From NCBI RefSeq assembly GCF_012849375.1, contig NZ_CP051684.1, positions 3,348,001-3,412,000 on the forward strand: a stretch of 64,000 nucleotides of DNA. The letters run 5' to 3'. Each line of letters starts with the position of its first letter. Within the stretch, counting starts at the first letter, position 1. The notes under the pieces were generated by a model that worked only from the letters and a program-made list of their open reading frames with translations, was not told where the DNA came from and searched no databases. The position numbers and the translations under genes are program-made. The DNA comes from Duganella dendranthematis. Lineage in GTDB: Bacteria > Pseudomonadota > Gammaproteobacteria > Burkholderiales > Burkholderiaceae_D. This document shows, in pieces, positions 1-64,000 of this stretch.

Positions 1-491
1 ACCGCATACTGGCCACGCGCGAAGGTCTGTCCGGCAGTACCAAGCCGCGCCTGACGCCAACCGCCAAGACCTCGTTACCATCGACGCAGCAACCATCCGC
101 GCCGGTGGCGCCGACGCCGAGCGTGACCGCCAAGATGATCGATACGCCGCTGGTGCTGACGCCGTCCGCGCCGGGCGGTTCGCCGGTGCCGGTGAGCGCT
201 GCGCCGAAAGACATCGAGTCGCTGATGTTGACCGAGCGCGCGCCTAACGCCGATGCCGCGCCGGCGGTGGCGGGCGGTTTCTACTTGCAGCTGGGCGCTT
301 ACTCGCGTGCGGAAAACGCCGAGGTAATACGCGGCAAGCTGGCCGGAAAATTGAATGGACTGGACGTGGTACAGAGCGGATCGGTGTATCGCCTGTATGG
401 CGGTCCGTTCGCGACTCGCCAGGAAGCGCTGCAGGCGGCACAAGGGCTGCCGCCGTCACTGGGCATCAAGCCTATTGTGGTTCAACGATAA
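1..491 (+). CDS. rlpA: RlpA-like septal lytic transglycosylase, C-terminal part with SPOR domain (5' end outside window)
   Basis: Open from the first base in frame 3 and ending with TAA at 489-491, so only the C-terminal ~162 residues are visible. A Pro/Thr/Ser/Ala-rich linker is followed by a SPOR domain (starting GFYLQLGAYSRAENAEV and ending KPIVVQR). SPOR domains bind glycan strands stripped of stem peptides at the division septum; RlpA proteins join a double-psi beta-barrel to such a C-terminal SPOR. The catalytic barrel would lie upstream of the window, so the RlpA call rests on the linker-SPOR architecture; another periplasmic SPOR protein is possible. It converges with the minus-strand SPOR gene that follows. 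Confidence 0.65.
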   Translation, partial: RILATREGLSGSTKPRLTPTAKTSLPSTQQPSAPVAPTPSVTAKMIDTPLVLTPSAPGGSPVPVSAAPKDIESLMLTERAPNADAAPAVAGGFYLQLGAYSRAENAEVIRGKLAGKLNGLDVVQSGSVYRLYGGPFATRQEALQAAQGLPPSLGIKPIVVQR

Positions 492-505
492 CCAGCAGCG
501 CTGAT

Positions 506-1192
506 CTATTTGCAGTTGTGGACTTCCGCGTTCGGGAAGCCGGTGCGGATCTTTTCCAGTTTGGCTTTCAGGTCCGCATCCACATCGCGGAACTGGAAAG
601 CCAGCAGCTTGCTGCCGCTCAAGCGCGGCGCCACGCGTGCGGTACGTACGCCTTGCTTCATCAGCGCCGCCAGCTGGTTCTGCGCCGCGTTATCGGTCTT
701 GAACACACCCAGCGAAATCCCCCAGCGCAGCGGCGAGTTGTCGGAGATGACGTAGTAGTTGGTGACGCCGAGCGAGCGCAGTTCGCCGGCTTTCTTGTCA
801 GCGCCTTCCTTGTTGCCCTGAGACGGAATATAAACGATATAGCTCGATACCTCGGTGCCCGGCAGGTTGTGGCGCGACTGGCGGTCGCCCAGGTCCAGCG
901 TCGCCAGCTGCGCTTCGAAGCGGCGCGCGTCGGCCAGCACGAAGCTGGCGATTTCCACGCAGGCCTGCACTGGCGCCGGCGCCGGCTTGGCGTCGTTCAC
1001 CGCAGCGGCGGTGCTGGCGACGGCCTTGTTGGCCTGGTCGGCCGAGATGATGGCCAGCTTGCCGGCGTTGAGCTGATTGAGCAGGCGCTCCGGTTCATGC
1101 TCGTTGCCGCTGAAGTGACCCAGATAGCCGCGTCCATACGCAAACAGCGCGGCGTTCACGGCAAGCAGGGACCAGAAAATAAACTTCAGCAC
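506..1192 (-). CDS. Membrane-anchored SPOR domain protein
   Basis: About 228 residues. I chose GTG at 1192 because AAGGA lies about 7 bases upstream and overlaps the coaX stop; it gives an N-terminus with one hydrophobic segment (FIFWSLLAVNAALFAYG, about residues 4-20) and the rest in the periplasm. The C-terminal half has SPOR-like spacing (CVEIASFVLADARRFEAQL, then YYVISDNSPLRWGISLGVF). A longer frame opens at 1237 but would overlap coaX. It is the last gene of the birA-coaX run and is translationally coupled to coaX. The role, peptidoglycan or septum binding, is inferred from the domain. Confidence 0.75.
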   Translation of the reverse strand: MLKFIFWSLLAVNAALFAYGRGYLGHFSGNEHEPERLLNQLNAGKLAIISADQANKAVASTAAAVNDAKPAPAPVQACVEIASFVLADARRFEAQLATLDLGDRQSRHNLPGTEVSSYIVYIPSQGNKEGADKKAGELRSLGVTNYYVISDNSPLRWGISLGVFKTDNAAQNQLAALMKQGVRTARVAPRLSGSKLLAFQFRDVDADLKAKLEKIRTGFPNAEVHNCK

Positions 1193-1202
1193 AAGACGTT
1201 CC

Positions 1203-1955
1203 TTATTCAGCGCTGCCGGTGGTGGCATGCAAGCCAATCAGCACAATGTTTTCGACGATACGGTACGGTACTTTGAGCATTGGCGCAATGTAGGGCGCGG
1301 CGCCGCCGGAGATGATGCACTGCGCCGCCTGGTGCGCGGCACAGGCATGTTCGATGGCGCCGCTCTGCGCGGCCAGGATGCCGCTCAGGATGGCGTCGTC
1401 GGTATTGTCGGCGAATCCCTCCGGCAGCTTACCGTCTTGCGCGATCTGCGGCAACTGCGCGGTGTTGCGCGCCAGCGCGCTGGCCATCAGGCCCAGTCCC
1501 GGCAGGATCATCCCGCCGAGGAACACGCCGTCCGCCGTGACGGCGTCGATGGTGGTGGCGGTGCCGCAGTTGACCACGATGACCGGCATGCCCGGCGCCA
1601 GCCGGTGGCCGGCGATAGCGGCGGCGAAACGGTCGCAGCCCAGTTGCGCCGGATTGCGATAGCCGTTGGTGATGCCGGCCAGCGCCGGCAGCGATTCAAA
1701 CCATTCCGGCTGCACATCCGGCAGGCAGCGTTGCAGCACATATTCCACCTGCACGCGCAGCGCGTTGCCGGCCACGTTGGCGATCAGGATGCGGCTGACG
1801 CCATAGGTGGCGGCGGCTTCGCACCAGGCCAGCTCCAGCAGCGGCATGTCGGCGTGGGTGGCGGCGCCGTGGGTGATCCACGCGCCCAGTTCTGCGCCGG
1901 CATCGGCCAGCGCCCATTTGACGCGGGTGTTGCCGGCGTCGATCAATAACATCAT
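1203..1955 (-). CDS. coaX: Type III pantothenate kinase
   Basis: 250 residues, full length for CoaX. It phosphorylates pantothenate in the first step of coenzyme A synthesis, in the cytosol. The ASKHA-fold phosphate loop is visible at the N-terminus (LLIDAGNTRVKWALAD) and the second nucleotide motif near the middle (VVNCGTATTIDAV). The start ATG at 1955 overlaps the birA stop as ATGA, and a second ATG follows immediately, so the first residue could be either. The birA-coaX pairing is typical of betaproteobacteria, where the two are often adjacent or fused. Confidence 0.95.
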   Translation of the reverse strand: MMLLIDAGNTRVKWALADAGAELGAWITHGAATHADMPLLELAWCEAAATYGVSRILIANVAGNALRVQVEYVLQRCLPDVQPEWFESLPALAGITNGYRNPAQLGCDRFAAAIAGHRLAPGMPVIVVNCGTATTIDAVTADGVFLGGMILPGLGLMASALARNTAQLPQIAQDGKLPEGFADNTDDAILSGILAAQSGAIEHACAAHQAAQCIISGGAAPYIAPMLKVPYRIVENIVLIGLHATTGSAE

Positions 1956-2764
1956 GGTTGTATTCCGCTCAGTTGAGTTCCGATTAAGCGCAGCGATACA
2001 TCGCCGGAAAGGATTTCCACGCGGCCGGCATCGGTGTCCAGCAGCAGGCGGCCGATGTCGTCGACGCCCGCGGCGCGGCCCTGCTGCAGCACGGCGCCGT
2101 CGTCCAGCAACACCACGTCCTTGCCCTGCCAGGCGTGCAGCGCGTTCCAGCGCTCGACAAATGGGGCGAAGCCGGTATCGTCAAATTCCGCCAGCACGGC
2201 GGCCAGGCGGCTGAGCAGGGCGGCCATCAACTGGTTGCGGTCCATTTGCGCCAGCCATGGCGCGCTGGCCACTTCGCGGCCGATCTGCGCTTCCAGTTCG
2301 TCCGGCATCAGCAGGTTGATGCCGCAGCCGATGACGGCCCAGATGGCGTCGTCGGTCTTCTGGGTTTCGACCAGGATGCCGGCCAGCTTGGCGCCGTCGC
2401 GCAGCAGGTCGTTCGGCCATTTGATTTGCACCGGCACGCCGAGCGAGGCGATGGTTTCGGCCAGCGCCACGCCGACTGCCATCGGCAGGCCGGACATCTT
2501 GTGCAGCGGGCCTTTGAACGGCCAGGCCAGCGAAAACATCAACGCGGCGCCCGGCTTGGACAGCCACGAACGGCCGGCGCGGCCACGGCCCGCAGTCTGG
2601 TTTTCGGCGATGCGCAGCAGCGGGCCTGGCAAGGTACCCAACGTGCCGATACGCGCCAGCAGGTCGGCGTTGGTGGAGCCGGTTTCGGCCACCACTTCGA
2701 TCGCCACATGGGTGGCGGAGGTGGCGCAATGCGCGGTGATGGCGGCGGAGGACAAATTGTTCAT
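1952..2764 (-). CDS. birA: Biotin--[acetyl-CoA-carboxylase] ligase (short BirA without DNA-binding domain)
   Basis: 270 residues. Biotin protein ligase: activates biotin as biotinyl-AMP and transfers it to the carboxyl carrier protein. Key stretches are ETGSTNADLLAR, the biotinyl-AMP loop GRGRAGRSW, and KWPNDLL with a following GILVET. There is no N-terminal winged helix, so it should not act as the E. coli type repressor. The start ATG at 2764 overlaps the stop of the upstream SDR gene by 4 bases (ATGA); the open frame continues to 2995 but that part lies within the SDR gene and is a shadow. Confidence 0.93.
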   Translation of the reverse strand: MNNLSSAAITAHCATSATHVAIEVVAETGSTNADLLARIGTLGTLPGPLLRIAENQTAGRGRAGRSWLSKPGAALMFSLAWPFKGPLHKMSGLPMAVGVALAETIASLGVPVQIKWPNDLLRDGAKLAGILVETQKTDDAIWAVIGCGINLLMPDELEAQIGREVASAPWLAQMDRNQLMAALLSRLAAVLAEFDDTGFAPFVERWNALHAWQGKDVVLLDDGAVLQQGRAAGVDDIGRLLLDTDAGRVEILSGDVSLRLIGTQLSGIQP

Positions 2765-3537
2765 GATGCTTTGCGGGGTTTGTGCGGCGCTTTGCTGAAG
2801 GCCCAGTCGTAGACGGTGTTGGGCAGCATGCGCAGCACTTTGGCGACGACGCCCATCTGCCACGGAATCACGGCGTAGCTGTCGCCGGCGGCGATGACCT
2901 GCGCGGCGCGCGCGGCGAATTTTTCGGGCGCCATCAGGAACGGCATCGGATACGGATTCACCTGCGTCATCGGCGTGTCGATGTAGCCGGGGCACAGGGT
3001 GACCACGCGGATGCCGTGTGGCTTCATCTCCAGCCGCAGCGATTCGCAGTAGCTGATGACGGCGGCCTTGGAGGCGCTGTACGCTTCGGCGCCGGGCAGG
3101 CCGCGTATGCCGGCCACGCTGCCGATGCCGACCAGCCGGCCCGGCGTAGCTTGCGCGCGCATGGTGGCGATGAACGGCGCGAAGGTAGCGGCGGTGGCCA
3201 CTACGTTGGTGGCGATGATGTCGGCGAAGACCGCAATGTCTTCCGCATATTCAGTCAGCGTGCCGACTGATATGCCGGCGTTGGCGATCACCACGTCGAC
3301 GCCGCTGGCGTGCGCGAGGAAAGCCTGTGCTGCTTCGTTAATGGCGGCATGGTCGCGCACATCCACCGCGTAGGCGCGGTGGCGTTCTGCATGGGGGAGG
3401 GAGGCGATCAAGGCGGCGAGACTGTCGCCACGCCGGGCCAGCAGGCCCAGGGTGGCGCCTTGCGCCGCGTACTGGCGGGCCAGCGCGGCGCCAAGGCCGC
3501 TGGACGCGCCGGTGATGAAGACGCGCAAAGGCGTCAT
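2761..3537 (-). CDS. SDR family NAD(P)-dependent oxidoreductase
   Basis: 258 residues, classical short-chain dehydrogenase. The cofactor motif TGASSGLG is at residues ~10-17, NAG (VIANAGI) at about 92, the catalytic Ser in GIGSVAG, and the YSASK catalytic Tyr/Lys near 158, followed by the PGYIDTPM loop typical of the family. The substrate cannot be told from sequence. It is coupled to birA by a 4-base overlap and lies 2 bases from the dsbA-like gene, so it is probably co-transcribed with the downstream vitamin and cofactor genes. Confidence 0.88.
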   Translation of the reverse strand: MTPLRVFITGASSGLGAALARQYAAQGATLGLLARRGDSLAALIASLPHAERHRAYAVDVRDHAAINEAAQAFLAHASGVDVVIANAGISVGTLTEYAEDIAVFADIIATNVVATAATFAPFIATMRAQATPGRLVGIGSVAGIRGLPGAEAYSASKAAVISYCESLRLEMKPHGIRVVTLCPGYIDTPMTQVNPYPMPFLMAPEKFAARAAQVIAAGDSYAVIPWQMGVVAKVLRMLPNTVYDWAFSKAPHKPRKAS

Positions 3538-3539
3538 GC

Positions 3540-4205
3540 TTACTTCTTCTCTGCTTTGGCTTTGGCGACCAGCACGTCCAGCACTTGCGTTGCGGCCTGA
3601 TTCAGTTGCTCTTCGCTGGCGGCGTTGGCATCGGCCATCGACGGCGCGGTGATGTATTTGCCGTCCACCACCAGGTAGGGCCAGAACTCGACGTTGTAGG
3701 CGTCCATCATCGACAGCGCCTTGCGCAGGTGGCCGGCGACGCCGAAGCCGCGATAGGTGTCGATGAACTTCTGCTTGTCCACGCCCTGTTTGGCGACGAA
3801 GTCGAACACCTGCTCATCGCGGTTCAGGCGATTGTGGTTGACGTGGATTTCGTTGAAGGCCTTCGCGTGCAGCTCCGGCGTCAGCACGCCCATGGCTTGC
3901 AGCGTGTAGAACATTTTTTCCTGCGGCTGGTCGGTGCCCTGGCGGCCGATGTGCACGCGTTTGAAGACGATGTTGTCGCCCTGTTTTTTCACCCAGGCGT
4001 TGAGCGGGGCGTCAAAGCCGGCGCAGTGCGGGCACGCGTAGTCGAAGAATTCGATGACTTCGACTTTCTTGCCGGTGTCCACCGGCTGCGGGGTGGGCAG
4101 CACTTTGTATTCGGCGCCGAGTTTTGGATCGGTTGGCGAAGCGGATGCGGTCAACGCCACGGCGCTCAGGGTGACTGCGGTCAGGATGAACTTCAGGAAT
4201 CGCAT
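3540..4205 (-). CDS. Thiol:disulfide interchange protein, DsbA/DsbL family
   Basis: 221 residues with a cleavable signal peptide (MRFLKFILTAVTLSAVALTA, then SASP). The thioredoxin-fold active site is FFDYACPHCAGF (CPHC, as in E. coli DsbA) near residue 59, with a helical insertion and a cis-Pro region at WPYLVVDGKY. It introduces disulfides into exported proteins in the periplasm. The start has a strong site (GAGGAG) about 6 bases before ATG. It sits between a SPOR protein and the SDR gene, an order common in Oxalobacteraceae and Burkholderiales. DsbA and DsbL cannot be separated here. Confidence 0.92.
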   Translation of the reverse strand: MRFLKFILTAVTLSAVALTASASPTDPKLGAEYKVLPTPQPVDTGKKVEVIEFFDYACPHCAGFDAPLNAWVKKQGDNIVFKRVHIGRQGTDQPQEKMFYTLQAMGVLTPELHAKAFNEIHVNHNRLNRDEQVFDFVAKQGVDKQKFIDTYRGFGVAGHLRKALSMMDAYNVEFWPYLVVDGKYITAPSMADANAASEEQLNQAATQVLDVLVAKAKAEKK

Positions 4206-4216
4206 TGTTACTCCTC

Positions 4217-4906
4217 TTATTTCTGGTTACGTACGACGGCGACATCGACGCCGCTTTCGGACAGTTTGCTACGTGCCTTGTTCATCGCTTCCACCTGGTT
4301 GTAAGGGCCGATGCGCACGCGGTGCAACACGCCGGTGTCGGTGGAACGGTCCGAGATGTTGGCTTCAAAACCCAGCAAGGCCAGTTTGGCGCGGGTGTTT
4401 TCGGCGTCGGCCACTTCGCGGAAGGCGCCGGCTTGCAGGTAGTAGATGAATTTGTCGTCACCACCGGCATCGGCAGCGGCGGCAGCTTTGGCGGCCGGCT
4501 GTGGCGCCACGTTGGCGGCGTTAGGCGCGGCCGGTTTGGCCGGCGTGCCCTGAATCTTGTCGACCACGGCTTGCAGCTGGTCGGCCGCATGCGGCGCCGG
4601 CGCGGCTGGCGCCGGAGCAGGGGCGGCCGGCGCTGCCGGTTGCTGATCCTTGGCCAGGTCCTTGGCCGCTTCGCGCGCCGCGTCCTTGTTGCCGTACATA
4701 GGCTTGTTAGGATCGGCGACTTGTCCCGCAGTCGGTTCCGTTGCTTTGCTTGGATGGCCTTTGTCCGTGAACGGCGTCGAGCCCTTGGTGATCATGAGCG
4801 CCACCACCACCGCGATACTCAGGCCGATGACCAGGCCGATGACGATGCCGATGAAGGTGTTGCCCTGCTGTTGCAAACGTGGCGTGAAGCCGGAACGGAA
4901 ATTCAT
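4217..4906 (-). CDS. SPOR domain-containing inner membrane protein
   Basis: 229 residues from ATG at 4906 (AAGGA about 12 bases upstream); the longer frame would begin with TTG at 4927. One transmembrane helix near the N-terminus (FIGIVIGLVIGLSIAVVVAL, about residues 19-38) is followed by a long Ala/Pro-rich linker and a C-terminal SPOR domain (YYLQAGAFREVADAENTRAK ... HRVRIGPY). The architecture matches FtsN-like septal SPOR proteins. It directly follows argS, with 21 bases between, and precedes the dsbA-like gene; the three are likely one operon. Weak FtsN identity cannot be excluded. Confidence 0.85.
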   Translation of the reverse strand: MNFRSGFTPRLQQQGNTFIGIVIGLVIGLSIAVVVALMITKGSTPFTDKGHPSKATEPTAGQVADPNKPMYGNKDAAREAAKDLAKDQQPAAPAAPAPAPAAPAPHAADQLQAVVDKIQGTPAKPAAPNAANVAPQPAAKAAAAADAGGDDKFIYYLQAGAFREVADAENTRAKLALLGFEANISDRSTDTGVLHRVRIGPYNQVEAMNKARSKLSESGVDVAVVRNQK

Positions 4907-4927
4907 TGTGCGGGATGTCCTTCGCAA

Positions 4928-6637
4928 TTACATTTTATTGGGAGCCGAGACGCCGATCAGCGCCAGGCCGTTGCGCAGCACCTGGCGGGTAGCGACCATC
5001 AGCGCGATACGCGCCGCCTTCAGCGCTTCGTCGTCGACCAGCACGCGCTCGGCGAAGTAGAAGCTGTGCAGGTTGGCGGCCAGGTCGCGCAGGTAGAACG
5101 CGATCTGGTGCGGCCCCAGTTCCGCCTGCGCGCGCGCCAGCGTTTCCGGATACGCGGCCAGCGTCGCCAGCAGCGTCGCTTCGGTCGGCGCGGTCAGCGG
5201 CGACAGGTCGACGTTGGCCAGATCGGCTTCGTTACCAGTCCACTGTTCCAGCATGCGGCAGATACGCGCGTGGGCGTACTGCACGTAGTAGACCGGATTC
5301 TCGTCCGAGGTTTTCAGCGCGACGTCGACGTCGAACACGAATTCGGTGTCGGCTTTGCGTGAAATCAGGAAGAAGCGCACGGCGTCGCGGCCTTTGGTGA
5401 TGTCGCCGCCGCCCGACCATTCGATCAGGTCACGCACGGTAACGTAGGAGCCGGCGCGCTTGGAGATCTTCACCTCTTCGCCGCCCTTCATCACGGTGAC
5501 CATCTTGTGCAGCACGTAGTCCGGGAATCCTTGCGGGATGCCCAGGTTGACGGCCTGCAGGCCGGCGCGCACGCGGGCGATGGTGCCGTGGTGGTCGGAG
5601 CCCTGGACGTTGATGGCCTGGTTAAAGCCGCGCTGGAATTTGACGATGTGGTAGGCCACGTCCGGCACGAAGTAGGTGTAGGTGCCGTCCTTCTTGCGCA
5701 TCACACGGTTCTTGTCGTCGCCGTAGTCTTCGGTGCGCAGCCACAGCGCGCCTTCTTCTTCGTAGGTCTTGCCGGAGTTGTTGAGCATCTCGACGGCGGC
5801 GTCGACTTTGCCGTCGGCGTACAGCGAGGATTCGAGGTAGTAGTTGTCGAACTTGACGCCGAAGGCTTGCAGGTCGATGTCCTGCTCATTGCGCAGGTAG
5901 GTCACGGCGAAGGCGCGGATCGATTCGATGTCGTCGATGTCGCCCGAGGCGGTGGCCGGCGAACCGTCGGAGGCCGAGACGGTTTTCTTGAGCAGGAAGT
6001 CGGCGGCGATGTCGGCGATGTAGTCGCCGTTGTAGGCCGATTCCGGCCAGGCGGCGTCGCCCGGCTTGTGGCCGCGCAGGCGTGCCTGCACCGAGTTGGC
6101 CAGGGTCTGGATCTGCACGCCGGCGTCGTTGTAGTAGAACTCGCGGGTGACGTCGTAACCTTGTGAGACGAACAGCGACGACAGCGCATCACCCAGCGCC
6201 GCCTGACGGCCGTGGCCCACGTGCAGCGGGCCGGTCGGGTTGGCGGAGACGAATTCGATGATGACTTTTTTGCCGCTGCCGGCCTGGGCGGCGCCGAACT
6301 GCGCGCCCTGCGCCAGCACGGTCTTGACCACGGCCTGCTTGGCGGCGGCGCTGACGCGCAGGTTGATGAAGCCGGGGCCGGCGATGTCGGCGCTGTCGAT
6401 CAGGCCTTGACGGGCCGGATCGGCCAGCAGCGCGTCAACCAGTTTGGTGGCCAGTTCGCGCGGGTTCATTTTCAGCTGCTTGGCCAATTGCATGGCGATG
6501 TTGCAGGCGACGTCGCCGTGCGACGGATCGCGCGGGCGCTCCAGCACTACGTTGGCAGTGACGTCGGTGCCGGCCAGGATCGGGGCGAGGGCGGCCTGGA
6601 ACAGGGCCGTGATATCTTGTTTTTGTTGGGCTAGCAT
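4928..6637 (-). CDS. argS: Arginyl-tRNA synthetase
   Basis: 569 residues, class I aminoacyl-tRNA synthetase charging tRNA-Arg. The HIGH-type signature is HVGHGRQ within [13 protein letters not shown] (about residue 136), the KMSKS equivalent is [10 protein letters not shown], and the C-terminal anticodon-binding DALR region ends [12 protein letters not shown]. The N-terminal domain has the expected [14 protein letters not shown] pattern. It is essential and probably first in an operon with the SPOR and dsbA-like genes. An Asp/Ser-rich stretch near residues 215-235 ([17 protein letters not shown]) looks like a lineage-specific loop. Confidence 0.97.
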
Positions 6638-6753
6638 GCGCTTAAAAATTCATCAGATAGTGGAAACGGCGGGCGCAGCGGCGCCGGCCAAACAGCGGTA
6701 ATTATACTGTGTTGACCGGCCTGACGGGCGGAGTGTGAGGCAGCAAGGTGTTG

Positions 6754-7113
6754 CTAATGAATAAACCTTGCCACGGAAAAGGCGATCGTGCCGACCACGG
6801 CGGACAACGTGACGGCGGTGCCGATAAACCATTTGATCAGCCGCGTCTCCATTTGCGCCATCTTGATCTCCAGGTTGTGGTCGCCTGCAGTGATCGTTTC
6901 ATGCAACCTCGCAATGTCTTCTTTGGTCGCATAGTTGGATTTGACGACTGCAAGATCCACTTCCACAACGCCCAGCCGTGTTTCCACGCTAGTCAGGCGT
7001 GTTATCACTTCTGACAGGCGTGTTTTCACGTCTGTCAGTTGCGCCTCCACACCGCCTGGTCTTGTCAGGACCGCATCGTCAGTGGATGGTTCGGGTTTTG
7101 GTTGCGTCGCCAT
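6754..7113 (-). CDS. Small coiled-coil protein with C-terminal membrane anchor
   Basis: 119 residues from ATG at 7113; the frame stays open far upstream but that part runs antisense to rsmB and is a shadow. The middle is a heptad-like coiled coil (VKTRLSEVITRLTSVETRL, LGVVEVDLAVVKSNYATKED) and the end is one hydrophobic helix (FIGTAVTLSAVVGTIAFSVA, about residues 96-115). This resembles the small DUF1640/CCDC90-like proteins of proteobacteria: cytoplasmic coiled coil, C-tail in the inner membrane. The function is not known. It is monocistronic and divergent from rsmB. Confidence 0.7.
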   Translation of the reverse strand: MATQPKPEPSTDDAVLTRPGGVEAQLTDVKTRLSEVITRLTSVETRLGVVEVDLAVVKSNYATKEDIARLHETITAGDHNLEIKMAQMETRLIKWFIGTAVTLSAVVGTIAFSVARFIH

Positions 7114-7239
7114 CCGCCGATCATACGCCCGCCGGCAGCGGTACGTTTGACCGAAATTAAGGCATCCCGCTGTCGCCTTGCGTCTGGCGCTAATGTATAC
7201 TGCGCGATCACGGCCGTCGCCCCACTCTGGAATTAACAT

Positions 7240-8646
7240 ATGAACAAGCGTCCAACGCTCTCCTTGAAGTCTGCCGCCAAGCCGGCCGCGCCCAAAATGC
7301 GCGCCAGTCATGCGCGGGAGCTGAAACCGGCGTTGCAGACCCACTTCCAGACCAGCCTCAAGCCCGACGCCCTGGCCTACAGCCTGATGGGCGCCGCCAA
7401 CGCCATCGCCCAGGTTCGCACCGGCACCAACCTGCCGCTGGCGCTGGGCCAGGTATGGGGACGACTGCCGGAAATCACGCCGCAGGCGCGCGGCGCGATG
7501 CAGGACATCAGCTACCGCGCCATGCGCCAGCTGGGGCAGAGCGAGGCGCTGGTGGGCCTCATGGCGCCCAAGGCGCCGGAGCCGCTGGTGTCGGCCCTGC
7601 TGTCGTGCGCGCTGGCGCTGCTGGCGTCGCCCGATGAGCCGCGCCCCTACGAAGATTTCACCGTGGTCGACCAGACCGTGACCGCCGCCGAGTCGCATCC
7701 AGACACCGCCCGCGCCAAAGGCATGGTCAACGCCGTGCTGCGCCGCTTCCTGCGCGAGCGCCAGGCGCTGCTGGACGCGGTGCTGCTGCAACCGGTAGCA
7801 AAATGGAATTATCCGCAATGGTGGATCGACGCCGCCAAGACCGCCTGGCCGCAGCAATGGCAAGCCATCCTGGCCACCGGCAACAGCGCGCCGCCGCTGA
7901 CGCTGCGCGTCAACGCCCGCCAGAGCACGGTAGAACAATACCTGGCCAGGCTGGCGGCCGCCGGCATCGGCGCCAACCAGATCGGCCCTTACGCGGTGCG
8001 GCTGGACAAGGCGGTCGGCGTGCAGCTGATTCCCGGCTTTGCCGACGGCGAAGTGTCGGTGCAGGACGCCGGCGCCCAGCTGGCGGCGCCGCTGCTGGAC
8101 GTGCAAGACGGCATGCGCGTGCTGGACGCCTGCGCCGCGCCAGGCGGCAAGACCTGCCACATCCTGGAACTGGCCGACGCCGACGTCACCGCGCTGGACG
8201 CCGATGCCAAGCGCCTGGCGCGGGTCGGCGAGAACTTGCAACGTTTGCAACTGAAGGCTACCTTGCAGGCCGCCGATGCCCAGAATAAAGACTGGTGGGA
8301 TGGCCAGCCGTACGACCGCATCCTGGCCGACGTGCCGTGCACCGCCTCCGGCATCGTGCGCCGCCATCCGGATATTCGCTGGCTGCGCCGCAAGGCCGAC
8401 ACGCTCCAACTTGCAACACTTTCCGGCAAAATCCTCGACAATCTTTGGCAGATGCTGGCACCGGGTGGTAAATTGCTATTCGTGACATGTTCCTTGTGGC
8501 CGCAGGAATCCGAGGCGCAGGCGGCCGCTTTTGCTGTACGACATCAGGCGGTACGACTGGATGCGCCCGGTCAATTGCTCCCCGCCGGTGGCTCCGGGCA
8601 GGATCACGATGGTTTGTTTTACGCGTTGTTCCAGAAAAATGCGTAA
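7240..8646 (+). CDS. rsmB: 16S rRNA (cytosine-C5-967) methyltransferase RsmB
   Basis: 468 residues. The N-terminal part is a NusB-like RNA-binding domain (about residues 40-180), followed by a Rossmann SAM methyltransferase of the RsmB/NOP family. Motif I is VLDACAAPGGKTCHILEL; the two catalytic cysteines lie in DVPCTASGIVRRHPD and VTCSLWPQESE. Together these domains distinguish RsmB from RsmF. The last bases overlap the start of the DUF4390 gene by 8 nt, and the NtrY/X-like pair follows, which is the usual betaproteobacterial order. The N-terminal ~30 residues are basic and probably disordered. Confidence 0.93.
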   Translation: MNKRPTLSLKSAAKPAAPKMRASHARELKPALQTHFQTSLKPDALAYSLMGAANAIAQVRTGTNLPLALGQVWGRLPEITPQARGAMQDISYRAMRQLGQSEALVGLMAPKAPEPLVSALLSCALALLASPDEPRPYEDFTVVDQTVTAAESHPDTARAKGMVNAVLRRFLRERQALLDAVLLQPVAKWNYPQWWIDAAKTAWPQQWQAILATGNSAPPLTLRVNARQSTVEQYLARLAAAGIGANQIGPYAVRLDKAVGVQLIPGFADGEVSVQDAGAQLAAPLLDVQDGMRVLDACAAPGGKTCHILELADADVTALDADAKRLARVGENLQRLQLKATLQAADAQNKDWWDGQPYDRILADVPCTASGIVRRHPDIRWLRRKADTLQLATLSGKILDNLWQMLAPGGKLLFVTCSLWPQESEAQAAAFAVRHQAVRLDAPGQLLPAGGSGQDHDGLFYALFQKNA

Positions 8647-9247
8647 CCTCTTGAGTACCGGCCCCCACGTGACGCGACGATTGTTTCGATTTCTGCTTGC
8701 TCCCTTGCTGCTGACGCTTGCGCTGCTGGCGATCCTGCCGCAGCCGGCACACGCCGCCGAAGGCGTGGAAATCCGCCGCGCACTGGTCGAGGCCACCGAG
8801 GACGGCTACCGTCTGTCGGCCACCTATGGCTTCGAACTGAGCCACGAGATGGAAGACGCGCTGCAGTACGGCAAGACTCTTTATTTCTACACGGAAATTG
8901 AATTCACCCGCCCGCGCTGGTACTGGTTTGACGAAAAAGCCATCACCGCGCGCCAGACCGTCAGCCTGTCGTACAACGTGCTGACGCGCCAGTACAACGT
9001 CGCCGTCAGCGGCAGCGTGCACCAGAGTTTCTCGTCGCTGGAAGACGCCCTGTTCCTGATCCGCCGTCCCAACCGCTGGCTGGTAGCGCCGCGCGGCGCC
9101 CTGAAGGTCGGCGAAAGCTATACCGTCAAGCTGAGCATGGGGCTGGACCCCAACTATGTGCCGAAGCCGCTCAAGGTCAATGCCCTCAATAATAGTGAAT
9201 GGCGCCTGGCGTCGGACAAGAAAACCTTCCAGTACAAGGCTGAGTAA
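8639..9247 (+). CDS. DUF4390 family periplasmic/secreted protein
   Basis: 202 residues from ATG at 8639, which overlaps the rsmB stop; the frame is open from 8531 but that part lies within rsmB. An internal GTG (VTRRLFRF) is an alternative start that would shorten the N-terminus by about 11 residues. A signal peptide is clear (FRFLLAPLLLTLALLAILPQ, PAHAAEG). The mature part is rich in beta strand and aromatic residues (FTRPRWYWFDEKAI, TRQYNVAVSGSVHQSF), as in DUF4390 proteins. The function is unknown; the fixed place between rsmB and the NtrY-like kinase suggests a link to envelope sensing. Confidence 0.85.
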   Translation: MRNLLSTGPHVTRRLFRFLLAPLLLTLALLAILPQPAHAAEGVEIRRALVEATEDGYRLSATYGFELSHEMEDALQYGKTLYFYTEIEFTRPRWYWFDEKAITARQTVSLSYNVLTRQYNVAVSGSVHQSFSSLEDALFLIRRPNRWLVAPRGALKVGESYTVKLSMGLDPNYVPKPLKVNALNNSEWRLASDKKTFQYKAE

Positions 9248-11542
9248 GTGAAACGGGCCCTGCGGTATTTATCGGTGGTTGGCGGCGCCATCGTCAGCAT
9301 CCTGCTGTTCCTGCTGGCCACGGCCTCCGACAATTCCGGCTTTTTCGACCGCTCCTATGCCTGGCTGCTGGGCCTGAACGCGGCGGTGGCGGTCGGCCTG
9401 CTGCTGCTGGTGGTGGTGTCGCTGTTCCGCCTGTATTCGCGCTACAAGGCCGGCAAGTTCGGCTCCAAGCTGATGACCCGGCTGGTGCTGCTGTTCGCCG
9501 CCATCGGCGTGCTGCCGGGGCTGGTGATCTTCCTGGTTTCGGTGCAGTTCGTTTCCCATTCGATTGAATCGTGGTTCAACGTGCCGGTGGAAGAGGCGCT
9601 GAAGTCCGGCATCAACCTCAGCCGGGCAGGGCTGGACCGCGCCATCGGCGAGCTGGGCGCCACCGCCAGCCACACCGCCGAACAGCTGGCCTTGCGGCCG
9701 TTCGGTTCCGAGCGCGGCACGCTGGCGACGCTGGTCAAGGAGCAGACCGGTATGCAGAACGCCATCATTGTCGATGCCGACGGCGGCCTGGTGGTCAGCG
9801 CCCGCGCCAGCCGGGTCGGCAACCTGAGCGCCGACCTGCCGACCCGCGAAATGATGGCCACGGTCAAGAAGGAAGAGCGCTACGGCGCGGCCGAAGGCGG
9901 CAACGAGCTGCACAGCGACCTGGTCAGCGCGCCGGTGGTGCCGGCCGAGCCGGTCAACCAGCTGCGGCTGCGGGTACTGGTGCCGATTCCCGATTTTATC
10001 CAGCCCAACGGCACCCACCTGGCGCCGCGCTATCTGCAACTGATCCAGCTGGCGCCGGCGGCACTGGCGGCCGATGGCGAAACCATCCGTCGCGCCTATG
10101 CCGACTACAAGGAGCGCTTCGACGCCCGCGACGGTCTGCGCAAGATGTACCTGGTGACGCTGACGCTGACCTTGCTGTTGGCGGTATTCGGCGCCATCGC
10201 CAGCGCCTTCCTGATCGCCAGCGACCTGGCGCAGCCGCTGCTGCTGCTGGCCGAGGGCACGCGCGCGGTGGCCGAGGGCGATCTGTCGCCGCGGCCGATC
10301 GTCGCCACTTCGGACGAGCTAGGCACATTGACGCAGTCGTTCAACACCATGACGCGGCAACTGTCGGACGCCCGCAGCGCCGTCGAGCGCAACCGCGCGG
10401 CGGTGCAGAACGCCAAGGCCCACCTGGAGTCGGTGCTGGCCAATATGTCGGCCGGCGTGATGGTGCTGGACCATGAATTCCACCTGATCAGCTGCAACGA
10501 CTCGGTCGAGCGCATTTTGCAGCAGGCCGGCGTGACCATGATCGGCCAGCGGCTGGACGATATCGACGGCCTGCAGGAATTCGGCGGCGCCATCGTGGCC
10601 GCGTTTGCCAGCCAAAATGCGCAATCGGCCGCCGGCCGCAACCTGACGCGGTTACACTGGCAGCGGCAGATCGAAGTGCCGCGCCAGTCGGCCGGGGTCG
10701 AGGGCAATGATTTGACGCTGCTGACGCGCGGTTCGCGCCTGCCGGTCGAGGGTGGTAGCGGCTATCTGGTGGTGTTCGACGATATCTCGGACGTGATTTC
10801 GGCCCAGCGCTCGATCGCCTGGGGCGAGGTGGCGCGCCGGCTGGCGCACGAGATCAAGAACCCGCTAACGCCGATCCAGCTGTCGGCCGAGCGCATGCAG
10901 ATGAAGCTGGAAGACAAGCTGATGCCGCAGGATGCCGAGCTGCTCAACAAGGGCACCACCACCATCGTCAACCAGGTGGCGGCGATGAAGCGCATGGTGG
11001 ACGACTTCCGCGATTACGCGCGCACGCCGCCGGCGGTGCTGGGGCCGCTGGACCTGAACGCGCTGATCGACGAGATCCTGCACCTGTATATCAGCGGCGA
11101 GGGCAACGACATCATCCATCCGCAGCTGGCGCCCGGCCTGCCGCTGGTGATGGGCGATGCCACCCAGCTGCGTCAGGTGATTCACAACCTGCTGCAGAAC
11201 GCCCAGGACGCCATGGCGGAACTGGCGGGCGGCGCACCGCAGGCGCGCATTGACGTGATCACCGAAGCCATTCATTATCAGGGCGCGGACGGCAGCACGC
11301 GCACGGCGGTGCGGCTGGCGATCAGCGACAACGGCCCCGGTTTCGCACCGAAAATCCTGGCGCGGGCGTTCGAGCCGTACGTGACGTCGAAGGCGCGCGG
11401 CACCGGGCTGGGCCTGGCGATGGTCAAAAAAATTATCGAAGAACATGGCGGACGGATCGATATCCAGAACCATGGCGATAGAAGTGGCGCGTCGGTGTTG
11501 ATTTTGCTGTTAAAGTTAGCACCGGCGTCGCAAAATAGCTAA
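9248..11542 (+). CDS. NtrY-like sensor histidine kinase
   Basis: 764 residues from GTG at 9248, directly after the DUF4390 stop. Two N-terminal transmembrane helices and a third after residue 50 precede a periplasmic sensor region (about residues 100-295), another membrane helix (LVTLTLTLLLAVFGAIASAF), HAMP, a PAS domain (MSAGVMVLDHEFHLISCN), the HisKA box with the phospho-acceptor His (ARRLAHEIKNPLTP), and an HATPase domain ending TGLGLAMVKKIIEEHGG. The domain order matches NtrY. It phosphorylates the regulator encoded 61 bases downstream. The stimulus is unknown; NtrY relatives respond to nitrogen or redox state. Confidence 0.9.
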   Translation: MKRALRYLSVVGGAIVSILLFLLATASDNSGFFDRSYAWLLGLNAAVAVGLLLLVVVSLFRLYSRYKAGKFGSKLMTRLVLLFAAIGVLPGLVIFLVSVQFVSHSIESWFNVPVEEALKSGINLSRAGLDRAIGELGATASHTAEQLALRPFGSERGTLATLVKEQTGMQNAIIVDADGGLVVSARASRVGNLSADLPTREMMATVKKEERYGAAEGGNELHSDLVSAPVVPAEPVNQLRLRVLVPIPDFIQPNGTHLAPRYLQLIQLAPAALAADGETIRRAYADYKERFDARDGLRKMYLVTLTLTLLLAVFGAIASAFLIASDLAQPLLLLAEGTRAVAEGDLSPRPIVATSDELGTLTQSFNTMTRQLSDARSAVERNRAAVQNAKAHLESVLANMSAGVMVLDHEFHLISCNDSVERILQQAGVTMIGQRLDDIDGLQEFGGAIVAAFASQNAQSAAGRNLTRLHWQRQIEVPRQSAGVEGNDLTLLTRGSRLPVEGGSGYLVVFDDISDVISAQRSIAWGEVARRLAHEIKNPLTPIQLSAERMQMKLEDKLMPQDAELLNKGTTTIVNQVAAMKRMVDDFRDYARTPPAVLGPLDLNALIDEILHLYISGEGNDIIHPQLAPGLPLVMGDATQLRQVIHNLLQNAQDAMAELAGGAPQARIDVITEAIHYQGADGSTRTAVRLAISDNGPGFAPKILARAFEPYVTSKARGTGLGLAMVKKIIEEHGGRIDIQNHGDRSGASVLILLLKLAPASQNS

Positions 11543-11603
11543 CGGCTACGAGTACAAAAATCATTGCCGTCGCAAGACGGCGAAATGAGGAAGGCAAGGG
11601 AAG

Positions 11604-12320
11604 ATGGCAAACATTCTGGTAGTTGACGATGAAATGGGTATCCGCGAGTTGCTCTCGGAAATCTTGAGCGACGAAGGACATGCAATACAACTGGCGGAAA
11701 ACGCCCAGCAGGCCCGCGAAGCGCGCGCCCAGGGTGCGCCGGACCTGGTGCTGCTCGATATCTGGATGCCGGATACCGATGGCGTCACGCTGCTCAAGGA
11801 ATGGCAGCGCGACGGTTTGCTGACCATGCCGGTGATCATGATGTCGGGCCATGCAACCATCGATACGGCGGTCGAGGCGACCCGCATCGGCGCGCTGAAC
11901 TTCCTGGAAAAGCCGATCGCGCTGCAAAAGCTGCTGAAGGCGGTGCAGGCCGGCCTGACCCGGGCCCAGGAAACCGTGCGGGCGCCGGCCCTGGCGCCGC
12001 GTCCGGTGGTGGCGGCGCAGCCGGAAGAGACGCCGGCGCTAGGCGGTTTCGCGGTGCAAAACCCGGCGGCGGCGATTTCCGTGCGCGGCGGCGCCACCGT
12101 GGCCGGCGCCGACAACCATATGTTCAACCTGTCGTTCGACCTGCCGCTGCGCGAGGCGCGGGACGCCTTCGAGCGCATGTACTTCGAGCACCATCTGGGC
12201 CGCGAAGGCGGCAGCATGACGCGCGTGGCCGAGAAAACTGGCCTCGAACGCACCCACCTGTACCGCAAGCTCAAGCAGCTGGGCGTCGAGCCGGGCAAGC
12301 TGGCCAAGAAAAACGCCTGA
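11604..12320 (+). CDS. NtrX-like response regulator lacking the AAA+ domain
   Basis: 238 residues. The receiver domain (about residues 1-120) has the acidic pair VDDE, phospho-acceptor Asp52 (LLDIWMPDTDG) and the conserved Lys in FLEKPIAL. The C-terminus is a Fis-type helix-turn-helix (MTRVAEKTGLERTHLYRKLK). Between them, where NtrX and NtrC carry a ~240-residue sigma-54-activating AAA+ ATPase, there is only an Ala/Pro-rich linker and a short segment (NLSFDLPLREARDAFERMYF) that resembles the end of the AAA+ to HTH junction. It should bind DNA but cannot remodel sigma-54 polymerase. It pairs with the upstream kinase. Confidence 0.9.
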   Translation: MANILVVDDEMGIRELLSEILSDEGHAIQLAENAQQAREARAQGAPDLVLLDIWMPDTDGVTLLKEWQRDGLLTMPVIMMSGHATIDTAVEATRIGALNFLEKPIALQKLLKAVQAGLTRAQETVRAPALAPRPVVAAQPEETPALGGFAVQNPAAAISVRGGATVAGADNHMFNLSFDLPLREARDAFERMYFEHHLGREGGSMTRVAEKTGLERTHLYRKLKQLGVEPGKLAKKNA

Positions 12321-12322
12321 TT

Positions 12323-12742
12323 GTGAGCGTCACCGCCGACACCGCTGCCATCCATCCCCGGCAGCCGGTGCCGACCTGGCTGGTCACCGGTCCGCGCGCC
12401 GGCGCGCGCGAGGCCGCCATTGCCGCCCTCCTGCCTAAGGAAGGGGCCAGCACCATCATTCTGGAGGGTTTGTCGGACGGCGGTTCGGCGTTATCCTTTG
12501 ATCCCACGGAAGGCCCGGTTCCCTTTGATACCGTGCCGCAAGTGTTGCGTATCGCTCCAGGCTGCCTGCATTGCAGCGGCAATCTGATTTTGCGAGTAAC
12601 ATTAAACCGTGTGCTGCGCCGTCCCCCCGCGCGGTTATACATCAGTCTGGCCTCTGCCGAGCACCTGGAACAATTGCGTTCCTGGTTGTCCGAGGCGCCC
12701 TACGGGGCCTTGCTGGAACTGCAAGACGACATCGCGGCCTAA
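12323..12742 (+). CDS. Small CobW/YjiA-like protein with a decayed P-loop
   Basis: 139 residues from GTG at 12323, two bases after the response regulator stop. The layout recalls the N-terminal half of CobW/YjiA G3E GTPases: a strand plus a P-loop position (TWLVTGPRAGAREAAIAALL, where the family has GxxGAGKTT), a later GCLHC in place of the GCxCC metal motif, and a helix NLILRVTLNRVLRRPPARLY. The invariant Lys and Thr of Walker A are replaced by Arg-Glu, so GTP hydrolysis is unlikely. The family call is my own alignment by eye. The function is unknown. Confidence 0.6.
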   Translation: MSVTADTAAIHPRQPVPTWLVTGPRAGAREAAIAALLPKEGASTIILEGLSDGGSALSFDPTEGPVPFDTVPQVLRIAPGCLHCSGNLILRVTLNRVLRRPPARLYISLASAEHLEQLRSWLSEAPYGALLELQDDIAA

Positions 12743-12843
12743 TCCCAGCCCGCTGATTGGCCTTGAATTGGCCCGTTTTCGACCCCAATTGGGTGTTGAA
12801 GGCGGAAACGCAGGTGTTTCGCCCCCTTGAGAAAGGAAGCAAA

Positions 12844-13101
12844 ATGAACCTCATCTACAACAGCGAGCAATACAGTGTTGTCGAATTCGGCGTCGACCGC
12901 AACCTGGACGCGTTGCGTTTCGGCGGCTATGAAATTGTCGACAAAGGCGGCAAGCGGGAAATCTTCATCGCCGGCGAACTGGCGAAAAGCTTCCGCCGCG
13001 ACGTCAACGAGCTGATCGCCGGGGAACCGACGATGGCCGAAATCGACGAGTTTTTAGGCAGTTACGATGAGTTGATGAGCCAGCCCGTGTTACTGCATTA
13101 A
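12844..13101 (+). CDS. DUF3567 family protein
   Basis: 85 residues; ATG at 12844 preceded by AGAAAGGAAG. A short acidic cytosolic protein (MNLIYNSEQYSVVEFGVDRN start, EIFIAGELAKSF in the middle) that I recognise as DUF3567, a family found nearly only in betaproteobacteria. No catalytic motif or membrane segment is visible and no function is known. The 101 bases between it and the CobW-like gene hold its own leader, so it may have its own promoter. Confidence 0.8.
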   Translation: MNLIYNSEQYSVVEFGVDRNLDALRFGGYEIVDKGGKREIFIAGELAKSFRRDVNELIAGEPTMAEIDEFLGSYDELMSQPVLLH

Positions 13102-13117
13102 AAAGGGCCGGCCGGTA

Positions 13118-13143
13118 CATGGCGTGGTTATAATCACGCCATG
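13118..13143 (+). promoter_or_regulatory. Palindromic promoter core overlapping the start codon
   Basis: A perfect 9-base inverted repeat, CATGGCGTG (13118-13126) and CACGCCATG (13135-13143), flanks GTTATAAT. TATAAT at 13129-13134 is a perfect -10 box, and the right arm ends in the ATG of the glutamine amidotransferase gene. Transcription would start about at that A, giving a leaderless mRNA. No good -35 box is visible 16-18 bases upstream. Confidence 0.55.
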
Positions 13144-13905
13144 TGCCAACTCCTCGGAATGAATTGCAATGTCCCGACCGACATTGTGTTCAGCTTTACC
13201 GGCTTCGCCATGCGTGGCGGCCAAACAGATACCCACCACGACGGCTGGGGCATCGCCTTCTTTGAGGGCGCCGGCGTACGCCATTTCGTCGATCACCAGG
13301 CGGCGGTTGCTTCTCCGATTGCCGAGTTGATCAAGCGTTACCCGATCAAATCCACCAATGTCATCGCCCACATCCGCAAGGCCACGCAAGGCCAGGTGAT
13401 GCTGGAAAATTGCCACCCGTTCGTGCGCGAGCTGTGGGGGCAGTACTGGGTGTTTGCCCACAATGGCGACCTGAAGGAATTCGAGCCGCTACTGAATGGC
13501 GCCTTCCGCCCGGTTGGCACCACCGACAGCGAACGGGCCTTCTGCTACATCCTGCAACAGCTGCGCGCGCGCTTCGGCGACCAGCGGCCGCCGCTCGATG
13601 AACTGCGTTCCATGCTCAGTTCGCTGGTGCACGAGATCGCCACGCACGGCACCTTCAATATGATGCTGTCGTCGGGCGGCGAGCTGTTCGCGCATTGTTC
13701 GACCAATCTGTTCTACCTGGTACGCCAGCATCCGTTCGAGACCGCCAAGTTGTCGGACGAGGATGTCAGCGTGGATTTCGCCCAGGTGACTACCCCCAAC
13801 GACCGCGTCGCCATCATCGTCACCCAGCCGCTGACCACCAACGAGCAGTGGACCGCCTTCCTGCCGGGCGAACTGAAACTGTTTATCGACGGTTGCCCAC
13901 AATAA
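13141..13905 (+). CDS. Class II glutamine amidotransferase (YafJ-like)
   Basis: 254 residues. Class II (Ntn) amidotransferase domain: the catalytic Cys is residue 2 (MCQLLGMN), exposed after Met removal, which fixes the start at 13141. Other family stretches are GWGIAFFEG, VIAHIRKATQG, FVRELWGQYWVFAHNGDL and GTTDSERAFCYIL. It matches stand-alone YafJ/EgtC-like hydrolases that cleave glutamine or a gamma-glutamyl amide; the substrate is not known. There is no ribosome binding site upstream; see the palindromic promoter entry. It is the last housekeeping gene before the type VI cargo module. Confidence 0.9.
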   Translation: MCQLLGMNCNVPTDIVFSFTGFAMRGGQTDTHHDGWGIAFFEGAGVRHFVDHQAAVASPIAELIKRYPIKSTNVIAHIRKATQGQVMLENCHPFVRELWGQYWVFAHNGDLKEFEPLLNGAFRPVGTTDSERAFCYILQQLRARFGDQRPPLDELRSMLSSLVHEIATHGTFNMMLSSGGELFAHCSTNLFYLVRQHPFETAKLSDEDVSVDFAQVTTPNDRVAIIVTQPLTTNEQWTAFLPGELKLFIDGCPQ

Positions 13906-13978
13906 ACTCAACCGTACGCCGCACCCGGTATAAATCAGATAAGATTTATATTAATTTACAGCGTCGTCGAGGTTTTTT

Positions 13979-14644
13979 GTGCCCATTACCGCCACATCCG
14001 GAAGCGCCACCGCCACAGTGGTCCCGCATCGGCCATCGTGGGCGGACATGCAGAAGAATTATCCCGCCAGCAGCGTGAGCACGCAGACGCTGTACGACAG
14101 CCAGATCGGCGGCAAGTTTGTCAAACTGTACGCCCAGCCCGGCTATGAAAACACCTGCGCGGTGCGCATGTCGTACGGGCTTAACCGCAGCGGCCTGAAG
14201 CTGCCGAAAGCGGCCGGCGCCGGCGCCAGCATCCAGGGTGGCGATGGCTACTGGTACTGGCTGCGGGTGACCGACCTGAAGGCCGAACTGGCGCGCCGCT
14301 TCAAGGGCGCCGATGAGGAACTCGGTCTGACCGTGATTCCCAAGACGCTGCTGACGAACGATGCCGAGCTGACCATCCAGTTCAAGGAACGCGTCAAGCA
14401 AGGGCAGGCCTTCATCGACACCAAGCTGGCCGGCAAGAACGGCATCGTCGCGTTCGAGGTCAGCGGCTGGGGCGACGCCTCCGGCCACTTCACGCTGTGG
14501 GACGGGAGCGCCAAGACGCTGGCCTACGCCGACGGCCATAACGACCCGAGCAACAACGATTTCTATTTCTGGCTGACGCAGGTGAATCCGGAGCGCACGC
14601 GCCTGATCCAGACGGTGCGGGTCAAGTTCTGGGAGCTGAAGTAA
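13979..14644 (+). CDS. tae4: Type VI secretion amidase effector, Tae4 family
   Basis: 221 residues from GTG at 13979 (GAGG about 7 bases upstream). Tae4 proteins are NlpC/P60-like DL-endopeptidases injected into rival cells to cut the peptidoglycan stem peptide. The catalytic Cys is Cys60 in ENTCAVRMSYGLN and the catalytic His is His170 in SGHFTLWDG. The N-terminal RPSWADMQKNYP segment also fits the family. There is no signal peptide, as expected of a cargo protein. It is coupled (TAATG) to a periplasmic protein and then to a PAAR protein; no T6SS structural genes are in the window. Confidence 0.88.
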   Translation: MPITATSGSATATVVPHRPSWADMQKNYPASSVSTQTLYDSQIGGKFVKLYAQPGYENTCAVRMSYGLNRSGLKLPKAAGAGASIQGGDGYWYWLRVTDLKAELARRFKGADEELGLTVIPKTLLTNDAELTIQFKERVKQGQAFIDTKLAGKNGIVAFEVSGWGDASGHFTLWDGSAKTLAYADGHNDPSNNDFYFWLTQVNPERTRLIQTVRVKFWELK

Positions 14645-15306
14645 TGAAGGCTGTGTTTGCCGCGCTGCTCGTGGCGCTGATGACGGTCTCCTGCAGCGCC
14701 GCCGAATCCTGCCCGCCCACCGCGCAGCAGGGCGACTGGGACGCCGCCTGTTTCGCCGGCAGCGGCCAGCAGCGCCAGGTCAAGCCGGCGCATCTGGCCA
14801 AGATCGCGTTCGACCACAGCGGCCATGCGGTGATCCGGATCGCCGAGACGTTGGAGATGGTGGCGGTGGACCGGCGCGGCAGGGTGGTGGTGCCGGGAAT
14901 TTATTATGCCACCGACTTCGATTATCCCAAGCCGCGCGGCCATCTGGGGCGCTTTGTCGATGGCGGCAAGTGCGGTTATTTCGATGTGCGCGATTTCAAG
15001 GTGGCGATTCCCGCAATCTACGACAACTGCATGTCGTTCATGGACGAGAGCGCCAGCGTGTGCCAGGACTGCACGGTGTATTGCACCGACGCCGATTGCC
15101 ACGACAGCCTTTTTGTCGGTGGCAAGGGATTGCAACTCGATCGGCGCAACCGCGTGCTGCGTCAGTTTGACTTGCCGACTATCGCGCAGGCTTGCCCGGG
15201 TGGGCAGTCGGGCATGCTGAAGCCCAAGGGCGGCGGCAAGTCCTGGCTGGACTGCCCGGAAGACCCCACTTCGCCGTTCAAGATGGAGACATCGCATGGC
15301 AGGTGA
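14644..15306 (+). CDS. Cys-rich periplasmic/lipoprotein with WG-like repeats; candidate Tae4 immunity protein
   Basis: 220 residues; ATG shares one base with the tae4 stop. The N-terminus is an export signal (MKAVFAALLVALMTVSCSAA); TVSC could serve as a lipobox, or cleavage may follow CSAA. The mature part holds WG-like beta repeats (VAVDRRGRVVVPGIYYATDF; GYFDVRDFKVAIPAIYDNCM) and many cysteines (CQDCTVYCTDADC). The immunity role is inferred from position between effector and PAAR gene and from location in the periplasm where Tae4 acts. It does not look like the known helical Tai4 immunity proteins, so it may be a different type or an accessory protein. Confidence 0.6.
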   Translation: MKAVFAALLVALMTVSCSAAESCPPTAQQGDWDAACFAGSGQQRQVKPAHLAKIAFDHSGHAVIRIAETLEMVAVDRRGRVVVPGIYYATDFDYPKPRGHLGRFVDGGKCGYFDVRDFKVAIPAIYDNCMSFMDESASVCQDCTVYCTDADCHDSLFVGGKGLQLDRRNRVLRQFDLPTIAQACPGGQSGMLKPKGGGKSWLDCPEDPTSPFKMETSHGR

Positions 15307-15976
15307 AATCATTCGTCAGGGCGACAAGACCAGCCACCACGGCACGGTGGTGGAGGGCTCGCCGTCCGACATTTGCCATGGCAAACCGGTGGCGTTTATC
15401 GGTCACAAGGTGTCGTGTCCTAAATGTCCCGGCACGCACACCATCGTCGAAGGCGTGGTAACCACTACGCTGTACGGCAAGGGCGTGGCGGTGGCTGGCA
15501 TGAAAACTTCGTGCGGGGCGGTGCTGATCGCCAGCCAGTTCACTGACGTGGTGGAAAACGCCGGCGGTGGCGCAGGCGGCGGTGGTACGGCGGCAGCAGC
15601 GGCGGCAACGGAAGCGGCGGCGCCGGTGGTGGCTGCTGCTGCGACTGCTGCAGTGGCAGCGGCTGTCGCGGCCGTGAGCGCCGACCAGCCGGCCGAAAAG
15701 GAAAAGAAAGTGACGCGCCTGTACTGGTCGTATGGCGACGACCTGCAGCCGGTGTCGCGCAAGTCGCGGTTTTACGTCGATCTCAACCTGCACGTGGAAA
15801 CCGAAAACTATGCCGCCGGCGACAGCGTCGAGGTCGATATCGCCAATGACGACGGCAGCGACGTGGCGACCGGCGTGCCCATGCTCAAGGCCAAGGGCAC
15901 GGTGGCGGCGGATGGCACGGCCGTCTTCAAAAACGTGTTTTCCGGCAAAACGGTGGATATTTCAGCCAGCGCATGA
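15296..15976 (+). CDS. PAAR domain protein with C-terminal extension
   Basis: 226 residues, overlapping the previous gene by 11 bases. The N-terminal ~85 residues form a PAAR domain (MAGEIIRQGDKTSHHGTVVE, FIGHKVSCPKCPGTHTIVEG, GVAVAGMKTSCGAVLIASQ), the sharp cone that caps the VgrG spike of the type VI machine. A ~55-residue Ala/Gly linker joins it to a C-terminal beta-rich domain (YVDLNLHVETENYAAGDSVE). The linkage with tae4 suggests that this tip carries the amidase. The C-terminal domain looks like an Ig-like adaptor rather than a toxin, since no catalytic motif is visible. Confidence 0.88.
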   Translation: MAGEIIRQGDKTSHHGTVVEGSPSDICHGKPVAFIGHKVSCPKCPGTHTIVEGVVTTTLYGKGVAVAGMKTSCGAVLIASQFTDVVENAGGGAGGGGTAAAAAATEAAAPVVAAAATAAVAAAVAAVSADQPAEKEKKVTRLYWSYGDDLQPVSRKSRFYVDLNLHVETENYAAGDSVEVDIANDDGSDVATGVPMLKAKGTVAADGTAVFKNVFSGKTVDISASA

Positions 15977-16056
15977 TGTAAATTCCCCAAGACATCGCGG
16001 TTTATTACTGTCAAAATGGAACGTGCAACAGACCGTCTTTTGATTTTGGACCCGCG

Positions 16057-17337
16057 ATGATCGATCTCACCCTACATGACAGCGGTCCCCGGAGCTTGCG
16101 CGTGCGCGAGTTTTACCTGGGGCGCCAGCCTATTCTGGACCGTAACCAAGCCCTGTTCGGCTATGAGTTGCTGTTCCGCAACGCTCCAGTGGGGCCCGCC
16201 AACATCACCGACGACCTGAGCGCCACCGCGGCCGTGATCGCCCATGCCTCGCAACTGGGCATGGAAAAAACCATCGGCGACGCGCTGGGCTTCGTCAATG
16301 TCGACGCTAGCGTGTTGATGAGCGATATCTTTTCCTTTCTGCCGCGCGAGAAGGTGGTGCTGGAAATCGTCAACACCATGCCGGCCACGCCGGAGATCCT
16401 TGGGCGCATCCGTGAACTGGCCAGTCACGGCTTCCGCTTTGCGCTGGACGATGTGACCGGCGAAAACGAGGACGTGCTGGCGCTGCTGCCGCTGGTCGAC
16501 TACGTCAAGATGGACATGCGCAATATTCCGCTGTCGACGCTGTCCAAGCTGGCGCCACGCTTCCGCCAGGAGAAGAAAAAGCTGGTGGCGGAGAAAGTAG
16601 AAACGCGCGAGGAATTCAAGAATTGCCTGGACCTGGGTTTTGACTACTTCCAGGGCTATTATTTCTCCAAGCCGGTGATCATGAGCGGCAAGAAGCTGTC
16701 GCCGTCGCAGCTGGCGGTGATGGAGCTGATGACGCTGGTCACGTCCGACGCCGACAATCAGGAAATCGAACGCGCCATCAAGCGCGACGTGTCGTTGGCC
16801 CTGAACCTGCTGCGGCTGGTTAACACACCGGCGGTCGGCGCGCGCCAGCGCATCGATTCGCTGAGCCAGGCCGTGACCATTCTCGGCCGCCGGCAGTTGC
16901 AGCGCTGGCTGCAAATCATGCTGTACGCCGAACCGAGCAAGCGCGGCCACAGCATGACGCCGCTGTTGATGCTGGCCACCACGCGCGGCCGCCTGCTGGA
17001 ACTGTTGGCCGGCAAGCTGCGCCACAACCAGCGCGAGGTGGCCGATATTGCGTTCACGGTCGGCATCATGTCGCTGATGGATACGCTGTTCGGCATCCAG
17101 ATGGAAGAGATCCTGGAGCAGATTCCGGTCGGCGACGAGGTGCGCGATGCGTTGCTGCATCGGGGCGGTTTCTATGGCGACCTGCTGAAGCTGGTGGAAT
17201 GCATTGAACGGATCGAGGAAATGGATAACCACATCGTGCCGACGCTGCGCGACCTCGCCATGTCCACCGACGAGCTGGTGGAGCTGGAAATGGCCGCGTT
17301 CGAATGGAGCGACAACGTGGTGCGCTACGCGCTGTAG
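16057..17337 (+). CDS. EAL and HDOD domain signalling protein (YuxH-like)
   Basis: 426 residues. The N-terminal ~200 residues resemble an EAL phosphodiesterase domain but are degenerate: ELLFRN replaces EALLR, and FALDDVTGENED replaces the DDFGTGYSS region, while VKMDMRN and EKVETREEF are kept. The C-terminal half is an HDOD domain (AVMELMTLVTSDADNQEIE, LLRLVNTPAVGARQRIDSL). Such proteins act in cyclic-di-GMP or chemotaxis-linked signalling, often as non-catalytic sensors. It has its own leader and stands alone. Whether it binds or hydrolyses c-di-GMP cannot be told. Confidence 0.88.
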   Translation: MIDLTLHDSGPRSLRVREFYLGRQPILDRNQALFGYELLFRNAPVGPANITDDLSATAAVIAHASQLGMEKTIGDALGFVNVDASVLMSDIFSFLPREKVVLEIVNTMPATPEILGRIRELASHGFRFALDDVTGENEDVLALLPLVDYVKMDMRNIPLSTLSKLAPRFRQEKKKLVAEKVETREEFKNCLDLGFDYFQGYYFSKPVIMSGKKLSPSQLAVMELMTLVTSDADNQEIERAIKRDVSLALNLLRLVNTPAVGARQRIDSLSQAVTILGRRQLQRWLQIMLYAEPSKRGHSMTPLLMLATTRGRLLELLAGKLRHNQREVADIAFTVGIMSLMDTLFGIQMEEILEQIPVGDEVRDALLHRGGFYGDLLKLVECIERIEEMDNHIVPTLRDLAMSTDELVELEMAAFEWSDNVVRYAL

Positions 17338-17355
17338 CACACCACGTGCGCCGGG

Positions 17356-17733
17356 TCAGGTCGCATGGCCTGCGCCCGGCCAGTGCTTCACCAATTCCGG
17401 ATCGGTGCGCATTTCCCACAGCGCCAGCACCGCCACCGCAATGCCCACCACCAGCGCGTTCCACATCAGCTCGCGGTTGTCCGCCAGGCGCAGCACCCAT
17501 GGCGACACCGCCACCCAGATCCCCACCAGCAGATTCAGCACCACCGCCCAGAAGTAGGTCTTGTACAGATCAAACGCCGCCAGCAACGCGATCACCGCGC
17601 CCGAGATAAACGCCGTCCACGCCTGCACGGACGGAATCGGATAGCCAAACACCCAAGGCGTGATGAAAAACCACAGGCCCAGCAGCAGGATCAACTGGTC
17701 TTGCCAGCGTTTGACGGATGGATTGTTTGCCAT
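17356..17733 (-). CDS. SPW repeat integral membrane protein
   Basis: 125 residues from ATG at 17733 (GGGAGG about 5 bases upstream). Two SPW-type repeats are visible, ITPWVFGYPIP and VSPWVLRLADNRELMWN, each with two hydrophobic helices, giving four membrane spans in all. SPW proteins are small inner-membrane proteins of unknown function. It converges with the EAL-HDOD gene and diverges from the ABC ATPase gene; the frame upstream of 17733 is not needed. Confidence 0.85.
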   Translation of the reverse strand: MANNPSVKRWQDQLILLLGLWFFITPWVFGYPIPSVQAWTAFISGAVIALLAAFDLYKTYFWAVVLNLLVGIWVAVSPWVLRLADNRELMWNALVVGIAVAVLALWEMRTDPELVKHWPGAGHAT

Positions 17734-17873
17734 ATTGCCTCCCAGAGTAGTCAGGCCGCCGGATGGCGGCGTCTTACTTAGTCCGCCCGCAGCCGGTAAA
17801 AGTTCATCGCGGCTTGCCAATTTGTCATGGCAACGCTATCCTGCAAGTCAAATTGAACAGCACGGAGGTGACG

Positions 17874-18806
17874 GTGTTATTGAGCGTGGAGCAAATTTCG
17901 AAGTCCTACGGCGCGCGCAAGGCCGTCGATGAGGTGTCGTTCAAGGTGCAGCGCGGCCAGACCGTCGGCCTGATCGGTCCCAACGGCGCCGGCAAGTCGA
18001 CCACGGTTGGCATGATCTGCGGCCTGCTGCGCGCCGACGCCGGCCGCATCGTGCTCGATGGCGACGTCATCGGGCAGGGCGCCAGCGCTGCCAAGCGCAA
18101 GATCGGTTTCGTGCCGCAGGATCTGGCGCTGTATGAGGATTTGTCGGCGCTGGAAAACCTCAAGCTGTTCGGCGCGCTGTACGGGCTGAAGGGCAAGCAG
18201 TTGAAGCAGCGCTGCGATCAGGTGCTGGCGCTGGTCAACCTGGCCGACCGCGCGGCAGACGCGCCCGCTACTTTCTCCGGCGGCATGAAGCGCCGTCTCA
18301 ACATCGCCGCCGCGCTGCTGCACGAGCCGCAGCTGCTGATCCTCGACGAGCCGACCGTCGGCGTCGATCCGCAAAGCCGCAACGCCATCTTTGACACGCT
18401 GGAAGCCTTGCAGGCGCAAGGCCACTCGCTGATCTACACCAGCCACTACATGGAAGAAGTGGAGCGGCTGGCCGACCATATCGTGATTATCGACCACGGC
18501 AAGGTGCTGGCCGATGAAACCCCGGCCGCGCTGTACCACCGCCTGCCGGCACAGGCGGCGCTGGCAGTGGAGCTGGCCAATGAGCCATCGGCGGCGCTGC
18601 TGGCCGGCGTGCAGGCGCTGGACGGCGTGACCACCGTCGAACGCAGCGGCGCCACGTTGAACATCGGCCTGGCGGCAGCGTCACAGGCGGCGCCGGTGCT
18701 GGCCTGGCTGGACGGGCAGGGCCATGCGCTGCTGCATTTTGCCACCGCCCGCACTTCGCTGGAAAACATCTTCCTCAACCTGACCGGCCGCAGCCTGCGC
18801 GACTGA
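17874..18806 (+). CDS. ABC transporter ATP-binding protein
   Basis: About 310 residues. Walker A is GPNGAGKST, the Q-loop VPQDLALYED, the signature TFSGGMKRRLNIA, Walker B LLILDEPTVGVD, and a His switch lies in YTSHYMEE. It is of the DrrA/NatA type (export or drug ABC-2 systems), with a C-terminal domain of ~90 residues. I prefer GTG at 17874, behind GGAGGT; GTG 17868 or TTG 17880 are also possible, and the longer frame from 17763 is unlikely. It forms an exporter with the permease encoded 11 bases downstream. The substrate is unknown. Confidence 0.92.
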   Translation: MLLSVEQISKSYGARKAVDEVSFKVQRGQTVGLIGPNGAGKSTTVGMICGLLRADAGRIVLDGDVIGQGASAAKRKIGFVPQDLALYEDLSALENLKLFGALYGLKGKQLKQRCDQVLALVNLADRAADAPATFSGGMKRRLNIAAALLHEPQLLILDEPTVGVDPQSRNAIFDTLEALQAQGHSLIYTSHYMEEVERLADHIVIIDHGKVLADETPAALYHRLPAQAALAVELANEPSAALLAGVQALDGVTTVERSGATLNIGLAAASQAAPVLAWLDGQGHALLHFATARTSLENIFLNLTGRSLRD

Positions 18807-18817
18807 GAGAACACCAC

Positions 18818-20152
18818 ATGACTGCATTGATAGCCCTGATCCGCAAGGATCTGATTCTCTACCTGAAAGACAAGCGTGCGCTGATGCTGCACCTGCTGAT
18901 GCCGGTGGTGCTGGCGGCGTTCTTCGGTTCGCTGTTCGGAGGCGATGGCGGCGGCGACAGCACCAGCAAGATCGATCTCGGCCTGGTGGTGCAGGACAAG
19001 TCCGAGCAAAGCCAGAAAATCGCCGCCGGCCTGAAGGCGGACAAGGTGCTCAACGTGGTGGAGTTGAGTCAGGATGAGGCGCAGGCTAAGGTTCGCAGCG
19101 GCAAGCTGCCGGTGGCGGTGGTAATCCCGGCCGGCTTTGGCGAGCAGGCGTCGGCGGCGCTGTTCAGCGGCCGCGACAAGCCGCAGCTGCCGCTGTATTA
19201 CGACCCGTCGCAATCGACGGTGCTGGCGATGGTCAAGGGTTTGCTGACGCAGCAGGTGATGCAGGTGACCAGCGCATCCGTCATGAGCGGCAAGAACACC
19301 CAGGCCACCGACAAGTATCTGGCCGAGTTGCCGGCCGCTGCCAGCCGCAGCCCCGAGCAGGCGCAGCTGGGTGATTTTCTCGTCAGCCTGAAGAAGTTCC
19401 AGGACCAGCGCGCCGCGGCACGAGCCGCGCAAACCGCGCCGGCTGCCGCTGGTGACAGCGCTGCTAGCGCCGTAGCGGACGCCGCCGCAGCGCCTGGCGG
19501 TATGACCATGCCGTACACCACGCAAGAAGAAGCGCTGAGCAGCGGCCCCAAGTACAACGGCTACGCGCACTCGTTCGCCGGCATGGGCGTGCAGTTCATC
19601 CTGTTCATGGGGATTAATCTCGGCATCAGCATCCTGCTGGAGCAGCGTCAGGGCATCTGGAGCCGCTTGCTAGCCGCGCCGGTATCGCTGTCGACCATCA
19701 TCCTGGGCCGCGCCGTCGCTGGCGCCATCATCGCTACCGGCCTGATGGTCGCCATGTTCGTGTGCGCGGTACTGATCTTCAAGGTGCAGATCACCAGCGT
19801 GCCCGGCTTCATCGGCATGGCGATTTGCTTCGGCCTGATGACGGCCGCCTTCGGACTGCTGATCGCCGCCTTCGGCAAGACGCCGGAAGCGGCGCGCGGC
19901 ATCGCCACCTTTGCCACGCTGATCCTGGTGATGCTGGGCGGCGCCTGGGTGCCGTCGTTCGTGTTCCCGCAATGGATGCAGACCGCCACCTTGGTGGTGC
20001 CGACCCGCTGGGCGGTGGATGGCCTGGACGCCGTCACCTGGCGCGGCCTGGGGCTGGACGGCGCCGCGCCGGCGATGGCGGTGCAGCTGGGCTTTGCCGC
20101 CGTGTTCGGCGCGCTGGCGGTGTGGAAATTCCTGAAAGACCAGCGCCGCTAG
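18818..20152 (+). CDS. ABC-2 type transporter permease
   Basis: 444 residues. A single N-terminal helix (LMLHLLMPVVLAAFFGSLFG) is followed by a large extracytoplasmic domain (about residues 45-240) with an Ala-rich stretch, then five membrane helices in the C-terminal half (FILFMGINLGISILLEQ, LGRAVAGAIIATGLMVAMF and later), and the usual FATLILVMLGGAWVP segment before the last helix. This is the ABC-2 half-exporter type of YhhJ/LinK-like permeases. It works with the preceding ATPase, probably as a homodimer. It converges with metH across a short stem-loop. Confidence 0.9.
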   Translation: MTALIALIRKDLILYLKDKRALMLHLLMPVVLAAFFGSLFGGDGGGDSTSKIDLGLVVQDKSEQSQKIAAGLKADKVLNVVELSQDEAQAKVRSGKLPVAVVIPAGFGEQASAALFSGRDKPQLPLYYDPSQSTVLAMVKGLLTQQVMQVTSASVMSGKNTQATDKYLAELPAAASRSPEQAQLGDFLVSLKKFQDQRAAARAAQTAPAAAGDSAASAVADAAAAPGGMTMPYTTQEEALSSGPKYNGYAHSFAGMGVQFILFMGINLGISILLEQRQGIWSRLLAAPVSLSTIILGRAVAGAIIATGLMVAMFVCAVLIFKVQITSVPGFIGMAICFGLMTAAFGLLIAAFGKTPEAARGIATFATLILVMLGGAWVPSFVFPQWMQTATLVVPTRWAVDGLDAVTWRGLGLDGAAPAMAVQLGFAAVFGALAVWKFLKDQRR

Positions 20153-20159
20153 TGCCCGT

Positions 20160-20181
20160 CATTCCGGCTGATGCCGGAATG
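20160..20181. terminator. Stem-loop between converging genes
   Basis: A perfect 9-base stem, CATTCCGGC and GCCGGAATG, with a TGAT loop lies between the permease stop and the metH stop. No T-run follows on either strand, so it may be a weak bidirectional terminator or an mRNA 3'-end stabiliser. Confidence 0.45.
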
Positions 20182-20192
20182 ATGGTTGACGG

Positions 20193-23981
<3,789 letters not shown>

Positions 23982-24193
23982 TTAATATCTCTAAGGTCGT
24001 GGGGAGGCGCGCCGGAAGGCTGAGGGCGGTCTAAGATTATACGGCATCCCTGAATATGCTTCAGCCAACAGCGGCATCGCCGCAACAATCTGCTGTTTCG
24101 TCTATCTGATTCACCTCAACAGTGGCTCTCCGCAGGCAGCGCACCATCCAACAGTGTGCGCCAAATCGCGCTCTATACTGAGACGGAGCGGCC

Positions 24194-24466
24194 ATGAAAT
24201 TTGTATGGGACGAACGCAAGAACCAAAGCAACATTAAGAAGCATGGTGTGAGCTTTGATGAGGCAAAAGAGGTATTTGATGGCCTTCCGGTAGTTTATTT
24301 CGACGTTGAGGGGCCATTGGGGGAAGATCGCTATGTAGCCATTGGCTTTTTAGGTTCGCGATTGCTGGCGGTGGTATTTGTAAATCGGGAAGCTGACACG
24401 ACGAGAATTATCTCGGTCCGCAAAGCGTCAAAGTCTGAGGAGAAGCGATATGGACGAGGATATTGA
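24194..24466 (+). CDS. brnT: BrnT family toxin
   Basis: 90 residues. BrnT is a ribonuclease toxin with a RelE-like fold. The family N-terminus is clear (MKFVWDERKNQSNIKKHGVS, then FDEAKEVFDG), as are GEDRYVAIGFLGSRLLAVVF and the C-terminal IISVRKASKSEEKRY. Its base composition is markedly more AT-rich than the neighbours, which suggests recent transfer. The last 17 bases overlap the brnA start, the standard toxin-then-antitoxin order of this type II system. Confidence 0.92.
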   Translation: MKFVWDERKNQSNIKKHGVSFDEAKEVFDGLPVVYFDVEGPLGEDRYVAIGFLGSRLLAVVFVNREADTTRIISVRKASKSEEKRYGRGY

Positions 24467-24677
24467 TTTGAGTGATATTCCTGAACTGGGTGAAGAATTC
24501 TTTGCGAAGGCACGAAGACTTGGACCATTGGTTGAAAAGAACAGTGTGGTTGTTGATAGCGATATCTACGAATGGTTTAGGTCCACCCTTCCTGAGCCAG
24601 AGCGTTCGAAGCGGATTAGTCAGGTGTTGCGCATCTATATGCAGCGCTATCAGGCGAGACTAGCGGCACTTGGCTAA
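24450..24677 (+). CDS. brnA: BrnA-like antitoxin
   Basis: 75 residues, starting inside brnT (17-base overlap). The N-terminus is acidic (MDEDIDLSDIPELGEEFFAK) and the C-terminus looks like a ribbon-helix-helix/tetramer region (YEWFRSTLPEPERSKRISQV). BrnA binds BrnT and represses the operon promoter as a complex. The last 18 bases run into the 3' end of the converging isomerase gene, so the cassette seems to have landed directly against it. Confidence 0.85.
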   Translation: MDEDIDLSDIPELGEEFFAKARRLGPLVEKNSVVVDSDIYEWFRSTLPEPERSKRISQVLRIYMQRYQARLAALG

Positions 24678-25250
24678 GGCTAGCGCGTCGGCCAGGCGGT
24701 CGTTGCCCCAGTACATTTCGGTGCCGACGAAGAAGGTGGGGGCGCCGAACAGGTGCAGGGCCTGGGCTTCGTCGTTGCGGGCGCGCAGGCGGGCTTTGTT
24801 GTCGTCGGACTGGGCGGCGGTCAGCAAGGCTGCGGCGTCGAGGCCGATGCCGGTGAGGATGGCGGCGATCACCTCCGGGTTGCCGATGTCTTCGTCATGC
24901 TCAAAATTGGCCAGCATGACGCGCGCGCAAAATTCCGCCATCCACGGCTGATGCTCGCCCAGCAACGCCACGCGCGCCGCCAGCAGCGAGCGGCGTGGAA
25001 ACTCGGACGGCTGGCGCCACGGCAGCCCATACTTGGCGCATTCGCGCGGCATGTCCTTCCACACGTAATCGCCCTTGTCCTTTTGCAGCACAAACGGCGA
25101 GTTGTCCCAGCCCTGCGCCTGGAAGATCGGCCCCAGCAGGAACGGCTTCCATTGCACGATCACGTCTTTTTGCCGCGCCAGTCGCAGCACGCTGAGGTAG
25201 CTGTAATTGCTGGCAAAATCGAACCAGCAGGTGATTTCAGATGCGGACAT
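24660..25250 (-). CDS. 2-hydroxychromene-2-carboxylate isomerase family (DsbA-like fold)
   Basis: 196 residues. A thioredoxin/DsbA-fold GST-kappa type protein: the N-terminal WFDFASNYSYLSVLRLARQ holds the catalytic Ser position (in place of the DsbA CxxC), with KPFLLGPIFQAQGWDNSP and the cis-Pro loop FGAPTFFVGTEMYWGNDR. Such isomerases act with glutathione on aromatic-degradation intermediates, but there are no aromatic-catabolic genes nearby, so the real substrate is uncertain. It has no export signal. Confidence 0.88.
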   Translation of the reverse strand: MSASEITCWFDFASNYSYLSVLRLARQKDVIVQWKPFLLGPIFQAQGWDNSPFVLQKDKGDYVWKDMPRECAKYGLPWRQPSEFPRRSLLAARVALLGEHQPWMAEFCARVMLANFEHDEDIGNPEVIAAILTGIGLDAAALLTAAQSDDNKARLRARNDEAQALHLFGAPTFFVGTEMYWGNDRLADALALAKCR

Positions 25251-25297
25251 AGCAGTCTCCTTTATACTTCCTGATTTGCACAGTTTAGGAAGTGTAG

Positions 25298-25756
25298 ATG
25301 AATATCACTTTGACCATGCGATTGCTGTGCGCCGTCGGCGCGCTGGGGCTGGCGCTGAATGCGCAAGCGGATAGTCTGGCGTCGTCGGCGTCGAGCGCGA
25401 GTTCGGCCTCCAGCGGCAGCGTGTCCGATTCGCTGGCCGGTTCCAGCAACAGCTCGAACAACAAAGGCCACCGGACGGCGGACGCCGATTACCGCATTAT
25501 CGAAATCGCCGCCACGCCCGGCCGCGCCGAGCGCACCCGCGTCACGCTGCAGGCCGACGATCCCGACCAGCGCATCGTACTCGACTTGCCGCACACCACC
25601 TTCGACAAGCAGCAGCTGGCCGTCGGCGATACGATGTATGCGCATAACCGCGTGTACGGCATCGAATTCGGCCGCGCCGATAATCGCCAGCCGTTCTATC
25701 TGGTGCTGGCCGATGAGTGGTATGGCGAACTGGCGTCGCGTCCGCTGAGCCTTTGA
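25298..25756 (+). CDS. Secreted hypothetical protein with Ser/Ala repeat
   Basis: 152 residues. A signal peptide (MRLLCAVGALGLALNAQADS) is followed by a low-complexity stretch (SASSASSASSGSVSDS, about residues 29-50) and a beta-rich C-terminal domain (YRIIEIAATPGRAERTRVTL; YGIEFGRADNRQPFYLVLA). I do not recognise the family; it occurs next to DUF2145 genes here and overlaps the next gene by 4 bases (TTGA), so the two are probably made together. Confidence 0.75.
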   Translation: MNITLTMRLLCAVGALGLALNAQADSLASSASSASSASSGSVSDSLAGSSNSSNNKGHRTADADYRIIEIAATPGRAERTRVTLQADDPDQRIVLDLPHTTFDKQQLAVGDTMYAHNRVYGIEFGRADNRQPFYLVLADEWYGELASRPLSL

Positions 25757-26658
25757 GACTCGTCCGCACGCTGGCGCTGGGCCTGTTGATGGCCGCCGCC
25801 ACGGCTGGTCAGGCGCAGGCTTCGTCCGGCCGCTTCTGCGACCGTTCGCATGAGCTGAGCGCGGCCGAGCAGGACCGCCTGCTGCGCTTCGCCGCCGTGC
25901 TGCGCGACGAGCTGGCCGCCACCGACAACGGCGTGGCGCTGGTCAGCCGTTCCGGCCTCGACCTGTCGCGCTTTCACATCCGCTATTCGCATGGCGCGGT
26001 GGCCTGGCGTTCGGAGCAGGGCGCGTGGTCGGCGCGCCAGCTGTATTACGCCTGCGATGAGGGCCGTCCGCGCATCTACGATCAGGGCCTGGCCGGCTTC
26101 GCTATGGGCACCGACGATCCGCAACTGGGCTATGTCAGCATTGTGCGCCTGCCGCCGCAGGCGGTACTCGCGCTGAGGCCGGCCTTGCTAGATACCTCGC
26201 GTGCCTTGCACCTGCTCTTCGCGCAGTACAGCGCCAACGCCTACGCTTACGGCCTGCAATACCAGAACTGCAATCAATGGCTGATCGAAATGCTGGCCGC
26301 CGGCTGGGGCGATCTGCCGGATGGCGACGATTTACGCGAACGCGCGCAGCAGTGGTTGCGTGAGCAGAACTATGCGCCGCAGCCGGTCGAGGTCGGCTCA
26401 CGCTGGCTGATGCTGGCGTCGTATTTCGTGCCGCTGCTGCATCTGGACGATCACCCGGATGAAGACCGCGCCGCGCTTCAGCTGCATATCAGCCTGCCCA
26501 GCACGGTGGAGACGTTTGCGCGCGACCGCTTTCCGCAAAGCGAACGCGTGGAGATCTGCCATGACGACAAGCAGATCGTCATCCATCGCGGCTGGACGCC
26601 AATCGCCGATGGCTGCAAGGCCGGCGACGGCGACCGCGTTGTATCGCTCACTGACTGA
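25753..26658 (+). CDS. DUF2145 family secreted protein
   Basis: 301 residues from TTG at 25753, which overlaps the previous stop; this gives a clean signal peptide (MRLVRTLALGLLMAAATAG, QAQA). The next upstream start, GTG at 25717, would put extra residues before it. The mature part holds the family's FCDRSHELSAAEQDRLLRFA, RYSHGAVAWRS and YQNCNQWLIEMLA with conserved Cys, His and Asn, reminiscent of a papain-like fold. The function is unknown. Its 3' end overlaps the converging methyltransferase gene by 11 bases. Confidence 0.8.
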   Translation: MRLVRTLALGLLMAAATAGQAQASSGRFCDRSHELSAAEQDRLLRFAAVLRDELAATDNGVALVSRSGLDLSRFHIRYSHGAVAWRSEQGAWSARQLYYACDEGRPRIYDQGLAGFAMGTDDPQLGYVSIVRLPPQAVLALRPALLDTSRALHLLFAQYSANAYAYGLQYQNCNQWLIEMLAAGWGDLPDGDDLRERAQQWLREQNYAPQPVEVGSRWLMLASYFVPLLHLDDHPDEDRAALQLHISLPSTVETFARDRFPQSERVEICHDDKQIVIHRGWTPIADGCKAGDGDRVVSLTD

Positions 26659-27328
26659 AGCGTCGTCGCCACACCACACTGCTTACATGCCGGCCGGGGA
26701 ACGCCGATGCGCGGATGTAGCAATCATCAATAAACCACGCTGTCACATGGATGAAGCCACGCGCTTCCAGAAAGCGGCGAATCGCCTGCCGCGTCGGCTG
26801 GTGATTGTGTTCGACGGTAATGACGTTGAACGTGTGGCTATCGAATGGGAAACTCTTCAGCAATAACAGCTCAGTGCCCTCGGTGTCCAGACTCCAGTAG
26901 TCGATCACTGGCGGCGCCTTGGCCAGTGCCAGCGCGGTGGCGAGCGTCATGGTGCGCTTGCTGACGAGGGGCGGCAAACCGTCGGCGTCCAGTGGCAGGC
27001 GCTGGGTTCTGACGGCGTATGCCAGTTGTTCCGGACCGAATTCATTGAACAGGCCGCCCAAGGTGCCGGCCGCTTCGAGGAAGGGCAGGTCGGTCTCGCG
27101 GTCGTACAGGCAGGCATGCAGGCACATGCAGCGGCGCGTATGGATCAGCTTTTGGTAAAACCCGTCGTTGGGCTCGACGCACAGGCCGCGCCAGCCGAAT
27201 TCGCGCTCCAGCAAGACTGTGTTGCTGCTGCGGATGCCATCAGCGGCGCCGGTGTCAAGGAAGAATCCGTCGCGCTGGCCGTTGAGTAATTGCAGCACCA
27301 GGCGGTCCTGGCCGAACTGGGACGACAT
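26648..27328 (-). CDS. FkbM family SAM-dependent methyltransferase
   Basis: 226 residues from ATG at 27328; the open frame beyond it runs antisense-like into the oxygenase gene. The SAM site FLDTGAADGIRSSNTVLLE and the following GLCVEPNDGFYQKLI, plus DYWSLDTEGTELLLLKSFPF, fit the FkbM family of O-methyltransferases that act on sugars, polyketides and peptides. It lies 11 bases after the 2-oxoglutarate oxygenase gene and is the last gene of a three-gene operon headed by the Thr/Asp-repeat protein, so it probably modifies that protein or a product made with it. Confidence 0.85.
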   Translation of the reverse strand: MSSQFGQDRLVLQLLNGQRDGFFLDTGAADGIRSSNTVLLEREFGWRGLCVEPNDGFYQKLIHTRRCMCLHACLYDRETDLPFLEAAGTLGGLFNEFGPEQLAYAVRTQRLPLDADGLPPLVSKRTMTLATALALAKAPPVIDYWSLDTEGTELLLLKSFPFDSHTFNVITVEHNHQPTRQAIRRFLEARGFIHVTAWFIDDCYIRASAFPGRHVSSVVWRRRFSQ

Positions 27329-27339
27329 AGGCGCACCTG

Positions 27340-28638
27340 TCAGCGATGGCGGCCGAAGGCGGGGGAGCGCCATGCGCTGTTGTGCCGGCCCCAGCGCGTT
27401 TCCAGGTCGGGGCGGCTGCTGAGGCTGCGGTGCAGTTGATCGTGTTCCCGCTGGCCATACAGCATCGTGACATTGATGCGGTGATGTTCGAATCCCGGTT
27501 TGAAATGTACTTCGTGGGTGCCGTGGAACAGGTCGGAATTGAACAGCACGCAGCGATTGCGGCGATACGGAATGTAGGTCGCCCGCGCCCGGTTCTCGCG
27601 CAGGAAGGCTTTGATGATGTCGGTGCGGCCGTTGTAGGTGTGGAAGTCCCACGCTAGCGGCGCGTCAACGTCGTAGACCTTCATGCCGCCGGTGTCGGGG
27701 GACAGGTTGCAGTCGTCAGGCGTCAGCCAGAAATTGACGTTGACGGCGGCGAAGTCGGCGTGCAGGTTCACGTCGGCCGGCAGGTCTTCGGCATTCTTGA
27801 AGCCCCAGATTTGGCGCAGCGGGTAGCGCGATGTAATGACACGCGGCAGTGCCGCCTGCAACTCCTCGGCGACCTGTAGCAGCAGCGGGCAATTAAAGCC
27901 GTCCTGGAAAAATGCGCCGAAGCGGCCGAAGGCGTAGCGGATGCCGGTCCACACCGTTGCTTGCATGGCGAAGCGGTGCAAGCCTTCCAGTGCTGGCGGC
28001 GTTAAAAAATCGTCGATGACCACCAGGCCCTCGCCATGTTCGAGAAAGCGCGCTTCGATGTCGCGCGGATTCCAGCTGGGCGATAGTGCGCGCTCCACAC
28101 GGCCCACTTCCGGCACGTGGACGATGCGGTTGTAGGTGTTGCCGATCAGTGCGCGTTCGGCGTCGCTCATTTCTTTGCGTGCTTCCGTTTGGCCGGCGGC
28201 CGCCATGCGGTCGGCGAGGTGGCGGTAGATGTTGATGGTGGCGTCGAATGTGGCGTCCAACAGCCCCAGTTGGCGCAGATAGCCGAACTGGCCGGCGTCG
28301 TGGCGCAGCTTGCTGACGGTGAGGATGTCGCGCGGGACGCGGGGCAGGGCTTGCCCGGCAGAGCGGCGCTCGGGATGCCATGGGCTGCGCCAGCGGTAGG
28401 CCAGCAGCTTGCCTAGCTCGCCCATCAAGATGAAGTCGCCTTGTTGCATCGCGCGCTCCAGCGCGGACTGGGCCCAGTGGTAGGCGGAATCGCCGGCGGC
28501 CATTTCCTGTTGCCAGAGCGCTTGTGCGGCGTTGATCTCGCCGTTGCTTAGTAACGTGAGCAGCCGACGGCGTCGGGCCGCCGGCAAGGCGTTGTCGGCC
28601 GGCGTGGCAGCGGCGGGGAGCAGGTCGGCCAGGCTCAT
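27340..28638 (-). CDS. 2-oxoglutarate/Fe(II)-dependent oxygenase with N-terminal helical domain
   Basis: 432 residues from ATG at 28638, overlapping the previous gene's stop as ATGA. The C-terminal half is a jelly-roll oxygenase: iron ligands HADF (His293, Asp295), a distal His in FHGTH (about residue 372) and the 2-oxoglutarate-binding Arg in HHRINV. GEGLVVIDDFLTPPALEGL opens the domain, as in prolyl-hydroxylase-like enzymes. The first ~150 residues are helical and TPR-like, perhaps for partner binding. It probably hydroxylates a peptide or small molecule; the adjacent Thr/Asp-repeat protein is the obvious candidate. Confidence 0.8.
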   Translation of the reverse strand: MSLADLLPAAATPADNALPAARRRRLLTLLSNGEINAAQALWQQEMAAGDSAYHWAQSALERAMQQGDFILMGELGKLLAYRWRSPWHPERRSAGQALPRVPRDILTVSKLRHDAGQFGYLRQLGLLDATFDATINIYRHLADRMAAAGQTEARKEMSDAERALIGNTYNRIVHVPEVGRVERALSPSWNPRDIEARFLEHGEGLVVIDDFLTPPALEGLHRFAMQATVWTGIRYAFGRFGAFFQDGFNCPLLLQVAEELQAALPRVITSRYPLRQIWGFKNAEDLPADVNLHADFAAVNVNFWLTPDDCNLSPDTGGMKVYDVDAPLAWDFHTYNGRTDIIKAFLRENRARATYIPYRRNRCVLFNSDLFHGTHEVHFKPGFEHHRINVTMLYGQREHDQLHRSLSSRPDLETRWGRHNSAWRSPAFGRHR

Positions 28639-29576
28639 GGCCGTTCGCCCGGGCCTTGCTCGGACCAGAAGTCTTCCAGTGCGCCGGAGCGTATCAGGTG
28701 GCGGGCGTAGCTGGTCAGCGCTTCCAGCGTGATGATGACGTGGCTGGTGCCCAGGAAGCGTTCGGTGTTGAGCGTGGTGGCGGTGGTGATCGGCGAACGT
28801 GTCATGCCGGTATGCGTGAACGGCGTGGTGCTCGGATGGGTCTTGTCGGTGGTGTCGGTGATGTAGGTTTTCCACGTGACGGCGGTCAGCGTGGAGTTCA
28901 GGTCGGTGCCGGTGGCGTCGGTGGCATCGGTGGCGTCCGTTCCGGTAGCATCCGTGCCCGTCGTATCGGTGCCGGTGTTGTCGGTACCAGTGGTGTCGGT
29001 ACCGGTAGCGTCCGTACCGGTGGCGTCGGTCGCGTCGGTGCCGGTGCTGTCTGTGCTATCGGTGCTGTCGGTGCTGTCGGTAGCGTCAGTGCTGTCGGTG
29101 CTGTCGGTGCCGGTGCTGTCGGTGGCATCGTCCGTGCCTTCTTCACCGAAATGGTGCCAGCGGCCGAAGATCACTTGCAGCCAGTTGTCGTCGAGCTGGA
29201 TGCGCGCGGTGTCATGCAGCGCAAAATGCGCCAGCGCGGACACGACATGCGGCGCGCGTTGCTCGACCACGGCGGCGGAAAAATCCCGCACAAAGCGCTG
29301 CTGCGTGATGGGCTCTTGGCCATCGCTGCGCATGGCGTAATCCCGCAGCCAGGAGATCAGGTAGTTGTTGGCCAGGCAGGAGTAAATCAGGTAGTTCATC
29401 GCAGCGGCTTTGTCCGGCGCGATGCGCTTGCCATTGATGTATTCCGATGCGATCTGGGCCGGGTCGGTGATGAACTGTTCGCGCAGCAGAAAGTCCGATG
29501 CCAGCGCGCGGAACAGGGCATCAAGGCGCCGTTGCAGCGCTAGTTGTTTCCGCGTGCCACCTTTGTGAGCGTCCAT
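28635..29576 (-). CDS. Thr/Asp-repeat protein with leader-like N-terminal region
   Basis: 313 residues from ATG at 29576 (GAGGAGG 6 bases upstream). Residues ~20-140 are a folded helical region (LFRALASDFLLREQFITDPA, then IASEYINGKRIAPDKAA) that resembles the Nif11/NHLP-type leader pattern by eye. Residues 148-225 use only Thr, Asp, Ser, Ala, Gly and one Asn, in units of ATD/STD and xTGTD, with about 21 Asp and no basic residue. A Thr-rich tail and a helical C-terminus follow. There is no signal peptide. I do not recognise the family. It heads an operon with an oxygenase and a methyltransferase. Confidence 0.75.
   Translation of the reverse strand: MDAHKGGTRKQLALQRRLDALFRALASDFLLREQFITDPAQIASEYINGKRIAPDKAAAMNYLIYSCLANNYLISWLRDYAMRSDGQEPITQQRFVRDFSAAVVEQRAPHVVSALAHFALHDTARIQLDDNWLQVIFGRWHHFGEEGTDDATDSTGTDSTDSTDATDSTDSTDSTDSTGTDATDATGTDATGTDTTGTDNTGTDTTGTDATGTDATDATDATGTDLNSTLTAVTWKTYITDTTDKTHPSTTPFTHTGMTRSPITTATTLNTERFLGTSHVIITLEALTSYARHLIRSGALEDFWSEQGPGERP
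28902..29135 (-). repeat. Coding microsatellite-like tract for Thr-Asp units
   Basis: About 234 bases encoding residues 148-225 of the Thr/Asp-repeat protein. Units of 9 and 15 bases (ATD/STD and xTGTD) are imperfectly repeated and the reading frame is intact; the codons vary (GCC, TCC, ACC, GGT choices), so selection on the protein is likely. The length may vary between strains by slippage. Confidence 0.85.
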
Positions 29577-29584
29577 GATGCCTC

Positions 29585-29610
29585 CTCGATTCCTATGGTT
29601 GAGGATCGAG
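29585..29610 (-). promoter_or_regulatory. Inverted repeat in the 5' leader of the Thr/Asp-repeat operon
   Basis: CTCGAT (29585-29590) and ATCGAG (29605-29610) pair across 14 bases, and the stem ends at the GAGGAGG ribosome binding site. In mRNA it could form a hairpin next to the site, or it may be a regulator-binding dyad. No assignment is possible from sequence alone. Confidence 0.3.
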
Positions 29611-29673
29611 TCTAGGCAGGAAAATAAAGGGGGTCTATTTAAATGGCGTGAAGATTTGATGAGCGCCAAACAA

Positions 29674-29694
29674 CGGCGGAATATTCTTCCGCCG
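29674..29694 (-). terminator. Probable terminator after the nitroreductase gene
   Basis: Perfect 8-base stem CGGCGGAA and TTCCGCCG with a 5-base loop, 13 bases beyond the nitroreductase stop on the minus strand, followed by TTGTTTGG. The T-tract is weak. It separates the nitroreductase from the Thr/Asp-repeat operon. Confidence 0.5.
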
Positions 29695-29706
29695 TGTGCC
29701 CAACGA

Positions 29707-30345
29707 TTAGTTCAGTTCGGTGACGAACTTGTCGCGCGGACGGCGCACTTTTTTCAGGTTGACCAGCCAGTCGCTCTCGGCCTTGCGGTAGCCCACCGGC
29801 AGGATCACCACGCTGCGCAGGTGACGCTCTTTCAGGCCCAGGATCTGGTCGACGGCGGCCGGATCGAAACCTTCCATCGGCGTGCTGTCGACGCCTTGTT
29901 CGGCGGCGGCCACCAGCGCGATGCCCAGGCCGATGTAAGCCTGGCGCGCGGCGGCGTCAAAGTTGGCTTGCTCGGTGCGTGCGGCAATAATGCCGTGCAG
30001 CTGCTTGCGATAGGCTTCCCAGCCTTCGTTGACGAAACCGCGCACCTCGTTGGTGTAGTCGAAGGCGGCGTCGATGCGCTCCGGGGTGATATTGTCCCAG
30101 GCCGCGAACACCAGCAGGTGCGAAGCGTCGGTCACTTGCGCCTGGCCCCACGCCACTTCGCGGATCTTGGCGCGCAGGTCCGGGTTTTTCACCACGAACA
30201 CTTCAAACGGCTGCAGGCCGCTGGAGGTCGGCGCCAGGCGGATCGCTTCCAGGATGTGATTCAGCTTCTCGTCGTCCAGCTTTTGGGCAGCGTCGTAGCT
30301 CTTGGTGGCGTAGCGCCAGTTCAGGTGGTTGATTACGTCGGTCAT
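29707..30345 (-). CDS. NAD(P)H nitroreductase family oxidoreductase
   Basis: 212 residues. FMN-dependent nitroreductase (NfsB-like): the N-terminal RYATKSYD (FMN-binding Arg/Ser region), the LAPTSSGLQPFEVFVVKN motif, and the C-terminal VVILPVGYRKAESDW all fit. It reduces quinones or nitro compounds with NAD(P)H in the cytosol. It is divergent from a MerR-type regulator gene, with a MerR-style 19-base-spacer promoter reading into this gene, so induction by an oxidant or electrophile is likely. Confidence 0.9.
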   Translation of the reverse strand: MTDVINHLNWRYATKSYDAAQKLDDEKLNHILEAIRLAPTSSGLQPFEVFVVKNPDLRAKIREVAWGQAQVTDASHLLVFAAWDNITPERIDAAFDYTNEVRGFVNEGWEAYRKQLHGIIAARTEQANFDAAARQAYIGLGIALVAAAEQGVDSTPMEGFDPAAVDQILGLKERHLRSVVILPVGYRKAESDWLVNLKKVRRPRDKFVTELN

Positions 30346-30401
30346 ATCGATACTCCTGGAGGTTATATGGCCTGCCTAAGCAGGCTGAGGCGGACCACCT
30401 T

Positions 30402-30432
30402 ATAATAAGTTTCAAGTCAACTTGAGGGTCAA
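30402..30432 (-). promoter_or_regulatory. MerR-type promoter and operator for the nitroreductase gene
   Basis: On the minus strand, -35 TTGACC (30427-30432) and -10 TATTAT (30402-30407) are 19 bases apart, the overlong spacer typical of MerR-activated promoters. The spacer holds a perfect dyad TCAAGT-TG-ACTTGA (30412-30425). The adjacent divergent MerR gene is the obvious regulator. Confidence 0.8.
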
Positions 30433-30439
30433 GCGAAAA

Positions 30440-30820
30440 ATGAAAATCGGTGAACTTTCCCGAATGTCAGGCATGGCTGCCTCGGCGATACGGTTTTACG
30501 AAGAGCAGGGATTGCTGGCGCCGATCTCGCGCACGGCGTCCGGCTACCGTCAATATGCCAGCAATGCACCAGATCGCCTGAAGCTGATCCAGGGCGCGAA
30601 GAAGCTGGGCTTTTCGCTGGATGTGATTCGCGACATGCTGGATGAAAACGGCAAATGCTCGATCGAAAAGACCATGCAGCAATCGGCCATTCTGTTGCGG
30701 GAGATCGAGGAACAGCAGGCGGCGCTGGAACGGCGGCGGCAATCGCTGCTGATCCTGCGCGCCAATCTGGACAACTACCAGAGCGACAATCCGTGCCCTG
30801 GCAATCAGACGGTGAACTGA
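30440..30820 (+). CDS. MerR family transcriptional regulator
   Basis: 126 residues from ATG at 30440; the frame is open from 30422. The winged helix is KIGELSRMSGMAASAIRFYE and ASGYRQYA, followed by the dimerisation coiled coil (LLREIEEQQAALERRRQSLL). Cys lies at GKCSIEK and near the C-terminus (DNPCPGNQ); these could sense metal, thiol-reactive or redox signals but the spacing is not a known metal site. It should bind the dyad in the divergent promoter and twist it for transcription. It ends at 30820, with the fmt stop at 30821, so the two converge without a gap. Confidence 0.88.
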   Translation: MKIGELSRMSGMAASAIRFYEEQGLLAPISRTASGYRQYASNAPDRLKLIQGAKKLGFSLDVIRDMLDENGKCSIEKTMQQSAILLREIEEQQAALERRRQSLLILRANLDNYQSDNPCPGNQTVN

Positions 30821-31771
30821 CTAGCTGAAACTCAGGCCTTCCAATGGGAAGCCCTTGATGAACTCGGCGGCAGGCAAGCGCTTGCCGCCCGGTTTTTGCA
30901 GCGAGGTCAGGCGCAATGCACCCTGGCCGCAGGCGACCACGATGCCATGCTGCGCATCGGCCGACAGCACCTGGCCGGCGGCGCCGCTGCCTTCCACCAC
31001 TTCCGCACCCCACAGCTTGACCACCACGCCGTTGACCGTGCCATGCGCACCCGGGAAGGGATTGAAGGCGCGGATCTTGCGGCCGATCTCGACGGCGGAT
31101 TGCGCGAAGTCCAGCGCCGCTTCTTCCTTGCTGATCTTGCTGGCGTAGTTGACGCCTTGTTCCGGCTGCACCACCGCTTCCAGCTGCTGGTGCTGGTATT
31201 TGTTGAGCGCCTCGACAATCATCTTGCCGCCCAGCGCCGCCAGCTTGTCGTGCAGGCTGCCGGTGGTGTCGCTGTCTTCGATGGCCACTTTTTCAATCAG
31301 CAGCATCGGGCCGGTATCCAGGCCTTCCTCCATCTCCATGATGGTGATGCCGGTCTCCGTATCGCCCGCTTCGATGGCGCGATGGATGGGCGCGGCGCCA
31401 CGCCAGCGCGGCAGCAGCGAGCCGTGGATATTGAGGCAGGGCTTGATGTCCAGCGTGCTGCGCGGCAGGATCAGGCCGTAGGCGGCCACCACCATCACGT
31501 CATACGGCGTCGATAGCAGGCGCTGGTGCGCGGCCAGGGCTTCCTCGGCGCGCTGCGGGTCCTTGCTGTCCATGCGCAGCGACAGCGGCTGCAGCACTTC
31601 AATGCCGTGCGTGACCGCGTATTGCTTGACGGCCGAGGGCTGCAATTGCATGCCGCGGCCGGCAGGGCGGTCCGGCTGAGTCAGCACCAGCGGGATTTCA
31701 AAGCCCGCCTCGTGCAGCGCTTGCAGGGCCGTGGCGGCAAATTCGGGCGTACCCGCGAAGATGACTTTCAT
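30821..31771 (-). CDS. fmt: Methionyl-tRNA formyltransferase
   Basis: 316 residues. Formylates Met-tRNA(fMet) using 10-formyl-tetrahydrofolate. Family stretches: [12 protein letters not shown] at the N-terminus, the formyl-transfer loop [16 protein letters not shown] (with the catalytic Asn-His-Asp set around NIHGSLLP and [11 protein letters not shown]), and the C-terminal OB-like domain ([13 protein letters not shown]). It lies 3 bases after def, as in most bacteria, so formylation and its removal are made together. The C-terminal part is not truncated. Confidence 0.96.
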
Positions 31772-31774
31772 GGC

Positions 31775-32317
31775 TTAGTAGCGACGGCCCTGGGCGCGCA
31801 GCTGGGCTTCACGCTGCATGCCGCGTTCTTCCTTCTGCAGCTTGGCCTTGATGCGGTTGCGCTTCAGCGGCGACAGGTATTCGACGAACACCTTACCCAG
31901 CAGGTGGTCCATCTCGTGCTGAATGCAGACGGCCAGCAGGCCATCGGCGTCGACTTCAAACGGCTGGCCCTTGACGTCGAAGGCGCGCACCTTGACCTTG
32001 GTCGGCCGCTCAACGCCGTCGTACACGCCCGGCACCGACAGGCAGCCTTCTTCGTAGACTTCCTTGTCATCGCTGGCCCACAGGATTTCCGGATTGATGA
32101 AGGCGGTCAGCGCGTTCTTTTCTTCGCTGATGTCGATCACCACGACTTGCTCGTGAACGTCGACCTGCGACGCGGCCAGGCCGATGCCGGGCGCGTCGTA
32201 CATGGTTTCGGCCATGTCGGCGACCAGCTTGGCCAGACGCTCGTCAAAAACGGTAACCGGCACTGCAACTTTGTGCAGGCGTGGATCGGGGTAACGCAGA
32301 ATATTTAAAATAGCCAT
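31775..32317 (-). CDS. def: Peptide deformylase
   Basis: 180 residues from ATG at 32317 (an open frame runs to 32374, but [14 protein letters not shown] is the family start). The three motifs are present: [16 protein letters not shown] (metal-binding Cys) and QHEMDHLLG (metal-binding His pair with catalytic Glu). It removes the formyl group from nascent N-termini as a metallo-hydrolase. Its 5' end faces the divergent LysM gene across 173 bases. Confidence 0.97.
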
Positions 32318-32490
32318 GATAACGAAGTGAAAACTATGTGATTTCCCTGCTAATGCAGCAAGCGCGCGACGCATGATGGGAGCGCGGTTTCGCTTGCTAG
32401 TTCAGGGTTTTATGGGCAGAATTTGATTCAATTTAGCAAGCTTTACTGCTTTGCTGCCGTGCACCCGTGGCGCACTTACTGGATCTATTA

Positions 32491-33594
32491 ATGAAAAATT
32501 TTAGCACAGTCGGTAGCCGCCTTGTGGTTGCGGTGCTGGTTTTTGCCGCCGCCACCGCTTCGGCGGCGCCGCTGACCTGCGAATTCCGCGCCGACGCCCC
32601 CGACCAGCACGTGGTGGTCAAGGGGGACACCCTGTGGGATATTGCCGGTACGTTCCTGCAAAAACCCTGGTGCTGGCCCACCGTCTGGGACATGAACCGC
32701 GACGACATCGCCAATCCACACTGGATTTATCCGGGCCAGATCATCTGGTTCGACCGCGCCGCCGGCCGCTTGCGGCTGGGGCAGCCGATTGCCGCCAACA
32801 GCGGCGTCAACGACCCTGCCGCCGAGCGCCTGCGTCCGCGCGTGCGCACCGACGGCCTGGGCGTGGATGCCGTGCCGTCGATTCCGCCGGGCGTGATCGA
32901 ACCGTTCCTGACCCAGCCGCTGATTATCGAAGATGACGAATTGAAAGGCGCGCCGCGCATCGTCGCCACGCAGGAGGGGCATGTGTTCTTGGGCAAGGAC
33001 GACAAAGCCTATGTGCGCGGCGAGCTGGGCGGCAATAGCGCGTTCCAGGTATTCCGTCCGGGCGCGCCGCTGAAAGATCCTGTCAGCAAGCAGATCATCG
33101 GCTACGAAGCCTTTTATTTAGGCACGGTCAAATTGCAGACCGAGGCCAAGCCGGGCGCCGGCAGCGACGTGCACACCTTCACGGTCACCACCGCCACCCA
33201 GGAAATTGGCAAGGGCGACCAGCTGCGCGCCGTGCCGCCGATGCCGGTGCGGAATTATGTACCGCACCCACCGGCCCAGCCGGTCGAGTCGCGCGTGGTG
33301 TCGGTGTACGGCGGCGTCACCCACGCCGGTCAGAATCAGATTGTCAGCATTAATCGCGGAAAGCTTGACGGACTCGATGTCGGCGCCGTGCTGCAGCTGT
33401 ACCATGCGGGAGCAACTGTCAGCGATTCCACGGCCAAGAAGGGCTGGTTCGGGCGCGAGCAGCAGGTCAAGCTGCCGGATGAGGAAGTGGGCAGCTTGTT
33501 TATCTTCCGCACGTTCAAGCATATTTCCTATGGCTTGATCATGCAGGTGACGGCGCCAGTGCAGATCGGCGATGTCGCCAAGTCGCCGGAGTAA
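32491..33594 (+). CDS. LysM domain-containing exported protein
   Basis: 367 residues from ATG at 32491; GTG at 32467 would add eight residues before the signal peptide. The N-terminus is an export signal (SRLVVAVLVFAAATASAAP). One LysM domain follows (VVVKGDTLWDIAGTFLQKPW, ending PHWIYPGQIIWF), then a beta-rich region of ~270 residues. LysM binds peptidoglycan glycan strands, so the protein probably works at the cell wall. It is conserved next to dprA and divergent from def in betaproteobacteria. The function of the C-terminal region is unknown. Confidence 0.9.
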   Translation: MKNFSTVGSRLVVAVLVFAAATASAAPLTCEFRADAPDQHVVVKGDTLWDIAGTFLQKPWCWPTVWDMNRDDIANPHWIYPGQIIWFDRAAGRLRLGQPIAANSGVNDPAAERLRPRVRTDGLGVDAVPSIPPGVIEPFLTQPLIIEDDELKGAPRIVATQEGHVFLGKDDKAYVRGELGGNSAFQVFRPGAPLKDPVSKQIIGYEAFYLGTVKLQTEAKPGAGSDVHTFTVTTATQEIGKGDQLRAVPPMPVRNYVPHPPAQPVESRVVSVYGGVTHAGQNQIVSINRGKLDGLDVGAVLQLYHAGATVSDSTAKKGWFGREQQVKLPDEEVGSLFIFRTFKHISYGLIMQVTAPVQIGDVAKSPE

Positions 33595-33602
33595 GCTGCG
33601 CC

Positions 33603-34721
33603 GTGCAAGCCACGGATTCCCTTGCCGAAATGACGCCGCCAGCGCTGGCCGACTGGCTGCGTCTGCAACAGACCGACGGCGTCGGCCTGCTGACCGCGCA
33701 CAGCCTGCTGGAATACTTCGAGACGCCGGCCGCCATCTTTGCCGCCAGCCGGGCCAAACTGCTGGAAATCGTCAAGCCGCACCAGGCCGGCGCCTTGCTG
33801 GCGCCGCCGCCGGCCGGTCTCGGCGCCCAGCTGGACGCCATGCTGGCTTGGCAGGCGCAGCCGGGCAACTATCTGCTGCCGCTCGACCATCCCGCCTATC
33901 CTGAATATTTGCGCAACATCGTCGGCGCGCCGTTGCTGCTGTTCGTCAAGGGTCGCGTTGAGCTGTTGCCGCAGCGCTCGGTGGCGGTGGTGGGTTCGCG
34001 CAACGCCAGCCGCCAGGGGCTGCTGAACGCCGAGCACATGGCGCAGGCGCTGTCCGAGGCTGGCCTGACCATCGTCTCCGGCCTGGCGCTGGGCATCGAC
34101 GCGGCGGCCCACGTCGGCGGCTTGAACGGCCCCGGCAGCACCATCGCCGTGCTCGGCACCGGCGCCGACCGTATCTATCCGGCCCGCAACGGCGCGCTGG
34201 CGCGGCGCATCGCCGAGGAGGGCTGTATCGTCAGCGAATATGCGCTCGGCACGCCGCCGTCGCGCGACAGCTTCCCGCGCCGCAACCGCATCATCAGTGG
34301 GCTGGCGCGCGGGGTGCTGGTGGTGGAGGCGGCCGCCAAGTCCGGCTCGCTGATCACCGCCGAACTGGCGGTCGGGCAGGGCCGCGATGTGTATGCGGTG
34401 CCCGGTTCGATTCATGCGACACTGTCCAAAGGCTGCCACCAACTGATACGCGAAGGCGCCAAGCTGGTGGAAACCGCCGCCGATGTGTTGCAGGCGATGC
34501 AGATGCTGGCCGACGGCGAGGCCGGCGCCCGGCCCGCGCTGGACGACAGTTTCGTCGACCGGGTGTTGCTGGCGATGGGCGACGATCCGGTCCAGGCCGA
34601 CGTGCTGGCGCTGCATCTGGGCCAGCCGGCCGGCGAATTGCAGGGGCAGTTGCTGGCGCTGGAGTTGGCCGGACTGCTGGAACGCTTGCCGGGCGGCATG
34701 TTTCAAAGGCTACGTGGCTGA
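33603..34721 (+). CDS. dprA: DNA-processing protein DprA
   Basis: 372 residues from GTG at 33603. DprA protects incoming single-stranded DNA during transformation and loads RecA. The Rossmann domain carries VAVVGSRNASRQG, SGLALGIDAAAH and the GTGADRIYPARN loop, then SFPRRNRIISGLARGVLVVE. An N-terminal SAM-like region (about residues 1-90) and a C-terminal winged helix (about residues 305-372) are present. It lies 9 bases after the LysM gene. The product suggests that natural competence may exist, but DprA is widely kept in non-competent species. Confidence 0.95.
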   Translation: MQATDSLAEMTPPALADWLRLQQTDGVGLLTAHSLLEYFETPAAIFAASRAKLLEIVKPHQAGALLAPPPAGLGAQLDAMLAWQAQPGNYLLPLDHPAYPEYLRNIVGAPLLLFVKGRVELLPQRSVAVVGSRNASRQGLLNAEHMAQALSEAGLTIVSGLALGIDAAAHVGGLNGPGSTIAVLGTGADRIYPARNGALARRIAEEGCIVSEYALGTPPSRDSFPRRNRIISGLARGVLVVEAAAKSGSLITAELAVGQGRDVYAVPGSIHATLSKGCHQLIREGAKLVETAADVLQAMQMLADGEAGARPALDDSFVDRVLLAMGDDPVQADVLALHLGQPAGELQGQLLALELAGLLERLPGGMFQRLRG

Positions 34722-34764
34722 ACAGCACTTGTCTCCGATTCGTGTTAACTGATAGAGTAGAGCC

Positions 34765-35229
34765 ATGTTCGACGTCCTTGTCTATCTCTACGAAACTTAT
34801 TACCGGCCCGATGCGTGCCCGGAGCCGGCCGCATTGGCGAAGAAGCTGTCAGCCGTCGGTTTCGATGATGTCGAGATTTCCGAGGCGCTGGTGTGGCTGA
34901 CCGACCTCAACGCCATCGCCGGCGTCGAGCAGGCGCTGACGGCGGCCTCCACCGGCACCCGCTTCTACGTCGAGGAAGAGCAGGACGCGCTGGGCGGCGC
35001 CGCCATCGGTTTCATCCAGTTCCTCGAATCGGCCAAGGTGTTGTCGCCGCTGCAACGTGAAATCGTCATCGAGCGCGCGCTGGCGCTGGAAGAAATGCCG
35101 GTCTCGCTGGGCAAACTCAAGGTCATCGTGCTGATGTTGCTCTGGAGCCAAGGCAAGGAGCCGGACGCGCTGATGTTCGACGACCTGTTCGGTTCCGACG
35201 AAGACCAGGCCCCGCGCCTGCTGCATTAA
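34765..35229 (+). CDS. smg: DUF494 family protein Smg
   Basis: 154 residues. The family start [20 protein letters not shown] is clear, as is the C-terminal [19 protein letters not shown]. Smg is a small cytosolic protein of unknown role that is nearly always next to dprA in beta- and gammaproteobacteria, as here (43 bases downstream). It probably shares the dprA transcript. Confidence 0.95.
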
Positions 35230-35416
35230 TTCCCCTCAAATAAATACTTTCGTGCAACAATTGGCTGCGCCGGCGCGGCATGCTTGCGGTTCTTGCGGCA
35301 ATCCGCTTATTATTTGCGCTTTGATAAGACTGTGACGCAAACGTGCAGATTGCTGCGCGATCCATGTATGATGCGCATCTGTCCTCCCCTCAAGTGTTAC
35401 AAACGAGATACTAAAT

Positions 35417-38077
35417 ATGAGCAAAACCCTCATCATCGCCGAGAAACCGTCTGTCGCGAATGACATCGCGAAGACGCTGGGCGGCTTCACCAAGCACGAT
35501 GAGTACTTTGAATCCGACGAGTACGTGTTGTCCTCCGCCGTTGGTCACCTGCTGGAAATTGCCGTCCCGGAAGAACACGACGTCAAGCGCGGCAAGTGGA
35601 GCTTCGCCCATCTGCCGATGATTCCGCCGTATTTCGCGCTGAACCCGATCGCCAAGACCGAAGCGCGCCTCAAGGTGCTGAACAAGCTGATCAAGCGTAA
35701 AGACGTCACCACCCTGATCAACGCATGTGACGCGGGGCGCGAAGGTGAACTGATCTTCCGCCTGATCGCGCAGAACGCCAAGGCCAAGCAGCCGGTCAAG
35801 CGGCTGTGGCTGCAATCGATGACGCCGGGCGCGATCCGCGACGGCTTCACCCATCTGCGCAGCGACGAAGACATGCTGCCGCTGGCCGACGCCGCCCGCT
35901 GCCGTTCCGAGGCGGACTGGCTGATCGGCATCAACGGCACCCGCGCCATGACCGCGTTCAACTCGAAAGAGGGCGGCTTTTACCTGACCACCGTCGGCCG
36001 CGTGCAGACGCCGACCCTGTCGATCGTGGTCGAGCGCGAAGAAAAGATCAAGAAATTCGTCTCGCGCGACTTCTGGGAAGTGCGCGCCGAGTTCGTGTGC
36101 GCCGCCGGCGTCTACGAAGGCCGCTGGCTGGACACCAAGTTCAAGAAGGACGAGAACGATCCGGAGAAACGCGCCGAGCGCCTGTGGAGCAAGGCTGCGG
36201 CCGACTCCATCGCGGTCGCCGTGCGCGGCAAGCAGGGCAACGTCACCGAAGAATCCAAGCCGACCACCTCGATGGCGCCGGGCCTGTTCGACCTGACCAG
36301 CCTGCAACGTGAGGCCAACTCGCGTTTCGGCTTCTCGGCCAAGAACACGCTGGGCCTGGCCCAGGCGCTGTACGAAAAGCACAAGGTGCTGACCTACCCG
36401 CGTACCGATTCGCGCCACCTGCCGGAAGATTATCTGGACACCGTCAAGCAGACGCTGGACTCGGTCAAAGAGAATAATAATTACCACCAGTTCGCCAAGC
36501 AGATCCTGGACAAGGGCTGGGTCAAGCCGAACAAGCGCATCTTCGACAACACCAAGATTTCGGATCACTTTGCGATCATCCCGACCACCATCGCGCCGAA
36601 GAATTTGTCCGAACCGGAACAGAAGCTGTACGACCTGGTGACGCGCCGCTTCATGGCGGTGTTCTTCCCGGCGGCCGAATTCCAGGTCACCACCCGCTAT
36701 ACCGAAGTGTCGGGCCACACCTTCAAGACTGAAGGCAAGGTCATGACCAATCCGGGCTGGTTGGCGATTTACGGCAAGGAAGCCGACGACGGCGACAAGG
36801 ACGCTCCCAACAACAAGACGCTGGTGGCGGTGGCCAAGGGCGAGAAGGTGTTGACCGACAAGGTCGACGCCAACGGCCTGGTGACCAAGCCGCCAGCGCG
36901 CTACACCGAGGCGACGCTGCTGTCGGCCATGGAAGGCGCCGGCAAGCTGGTGGAAGACGACGAACTGCGCGATGCGATGGCCGGCAAGGGCCTAGGCACG
37001 CCAGCGACGCGCGCCGCCACCATTGAAGGTCTGATCTCCGAGAAGTATCTGCTGCGCGAAGGCCGCGAGCTGATGCCAACCGCCAAAGCATTCCAGCTGA
37101 TGACGCTGCTGCGTGGCCTGGGCGTCAACGAGCTGACCGCGCCGGAGCTGACCGGCGAGTGGGAATACAAGCTGTCGCAGATGGAGAAGGGCAAGATCTC
37201 GCGCGAAGAATTCATGCGTGAGATCGCGCAGATGACGCAAGTGATCGTCAAGCGCGCCAAGGAATACAACAACGACACGATTCCGGGCGACTACGCCACG
37301 CTGACCGCGCCGTGCCCGAACTGCGCGCACGTGGTCAAGGAAAACTATCGCCGCTTCGCCTGCACCCATTGCGAATTCTCGATGAGCAAAACGCCGGGCG
37401 GCCGCCAGTTTGAAATCGCCGAAGTGGAACAGCTGCTGCGCGACCGCACCATCGGCCCGCTGCAAGGTTTCCGCTCGAAGATGGGCCGTCCGTTCGCCGC
37501 CATCCTGCGCATCGTCAAGGACGAGGACATCAAGAACTACAAGCTGGAGTTCGACTTCGGCCAGAACGACGATTCGGAAGATTCGGAACCGGTCGACTTC
37601 ACCGGCCAGACGCCGCTGGGCCCGTGCCCCAAGTGCAACGGCAATGTGTACGAGATGGGCCTGGCCTATGTGTGCGAAGCCACCGTCGCCAAGCCGAAGG
37701 CGTGTGATTTCCGCAGCGGCCGCATCATCCTGCAACAGGAAATCCTGCCGGAGCAAATGGCCAAGTTGCTCAACGATGGCAAGACCGACCTGCTGCCGGG
37801 CTTTATCTCGCAGCGCACCCGCCGTCCGTTCAAGGCCTTCCTGGTGAAGGGCAAGGACGGCAAGATCAGCTTCGAGTTCGAAGAGCGCAAAGCCAAAACG
37901 CCGGCCAAAGGCAAGGCGGCTGCGGCGGCTACTGAAGACGGCGCGTCGGAAGAGAAAAAAGCACCGGTGAAAAAGGCGGCGGCGGTCAAAAAGGCTGCGG
38001 CAGTCAAAAAGCCAGCGGCGAAGAAACCAGCCGCAAAAAAAGCAGCGCCTAAAAAAGCCGCTGCGACTGCGGAGTAA
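35417..38077 (+). CDS. topB: DNA topoisomerase III with zinc-ribbon tail
   Basis: 886 residues. Type IA topoisomerase: Toprim at the N-terminus (TLIIAEKPSVANDIAKTLGG; CDAGREGELIFR), catalytic Tyr in LTYPRTDSRHLP (about residue 330). Two C-terminal zinc-ribbon-like segments follow (CPNCAHVVKENYRRFACTHC; CPKCNGNVYEMG) and a Lys/Ala-rich tail (APVKKAAAVKKAAAVKKPAA) that probably binds DNA. It relaxes negative supercoils and resolves replication intermediates. It follows smg after 187 bases and has its own leader; a terminator follows. Confidence 0.95.
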   Translation: MSKTLIIAEKPSVANDIAKTLGGFTKHDEYFESDEYVLSSAVGHLLEIAVPEEHDVKRGKWSFAHLPMIPPYFALNPIAKTEARLKVLNKLIKRKDVTTLINACDAGREGELIFRLIAQNAKAKQPVKRLWLQSMTPGAIRDGFTHLRSDEDMLPLADAARCRSEADWLIGINGTRAMTAFNSKEGGFYLTTVGRVQTPTLSIVVEREEKIKKFVSRDFWEVRAEFVCAAGVYEGRWLDTKFKKDENDPEKRAERLWSKAAADSIAVAVRGKQGNVTEESKPTTSMAPGLFDLTSLQREANSRFGFSAKNTLGLAQALYEKHKVLTYPRTDSRHLPEDYLDTVKQTLDSVKENNNYHQFAKQILDKGWVKPNKRIFDNTKISDHFAIIPTTIAPKNLSEPEQKLYDLVTRRFMAVFFPAAEFQVTTRYTEVSGHTFKTEGKVMTNPGWLAIYGKEADDGDKDAPNNKTLVAVAKGEKVLTDKVDANGLVTKPPARYTEATLLSAMEGAGKLVEDDELRDAMAGKGLGTPATRAATIEGLISEKYLLREGRELMPTAKAFQLMTLLRGLGVNELTAPELTGEWEYKLSQMEKGKISREEFMREIAQMTQVIVKRAKEYNNDTIPGDYATLTAPCPNCAHVVKENYRRFACTHCEFSMSKTPGGRQFEIAEVEQLLRDRTIGPLQGFRSKMGRPFAAILRIVKDEDIKNYKLEFDFGQNDDSEDSEPVDFTGQTPLGPCPKCNGNVYEMGLAYVCEATVAKPKACDFRSGRIILQQEILPEQMAKLLNDGKTDLLPGFISQRTRRPFKAFLVKGKDGKISFEFEERKAKTPAKGKAAAAATEDGASEEKKAPVKKAAAVKKAAAVKKPAAKKPAAKKAAPKKAAATAE

Positions 38078-38084
38078 AACAGAA

Positions 38085-38112
38085 CGGGACACGCAAGTGT
38101 CCCGTTTTTTTT
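38085..38112 (+). terminator. Rho-independent terminator of topB
   Basis: Stem CGGGACAC and GTGTCCCG with loop GCAA, followed by eight T residues, starting 8 bases after the topB stop. A textbook intrinsic terminator. Confidence 0.92.
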
Positions 38113-38290
38113 ATGGCGTGAGCTGTTGCAGCGCCGCCGTCAGCTGCTGCATGGCCGCCGTCACGAAGGTGGCAAACATTTTCTTGTGCGCCTCGTGCAG
38201 TTCTGCCAGCTTGTCCACCGTCTCCAGCGCGCGCCGCGTGTCGGCCGGCGTCGCCACGCTATCGAGCGTGAATAGCTGATCCGACCGCAA
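38111..38290 (-). CDS. Possible small helical protein or remnant
   Basis: In the 357-base gap between topB and the ArsR-like gene, the minus strand reads 59 codons from TTG at 38290 to TAA at 38111-38113, with natural-looking composition (DKLAELHEAHKKMFATFVTA; MQQLTAALQQLTP). The product would be an amphipathic helical, phasin-like peptide. The frame stays open further upstream but has no clear start or ribosome binding site, so it may be the 3' end of a decayed gene. The TAA overlaps the T-tract of the topB terminator. The remaining ~180 bases (38291-38470) hold only the ArsR-like operator. Confidence 0.35.
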   Translation of the reverse strand: MRSDQLFTLDSVATPADTRRALETVDKLAELHEAHKKMFATFVTAAMQQLTAALQQLTP

Positions 38291-38443
38291 CGCCGCCTGC
38301 GCCCTATCTCGCAGTGGTAAAGGTTTATTTTTGTCTGCCGCCTCGGCACCGGTACGCGCGAAGAAGCAACCGTGTCCTGATTTTAGTACAAGGTAAAGCT
38401 CAGTGTTTTTTATGTTGACTCGACGGTTAAATGGGATTTAAAT

Positions 38444-38461
38444 ATTAACTCATTCGTTAAT
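38444..38461. promoter_or_regulatory. Inverted repeat upstream of the ArsR-like gene
   Basis: ATTAAC (38444-38449) and GTTAAT (38456-38461) form a perfect 6-base dyad with a 6-base spacer, ending 9 bases before the start codon. Its place suits an autoregulatory operator for the winged-helix protein encoded next. Confidence 0.6.
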
Positions 38462-38470
38462 AAGTAAATT

Positions 38471-38791
38471 ATGGAACTGGATCGGGTATTCGAGGCTTTG
38501 GCGTCCAAGCCAAGGCGACAGATTCTGGCGTATTTGTCGGAGGCGGAGTTGTCGACTTCCGATCTGGCCGCACGCTTTGAAATGAGCGCGCCGGCTATCT
38601 CACGCCATTTGTCGATATTGGAAAATGCAGGGCTGGTGACCAGTGAACGCCGTGGGCAGTTTGTGCTTTATAAGCTGAACGGCGATAGCCTGGTCAATAC
38701 GCTGACCTCCTATGCCTTTGAAGTATGTCCAGTGGGACGGCCATTGAAACGCGAATCAAAAGCACTCAGCAAGAAAAAGAAAACGACCTAG
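38471..38791 (+). CDS. ArsR/SmtB family winged-helix regulator
   Basis: 106 residues. The helix-turn-helix is in STSDLAARFEMSAPAISRHL, with the wing at VTSERRGQFVLYKLNG. The classical metal site (CxC in the recognition helix) is absent, so this is a non-metal or redox ArsR type; one Cys is present (FEVCPVGRP) near the C-terminus. It ends Lys-rich (KALSKKKKTT). It lies 26 bases upstream of the desaturase-like gene and probably controls that operon and itself through the dyad at 38444-38461. Confidence 0.88.
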   Translation: MELDRVFEALASKPRRQILAYLSEAELSTSDLAARFEMSAPAISRHLSILENAGLVTSERRGQFVLYKLNGDSLVNTLTSYAFEVCPVGRPLKRESKALSKKKKTT

Positions 38792-38817
38792 CAAGAAATC
38801 CTTCAAGGAGGTCTTAG

Positions 38818-39828
38818 ATGGAGCAGCACCGTGTCCGGGTCATCGCGCCCTCTGATGTGGTTGTCGGTGAAGTGCGCTATGCGCCGCGGAAGTCGTTGTG
38901 GTTGATTGCGATGGCGGGTACGGCCCTCATCGGCGGCTGGCTGACGTTCAGCTGGGTGGCATGTGTCGTCTTCCTGATGACCACTGCAACAGTGCTGTTG
39001 TTTGGCCATTCACTGGGAAGCCATCGCAAGTTGATCCACAACAGCTTCCAGTGCCCGAAGCTGCTCGAATATGCGCTGGTTTATCTGGGCGTACAGGTTG
39101 GTTTGGCTGGGCCGTTGAGTTTGCTTCGCCAGCATGAGTTGCGTGACTATGCGCAGCGTTTGCCGCAGTGCCACGACTATTTGCGTCATGGCCGCTCGAT
39201 ATGGCGGGATGCATGGTGGCAGCTGCACTGCGAACTGCATCTCGCGAATCCGCCGGTGACTCATATCGAAGCGCAGATCGCGGATGACCGCTTCTACCGT
39301 TTTCTTGAACGCACCTGGATGCTGCAGCAGCTGCCCGTTGCGCTGCTCCTGTTTTATCTGGGCGGTTGGTCGTATGTCGTTTTCGGCACCTGCGCGCGGG
39401 TAACGGCCGGAGTATTTGGTCATTGGCTGATAGGCTACTACGCTCACAATCATGGCGAGATGCGTTATGTGGTGCGTGGCGCGGCTGTGCAAGGCCGCAA
39501 TCTCCGCCTGACTTCATTGCTGACCATGGGCGAATGCTGGCACAACAATCATCATGCCTTCCCAGGATCGGCACGCCTGGGACTGCGGTTGGGGGAGTGG
39601 GACCCCGGCTGGTGGGTACTGGTTGTGCTGCGCCGCTGCGGCTTGGTCTGGGGCGTCAAGCTGCCGGGCGACCTTGCTGCGCGTCCGGAGCTGTGCGCGG
39701 CCGAGGATACAACTGGTAACTTTTCTTACGAAAGTCAGGTCGTCCTTGGCAGCGCTGGGTGCGTTGAAGGTACAAGAGCGCTGATCAACAGCGGTCTGCC
39801 AACCCACAGTAAAGGAATCACGCCATGA
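38818..39828 (+). CDS. Fatty acid desaturase-like membrane protein with altered second His box
   Basis: 336 residues. Four or five membrane helices and parts of the three histidine boxes of acyl-CoA desaturases: box 1 is HSLGSHRKLIH, box 3 is GECWHNNHHAFPGSARLG, but box 2, normally HxxHH, reads RQHELRDYAQ, with Arg and Asp in place of the two His. A diiron centre may therefore be incomplete or use other ligands. It could still act on lipids. It is coupled to the next gene by a 4-base overlap (ATGA) and follows an ArsR-like gene. The acyl substrate is unknown. Confidence 0.75.
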   Translation: MEQHRVRVIAPSDVVVGEVRYAPRKSLWLIAMAGTALIGGWLTFSWVACVVFLMTTATVLLFGHSLGSHRKLIHNSFQCPKLLEYALVYLGVQVGLAGPLSLLRQHELRDYAQRLPQCHDYLRHGRSIWRDAWWQLHCELHLANPPVTHIEAQIADDRFYRFLERTWMLQQLPVALLLFYLGGWSYVVFGTCARVTAGVFGHWLIGYYAHNHGEMRYVVRGAAVQGRNLRLTSLLTMGECWHNNHHAFPGSARLGLRLGEWDPGWWVLVVLRRCGLVWGVKLPGDLAARPELCAAEDTTGNFSYESQVVLGSAGCVEGTRALINSGLPTHSKGITP

Positions 39829-40307
39829 AAACCAACACCCTGATGCTTACCGCCGGCCTGTTTTCGATGATCAGCGCCGCCGCCTTCGCGCAGACGCCTG
39901 TGGCCCAGGTTCAGCACGACAATGCGCAGATCCGTCAGGATTCCAAACAAATTCATCAAGACACCCGCGAGATCAAACACGACAACGCCGTGATCGCTGT
40001 GAAGAAGGACGAAGTGGCCGCCGGCAAGCAGCAGCTGCACGCCGAGAAGCAGGAAAGCAAGGCGCTGGCCCATGCCGAGCATCAGGATCTGAAGCAGGGC
40101 AATCTGGCCGGCGCCGCCCAGCTGGAGCAGGCGCGCCGCAACGAGCAGGTGGCCATCAAGCAGCAAAAGCAGGAAATCCACCACGACCAGAAAGTGATCG
40201 CGCATCACGCCGTGGACAAGCACGCTACCCAGGTGGCGCGTCAGGAGGATAAAGTCGACCGTCACATCGACACCGCGAAACGTGATCACGACGCCAACAA
40301 GATCTGA
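39825..40307 (+). CDS. Periplasmic His/Lys/Gln-rich coiled-coil protein
   Basis: 160 residues. A signal peptide (MLTAGLFSMISAAAFAQTP) is followed by an almost wholly helical, charged region (QIRQDSKQIHQDTREIKHDN; KQQKQEIHHDQKVIAHHAVD) with many His and no Cys. The repeated pattern gives a long amphipathic coiled coil that might bind divalent metal through its histidines, but that is inference. It overlaps the desaturase-like gene (ATGA) and ends just before an intrinsic terminator. Confidence 0.75.
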   Translation: MKTNTLMLTAGLFSMISAAAFAQTPVAQVQHDNAQIRQDSKQIHQDTREIKHDNAVIAVKKDEVAAGKQQLHAEKQESKALAHAEHQDLKQGNLAGAAQLEQARRNEQVAIKQQKQEIHHDQKVIAHHAVDKHATQVARQEDKVDRHIDTAKRDHDANKI

Positions 40308-40321
40308 TTGTCATGGTGATC

Positions 40322-40354
40322 AAAGCCGGACGCCACCAGGCGCTCCGGCTTTTT
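40322..40354 (+). terminator. Rho-independent terminator after the desaturase operon
   Basis: Stem AGCCGGA-CGCC pairing with GGCG-c-TCCGGCT around an ACCA loop, followed by TTTT, starting 15 bases after the stop at 40307. It ends the ArsR-desaturase-coiled-coil transcript. Confidence 0.85.
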
Positions 40355-40397
40355 AACGCTTGCGCGCGGCCGCACAAGCCACTATATTGAATCCATC

Positions 40398-40886
40398 ATG
40401 ACCCTCGCTCTCAACACCGTCACCTCCAATGCGGCTTATCAGCCGTATGTGCCGACGGTCGGCCAGAATTCGACGGCGGCTGCGGCCTTGTCGTCGCAAG
40501 CGGTCAGCTTGTCGGCGCAGTCGGCCGTGGTGGCGTCGCTGGGCGGCGCGACTGGCGCAACGGTGTATTCAGCCAGCGGTTTGCTGAGCAGCTTGACACA
40601 AGCGGGCACGCAGGCAGAAGCGGTCAGCGTGCCGGTAGACGGCAGCCAGGTCGACACCGCCGACAGCGCGCAGTTGGCGCAAGATCAGGGCATCGTGTCG
40701 ACGCTGGCCACCAGCAGCACCGCCGCCGGCGTCTACTCCGGCAGCGGCACGGCCAGCGACGGTCTGTCCGATCAAGCCTCCGCCAACTGGGCGGACCTGC
40801 TCAAAACCAATCCCAATCTGGCCGGCACCGTCATCTCCAGTTCGTTCGACATGGGCATTGTCAGTACGCTGCACGTCACAGCGTAG
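40398..40886 (+). CDS. Hypothetical Ala/Ser/Thr-rich protein
   Basis: 162 residues from ATG at 40398. It has no hydrophobic signal peptide or membrane helix, is rich in Ala, Ser, Gly and Val (SSQAVSLSAQSAVVASLGGA), lacks Cys and has only one Lys and no Arg. The end ASANWADLLKTNPNLAGTVI looks folded. I do not recognise a family; Massilia-type genomes often carry such short proteins. The composition suits an extracellular or surface protein secreted by a non-Sec route, but that is a guess. Confidence 0.55.
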   Translation: MTLALNTVTSNAAYQPYVPTVGQNSTAAAALSSQAVSLSAQSAVVASLGGATGATVYSASGLLSSLTQAGTQAEAVSVPVDGSQVDTADSAQLAQDQGIVSTLATSSTAAGVYSGSGTASDGLSDQASANWADLLKTNPNLAGTVISSSFDMGIVSTLHVTA

Positions 40887-41023
40887 TCACACCTAGGCAT
40901 TAAATTAATTGCCGTGCTAAACTATTGATTCTTTAGGGCAATCCATTTTCTACTGCCTGAATCGCGGTTTCAATAGTAGCAATCTTCTTTGTTTTTCAAC
41001 ATTGCCATTACGGCACGGTACTC

Positions 41024-42562
41024 ATGAATAATTTAAAAATTGGCACGCGCCTGGCGGCGGGCTTCGGCTTGGTATTGGCAATGATGATCCTGATGACGGT
41101 GATCGGCATTCGCCATATGCATTCGGTGGCCACGGCCACGCGCGACATGATGCAGCAGCCGCTGGCGAAGGAGCGCATGATCAGCGACTGGTATCGTTTG
41201 ATCCACACCAGCGTGCGCCGCACCTCGGCCATCTCGAAGAGCACGGACCCGTCGCTGGGCCCGTTCTTTGCGGAAGACACCAAGCTGTCCACGGCCGAGA
41301 TCAACAGCCTGCAGCAAAAGGTCGAGCCGCTGCTGGAAGGCGACGATGAGAAGGCGATGTACAAGGACATGACCGCCAACCGCAAGCTGTACGTGGCCTC
41401 GCGCGACAAGATCGTGGCGCTGAAAAAGGAAGGCAAGCTGGACGAGGCGGCCGAAGAGCTGGAGCAGCGCTTCATCCCTTACGGCAAAGCCTACCTGGGT
41501 TCGCTGGGCGGTTTGCTGGAGCATCAGCGCAAGAGCATGGACGGCGAGGCCGAGCGCATCGAGGCGTTGTATGAAACCAACCGCACCTTCATGGCCATCT
41601 TCGGGCTGGTGGTGCTGGCGCTGGGGGTCTTCTGCGCCTGGCGTTTGACGCGCGGCATCACCGTGCCGCTGGGCCAGGCCGTCGAAATTGCCGAAGCCGT
41701 GGCGCACCGCGATCTGACCTCGCATATCGAAGTCAACAGCAGCGACGAAACGGGCCGCCTGCTGCAATCGTTGCAGAAGATGAATGATGGCCTGATCAGC
41801 ATCGTCACCGAAGTGCGCAACGGTACCGAGAGCATCTCGACCGCCTCCAACCAGATCGCCGCCGGCAACCTGGATCTGTCGGGCCGCACCGAAGAGCAGG
41901 CCTCCAGCCTGGAAGAGACCGCCTCGTCGATGGAAGAACTGACCGCCACCGTCAAGCAAAATGCCGACAACGCGCGCCAGGCCAACCAGCTGGCCGTGAA
42001 AGCGTCGGAAGTGGCGCAGCGCGGCGGCGGCGTGGTGGCGCAGGTGGTCAGCACCATGGATGCGATCAACGGCTCCTCACGCAAGATTGCCGACATCATC
42101 AGCGTGATCGATGGCATCGCCTTCCAGACCAATATTTTGGCCTTGAACGCGGCAGTAGAAGCGGCGCGTGCGGGCGAGCAGGGCCGTGGTTTCGCGGTGG
42201 TGGCGTCGGAAGTGCGCAACCTGGCGCAGCGCAGTGCGGCGGCGGCCAAGGAAATCAAGACGCTGATCGACGATTCACTGGACAAGGTGGATGCCGGCAG
42301 CATGCTGGTGTCGCAAGCCGGTAGCACCATGACCGACGTGGTGGACAGCATTCAACGCGTGACCGACATCATGGGCGAGATCACCTCGGCTACGCTGGAG
42401 CAGAGCAGCGGCATCGAGCAGGTCAATCAGGCGATCGGCCAGATGGACCAGGTCACGCAGCAAAACGCCGCGCTGGTGGAAGAAGCCGCCGCAGCAGCAG
42501 CCTCGCTGCACGATCAAGCCGATGCGCTGACCGCCGTGGTCGCCGTCTTCAAGCTGCGTTAA
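41024..42562 (+). CDS. Methyl-accepting chemotaxis protein
   Basis: 512 residues. The N-terminus ([20 protein letters not shown]) is the first membrane helix; a periplasmic four-helix-bundle sensor (4HB_MCP, about residues 30-190) follows, then the second helix ([20 protein letters not shown]), HAMP, and the signalling domain with the tip sequence [20 protein letters not shown], preceded by adaptation helices rich in Glu and Gln. It sits 5 bases from the converging aminopeptidase fusion gene. The C-terminus lacks the CheR/CheB-tethering pentapeptide. The ligand is unknown. Confidence 0.95.
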
Positions 42563-42566
42563 TTGT

Positions 42567-45500
42567 TTATTGCGCTTGCAGCTCGACGTTGATCATGTTG
42601 TCGTCGGGCTTGCGGTCGATGAGTTTGTTGTCGGGGTCGATGCCGGCTTTGGCCGGGCGGCCGCTGACGATCACCGTGTAGCGGTTCTCTTTCTGGTCGA
42701 TCAGCTTGCGCTCGCGCAGCAGGCTGTTGCCATCCTTGTCGTCGACGCCGATGTCGATCCAGTCTTTCAACGCCGCGTCTTTTTCCTCGCCCTGTTCGCC
42801 GGCCCGTACCTTGGCCGCGTTGACCGTGAAGCTGACTTCATATTTGCCATCGCTGAGCTTGCGCGCGGTGGCGGATACGGCATGGTTTTCATACAGCACG
42901 ATGTGGTTGAACAGGTCGTCGATCAGGTAAGCCTGGTCGGGCGGCGTGATCTGGCGCAGCGCCGCTACCAGCACGTCCACGCCCGGATACGGCCCCGTCT
43001 TGCGGCCGTATTGCGCCAGCATCTCCTTCAGCGCGGCGTTGACCTTGGCCTCGCCCAGGATGTCCTGCAACTGATACATCGCCAGGCTGCCCTTGCGGTA
43101 CTGGATGTAGTTCTGGTTTTCATTCTCCGCCAGCGGCAGTTCCTTCTTGCGCTCCAGCGCGCGGCCCATCAGATACTGCTCCAGGTCATAGTGCAGGAAG
43201 CGCCGCATCTTGCTGGGACCGAAGCTTTTCTTCATCACCATCAGCGCCGAGTACTCGGCCAGCGTTTCGCTCAGCACGCTGCTGCCGCGGGTGTTGCCGG
43301 CCACTAGCTGATGGCCCCACCACTGATGCGCCACTTCATGCGCGGTGATGTAGAACGGGTAGTCGATGTCTTTCGGATTTTTGTCGTTGACCTTGGCGAT
43401 GAAGCCCACCGATTCTGAATACGGGATGGTGTTCGGATACGATTGCGCAAACTGCGCATAGCGCGGGAATTCGACGATGCGCACCAGCTTGTGCTGGTAC
43501 GGTCCGAAATTTTTGGTGTAGTAGTCGAGCGATTCCTTGATGCCCTTGTCCATGCGCTCCAGGTTGTACTCGTGGCCGGGATGGTAGTACAGCTCGATGC
43601 CGACGTCCTGCCACCAGTCGCGCTTGACCAGATAGCGCGCCGACTGGAAGGCGTACATATTGAGGATCGGCTGTTCCATCTTGTAGTGGAAGTAGCGGCG
43701 GCCCTTGCTGCCCCAGTCCTTGATCAGGGTGCCCGGCGCAATCGCGGTCTGGTCGGCGCTGGTGCTGACGGTGGCGTCGAAGTTGATCCAGTCGGCGTCG
43801 TTGCCGGCGAAGTTGTTGGCCAGTCCGCCCGCATCGTTGCGCGGCAGCATGCGTTCGCGCGCCGCCAGCTGGTGTTTCTTGCGGTCGCGCGCATCGTTCA
43901 GTTCCCAGTCCTGCTGGTAGCCGATGTGCGGCATGATGCCGTTGTTGAAGAAGGTGCCGTTGGCGATCACCGGGGTGTCCTGGCCGAGGCCGAGGATGCC
44001 GCGCGGTTCGTAGCTGAGTTCGAATTCCATCGCCAGCAGCGCGCCCGGCGCCAGCGGCTTGCTCAGCTTGTAGGTGTAGAAGCCCAGCGCGCGGTCTTGC
44101 AGGCCGTTGCGCACCGGCTGGTCGAAGCGTACCCGGTACAGCGTGGTGGCGTTGTCCTGCGAGACGATGATGTCGCTAACCGGCTGTGTGCCCTTGTTCT
44201 GCAATACGTAGCGGCCTTTGACGTTGAGCGTGCGCTGCGCCGGCCAGATGTCGACGTTCAGCTTGACGTCGTTGATGCGCGGCTGCGGGATCACCGCGTA
44301 TTGCTTGTACCGGCGTTCGTAGTCGGCCTTGTCGCTTTCCTTGCGGTAGGCCGGTTTGTAGTCGTTGGCGATGTGCTGGTTGTAGAACAGCACGCCGCCG
44401 GCGCCGGCGAAGATCAGCACGCCGATGGTGATGCTGGCCAGTACCGGCATGCTCAGCGCATGGCGCGCCAGTTGCAGGCGCTGGCGCCAGCCGTCGTTGG
44501 TGCCGCGCGCCCAGAACAGCAGCGAGGCCACCACCAGCAGCAACGCCGCGCCGGCCCAGTAGGCTTCGTACCAGCGTTCGCGCAGCAGGAAGTGGCCGTA
44601 GCCGTTCATGGCCGAGTAGGTCAGGCCCGGCATGTTGCCGTAGATGAGCAGCGGATTGTCCAGACCTACCGTGCCGGCCGTGACGCTGATGATGTAGTAG
44701 ACGATCATCGCGAAGTAGGCGATGTAGCGCTGGTTGATGATCACTTGCAGCGCGATCGCCAGCACCGCCGTCAGCGCGTAGCCGGGCAGCAGGATCAGGA
44801 ACAGATGGCGCAGGTACAGGCCCGGCTCCAGCAGGAAGTAGCCCTGGCAGATCTGCACCGCCATGCCGCTCAGCATGACGATGAACAGCAGCAGCGCCTG
44901 CAGGCCGATCAGCGCGAACAGCTTGGACAGCAGCGGCAGCCAGCTCGGCACCGGCAGCGCGTCCAGCATCTGCGCCATGTGGGCCTCGCGTTCGCGCCAG
45001 ATCAGTTCGCCCGCGTAGAAGGTGGTGATCACCATCATGAACAGGGCGAAGGTTTCGCTGACCACTTCCAGCACCTGGTAGGTGACCGGGTAGGTGTTGG
45101 TGCCGTACATCGAGCCGAGGTCCAGCGCCGAGGCCAGCATCATCAGCACGCCGGCCAGCACGATCACCAGGAAGTAGATGTTCTTGGTGGTTTCGCGCAG
45201 GTTGAGCCAGCTGCTCTTGAGCAGCAGCCAGCCCAGGCTGCGGGCCTGGAAGTCCGGCGCTTCCTGCGTGTTGGCCGAGGTCTGCGACAGCTGCTGTGGC
45301 ATTTCGCCTTCGCCGGTGCTGCTGGCGCGGCTGTGGCCGCTATCGCTGGTGGCGATGAAGTGGAAGCGCCAGTAGCCCATCAGCAGGCCCAGCAGCGCGG
45401 CCGAGGCCCAGATCACGCGGTTCAGCAGATAGACATCTTCCGGCCACACCATGCGCGTATTGCGTTCGATGATGGGCCAGTATTCGGTCAGGCGAATCAC

Positions 45501-46151
45501 GGCGGTGGTGCCGAACGGGTCGATCAGGGCGGCGAAGGTTTTGTAGTCGAGGTCGCGCGCCAGACCGGGCGCCACCATGTAACCGACCAGCATCACCACG
45601 CTGGCGATGTAAACCGGCAGCATGCGCCGCGTCAGCGCGGCGAGGATGAAGAACACGGCGCCGAAGATGAAGATATTCGGCAGGATGACGATCAGGTAGG
45701 GGATCACGTAGGCCAGCGCTGGCGGATGGGCCAGCCGCTCGGGATCGATGCCGGGGATGAAGCTGCCCAGCCAGGCGCCCAGCACGATGCTGGTGAAGAT
45801 CACCGCCAGCGTCAGGTAGGCGCCGAGGAAGCGGCCGAACATGTACTGGTGCTTGCGGATCGGCGCGCTGAAGAAGAAGTGCTGCATGCCGTATTCAAAA
45901 TCCTGCTGCACCGAGCGGCCCATCATGGCGGCGATCACCACCACGCCCAGCGAGCCGAGGAAGCTGGTGGTGAACATCAGCGAGCGCGGCGAGTCGATCA
46001 GCTGGCTGCCGAAGGTGATCGAGGCGCCCTTGAAGAAGCCGCCGGCGGCGGCCATCCACAGCATGGACAAGGCCAGGAAGCCGAGGAAATAAACCCAGGT
46101 CGATGGCAGCTTGAGGCGCTGTCGCGCTTCGAAGAGGGCGATGGCAAGCAT
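42567..46151 (-). CDS. ABC-2 permease fused to an M1 family aminopeptidase
   Basis: About 1194 residues from ATG at 46151 (AAGGA 7 bases upstream, overlapping the ATPase stop); the frame also allows 46217. Residues ~1-600 hold 12 or so membrane helices in two ABC-2 permease-like halves. The C-terminal ~600 residues form a gluzincin domain: HEVAH (about 938-942, followed by QWW) and the downstream Glu in [12 protein letters not shown], the zinc site of M1 peptidases. A beta-sandwich ([20 protein letters not shown]) precedes it. The peptidase lies outside the membrane and may cut the exported substrate. The ATPase is encoded directly upstream. Confidence 0.9.
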
Positions 46152-46161
46152 GAGACCGTCC

Positions 46162-47055
46162 TTAATCGCAGCTGTTCGCGGCGCGGTGGCGGCCGGCGAT
46201 GGTGGCGAAATAGACATCTTCCAGGTCGCCGATGGCTTCCTCGAAGCCGTCGCCCGGATCGTCGTCGCTGTAGACGTGGATCAGCGTACGGCCCGACAGC
46301 AGGCGCGACGAGATCACCGGGTGGCGCAGCTGGAACGATTGCAGGTCGCTTTTGTTGATGAAGCGGGCCCAGATCTTGTCGCTCACTTCGTGGATCAGTT
46401 CCTGGGTTGGCCCGCACAGCAGCAGATGGCCTTTGTTGATGATGGCCATGTTGGCGCACAGGTCGGCCACGTCCGACACGATGTGCGTCGACAGGATCAC
46501 GGTCTTGTCTTCGCCGATGTCGGACAGCAAGTTGTGGAAGCGTACCCGTTCCTGCGGGTCGAGGCCGGCGGTCGGTTCGTCGACGATGATCAGTTTCGGG
46601 TCGCCCAGCAGCGCCTGGGCGATGCCGAAGCGCTGCCGCATGCCGCCCGAGAAACCGCCGAGGCGCTGGTGGCGCACTTCAAAAAGATTTGTTTGTTGCA
46701 ACAGACCATCGACCACCTCGCGCCGGCGGTGGCGGTTGCTCAGGCCTTTGAGCACGGCGAAGTGGTCCAGCATCTCGTAGGCGGTGACTTTCGGGTAGAC
46801 GCCGAAGTCCTGCGGCAGGTAGCCCAGCTGGCGGCGCAGTTCGTCTTTCTCGTCCAGCACGTCGAGGTCGCCGAAGAACACCGAGCCGGAATCGCATTCC
46901 TGCAAGGTGGCCAGGGTGCGCATCAGCGTCGACTTGCCGGCGCCATTCGGGCCGAGCAAGCCGAACATCCCGGTGGGGATGGTGAGCGAGATCTTGTCCA
47001 GTGCGACCACGCCATTGGCGTAGGTCTTGGACAAATTGCTGATGCTTAATTCCAT
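46162..47055 (-). CDS. ABC transporter ATP-binding protein partner of the permease-peptidase
   Basis: 297 residues from ATG at 47055 (AGGAG 6 bases upstream). Walker A is [11 protein letters not shown], the Q-loop [12 protein letters not shown], signature [17 protein letters not shown], Walker [14 protein letters not shown], His switch LSTHIVSDV. It energises the permease-peptidase fusion encoded 10 bases downstream, whose ribosome binding site overlaps its stop. A C-terminal ~80-residue tail ([20 protein letters not shown]) is typical of this subfamily. Confidence 0.92.
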
Positions 47056-47235
47056 ACTAACTCCTGATTCTGCGCGAACAACCACTTTTCACATGATGGC
47101 ATTGTATTGAATTTGATCCACACAGGGGGGCGCCATTGCGATGGGCCGCATTATGCTGCGCCAGAGTGCAAAATCGGCGGCACAGGCCGCAAGCTGAGTT
47201 CGGTGGTTGAATAGACAACTTGCGGTCGTGGCAAC

Positions 47236-48432
47236 TTAGTTTCTGAATAACACCTGCTCGCGGTTGAACCACCAGCGGCACAGGGCCAGCAGTAGGCCGG
47301 CGGTCAGCGCAGTGGACAGCAGGATCACCGAGAACATGCGGTAGTCCATGGTGCCCTTGACCAGTTCCTTCATCGCCAGCGCCACGTTGGTCAGTGGCAC
47401 CATGGCCCAGCGCCAGTTCAGCTCGACACCCGGCAGCAGCGCCACCAGGGTTGGCAGGATGGTCACGATGATCAGCGGCGAGATCATGCCGGCCGCTTCC
47501 TTGTAGCTTTTGGCATAGATCGAGATCGACAGCAGGATGGCGGCGAAGATGGCGGCGGTCGGCACCAGCATCAGCGCCACCATCGCCAGGTCGAGCGGGC
47601 CGATGGCGTGCAGCATCTGCACCAGGTCGCTGCCGACCAGGCCGCCGAAGAAGTGGATCAGCACGCCCACGCTGACGATCATCAGCAGCGCCGAGGTCAG
47701 GCCGACGGTGAACAGCATCAAAAACTTGGCCAGCACGATGGCGCTGCGCGAGACCGGCGCCAGCAGCAGGGTTTCCAGCGTGCCGCGCTCCTTCTCGCCG
47801 GCGCCGGTGTCGATCGCCGGATACATCGCCGCCATCAGGCACACCATCAGCAGGATGTAGGGCAGCATGCCGCCGATCACCGCGCCCATTTGTTCGCGCT
47901 TGTCGGCGGTGGAGTGGTCTTCCAGCTGGATCGGATCGAGCGTGTAGGCCAGCTGTTCCTTGCTGAGATTGAAGCGCGCCATGGCCTGCTGGCGCAAGGC
48001 GCCGTTCTCTGCGCTCAGCACCGCCAGCACGCGCTTGCGGGTGACGTCGACCGTGGCGGCGCTGTTGTAATGCAGTTCGATCTTGCCCTGCTGCTGTGCC
48101 GCCAGCTGGCCGGTCAGGCCGGCCGGGATCACCAGCGCGAACTTGATGCGCTCGGCGCCAATGGCGGGCTTGATGTCGTCCTGGCTGGCCAGCACGATTT
48201 CATGGAAGCCTTTTTCGCGGGCGAAGCGTTCGGCCAGCTGCGGCGCATGTTCCTTGCCGAAGACGGCATACGTCATCTCGGCCGTGCTGGCCTGCTTGAA
48301 CAGCGTCGACGACAGGTAGCCGAAGCCGGAGAAAATCAGCGGCATGCCGAACACCGGAATGAACACGGTGAAGATGAAGGTGCGGCGGTCGCGCACCAGT
48401 TCCAGCAATTCCTTGAGGTAGATGGTCCACAC
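47236..48432 (-). CDS. ABC transporter permease, NatB-like
   Basis: 398 residues. The first helix (FIFTVFIPVFGMPLIFSGFG) is followed by an extracytoplasmic domain (about residues 45-205), then five helices in the C-terminal half (GMLPYILLMVCLMAAMYPAI; EKERGTLETLLLAPVSR between). This is the NatB type of ABC-2 permease. It follows the ATPase gene after a gap of 3 bases and forms an exporter with it; NatAB systems extrude sodium or other cations, but that substrate is not shown here. Confidence 0.9.
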   Translation of the reverse strand: MWTIYLKELLELVRDRRTFIFTVFIPVFGMPLIFSGFGYLSSTLFKQASTAEMTYAVFGKEHAPQLAERFAREKGFHEIVLASQDDIKPAIGAERIKFALVIPAGLTGQLAAQQQGKIELHYNSAATVDVTRKRVLAVLSAENGALRQQAMARFNLSKEQLAYTLDPIQLEDHSTADKREQMGAVIGGMLPYILLMVCLMAAMYPAIDTGAGEKERGTLETLLLAPVSRSAIVLAKFLMLFTVGLTSALLMIVSVGVLIHFFGGLVGSDLVQMLHAIGPLDLAMVALMLVPTAAIFAAILLSISIYAKSYKEAAGMISPLIIVTILPTLVALLPGVELNWRWAMVPLTNVALAMKELVKGTMDYRMFSVILLSTALTAGLLLALCRWWFNREQVLFRN

Positions 48433-48435
48433 GGC

Positions 48436-49215
48436 TCAGGCTCCCTGGTGGATGACGCCGACGAAGGCATCGTACAGATCGGCGCTGCCGCCTTGCTGGC
48501 GCAGCTCGTCCATGCTGCCGTGGAAGGCGGTCTTGCCATGGTTGATGATGCACACCCGGTCGCACAGCTTTTCCACTTCGTGCAGGTGATGGGTGGAGAA
48601 AATCAGCGGGACGCGCAGCGCCTTGTAGCTGGCGATAAAATCCAGCAGGATCTTGGCCGACATTACGTCCAGGCCGGTGGTCGGTTCGTCGAGGATAACG
48701 ATGTGCGGCTCGTGCACAACCGTACGGGCGATCGAACATTTCTGCTTCATGCCGGTGGACAGCTGATCGGCCCGCTTGTTGCCGAACTCGTGCATTTGCA
48801 GCAGGTCGAACAGTTCATCGCAGCGGCGCTTCAGGTGGGCCGGTTGCATGCCGTGCAGGCGGCCGAAGTATTCGACGTTTTCGCGCGCGGTCAGGCGGCC
48901 GTACAAACCGGTCGAGCCGGACAGGAAACCAATGTGCTGGCGCGCCGCCAGCGGGTCGGCCAGCAGGTCGATACCGTTGGCGTGGATGCTGCCGCCGTCC
49001 GGCTTGAGCGCGCTCGACAGCATGCGCAGCGTGGTGGTCTTGCCGGCGCCGTTCGGTCCGAGCAGGCCCAGCACCTCGCCCGGCGCGCAGCGGAAGCTGA
49101 CGTCGCGCACGGCGTGGAACCAGCCGTCGTGATCGCGCGGATCGCGCGCGGCCGGTGACTTGCTGCCGCGCGATGGCAGGCGAAAGCGTTTGGCCAGGTG
49201 GCATACCTCGATCAT
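48436..49215 (-). CDS. ABC transporter ATP-binding protein, NatA-like
   Basis: 259 residues. Walker A is [15 protein letters not shown]-loop [12 protein letters not shown], signature [13 protein letters not shown], Walker [15 protein letters not shown], and His switch FSTHHLHE. An insertion of ~15 residues ([20 protein letters not shown]) follows the first strand; it is rich in Arg/Asp and not part of the usual fold. It heads the operon with the NatB-like permease. The next gene upstream, on the plus strand, diverges. Confidence 0.92.
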
Positions 49216-49326
49216 CGGACTGGTCCCAGGTTAAAAGTTTCAAGAATAGCATGCAAAAATTCTTATGCGCAAGCTACTGATTGTAGAGAACTCTTGCTAT
49301 AGTCGCACATAGGAGCGGAGCGAAAA

Positions 49327-49761
49327 ATGAGTCCTCAACTAAAGGAAAAAATCCTGGCGGTGATGCAGTACGGCGTCGACCGCGAAGAGTCCACCGGTTT
49401 CTTCCGCGTGGCGCTGGGCCTGTATTACTTGGCCGGCCTGATGACCAAGGAAACGCTGGACTTCGCCGAGCTGGATGCCGATTTCAACCGCTTCATCTAC
49501 CACGCCATCGGCCGCGGCCACAGCATCACCAGCGTGCTGCAATACATGAGCGGCGAGAAAGTGGTGCGGGTGGTCGAGTCCAAGCGCTTCCTGAAAGCTT
49601 TCGCCGAGCATTGCGATGAGGTGCCGGTGGAAAATATTCCCTTCCTGCTGGGCCTGAACCTGGGCGTGGCCAAGGACATCTCGAAGATCGACGTGCGCGG
49701 GCCGGTGGCCGACTACATCGAGCGCCAGCGGCAGCTACGTGAGGCGGCAGACGCAAAATAA
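49327..49761 (+). CDS. Conserved hypothetical cytosolic protein
   Basis: 144 residues, helical, no signal peptide or membrane helix ([40 protein letters not shown]). I do not recognise a family or catalytic motif. It has its own leader, diverges from the NatA-like gene and lies 50 bases before the coq7 start. Confidence 0.65.
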
Positions 49762-49769
49762 ACAGGCGC

Positions 49770-49784
49770 TCCCTTATAATGGGA
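49770..49784 (+). promoter_or_regulatory. Probable -10 promoter box of coq7 inside a short dyad
   Basis: TATAAT at 49775-49780, flanked by TCCC and GGGA arms. It lies 31 bases before the preferred coq7 start at 49812, which fits a transcription start around 49787. No clear -35 is visible. Confidence 0.5.
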
Positions 49785-49811
49785 TTTTCCATCGCAGACA
49801 CGAGTTCGTTT

Positions 49812-50453
49812 ATGGCCGCCTATCACCACCATCCCCTGGACCGATTCATTGCCGGCGCCGACAAGGCGCTGCGCGTCATTGCCGGCGTTGCCTCGGCATC
49901 GCGACCGAGCCCGGCGGCGCGCGCGGCGGATGCGGAAATGAGCGAGGCGGAACGCCGCCATGCGGCCGGCCTGATGCGCGTCAACCATGTCGGCGAAGTG
50001 TGCGCGCAGGCGCTGTACAACGCCCAGGCGCGCTTTGCCCGCACGGCGGCGATCCGCGAACAGTTCGAGCATTCCAGCCGCGAGGAAGAAGACCATCTGG
50101 CCTGGACCGCGCAACGGCTGGGCGAACTGAACTCGCACATCAGCGTGCTCAATCCGCTGTTCTACGGCGGCGCCTACGCGCTGGGCACGGTGGCGGCGGT
50201 GCTGGGCGATGCGCGCAGCCTGGGCTTTGTGGTGGAAACCGAACGCCAGGTGGAAGCGCATCTGGCCAGCCATCTGGACAAGCTGCCGCCGCAGGACGCC
50301 AAGTCGCGCGCGATTGTCGACCAGATGCGCCTCGACGAAATCGAACATGGCGCCGCCGCCCAGCGTCTTGGCGCGGTCAATGTGCCGGCGCCGGTGCAGG
50401 GCGTGATGGCGGTGATGGGCAAAGTGATGACCACCACCGCTTACTACGTTTGA
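49812..50453 (+). CDS. coq7: Demethoxyubiquinone hydroxylase (Coq7)
   Basis: 213 residues from ATG at 49812; ATG at 49779 lies within the -10 box, so the shorter form is preferred. A ferritin-like diiron hydroxylase that makes the C6 hydroxylation in ubiquinone synthesis, at the inner membrane face. The diiron ligands are in [34 protein letters not shown] and RLDEIEHG. The helical [18 protein letters not shown] segment is membrane-contacting. It precedes cysS. Confidence 0.95.
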
Positions 50454-50468
50454 TGCTAATATCGCAGC

Positions 50469-50516
50469 ATGATCAAGCAACCATCCCGATTCGGAGCGTG
50501 TTCCCGCAGGCCATAG
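50469..50516 (+). other. Possible short leader ORF with one Cys codon
   Basis: ATG at 50469 to TAG at 50514-50516 encodes 15 residues (MIKQPSRFGACSRRP) with a single Cys codon (TGT). It lies in the transcribed leader ahead of the terminator that abuts cysS. There is no clear ribosome binding site, so it may not be translated. Confidence 0.25.
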
Positions 50517-50524
50517 AAGCCTGC
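50506..50524 (+). promoter_or_regulatory. Hairpin in the cysS leader
   Basis: GCAGGC (50506-50511) and GCCTGC (50519-50524) form a perfect 6-base stem. The AGGCC within it could also pair with GGCCT of the downstream terminator arm, giving an alternative antiterminator fold. Confidence 0.35.
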
Positions 50525-50553
50525 TGATCGTATTTGCACATCTACAGTTTTCT

Positions 50554-50595
50554 AAAGGCCACAGCGAGTTTGCTCCTGTGGCCTTTTTCTTTTTG
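50554..50595 (+). terminator. Intrinsic terminator immediately upstream of cysS (possible attenuator)
   Basis: Stem AAAGGCCACAG (50554-50564) and CTGTGGCCTTT (50576-50586) with an 11-base loop, followed by a T-rich run to 50595. The GGAG ribosome binding site of cysS begins at 50596, so any cysS transcript starting upstream must read through it. This points to attenuation or to the end of a small RNA, or of the coq7 transcript. Confidence 0.8.
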
Positions 50596-50603
50596 GAGCG
50601 GCC

Positions 50604-51974
50604 ATGGAGTTGATGTTCTACGACACTTACGAACGGCGTTTGCGTCCTTTCGTTCCTTTGCAAACCGGTGCGGCGGGCTTGTACGCCTGCGGCCCGACGG
50701 TCTACGACTATGCCCACATCGGCAACCTGCGCACCTATCTGTTCGGCGACCTGCTGCGCCGCGTGCTGGCGCTGAACGGCTATGCGGTCAATCACGTGAT
50801 CTGCGTGACCGATGTCGGCCACCTGACTTCGGATGCCGATACCGGCGAGGACAAGATGGAGAAGGGCAGTCGCCGCACCAGCCAGTCGGCATGGGAAATC
50901 GCCGCGTTTTACACGCGCGCCTTCCAGCAGGACATCGCCGCGCTGCACATCCTGGCGCCGGCCGTGTGGGCACGCGCGACCGAGCACATCCAGGAGCAGA
51001 TCGACTTCATCGCCGATATCGAGCGCAATGGCTTTACCTACCGCACCGCCGACGGCATTTATTTCGACACGCAAAAACTGGAACGCTACGGCCACCTGGC
51101 GCGGCTGGATATCGGCGGGCTGCAGTCGGGCCACCGCGTCGACCTGCGCGACAAGCGCACCGTCACCGATTTCGCGCTGTGGAAATTCAGCGGTGCGCAG
51201 CAGCGCCAGATGGAATGGGACAGCCCGTGGGGCCGCGGTTTCCCCGGCTGGCATATCGAATGCTCGGCGATGTCGACCAAGTATCTCGGCGCGCTGTTCG
51301 ACATCCACATCGGCGGCGAGGACCACATCCCGGTCCACCACAGCAACGAGATCGCGCAGCACGAGGCGTGCCACGCCCATCCGCCGGCGCGCTACTGGCT
51401 GCACGGCGCCTTCCTGAACGTGGATGGCGGCGACAAGATGTCGAAGTCGGCCGGCGAATTCCTGCGGCTGGACACGCTGGTGGAGCGCGGCTTCGACCCG
51501 CTGGCGTATCGTTATCTGGTGCTGTCGGCGCACTACCGTTCGCCGCTGACGTTCTCCTGGGCGGCGCTGGACGCGGCGCAAACTGCGCTCGGCCGCCTGC
51601 GACTGGCCTGGCGCCGCCTGCCGGATGGCGGCCAACCGGACGCCGGCTACCAGCAAGCCATGCAGGCCGAACTGAATCAAGACCTGAACACGCCGCGCGC
51701 GCTGGCGTTGATGTGGGAACTGCTGAAATCCGAGCTGCCGCCCGCAACGCAAAAAGCCACGCTGCGGTGGCTGGATCAGGTGCTGGGATTCGGTCTGGCG
51801 GAGTGGACGCCGGCATTGCTGGAAGTGCCGGACGCGGTGCAGGCATTGGTCACGGCCCGCGACCAGGCCCGCCAGGAAAAACGCTGGGCCGACGCCGACA
51901 CGCTGCGCCAGGCAATCGAATCCGCCGGCTTCACCGTGCGCGACACGCCGGCCGGCGCCAGCGTGCAGCGTTAG
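50604..51974 (+). CDS. cysS: Cysteinyl-tRNA synthetase
   Basis: 456 residues, class I synthetase. HIGH motif is HIGN ([11 protein letters not shown]), KMSKS is [11 protein letters not shown] (about residue 280), and zinc ligands lie in [15 protein letters not shown] and [10 protein letters not shown]. The GGAG site ends 4 bases before ATG at 50604; ATG at 50613 is a second choice. It charges tRNA-Cys in the cytosol. The insert [20 protein letters not shown] is usual. It converges with the OsmC gene (4-base overlap). Confidence 0.96.
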
Positions 51975-52396
51975 GCGGCTTCGACGATCTCGAACGAGTG
52001 GGTGATTTCGGCGGTCTTGCCCAGCATGATGGAGGCCGAGCAGTATTTGTCGTGCGACAGCGTGATGGCGCGTTCCACCTGCTCGGGCTTCAGGCCCTTG
52101 CCGGTGACGACGAAGTGGAAGTTGATCTTGGTGAACACTTTCGGCTCGCTGTCGGCGCGCTCGGCTTTCAGCACGCATTCGCAGCCGCGAATGTCGGCGC
52201 GGCCTTTTTTCAGGATCAACACCACGTCATAGGCGGTGCAGCCGCCGGTGCCCAGCAGCACCAGTTCCATCGGCCGCGGCGCCAGGTTGTGGCCGCCGCC
52301 TTCGGGTGCGCCGTCCATCGTCACCAGGTGGCCCGAGCCGGTCTGGGCCAGGAAACTCATGCCCGACGGGCCATTCCAGCTAACTTTGCATTCCAT
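51971..52396 (-). CDS. OsmC family peroxiredoxin-like protein
   Basis: 141 residues from ATG at 52396 (GGAG upstream); an upstream extension to 52426 is not needed. OsmC/YhfA fold: [20 protein letters not shown] holds the first redox Cys and [13 protein letters not shown] the second region; [16 protein letters not shown] ends the family core. The distance between Cys residues suits the YhfA subgroup, organic-hydroperoxide-like or of unknown activity. It is cytosolic. Its 3' end overlaps cysS. Confidence 0.9.
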
Positions 52397-52481
52397 TGCA
52401 TTCTCCGTAAGAAAAACTTTGTCCACATTGTAATGGAGCGCGCAAACCCTGTGTTTGTGCGGCTTGCGCAGTAGATGGGGC

Positions 52482-52511
52482 TTGACGCCAGACCCCGCAA
52501 GCGGTTATAGT
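52482..52511 (+). promoter_or_regulatory. Promoter for rplM-rpsI
   Basis: -35 TTGACG (52482-52487) and -10 TATAGT (52506-52511) with an 18-base spacer, about 108 bases upstream of rplM. The leader that follows shows no attenuator hairpin with T-tract. Confidence 0.65.
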
Positions 52512-52618
52512 TGTCGGCTTTCCATTCGCTCAGGAAAGTAAATAAAAAGGCCGAGTCCGCTGAAGCAATGGCGGAACCACCATATGAGCGGTAATTTCTA
52601 TATACAGAAAGTCATCAC

Positions 52619-53047
52619 ATGAAAACTTTTTCCGCTAAAGGACATGAAGTCCAGCGCGACTGGTTCGTGATTGACGCGACGGACAAAGTCCTCGGACGTG
52701 TTGCCAGCGAAGTGGCACTCCGACTGCGCGGCAAGCACAAACCTGAGTTCACCCCTCACGTCGATACCGGCGATTTCATCGTCATCATCAACGCAGGCAA
52801 ACTGCGCGTGACCGGCACCAAAGCAACCGAGAAGACCTACTACCGTCACTCGGGCTACCCAGGTGGCATCTACGAGACCAACTTCCTGAAAATGCAACAG
52901 CGTTTCCCAGGTCGCGCTCTGGAAAAAGCCGTCAAGGGCATGCTGCCAAAAGGCCCACTGGGCTACGCAATGATCAAGAAGCTGAAAGTGTACGCCGAAG
53001 GTTCGCACCCGCACGCTGCCCAGCAACCTAAAGCACTCGAAATCTAA
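52619..53047 (+). CDS. rplM: 50S ribosomal protein L13
   Basis: 142 residues, full length. Family stretches: [54 protein letters not shown] and the C-terminal [21 protein letters not shown]13 is an early 23S rRNA-binding protein. It is paired with rpsI 9 bases downstream, as in nearly all bacteria. Codon use is strongly biased (AAA, CGT, CTG) as expected for high expression. Confidence 0.99.
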
Positions 53048-53056
53048 GGAACTGAC

Positions 53057-53449
53057 ATGATCGGTAACTACAACTACGGCACCGGCCGTCGCAAGAGTGC
53101 AGTGGCTCGCGTTTTCATCAAAACGGGCACTGGCCAAATCATCGTTAACGGCAAGCCAGCAGCGGAATACTTCTCGCGCGAAACCGGCCTGATGGTTATT
53201 CGTCAACCTCTGGAACTGACCGGCAACGTTGAGCGCTTTGACATCAAAGTCAACGTGCACGGCGGCGGCGAGTCCGGCCAGGCAGGTGCAGTGCGCCACG
53301 GTATCACCCGCGCCCTGATCGACTACGATGCAACGCTGAAGGGCGATCTGGCACGCGCCGGCTTCGTGACCCGCGATGCACGTGAAGTTGAACGTAAAAA
53401 AGTTGGTCTGCGCAAAGCACGTCGCGCAAAACAATTCTCGAAGCGTTAA
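53057..53449 (+). CDS. rpsI: 30S ribosomal protein S9
   Basis: 130 residues. [20 protein letters not shown] opens the protein and the conserved C-terminal [14 protein letters not shown], whose Lys-Arg end contacts P-site tRNA, is intact. Part of the rplM-rpsI operon, followed by an intrinsic terminator. Confidence 0.99.
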
Positions 53450-53487
53450 TTCTTACGCTCTGGTGCGCTGCTTGCGGCGCATCACCG

Positions 53488-53523
53488 AAAAAGCCGCCGG
53501 CCTTGTGTCGGGCGGCTTTTTTT
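53488..53523 (+). terminator. Rho-independent terminator of rplM-rpsI
   Basis: Stem AAAAGCCGCC and GGCGGCTTTT with a loop of ~12 bases, followed by a T-run to 53523, about 40 bases after the rpsI stop. Confidence 0.92.
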
Positions 53524-53598
53524 CCATCTGGCTACGGTCATACGGTTGTCGCCGTTGCCTGATAAAATGGCACCTCACACTCAAATTAAGGAAGAACA

Positions 53599-54636
53599 AT
53601 GATCAAAGTTGGCATCGTCGGCGGCACCGGATACACCGGGGTAGAACTGCTGCGTTTGTTGGCAGTCCACCCGGATGTGGAACTGACGGCAATCACCTCG
53701 CGCAAAGAGGACGGCTTGCCAGTCGCTGATATGTTCCCATCGTTGCGCGGCCGCGTGAACCTGAAATTCTCGTCGCCGGACAACGCCGACCTGACCCAGT
53801 GCGACGTGGTGTTCTTCGCCACCCCGCACGGCGTCGCCATGGCCCAGGCGCCGGCGCTGCTGAAAGCCGGCGTCAAGGTGATCGACCTGGCGGCCGATTT
53901 CCGCATCCAGGAAAAGGCCGTGTTTGAAAAATGGTACAAGATCGAGCACACCTGCCCGGACCTGCTGGAACATGCAGCCTACGGCTTGGCCGAACTGAAC
54001 CGCGAAGACATCAAAAAAGCCAACCTGGTCGCCAATCCAGGCTGCTACCCGACCACCATGCAGCTGGGCTACTACCCGCTGCTGAAGAACGGCCTGGTCG
54101 ATGCCGGTTCGCTGATCGCCGACTGCAAGTCGGGCGTATCGGGCGCCGGCCGCAAGGCGGAAATCGGCACGCTGTTCTCGGAATCGTCGGACAACTTCAA
54201 GGCCTACGGCGTGGCTGGCCACCGCCACACGCCGGAAACCTCGGCCCAGCTGCAACGTTTCACGTCGGACAAGGTCAGCCTGATCTTCACGCCGCACCTG
54301 GTGCCGATGATTCGTGGCATGCACTCGACGCTGTACGCGCGCCTGACCAAGGACATCAGCAACGAAGACTTGCAGAAACTGTTTGAAGACCAATATAAGG
54401 ACAGCGCCTTCGTCGATGTCATGCCATTCGGCTCGCATCCTGAAACCCGCTCGACCCGTGGTTCGAACATGCTGCGTCTGGCCTTGCACCGTCCGGACAA
54501 CGGCAACACCGTGATCGTGCTGGTGGTGCAGGACAATCTGGTCAAGGGCGCGTCCGGCCAGGCGGTGCAGTGTATGAACCTGATGTTTGGTCTGGAAGAG
54601 ACCACCGGCTTGATGCAGATTGCCCTGTTGCCTTAA
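53599..54636 (+). CDS. argC: N-acetyl-gamma-glutamyl-phosphate reductase
   Basis: 345 residues. Third step of arginine synthesis, NADPH-dependent. The Rossmann motif is [16 protein letters not shown], the active-site Cys is in [14 protein letters not shown], and [10 protein letters not shown] contains the catalytic His. The length suits the long ArgC type. It has its own leader after the rpsI terminator and is followed by erpA. Confidence 0.96.
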
Positions 54637-54677
54637 AACCCGCTGTTTTTGCGGGGTCCGCAGCAGAACTTATCTTC

Positions 54678-54696
54678 AGGGTCTATAATGGACCCT
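54678..54696 (+). promoter_or_regulatory. erpA: erpA promoter -10 box inside a palindrome
   Basis: AGGGTC (54678-54683) and GACCCT (54691-54696) form a perfect 6-base dyad around TATAATG. The perfect -10 TATAAT (54684-54689) lies in the centre, 32 bases before the erpA start. The dyad could be an operator or simply a DNA-melting aid. Confidence 0.55.
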
Positions 54697-54721
54697 AATT
54701 GTTTTCTCGTAGGAGTTAGAA

Positions 54722-55072
54722 ATGAACGCTGTTGCCGAAATGCCAGCACCTATCGTTTTCACCGATAGCGCTGCTGATAAGGTCGCCCAATTGATCGAAG
54801 AGGAAGGCAATCCCGACTTGAAACTGCGCGTATTCGTGCAGGGCGGCGGCTGCTCCGGTTTCCAGTACGGCTTCACCTTCGACGAAATTGTCAATGAAGA
54901 TGACACCACCATGGTCAAGAATGGCGTCCAGCTGTTGATCGATTCGATGAGCTACCAGTACCTGGTCGGCGCGGAAATCGACTACAAGGATGACCTGGAA
55001 GGCGCGCAGTTCGTCATCAAAAACCCGAGCGCTACCTCGACCTGCGGTTGCGGTTCGTCGTTCTCGGTATAA
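54722..55072 (+). CDS. erpA: Iron-sulfur cluster insertion protein ErpA
   Basis: 116 residues. A-type carrier that hands [4Fe-4S]/[2Fe-2S] clusters to apo-proteins such as IspG/IspH. The three ligand cysteines are in [11 protein letters not shown] and the C-terminal [11 protein letters not shown]. The start has AGGAG 7 bases upstream. Its place after argC is typical of betaproteobacteria. An intrinsic terminator follows. Confidence 0.97.
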
Positions 55073-55090
55073 GTTTTAGCTTTACCCGCC

Positions 55091-55118
55091 AAAAGGCAGC
55101 CTGCGGGCTGCCTTTTTT
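55091..55118 (+). terminator. Rho-independent terminator of erpA
   Basis: Stem AAAAGGCAGC and GCTGCCTTTT around CTGCGG, followed by further T residues, about 18 bases after the erpA stop. Confidence 0.9.
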
Positions 55119-55127
55119 CAGGTCTGA

Positions 55128-55174
55128 AGTCTAAAGCGATCTAGGTTTTATTCTGCTTGGGCAAAGATTAGACT
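55128..55174. repeat. TTTAGACT motif copies at the 3' end of the orphan gene
   Basis: AGTCTAAA (55128-55135, inverted) and TTAGACT (55168-55174, direct, covering the stop codon of the orphan gene). They match the motif of the upstream array, so the gene has the same motif at both ends. Confidence 0.6.
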
Positions 55175-55620
55175 GACTGAGATTGTTTCTGTTTCTCAAC
55201 ATGTCGCCTATAATCTGCAGCGCGAACCCAGTAGTCCTCACCCGGAAAACGGAGCCAGATAAAACGCCATCCATTGCGGCCTTTCGTGTGCCGATTGGCG
55301 AACATCGAGGGCGTCAAAGATCTGCCGTCGTCCATGCGTATGCGGTTATGGGTAACTTTGGCAAATTCCTGGGAGTGTTGATAGTCGGTCCGTAGTCGGG
55401 TTCCATCTGGAAGAAAAACATTCTTCCATTGAAATCCGTGCATAGGCGGGCCACTCCTGCGTAGCGCCAGTCGTTCGGTTTCTACCGTCAGCCAACGCTG
55501 AACAAGTTCTGTCACGAAGGCGCCTGTTTTTACGCCTGGTCGTGTCTCCAGTAGATGAAATTCCAGCTCCAGAAAAGTGCTGAGCGGCAGGTGTACTTCG
55601 GCCATCGGTACGTGCGTCAT
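55168..55620 (-). CDS. Orphan hypothetical protein, possible DNA-binding
   Basis: 150 residues from ATG at 55620. The N-terminal ~55 residues (LPLSTFLELEFHLLETRPGV, KTGAFVTELVQRWLTVETER) resemble a ribbon-helix-helix-like unit by eye; the rest has many aromatic and basic residues (MHGFQWKNVFLPDGTRLRTD; GRNGWRFIWLRFPGEDYWVR). No family is recognised and no membrane helix is seen. Base composition is clearly lower in GC than the neighbours, suggesting transfer. A regular AGAC-motif array lies directly upstream, and copies of the motif lie at its 3' end, so autoregulation by the protein is a reasonable guess. Confidence 0.6.
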   Translation of the reverse strand: MTHVPMAEVHLPLSTFLELEFHLLETRPGVKTGAFVTELVQRWLTVETERLALRRSGPPMHGFQWKNVFLPDGTRLRTDYQHSQEFAKVTHNRIRMDDGRSLTPSMFANRHTKGRNGWRFIWLRFPGEDYWVRAADYRRHVEKQKQSQSV

Positions 55621-55640
55621 GATGAAGTCCTTTCGAAACG

Positions 55641-55810
55641 AGTCTAAAGGTTGGACCTCAGAACGGGATTATGGTTCGGTTTAGACTTTCGGCCTCGAAA
55701 AAAAGACCGGTTTAGACTTGTTGGCCAAATTTATAGACGTGTTTAGACTTTGATCACGCAGTTTTAGACTTTACTAGACCGCTTTATAGCGAAATAGACG
55801 GTTTTAGACT
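55641..55810. repeat. Helically phased AGAC (TTTAGACT) motif array
   Basis: Nine AGAC cores start at 55683, 55704, 55714, 55735, 55745, 55766, 55776, 55796 and 55806, spaced 21, 10, 21, 10, 21, 10, 20 and 10 bases, i.e. a 31-base unit with paired sites one helical turn apart. Five are TTTAGACT in full, and one inverted copy (AGTCTAAA) is at 55641-55648. The region is AT-rich and has no gene. The layout suits a cooperative DNA-binding protein or an iteron-type element. Confidence 0.8.
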
Positions 55811-55845
55811 GAGTTCTGATTTTAGGCCCCCCAGACGCCGTTGCC

Positions 55846-56964
55846 TTATTGGCTGAACATCTTGACCAGGCTGTGCGGGGCGTCGGGGCCGTAGAGGATC
55901 TCGTGCAGGTCGGCCGCTTCGGCGGCGGCTTGGGCGCTGCGGGGGAAGAGCGCTTGCTCGTAGGCGGCCAAGGCTGCTTCGACGTTGCCGGCGTGCGCGG
56001 CGATAGACTGGGCCAGTTCGGCGCCGTCCAGCATGGCGAGGTTGGCGCCTTCGCCGGACGGGGCCATCAGATGGGCGGCGTCGCCGACCAGGGTGACGCC
56101 CGGCACGCGCTGCCAGCGGTGGTCTGCCGGCAATTCGCGGATCACGCGCAGCACGGGCGGCGTGTCGCTGTCGGTGATCAGCGCGGTCAGCGCTGGCGCC
56201 CAGCCGTCGAATTCGGCGGCAATGCGGGCGGAAGCCGTGGCCGGGTCGGCGCAGGCGTCTTCCAGCCATGTCTCGGGTTTGTTGAGCGCGATATAGGCGT
56301 GCAGGACGCCCTCCGGTTCGCGGTGCGCGAGGATGCCTTTGCCCGGCGCGACGGCAAACAGCGCGCCATCGCCGACCGCCGCTGCACTGGCCGGATGGCG
56401 GCGGTCGCTGTCGCGCAGCCAGGTCTCGATCAGCGAGATGCCGGCGTAGGTCGGTTTGGCGTCCGACAGCAGGGGGCGGACCTTGGACCAGGCGCCGTCC
56501 GCGCCAACCACCAAGCCGCAGGTCACCACCGTGCCGTCGGCGAACGTCAGCTGATGGCGGCCGTCGCCGAGCGGCGTTACCTGCGTCAGCTTGCGTCCCC
56601 ACTGTACCGCGCCCGCCGGCAGCGATTCCAGCAGAATGCGGCGCAGTTCGCCGCGCTGCACTTCGGGCCGGCCGCCGCTGCCGTCGTCGAGTTGCTCAAA
56701 CAATACCGCGCCGTCGTGTCCCAGCACGCGCGTGGCTTGGCCGCCGGGATGGATCAGCGCATGGAATTCCTCAAACAGACCGGCCGCCTTGATGGCCAGC
56801 TGGCCGTTGAAATCGTGAATGTCGAGCATGCCGCCTTGCGCACGCGCCTGGGCCGAGACTTCTGCTTCGTAGATGGTCGCGGCGATGCCGTGAACGTGCA
56901 GCACGCGGGCCAGCGTCAATCCGCCGAGGCCGGCGCCGATGATGGCGATAGAGGTCGTTGTCAT
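55846..56964 (-). CDS. TetX-like FAD-dependent monooxygenase
   Basis: 372 residues. The FAD site is IAIIGAGLGGLTLARVL, with the TetX-style GGMLDIHDFNGQLAIKAAG next, and the second FAD motif LVGDAAHLMAPSGEGANLAM. These recall tetracycline destructases and related group A flavoprotein hydroxylases, but substrate range cannot be told from sequence. It is divergent from a TetR-type regulator gene, with a TetR-like dyad between. The C-terminal ~40 residues follow the family. Cytosolic. Confidence 0.85.
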   Translation of the reverse strand: MTTTSIAIIGAGLGGLTLARVLHVHGIAATIYEAEVSAQARAQGGMLDIHDFNGQLAIKAAGLFEEFHALIHPGGQATRVLGHDGAVLFEQLDDGSGGRPEVQRGELRRILLESLPAGAVQWGRKLTQVTPLGDGRHQLTFADGTVVTCGLVVGADGAWSKVRPLLSDAKPTYAGISLIETWLRDSDRRHPASAAAVGDGALFAVAPGKGILAHREPEGVLHAYIALNKPETWLEDACADPATASARIAAEFDGWAPALTALITDSDTPPVLRVIRELPADHRWQRVPGVTLVGDAAHLMAPSGEGANLAMLDGAELAQSIAAHAGNVEAALAAYEQALFPRSAQAAAEAADLHEILYGPDAPHSLVKMFSQ

Positions 56965-56977
56965 GTTTATCTGTTAA

Positions 56978-56992
56978 TGGAACGTTGTTCCA
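56978..56992. promoter_or_regulatory. TetR-type operator dyad between the divergent genes
   Basis: Perfect dyad TGGAAC-GTT-GTTCCA (56978-56992), 14 bases from the FAD enzyme start and 45 bases from the TetR gene start, in the 72-base intergenic region. Confidence 0.7.
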
Positions 56993-57036
56993 CAGGGATT
57001 TTGCGGCAGGCGGCCAGATATGTCAAGATAGCGGCC

Positions 57037-57702
57037 ATGGCAAAAAACACCCCCCGCCGCGAACAGGCGTTGACGCGCGAGCGCATTATTGAAGCATCGA
57101 TCAGTCTGCTGGACAGTCGCGGCGAAAGCGGCTTGACGTTCCGCGCGCTGGCCGAGGAATTGGCCACCGGCGCCGGCGCCATTTACTGGCACGTCGCCAA
57201 CAAGAACGACTTGATGACCGCCGCCTGCGATGCGCTGGTCGCCCGGACGCTGGATCTGCCGGTGGCGGAGGCGGCGCCGCAGGACGTGATCCGCGCCGTG
57301 GCGCTCGGCATGTTCGATGCGATTGACGCCCATCCGTGGATCGGCTCGGCACTGGCGCGCGCGCCGTGGCAGTCGCCGATTGTGCGTCTGCTGGAGCGTT
57401 TGGGCCAGCAGGTCAGGGCGATGGGCGTGGCGCAGGCTGGGCAGTTTGCCGCGGTGTGTGCGCTGCTGAGCTACATCCTCGGTGTCAGCGGCCAGAACGC
57501 GGCCAATGCGCAGCTCGGCAAGGAACTGGGCGGCGACCGCGAGGCGATTCTGGCGCAAGTGGCCGGCGTGTGGTCGGCGCTGGATCCCGATGCGTATCCA
57601 TTCACGCGCAGCATCGCGGCGCAGTTGCGCGAGCACGATGACCGTGCTGATTTCCTCGTCGGCATCGACCTTATTCTGCGGGGGATGACGGCACAAACGT
57701 GA
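57037..57702 (+). CDS. TetR family transcriptional regulator
   Basis: 221 residues from ATG at 57037; the very long open frame upstream is antisense to the FAD enzyme gene. The DNA-binding domain is LTRERIIEASISLLDSRGES and LTFRALAEELATGAGAIYWH, with VANKNDLMTAACDALVART after it, as in TetR-class regulators with C-terminal ligand pockets. It should repress the divergent FAD enzyme gene through the dyad. Its 3' end overlaps the converging lactonase gene by 32 bases. Confidence 0.9.
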   Translation: MAKNTPRREQALTRERIIEASISLLDSRGESGLTFRALAEELATGAGAIYWHVANKNDLMTAACDALVARTLDLPVAEAAPQDVIRAVALGMFDAIDAHPWIGSALARAPWQSPIVRLLERLGQQVRAMGVAQAGQFAAVCALLSYILGVSGQNAANAQLGKELGGDREAILAQVAGVWSALDPDAYPFTRSIAAQLREHDDRADFLVGIDLILRGMTAQT

Positions 57703-58837
57703 TGCTGACCGCCGTCGGCGCTTCGGCGGCGATGCCGGTGTTGATCAGCAGTCCGCTGGCGGGATCGATGCTGAATACGTTCACCGTGCCGCTGCGCTGG
57801 TGTGCGACCAGCAGCCAGCGTCCGGATGGATGGATCGCCATGGACCAGGGCATTTCGCCGCCGCTGGCGATGCGTTGCACGAAGCTCAGTTCGCCGTTTG
57901 CGGGGTTGACGCGATAAGTCACCAGCGTGCGTTCGCCGCGGTCTTCCACGTAGATGAAACGGCCATCTGGGCTGCGGACGATTTCGGCGCCGCTGCGCGT
58001 GCCGGTGAATTCTGCGCTGCTGGTGGCCAGTGTCTGGACCGGCGACAGGGTCGCTTGCTGCGCGTCCCAGCGCAGTGTGGTGACTTCGGCGCTTAGCTCG
58101 TTCAGCAACCAGACGCTGCGGCCGTCAGCGCTGAACACCAGATGGCGCGGGCCGCTGCCCGGCGGCGCCGCGTAGGCGCGCGTCGCTTCGCCGGCCGGCG
58201 GCGAGGGCGGCGCGTGCTGCGCCGGCTGGGGCACGGCAGGCGGCAAGGTCGTCAGCGCGTGCGTGGCGCGGTCGAGCGCATAAATGAACACGCGGTCGGC
58301 GCCGAGGTCGGGCACCAGCGCATAGCGGCCGGATGGATCGACGGCCGCGCTGTGCGCATGCGGCGCGGCCTGGCGGCGATGCGGGCCGCTGCCGCTGGCC
58401 TTGATGGTGCTAACCAGCGCTCCCAGACTGCCATCCTCCTGCACAGCGATACTGGACGCCGAGCCGCCGCCAAAGTTGGCCGCCAGCAGCGTGGCCGATG
58501 GCGCATCCAGCCACAGGTAGGTCACGCCCGCGCCGCCGCTGGGCGCCGTATTCAGCCGGCTCAGCGCGCCGCTGGCATGGTTGATGGCAAACGCCACCAC
58601 AGCGCCATCCTGGCCCGGCTGGTCGTCCACCGCATACAGCACCGCCAATTGCGGATGCGCCACCGTCCAGGTCGGCCGCAAGCCCTCGGCCACCGTGCCG
58701 ATCACCTCCAGCTTGCCGCTGGCCGCATCGAAGCGCAACGCCCGCAACTGCTGGCCCTGCGATCCCACATACACCAGATCGGCATGCGCCAGCCCACCGC
58801 TCAACGCCATTACCATCGCCGCCAGCCAATGCTTCAT
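57671..58837 (-). CDS. Exported lactonase family beta-propeller protein
   Basis: 388 residues from ATG at 58837, overlapping the MFS gene stop by 4 bases. A signal peptide (MKHWLAAMVMALSGGLAHAD) precedes seven-bladed propeller repeats of the 6-phosphogluconolactonase/YbhE type (LVYVGSQGQQLRALRFDAAS; PRHLVFSADGRSVWLLNELS; GEMPWSMAIHPSGRWLLVAH). The export signal makes a periplasmic lactonase or sugar-lactone binding role more likely than pentose phosphate metabolism. An Ala/Pro linker (PAVPQPAQHAPPSPPAGEAT) interrupts the propeller. Confidence 0.85.
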   Translation of the reverse strand: MKHWLAAMVMALSGGLAHADLVYVGSQGQQLRALRFDAASGKLEVIGTVAEGLRPTWTVAHPQLAVLYAVDDQPGQDGAVVAFAINHASGALSRLNTAPSGGAGVTYLWLDAPSATLLAANFGGGSASSIAVQEDGSLGALVSTIKASGSGPHRRQAAPHAHSAAVDPSGRYALVPDLGADRVFIYALDRATHALTTLPPAVPQPAQHAPPSPPAGEATRAYAAPPGSGPRHLVFSADGRSVWLLNELSAEVTTLRWDAQQATLSPVQTLATSSAEFTGTRSGAEIVRSPDGRFIYVEDRGERTLVTYRVNPANGELSFVQRIASGGEMPWSMAIHPSGRWLLVAHQRSGTVNVFSIDPASGLLINTGIAAEAPTAVSITFVPSSPAE

Positions 58838-60072
58838 TGTTTCGCTCCAAGGTGAACAGGAATGGTCGGCCGGAATAGCCGGTCGCGCTGCAGCAGCGCC
58901 GGGAACCAGCGCATCCACAGTGCGGTAATCAGCAGTGTCGCCGCGCCGCCCACCAGCACCGCGCCGACCGGCCCCCACCATTCCGCCGCAACGCCGGCGC
59001 GGAACTGGCCCAGCTGGTTGCTGGCGGAAATGCTGGTCGCATGCACCGCGCCGACGCGGCCGCGCAGCGCGTCATCGGTTTCCACCTGCACCACCGAATG
59101 GCGCAGCACGGTGCTGACGATATCGGCCGCACCCATCACGGCCAACACCAGCAGCGCTGCGGGCAGGCTGGTGCAGACGGAAAACACCATCGTCGTCAGG
59201 CCGTAGATGAATACCGCGGCGTACATGCGGCGGCCGATGTGATGCTCCATCGGCCAGCGCGTCATCAACGCTGTCATCAGCAGGCCGCCGACGGCCGGCG
59301 CCGCGCGCAGCAGACCCAGGCCCCAGGCGCCGGTGTGCAGGATGTCGCGCGCGTAGATCGGCAGCAGCGCCGTGCCGCCGCCCAGCAGCGTGGCAAACAG
59401 GTCGAGCGACATGGCGCCCAGCACGGCCGGATTGTGGCGAATGAAGACGAAGCCGGCAAACATCGCGCCCCAGCTCATCGTCTCCTGCGAGCGCGGCGGC
59501 GACGGCGCCTTCACCCGCAGCGCCAGCCCGACCGAGAGCAGGAACATGGCCGCGCACACGCCATACGCCACGCCGGGGCCGCCGACATACAGCACGCCGC
59601 CCAGCGCCGGTCCGGCCACCATCGCCAGCTTGTTAATCGAGGCGTTGACGGCCAGCGCCTGCGGCAACTCGCGCACCGGCACCAGCGCCGGAATCAGCGC
59701 CTGCTGCGCCGGCATCTGTAGCGAGCGCGCCACGCCGATCAGCACGCACACCGCCAGAATCGCCTGCGGCCCGACCCAGCCGGCCGTGCTGCCCCACGCC
59801 AGCGTGGCCGCCGCCACGCACTGCAAGGCCAGGCTGGCGGCGAACACATGGTTGCGGTCGGCGCGATCGACCAGCAGGCCGGACGGCACCGTCAGCGCCA
59901 GCGCCGGCAGGAACTGCACCAGTCCCACCAGCCCCAGGTACCAGGCGCTGCCGGTCAGGTCGTAGATTTGCCAGCCCAGCGCGACGGCGATCATGTTATT
60001 GCCGAAGACGCCGAGAAAGCGGGCGACCAGGTAGCGCCGCAAGGCGGCGGGCAGCGCGAAAAGAATGCTCAT
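58834..60072 (-). CDS. MFS transporter
   Basis: 412 residues from ATG at 60072; upstream residues to 60141 are not needed. About 12 membrane helices with the MFS loop DRADRN after the second and an EntS/enterobactin-exporter-like shape (LGVFGNNMIAVALGWQIYDL; PSGLLVDRADRNHVFAAS; LRHSVVQVETDDALRGRVGA). It is probably an exporter of a small molecule and is coupled to the lactonase gene. The substrate is unknown. Confidence 0.88.
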   Translation of the reverse strand: MSILFALPAALRRYLVARFLGVFGNNMIAVALGWQIYDLTGSAWYLGLVGLVQFLPALALTVPSGLLVDRADRNHVFAASLALQCVAAATLAWGSTAGWVGPQAILAVCVLIGVARSLQMPAQQALIPALVPVRELPQALAVNASINKLAMVAGPALGGVLYVGGPGVAYGVCAAMFLLSVGLALRVKAPSPPRSQETMSWGAMFAGFVFIRHNPAVLGAMSLDLFATLLGGGTALLPIYARDILHTGAWGLGLLRAAPAVGGLLMTALMTRWPMEHHIGRRMYAAVFIYGLTTMVFSVCTSLPAALLVLAVMGAADIVSTVLRHSVVQVETDDALRGRVGAVHATSISASNQLGQFRAGVAAEWWGPVGAVLVGGAATLLITALWMRWFPALLQRDRLFRPTIPVHLGAKQ

Positions 60073-60128
60073 GCTGCCAGAATAGAACAGGTCGCGGCCG
60101 CCGTCACGGCATAAAAATGACATTCGCC

Positions 60129-60164
60129 GGTACTTTTGCACGCCAACGCCTGCACAAAAGTACC
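60129..60164. repeat. Inverted repeat between the MFS and PD40 genes
   Basis: GGTACTTTTG (60129-60138) and CAAAAGTACC (60155-60164) form a perfect 10-base inverted repeat with a 16-base spacer, in the 196-base intergenic region. It may be a regulator site for either divergent gene or a dispersed palindromic element. No T-tract follows it. Confidence 0.6.
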
Positions 60165-60268
60165 AGCGATTTTCACTTTTGTTTAAGGACTTGCGCCGAT
60201 CTTGTCACCATACTGTGTGCTATGGTCGGCAGGGTGTCCGATCTAACAACAATTATTCAGGAGCACAC

Positions 60269-62146
60269 ATGGATCGCAGAAAAGTCCTTCGCCTGTTTGG
60301 CACGGCCGCCGTGGCGGCGCAGCTGCCAATGGCCCTGGTTGCCAAGGCGGCGGAAATGAAGAAGAAAGGCGTGATGCTGATGAACCGCATCGCCCCCTCG
60401 GTGTCCGAACTGTACATCGCCAACCTCGACGGCGGCAATGAACGCAAGCTGCTGGCCGAGTCGGCCTTCGATTACAACGCCACGCTGTCGCCCAGCGGCT
60501 GGCTGACCTTTACCTCCGAACGGCGTGGCGACGGCCAGTCCGACCTGTACCGCGCGCGCGCCGACGGCAGCGGCATCGAAGCCATGGTCGCCACCGATTC
60601 GATGGAAGACGCCGGCGTGCTGTCGCCGGACGGCAAGACGCTGGCCTTCGTCTCCACCGCCAACGGCTACCGCGCCAACATCTGGGTGCGTGACATGGCC
60701 AGCGGCAAACTGAAGCAACTCACCGGCATCGGCCAGGTGCAGGGCAAGGCCGGCAAGCCGGATGGCTATTTCCGTCCCAGCTGGTCGCCGGACGGCAAGT
60801 GGATCGCGCTGTCGAGCGACCGCGATACCGAATGGACCGGCCACGACGGCGGCCAGGGCTGGGAGCACACGCAAGAGCTCAGCATCTACCTGATCCGCCC
60901 CGACGGCAGCGGCTTGCGCCAGGTGGTGGCGAAGAAGGGCTATTGCCTCGGTTCGCCGCAATGGTCGCCGGACGGCAAGCGCATCGTGTTCTACGAAATG
61001 ACGGTGGAAGCCACCTGGGGTGCGCGCCGCCCTAACTACATCGGCAAGGCGTATTCGCAGATCGTCTCGGTGGACGTGGCGACCGGCAAGGACCGCATCG
61101 AGCACACCAGCGGCACCGATTTGAAATTGCAGCCGCAGTACCTGAGCGCCACCGAAATCGGCTACCTGATCAAGTACGGTCCGAACGAAGGCCTGGCCTA
61201 CACCTCGCAGCGCGCGCCGCTCAGGCAGGCCATGTTGCGCTCGCCAACCTGGACGCCGGACGGCAAGTCGGTGATCTACGAAAAAGTCGCCTTCAAGCCG
61301 GTGCGGCCGCTGATGAAACCCTTGTTCAGCTGGGACCCGGACTACGATTATCGCCATGTCGACGTCTACCCGCTGATGTCGCGCGACGGCTGGATCGCCT
61401 ACACCGACAAGCAGACCGGCAACAGCTCGATCTGGATCATGCGCGCCGACGGCTCGGACAAGCGCAAGGTGTTCGAATCCGAAGGCCATGGCCTGGATGT
61501 CAGCAAGGTGCGCATGGGCCTGGCCGGCGCCTTCCAGCCGTGCTGGTCGCCGGATGGCGAGTGGATCGCCTTCGGCCTCGGCTACTGGTTTGCCGAACGC
61601 AACACCATGACGGCCGCGCTGTGGCGGGTCCGCCGCGACGGCACCGGCGCCGAGCAACTGACCGACGGCACGCTGCACTCGGGCTTCCCCAGCTATTCGC
61701 ACGACGGCAAGGAACTGGTATACCGGGTCTGGAGCGACAAGGAAAAGGGCTTGCGCATCCTCAACCTGGACACGCGCAAGATCCGCACCCTGACCGATGG
61801 CCTGGACAACCTGCCGGGCTGGTCGCCGGACGGCAAGCGCATCGTGTTCACCCGCCGCCGCGCCGAGGACGGCAACTACGACGTCTACACCATTCAGCCC
61901 GACGGCAACGGCCTGTTCCGTGCCACCGACCACGAATCGAGCGACGGCCACGCGGTCTGGTCGGCCGACGGCCGCATCCTGTGGAGCGGTTCGCAGCACG
62001 GCTTCCGCGACGAGGCGGCGCTGTACGAGCAAACCTTCCAGCAGTACGGCCAGATCTACGTGATGAACGCCGACGGCAGCAACAAGCGCATCCTGACCGA
62101 CAGCAAGTGGGAAGATTCGATGCCGCTGTATTTGCCCGCCAATTAA
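60269..62146 (+). CDS. Tat-exported PD40 (TolB-like) beta-propeller protein
   Basis: 625 residues from ATG at 60269 (CAGGAG 6 bases upstream); the frame upstream to 60179 is not needed. The N-terminus is a twin-arginine signal (MDRRKVLRLFGTAAVAAQLP). Many PD40/WD40-like repeats follow, with recurring WSPDGKWIAL, WSPDGKRIVF and SPDGKTLAF, as in TolB or DPP-like propellers, but no serine-hydrolase domain is present. It could be a binding or enzyme-like propeller in the periplasm. It converges with the AraC gene by a 4-base overlap. Confidence 0.88.
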   Translation: MDRRKVLRLFGTAAVAAQLPMALVAKAAEMKKKGVMLMNRIAPSVSELYIANLDGGNERKLLAESAFDYNATLSPSGWLTFTSERRGDGQSDLYRARADGSGIEAMVATDSMEDAGVLSPDGKTLAFVSTANGYRANIWVRDMASGKLKQLTGIGQVQGKAGKPDGYFRPSWSPDGKWIALSSDRDTEWTGHDGGQGWEHTQELSIYLIRPDGSGLRQVVAKKGYCLGSPQWSPDGKRIVFYEMTVEATWGARRPNYIGKAYSQIVSVDVATGKDRIEHTSGTDLKLQPQYLSATEIGYLIKYGPNEGLAYTSQRAPLRQAMLRSPTWTPDGKSVIYEKVAFKPVRPLMKPLFSWDPDYDYRHVDVYPLMSRDGWIAYTDKQTGNSSIWIMRADGSDKRKVFESEGHGLDVSKVRMGLAGAFQPCWSPDGEWIAFGLGYWFAERNTMTAALWRVRRDGTGAEQLTDGTLHSGFPSYSHDGKELVYRVWSDKEKGLRILNLDTRKIRTLTDGLDNLPGWSPDGKRIVFTRRRAEDGNYDVYTIQPDGNGLFRATDHESSDGHAVWSADGRILWSGSQHGFRDEAALYEQTFQQYGQIYVMNADGSNKRILTDSKWEDSMPLYLPAN

Positions 62147-63006
62147 TTCTTGGCGCTGGTGCGGAACTGGCTGGGTGTCTGCCCGACTTCGCGGCGGAAG
62201 AAGCGGGTGAAATAGGCGGCGTCGTCAAAGCCCAGCCGGAAGGCGATCTGCTCCACCGGCAGATCGCTGAAGATCAGGCTGCGCTTGGCTTCGGTGACGA
62301 TCCGCGAATGAATGATTTTGGTCGGACTCTGTCCCAGCGCCGCAGCACAAGCGGCGCGCAACTGCGCCACCGATAGCGCCATCAGCGCGGCATAGTCATG
62401 CAGCCGCAGGTTCTTCCCATGATGTTGATTCACCAGCTCGCGGAAGCGTTCGGCCTGGCGCACATTGGCCGGGTTGGCGCTGCAGGGTTCGAACTGGCCG
62501 TTGGGCATGGCGCGGATCAGCGTCAACAGTAGCAAGGTCAGCAGCGCTTCCAGCGCGGCCGCGCGGCCGATGGCGCTGGCCAGCATTTCCTGCTCCAGCC
62601 GGCGTATCAATTGATAGGACTCGCGCTCCACCTCCGGCGCATAGGACAGCGACACCAGGCGCGGGCCGGACCACAGTTGGGTCAACTCCGGCAGGCGGGC
62701 GTTGATCTGCGCCAGGTAGCTGACTTCGATGGTGACCACCCAGCGGTCCAGGTCGACCTCGTAGTCGAGGCCGTGCACGCAGTCGGTCGGCAGCAGCAGC
62801 GCGCAGGGGCCGGCGAACGGCAGGCGCTGGCCTTCGAGCGTGATGACGCCGCGTCCCTCGCGCACAAAGATCAGCTGGCCGTATTCCGGATGCGTATGGG
62901 GTTCGATCTGCCAGCGGCCGCTATTGGCGACGTGGCCGACGTGCACGAACCAGTTTTCATCCTGGTGGTGTTCGACGTACAGCCGCAGTCGCGGGACCGG
63001 TGTCAT
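62143..63006 (-). CDS. AraC family transcriptional regulator
   Basis: 287 residues from ATG at 63006; it overlaps the RND gene stop (ATGA). The N-terminal cupin sensor (HTHPEYGQLIFVREGRGVIT) precedes the C-terminal double helix-turn-helix (RLHDYAALMALSVAQLRAAC; FRLGFDDAAYFTRFFRREVG, the AraC signature). It probably activates a nearby operon, such as the RND transporter or the PD40 gene. The ligand is unknown. It has no signal peptide or membrane helix. Confidence 0.9.
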   Translation of the reverse strand: MTPVPRLRLYVEHHQDENWFVHVGHVANSGRWQIEPHTHPEYGQLIFVREGRGVITLEGQRLPFAGPCALLLPTDCVHGLDYEVDLDRWVVTIEVSYLAQINARLPELTQLWSGPRLVSLSYAPEVERESYQLIRRLEQEMLASAIGRAAALEALLTLLLLTLIRAMPNGQFEPCSANPANVRQAERFRELVNQHHGKNLRLHDYAALMALSVAQLRAACAAALGQSPTKIIHSRIVTEAKRSLIFSDLPVEQIAFRLGFDDAAYFTRFFRREVGQTPSQFRTSAKN

Positions 63007-64000
63007 ATCGATGACGCGGCGCGTTTCAATGGCGGCGCCGGCGCGGCCTGTTCTGCCTGCACTTGCTGCGCCGGCGGCTTGAGCAGAAAGCGCGCCAGCG
63101 CCGGCAGCAGCACCAGCGCACCGATCATATTGACGATGAACATGAAGGCCAGCAGCACGCCCATATCCGCCTGGAACTTGATCGGCGACAGCGCCCAGGT
63201 CGCCACGCCGAGCGCCAGCGTCACGCCGGTCAGCATCACCACGCGGCCGGTGAACAGCAGCGCGCAGTGATAGGCCGGCGCCAGCGGCAGGCCGAGCCGC
63301 ATCTGCTGCAGCATGATGCTCAGCACGTACAGCGCGTAATCGATGCCGATGCCGACGCCGAGCGCCACCACCGGCAACGTCGCCACCTTGAGGCCGATGT
63401 TGAGCCACACCATCAGCGCTTCCGCCAGTATCGAGGTCAGCATCAGCGGCAGGATGGCGCAGGCCACCGCGCGCCAGTCGCGGAAGGTCACGTAGGCCAG
63501 CACCAGCACGGCGGCGTACACCAGCAACAGCATTTCGTGATTGGACTTCTCCACCACGGCGTTGGTGGCCGCTTCAAAGCCGGCGTTGCCAGCGGCCAGC
63601 AGGAATTGCGCATCGGGACCATCGTTCTCCTTGGCGAAGGCTTCCACCGCGGCGCTGACGCGGCGCAGCGTGGCGGCCTTGTGGTCGGTCAGGTAGACCT
63701 GCAACTGCAACAGCGAAAAGTCCGCGTTGACCAGGCTGCGCGGCGCACGAGAGCTGGCGGTGTTGAGCGCGGCCTGATTCGGTTGCAGCTCGTACCAGCG
63801 CGGGTTGCCTTCGTTCATGCCGACCGCCGTCTGGCGCGCCAGCGAGGCCACCGACTGCGTGGTTTCCACGCCGTCCATCTGCCGCAGCCGCCACTCCAGA
63901 TCGTCGACCCGCTCCAGCACCGACAGCTTCATCGCCCCTTGCACCGGCGTGCGCACCATGATCACCAGCACGTCGCTGCTGGTGCTGTAGTGCTGGGTGA
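63003..64000 (-). CDS. RND/MMPL family transporter, C-terminal part (5' end outside window)
   Basis: Open through the minus-strand 5' edge at 64000; the visible ~332 residues are the C-terminal half of an MMPL/RND protein: part of a periplasmic loop ([20 protein letters not shown]), then five or six membrane helices (YAAVLVLAYVTFRDWRAVAC; GVGIGIDYALYVLSIMLQQM). The charged residue in VGIGIDYALY is the conserved proton-relay position. It ends with an Ala/Pro/Gln-rich tail. It may export lipids or hydrophobic compounds, as other MMPL proteins do, but the substrate is unknown. The AraC gene is co-transcribed. Confidence 0.85.
   Translation of the reverse strand, partial: TQHYSTSSDVLVIMVRTPVQGAMKLSVLERVDDLEWRLRQMDGVETTQSVASLARQTAVGMNEGNPRWYELQPNQAALNTASSRAPRSLVNADFSLLQLQVYLTDHKAATLRRVSAAVEAFAKENDGPDAQFLLAAGNAGFEAATNAVVEKSNHEMLLLVYAAVLVLAYVTFRDWRAVACAILPLMLTSILAEALMVWLNIGLKVATLPVVALGVGIGIDYALYVLSIMLQQMRLGLPLAPAYHCALLFTGRVVMLTGVTLALGVATWALSPIKFQADMGVLLAFMFIVNMIGALVLLPALARFLLKPPAQQVQAEQAAPAPPLKRAASSI

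Follow-up and report, generated by a model that had tools for sequence, protein, structure and literature searches.

The locus and its inserted module

The window analysed here, i.e., the whole stretch of 64,000 nucleotides from Duganella dendranthematis, carries an inserted module of 0.72 kb, with erpA (score over cut-off for NCBIfam NF010147) on one side and a monooxygenase-like gene of the FAD-binding type (Pfam PF01494) on the other. This module consists of a single gene and of arrays of short sites (Table 1). Five neighbouring proteins of the window were profiled: an ArgC-type semialdehyde dehydrogenase, ErpA, the FAD-binding protein, a lactonase-type propeller and the ribosomal protein S9. 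The erpA region was compared with that of 11 relatives. In one of them (G007, locus L094), the erpA terminator (up to window position 55118) runs straight into the 3' end of the monooxygenase gene (window position 55836 onward), without the module. In another one (G012), a 333-aa ORF occupies the position of the module, and the right-hand flank is unmatched within the compared stretch in 9 of the 11 relatives. At the empty site of G007, nothing beyond an imperfect overlap of 10 bases is seen, and the target-site duplication that an earlier, sequence-only reading of this DNA proposed to look for is not established at the window site. The low-GC island described by this reading is a mild one: GC is about 0.51-0.54 in the module region and at least 0.67 just to its right.

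Table 1. Features of the inserted module (window positions)
Feature	Position	Strand	Basis or remark
Inserted module, gene and arrays	55119..55845	.	Limits approximate; empty site in relative G007
Possible remnant of a gene-downstream array	55128..55174	.	Inverted TTTAGACT at 55128, direct ATTAGACT at 55167
Gene, 150-aa RHH and RAMA-like protein	55168..55620	-	ORF, homologues, structure models, fold comparisons, dN/dS
Predicted RAMA-like domain, codons 61-150	55171..55440	-	Fold comparison
Predicted RHH-like DNA-binding domain, codons 1-60	55441..55620	-	pLDDT 91.9; VIA fold rows
Inverted TTTAGACT, between promoter-like core and start codon	55641..55648	-	Exact copy
Promoter-like core CCGAACC...GGTCCAA, of the TTGAAC-N16-GTCTAA type	55651..55679	-	Degenerate pattern
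Main array, nine AGAC sites (TTTAGACT-like), 21/10 spacing, gene-upstream side	55680..55810	+	Geometry common to GTCTA-clade relatives

The gene found at this intergenic site in G012 (L095:449-1450) is different, and its NCBIfam matches are FliH-like, weak, limited to the tail and far below cut-off. The erpA-monooxygenase intergenic site may be an insertion hot spot.

A phased array upstream of the gene

The AGAC cores of the main array start at 55683, 55704, 55714, 55735, 55745, 55766, 55776, 55796 and 55806 on the plus strand. All nine cores of the sequence-only reading are found and their spacings (21, 10, 21, 10, 21, 10, 20 and 10 bases) follow the alternation of 10 and 21 that it described, with a single step of 20. 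Five of the nine sites are exact TTTAGACT (55680, 55711, 55742, 55763 and 55803).

Eight of the nine cores are TAGAC. In 5000 local dinucleotide shuffles of 55630-55815, TAGAC occurs 0.45 times on average and never more than 4 times, so that none attains eight. The phase concentration R is 0.966 at 10.33 bp, and the observed phase maximum over three periods is matched by none of 5120 random placements. In the same way, one 180-bp stretch at this place contains 9 TAGAC/GTCTA, versus 3 at most in 60 shuffles of the window. If a single mismatch is allowed, the window contains 13 copies of the TTTAGACT motif, versus a shuffle mean of 10.4, and 26 of 100 shuffles attain 13. The array is therefore unusual by its clustering and phase, not by the bare count of near-matches.

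The exact inverted TTTAGACT located between the promoter-like core and the start codon is absent from the earlier reading. The copies that the latter reported at the 3' end of the gene are both present, the inverted one (55128-55135) being exact and the direct one (55167-55174) having one mismatch. Judging from several relatives that have a fuller downstream array, the window copy may retain at most a remnant of it. A simple scan of the promoter-like core of the window gave no sigma-70 match.

The 150-aa protein

The gene of 150 residues proposed at this place is present as an ORF of the minus strand. The model of its N-terminal part is predicted to contain the strand-helix-helix fold of about 45-50 residues that characterizes the ribbon-helix-helix (RHH) superfamily. 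When this model was submitted to the VIA fold comparison, the first 10 of 12 rows were RHH proteins, including omega (second row), NikR and Arc; for most of these rows, RHH is the label that we presume. The RHH-like N-terminus anticipated by the sequence-only reading is thus borne out as a predicted fold. For residues 64-145, RAMA is the best row of the fold comparison. It should be noted that the structure models are those of a monomer, that Foldseek alone gives no match under E 0.001 for either model and that the proteins it ranks best for the full-length model are unrelated.

In sequence comparisons, Pfam RHH_1 matches 4 of 61 family members (best E 0.0063) and the best PDB sequence is a CopG/Arc/MetJ antidote (E 0.17). 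The Pfam RAMA family (PF18755) has no sequence match at E<=10 in the own genome, and its match to 1 of 32 family C-termini is weak (E 0.025, score not over cut-off). DUF2924 is related to the RAMA domain. This dispersed gene family has no match over cut-off in Pfam (eight proteins profiled) or in NCBIfam (one protein), none in PADLOC (four proteins) and nothing convincing in PHROGs (five proteins, best E 0.09). A reading as a defence system was rejected, PADLOC having no match in these four proteins. The only gene of the module encodes no transposase recognised by family profiles, and no transposase family matches the paralogues profiled. One paralogue of the own genome, L003, has kept its array while a proline-rich N-terminus replaces the RHH-like domain. 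No paper on both the RHH and RAMA domains, and no account of an RHH-RAMA family, was found among the matches listed from the literature searched, whose coverage is chiefly open-access.

Distribution and selection

Homologues of the 150-aa protein number 115 at E<=0.01. Six family members and one chance-level match are present in the own genome; L007 (E 0.08) was discarded as a chance match. At 1e-8, matches are found in 34 of 36 genomes of the same genus (own included), with up to 14 per genome, and in none of the 24 genomes of other families in the genus comparison sample. An order-wide draw gave a match at 1e-6 in 10 of 250 genomes (own included), the nine others carrying one match each. A scan of named genomes led to 145 relatives, the best 80 of which were analysed; these 80 belong mostly to Oxalobacteraceae, with Castellaniella, Roseateles, Nitrosospira and Stenotrophobium.

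The family has no match in the plasmids and phages searched, and none of 14 pattern matches in viral contigs was confirmed as a relative. As no Rep family (Pfam, NCBIfam) matches either, an iteron or plasmid origin was rejected, and the remnant of a replication element that had been considered from the sequence has no support.

In all of the 19 chosen pairs of close members, dN/dS ranges from 0.10 to 0.35, which indicates that the proteins of those pairs are kept by selection. Some copies (L018, L039, L040, L046, L058 and L061) are apparently broken or truncated; rows shorter than 130 aa were left out of the protein tree.

Arrays and promoter-like core across the family

As the sequence-only reading had suggested looking for, phased arrays adjoin many homologues, although their site sequence varies. 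Across the family, upstream regions largely keep a whole-turn geometry, often mirrored about the promoter-like core, and the site differs by subfamily: GTCTAA, TTCTAT, CCCTAT, TACTGA, TTCTCT or GCCTCG, with nnCTnnWW as a template. For example, the own genome has five other members, each with an upstream array whose core differs from that of the window.

A per-locus motif search was done on 84 upstream regions, those of L033 and L041 being too short to be scored. The best of 12 shuffles was beaten in 66 of the 84 regions (GTCTA clade, 26 of 37; other clades, 40 of 47), and 18 regions have no array above shuffles. An earlier count of 6-mer motifs had failed to single out many loci of the GTCTA clade, owing to the degeneracy of their sites. 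After removal of similar regions, the lags between identical 5-mers were analysed in 18 GTCTA-clade regions and 30 regions of other clades. In the former, lags of 10 (65 seen, 5 expected), 30 (55, 4) and 31 (86, 4) are in excess, as well as 20/21 and 40/41. In the latter, the excess concerns lags of 10 (166 seen, 14 expected), 12 (52, 14) and 20 (81, 13), as well as 22, 30 and 32; nearby lags (e.g., 21 and 23) are in slighter excess.

Many members outside the GTCTA clade carry sites mirrored around a gap, at about -106, -94 and -84 on one strand and -39, -29, -19 and -7 on the other one. Sites placed at such distances from the start codon, or close to them (about -106, -94, -84 and -29, -19, -7), carry TTCTAT, TACTGA, TTCTCT and other sequences, and many GTCTA-clade relatives have an inverted site at about -29 to -26. 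With the template nnCTnnWW, a region has 3.54 phased sites on average, versus 0.35-1.58 for nine other dinucleotide cores; a TC core gives 3.36, its sites overlapping those of nnCTnnWW. The nnCTnnWW count is attained by at most 1 of 100 shuffles in 43 of the 84 regions and by more in the other 41. In a clade of seven members from Castellaniella and Nitrosospira, the motif search beats shuffles in L076 only, and the template count does so in L076 and L086.

The TTGAAC-N16-GTCTAA core, which resembles a promoter or a dyad by its sequence, sits in the gap of the mirrored arrays. Its degenerate pattern, composed after the sequences had been read, occurs in 41 of 84 upstream regions, versus none of the 82 stretches taken far upstream and none of the 84 taken downstream. 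Downstream of one gene (L029:2439-2595), five copies of TTCTAGAC with a 10-base spacing end shortly before GAATACCC.

Array patterns in the own genome

Two array patterns, out of six presumed operators, were searched in the 6.53-Mb own genome for operator privacy. The close pair TTTAGACN{2,30}TAGAC has 4 matches, all in the array of the window. The backward control of this pattern has 25, which indicates that such TAGAC pairs are generally rare in this genome. The triple AATAG pattern has 11 matches versus 1 in its control, and these arrays lie at four paralogues and at one gene-less place. At this place (L169:1453-1554, C1:1120252-1120353), AAATAG-type sites follow the family spacing (12-10-20 and 10-12) with no family gene in the 3.2-kb stretch covered; this array is possibly a relic or a trans target of the paralogues L004/L005. 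What looked like an AATAG array beside one copy of ISL3 (L204) was dismissed, being just short flanking matches.

Dispersed copies and mobility

The neighbours of the window (ErpA, ArgC, monooxygenase) are found at none of 80 named loci, in flanks of up to 2 kb. Copies within one genome share 84-95% identity over 0.77-1.58 kb, the alignment stopping at the unit and the flanks being unrelated. There are five such copies in Pseudoduganella flava, four in Duganella sp. 1411 and two each in Rugamonas sp. CCM 8940, P. ginsengisoli, a Massilia MAG and strain AB_14. Together with the empty site in one relative, these dispersed copies support the mobility element that the earlier reading had also envisaged. 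Some loci are common to several species at one site (e.g., L065/L071/L074, 4.3 kb) and some copies are therefore old.

In several GTCTA-clade units, the gene has arrays on both sides, in direct orientation to its left and inverted to its right, and in several relatives of this clade short outer inverted repeats of the TGGGTATTC type enclose them. The five copies of P. flava (L024-L027 and L040, the last with an internal deletion) form units of up to 1.57 kb with GGTTCTYCACGGATT ends, in which subterminal inverted repeats of about 70-90 bp surround the RHH-RAMA gene. Two Rugamonas species (L050 and L083) carry family genes of different subclades, whose operators also differ, between shared flanks, which suggests replacement at one site.

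Helper elements were looked for from the ends. With one mismatch allowed, TGGGTATTCCAAATC is present in 6 of 40 genus genomes, at 7 loci altogether; GTCTA/TAGAC arrays are found at six of these loci, and family genes at three of the six. The P. flava end GGTTCTYCACGGATTA (one mismatch) occurs three times in two genomes. Family elements account for all three occurrences, two being the ends of L027 and the third an end of L038, and the remaining P. flava copies are more mismatched. ISL3 transposases gave 10 matches in three genomes; at the 6 of these 10 loci that were examined, neither element end is present within 3 mismatches. These limited searches found no helper transposase or IS with matching ends. 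At the L029/L023 site, there is no clean empty site among 10 relatives and target-site duplication is not established.

A proposed private operator on a mobile module and its alternatives

The locus probably encodes an autorepressing RHH-RAMA protein that has a private, diversified operator and is carried by a mobile module. This reading builds on computed features, i.e., the insertion, the dispersal as a unit, the array, the shared geometry, the predicted folds and the purifying selection, and from these we infer binding, cooperativity, autorepression and the way of moving. RHH dimers would bind the TTTAGACT-like sites, which their whole-turn spacing would place on a single face of the helix, and would assemble side by side and cooperatively over the array and the promoter-like core. 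With this core covered, the protein would repress its own gene. The autoregulated DNA-binding protein of the sequence-only reading gains support as an RHH protein that has an operator array of its own, its binding being presumed. The RAMA-like part may add a sequence-independent clamp on the DNA backbone; the RAMA domains of MPND and CcrM contact this backbone with no base specificity, according to PMC9963953. The change of site on a fixed geometry would reflect co-divergence of protein and operator: the site (nnCTnnWW, four variable bases) would have diverged with the protein, so that subfamilies would own their operators. If binding occurs in this way, the family would be an evolutionary series of repressor-operator pairs with a largely fixed geometry and a varying sequence, from which an RHH recognition code could be read and directly tested.

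A wider and rather unlikely reading is that of a class of single-gene mobile elements, in which the whole element would consist of the RHH-RAMA protein plus its arrays, terminal or at the promoter, with no transposase of its own. The operator code (nnCTnnWW, fixed geometry) would diversify and coexisting copies would escape mutual repression, giving orthogonal repressor-operator pairs inside a single genome. Such an escape is not strict since alike copies coexist in P. flava and strain 1411. In the same way, strict incompatibility (one copy per specificity) is disfavoured because the five copies of the former and the four of the latter have alike upstream regions.

The arrays could also be the end sites of a transposon: the protein would bind mirrored end arrays and aid an outside transposase or a mechanism of its own, promoter control being secondary. 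The discrete dispersed copies and the both-side arrays enclosed by TGGGTATTC-type repeats in several GTCTA-clade relatives are consistent with this. In other clades, however, the mirrored arrays both lie upstream of the gene, around the promoter-like core, and homology stops near the stop codon in some copy sets. As, in addition, no transposase family matches the proteins profiled, the limited searches revealed no helper IS with matching ends and target-site duplication is not established, end sites appear improbable.

That the RHH protein and the array form a partition or DNA-bridging complex on a centromere-like or nucleoid-organising site, like ParR/parC or omega/parS, would be very unlikely. 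ParR-type RHH proteins do bind repeat arrays with family-specific recognition (PMC9426499), the sites of pSM19035 overlap promoters (PMC9499535) and omega is the second fold row for the N-terminus. However, the plasmids and phages searched have no match, no motor protein is among the five window neighbours and family positions vary between genomes. It is still harder to believe that some other factor of the host binds the array while the protein acts elsewhere, both merely travelling together. Gene-less arrays and the array of L003, which lacks the RHH part, would fit such a factor, but a common one fails to explain the arrays because the site differs between protein subfamilies.

Comparison with known systems

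The proposed private operator on a mobile module shares some features with several known systems. Like MITE-like or passenger-carrying ISs, it forms discrete repeated units with inverted ends (e.g., the 1.57-kb unit of P. flava), whereas no helper was found, the genes compared are under purifying selection and the arrays consist of presumed protein sites. The protein resembles those with a RAMA domain (MPND, C-terminus of CcrM) by its best fold row, but this part is fused here to an RHH domain, with no methyltransferase, nuclease or MPN domain.

ParR is an RHH protein that is autoregulated and the repeats of parC span about one helical turn. As is presumed for the present family, the DNA-binding proteins of ParMRC show family-specific recognition of repeat sites (PMC9426499). 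Unlike ParMRC or ParABS, the present system is chromosomal, with mirrored arrays, a RAMA-like C-terminus and no motor NTPase among the five neighbours.

The boxes of MetJ are contiguous and of the 8-bp type, the met box being AGACGTCT. This box has no occurrence in the window and the site is not conserved in the family, so that the comparison with MetJ made by the sequence-only reading stands as an analogy only. The sites of omega are heptads (PMC9499535). A predicted RHH domain and short repeated sites near the own promoter are common to the window protein and to RHH autorepressors (omega of pSM19035, MetJ, Arc, NikR). Whereas the latter have contiguous boxes of 7 or 8 bp, the arrays described here have a whole-turn spacing with gaps (10/21 or 10/12), and they are associated with a RAMA-like C-terminal domain, with many paralogues that have differing sites and with dispersal as a mobile unit.
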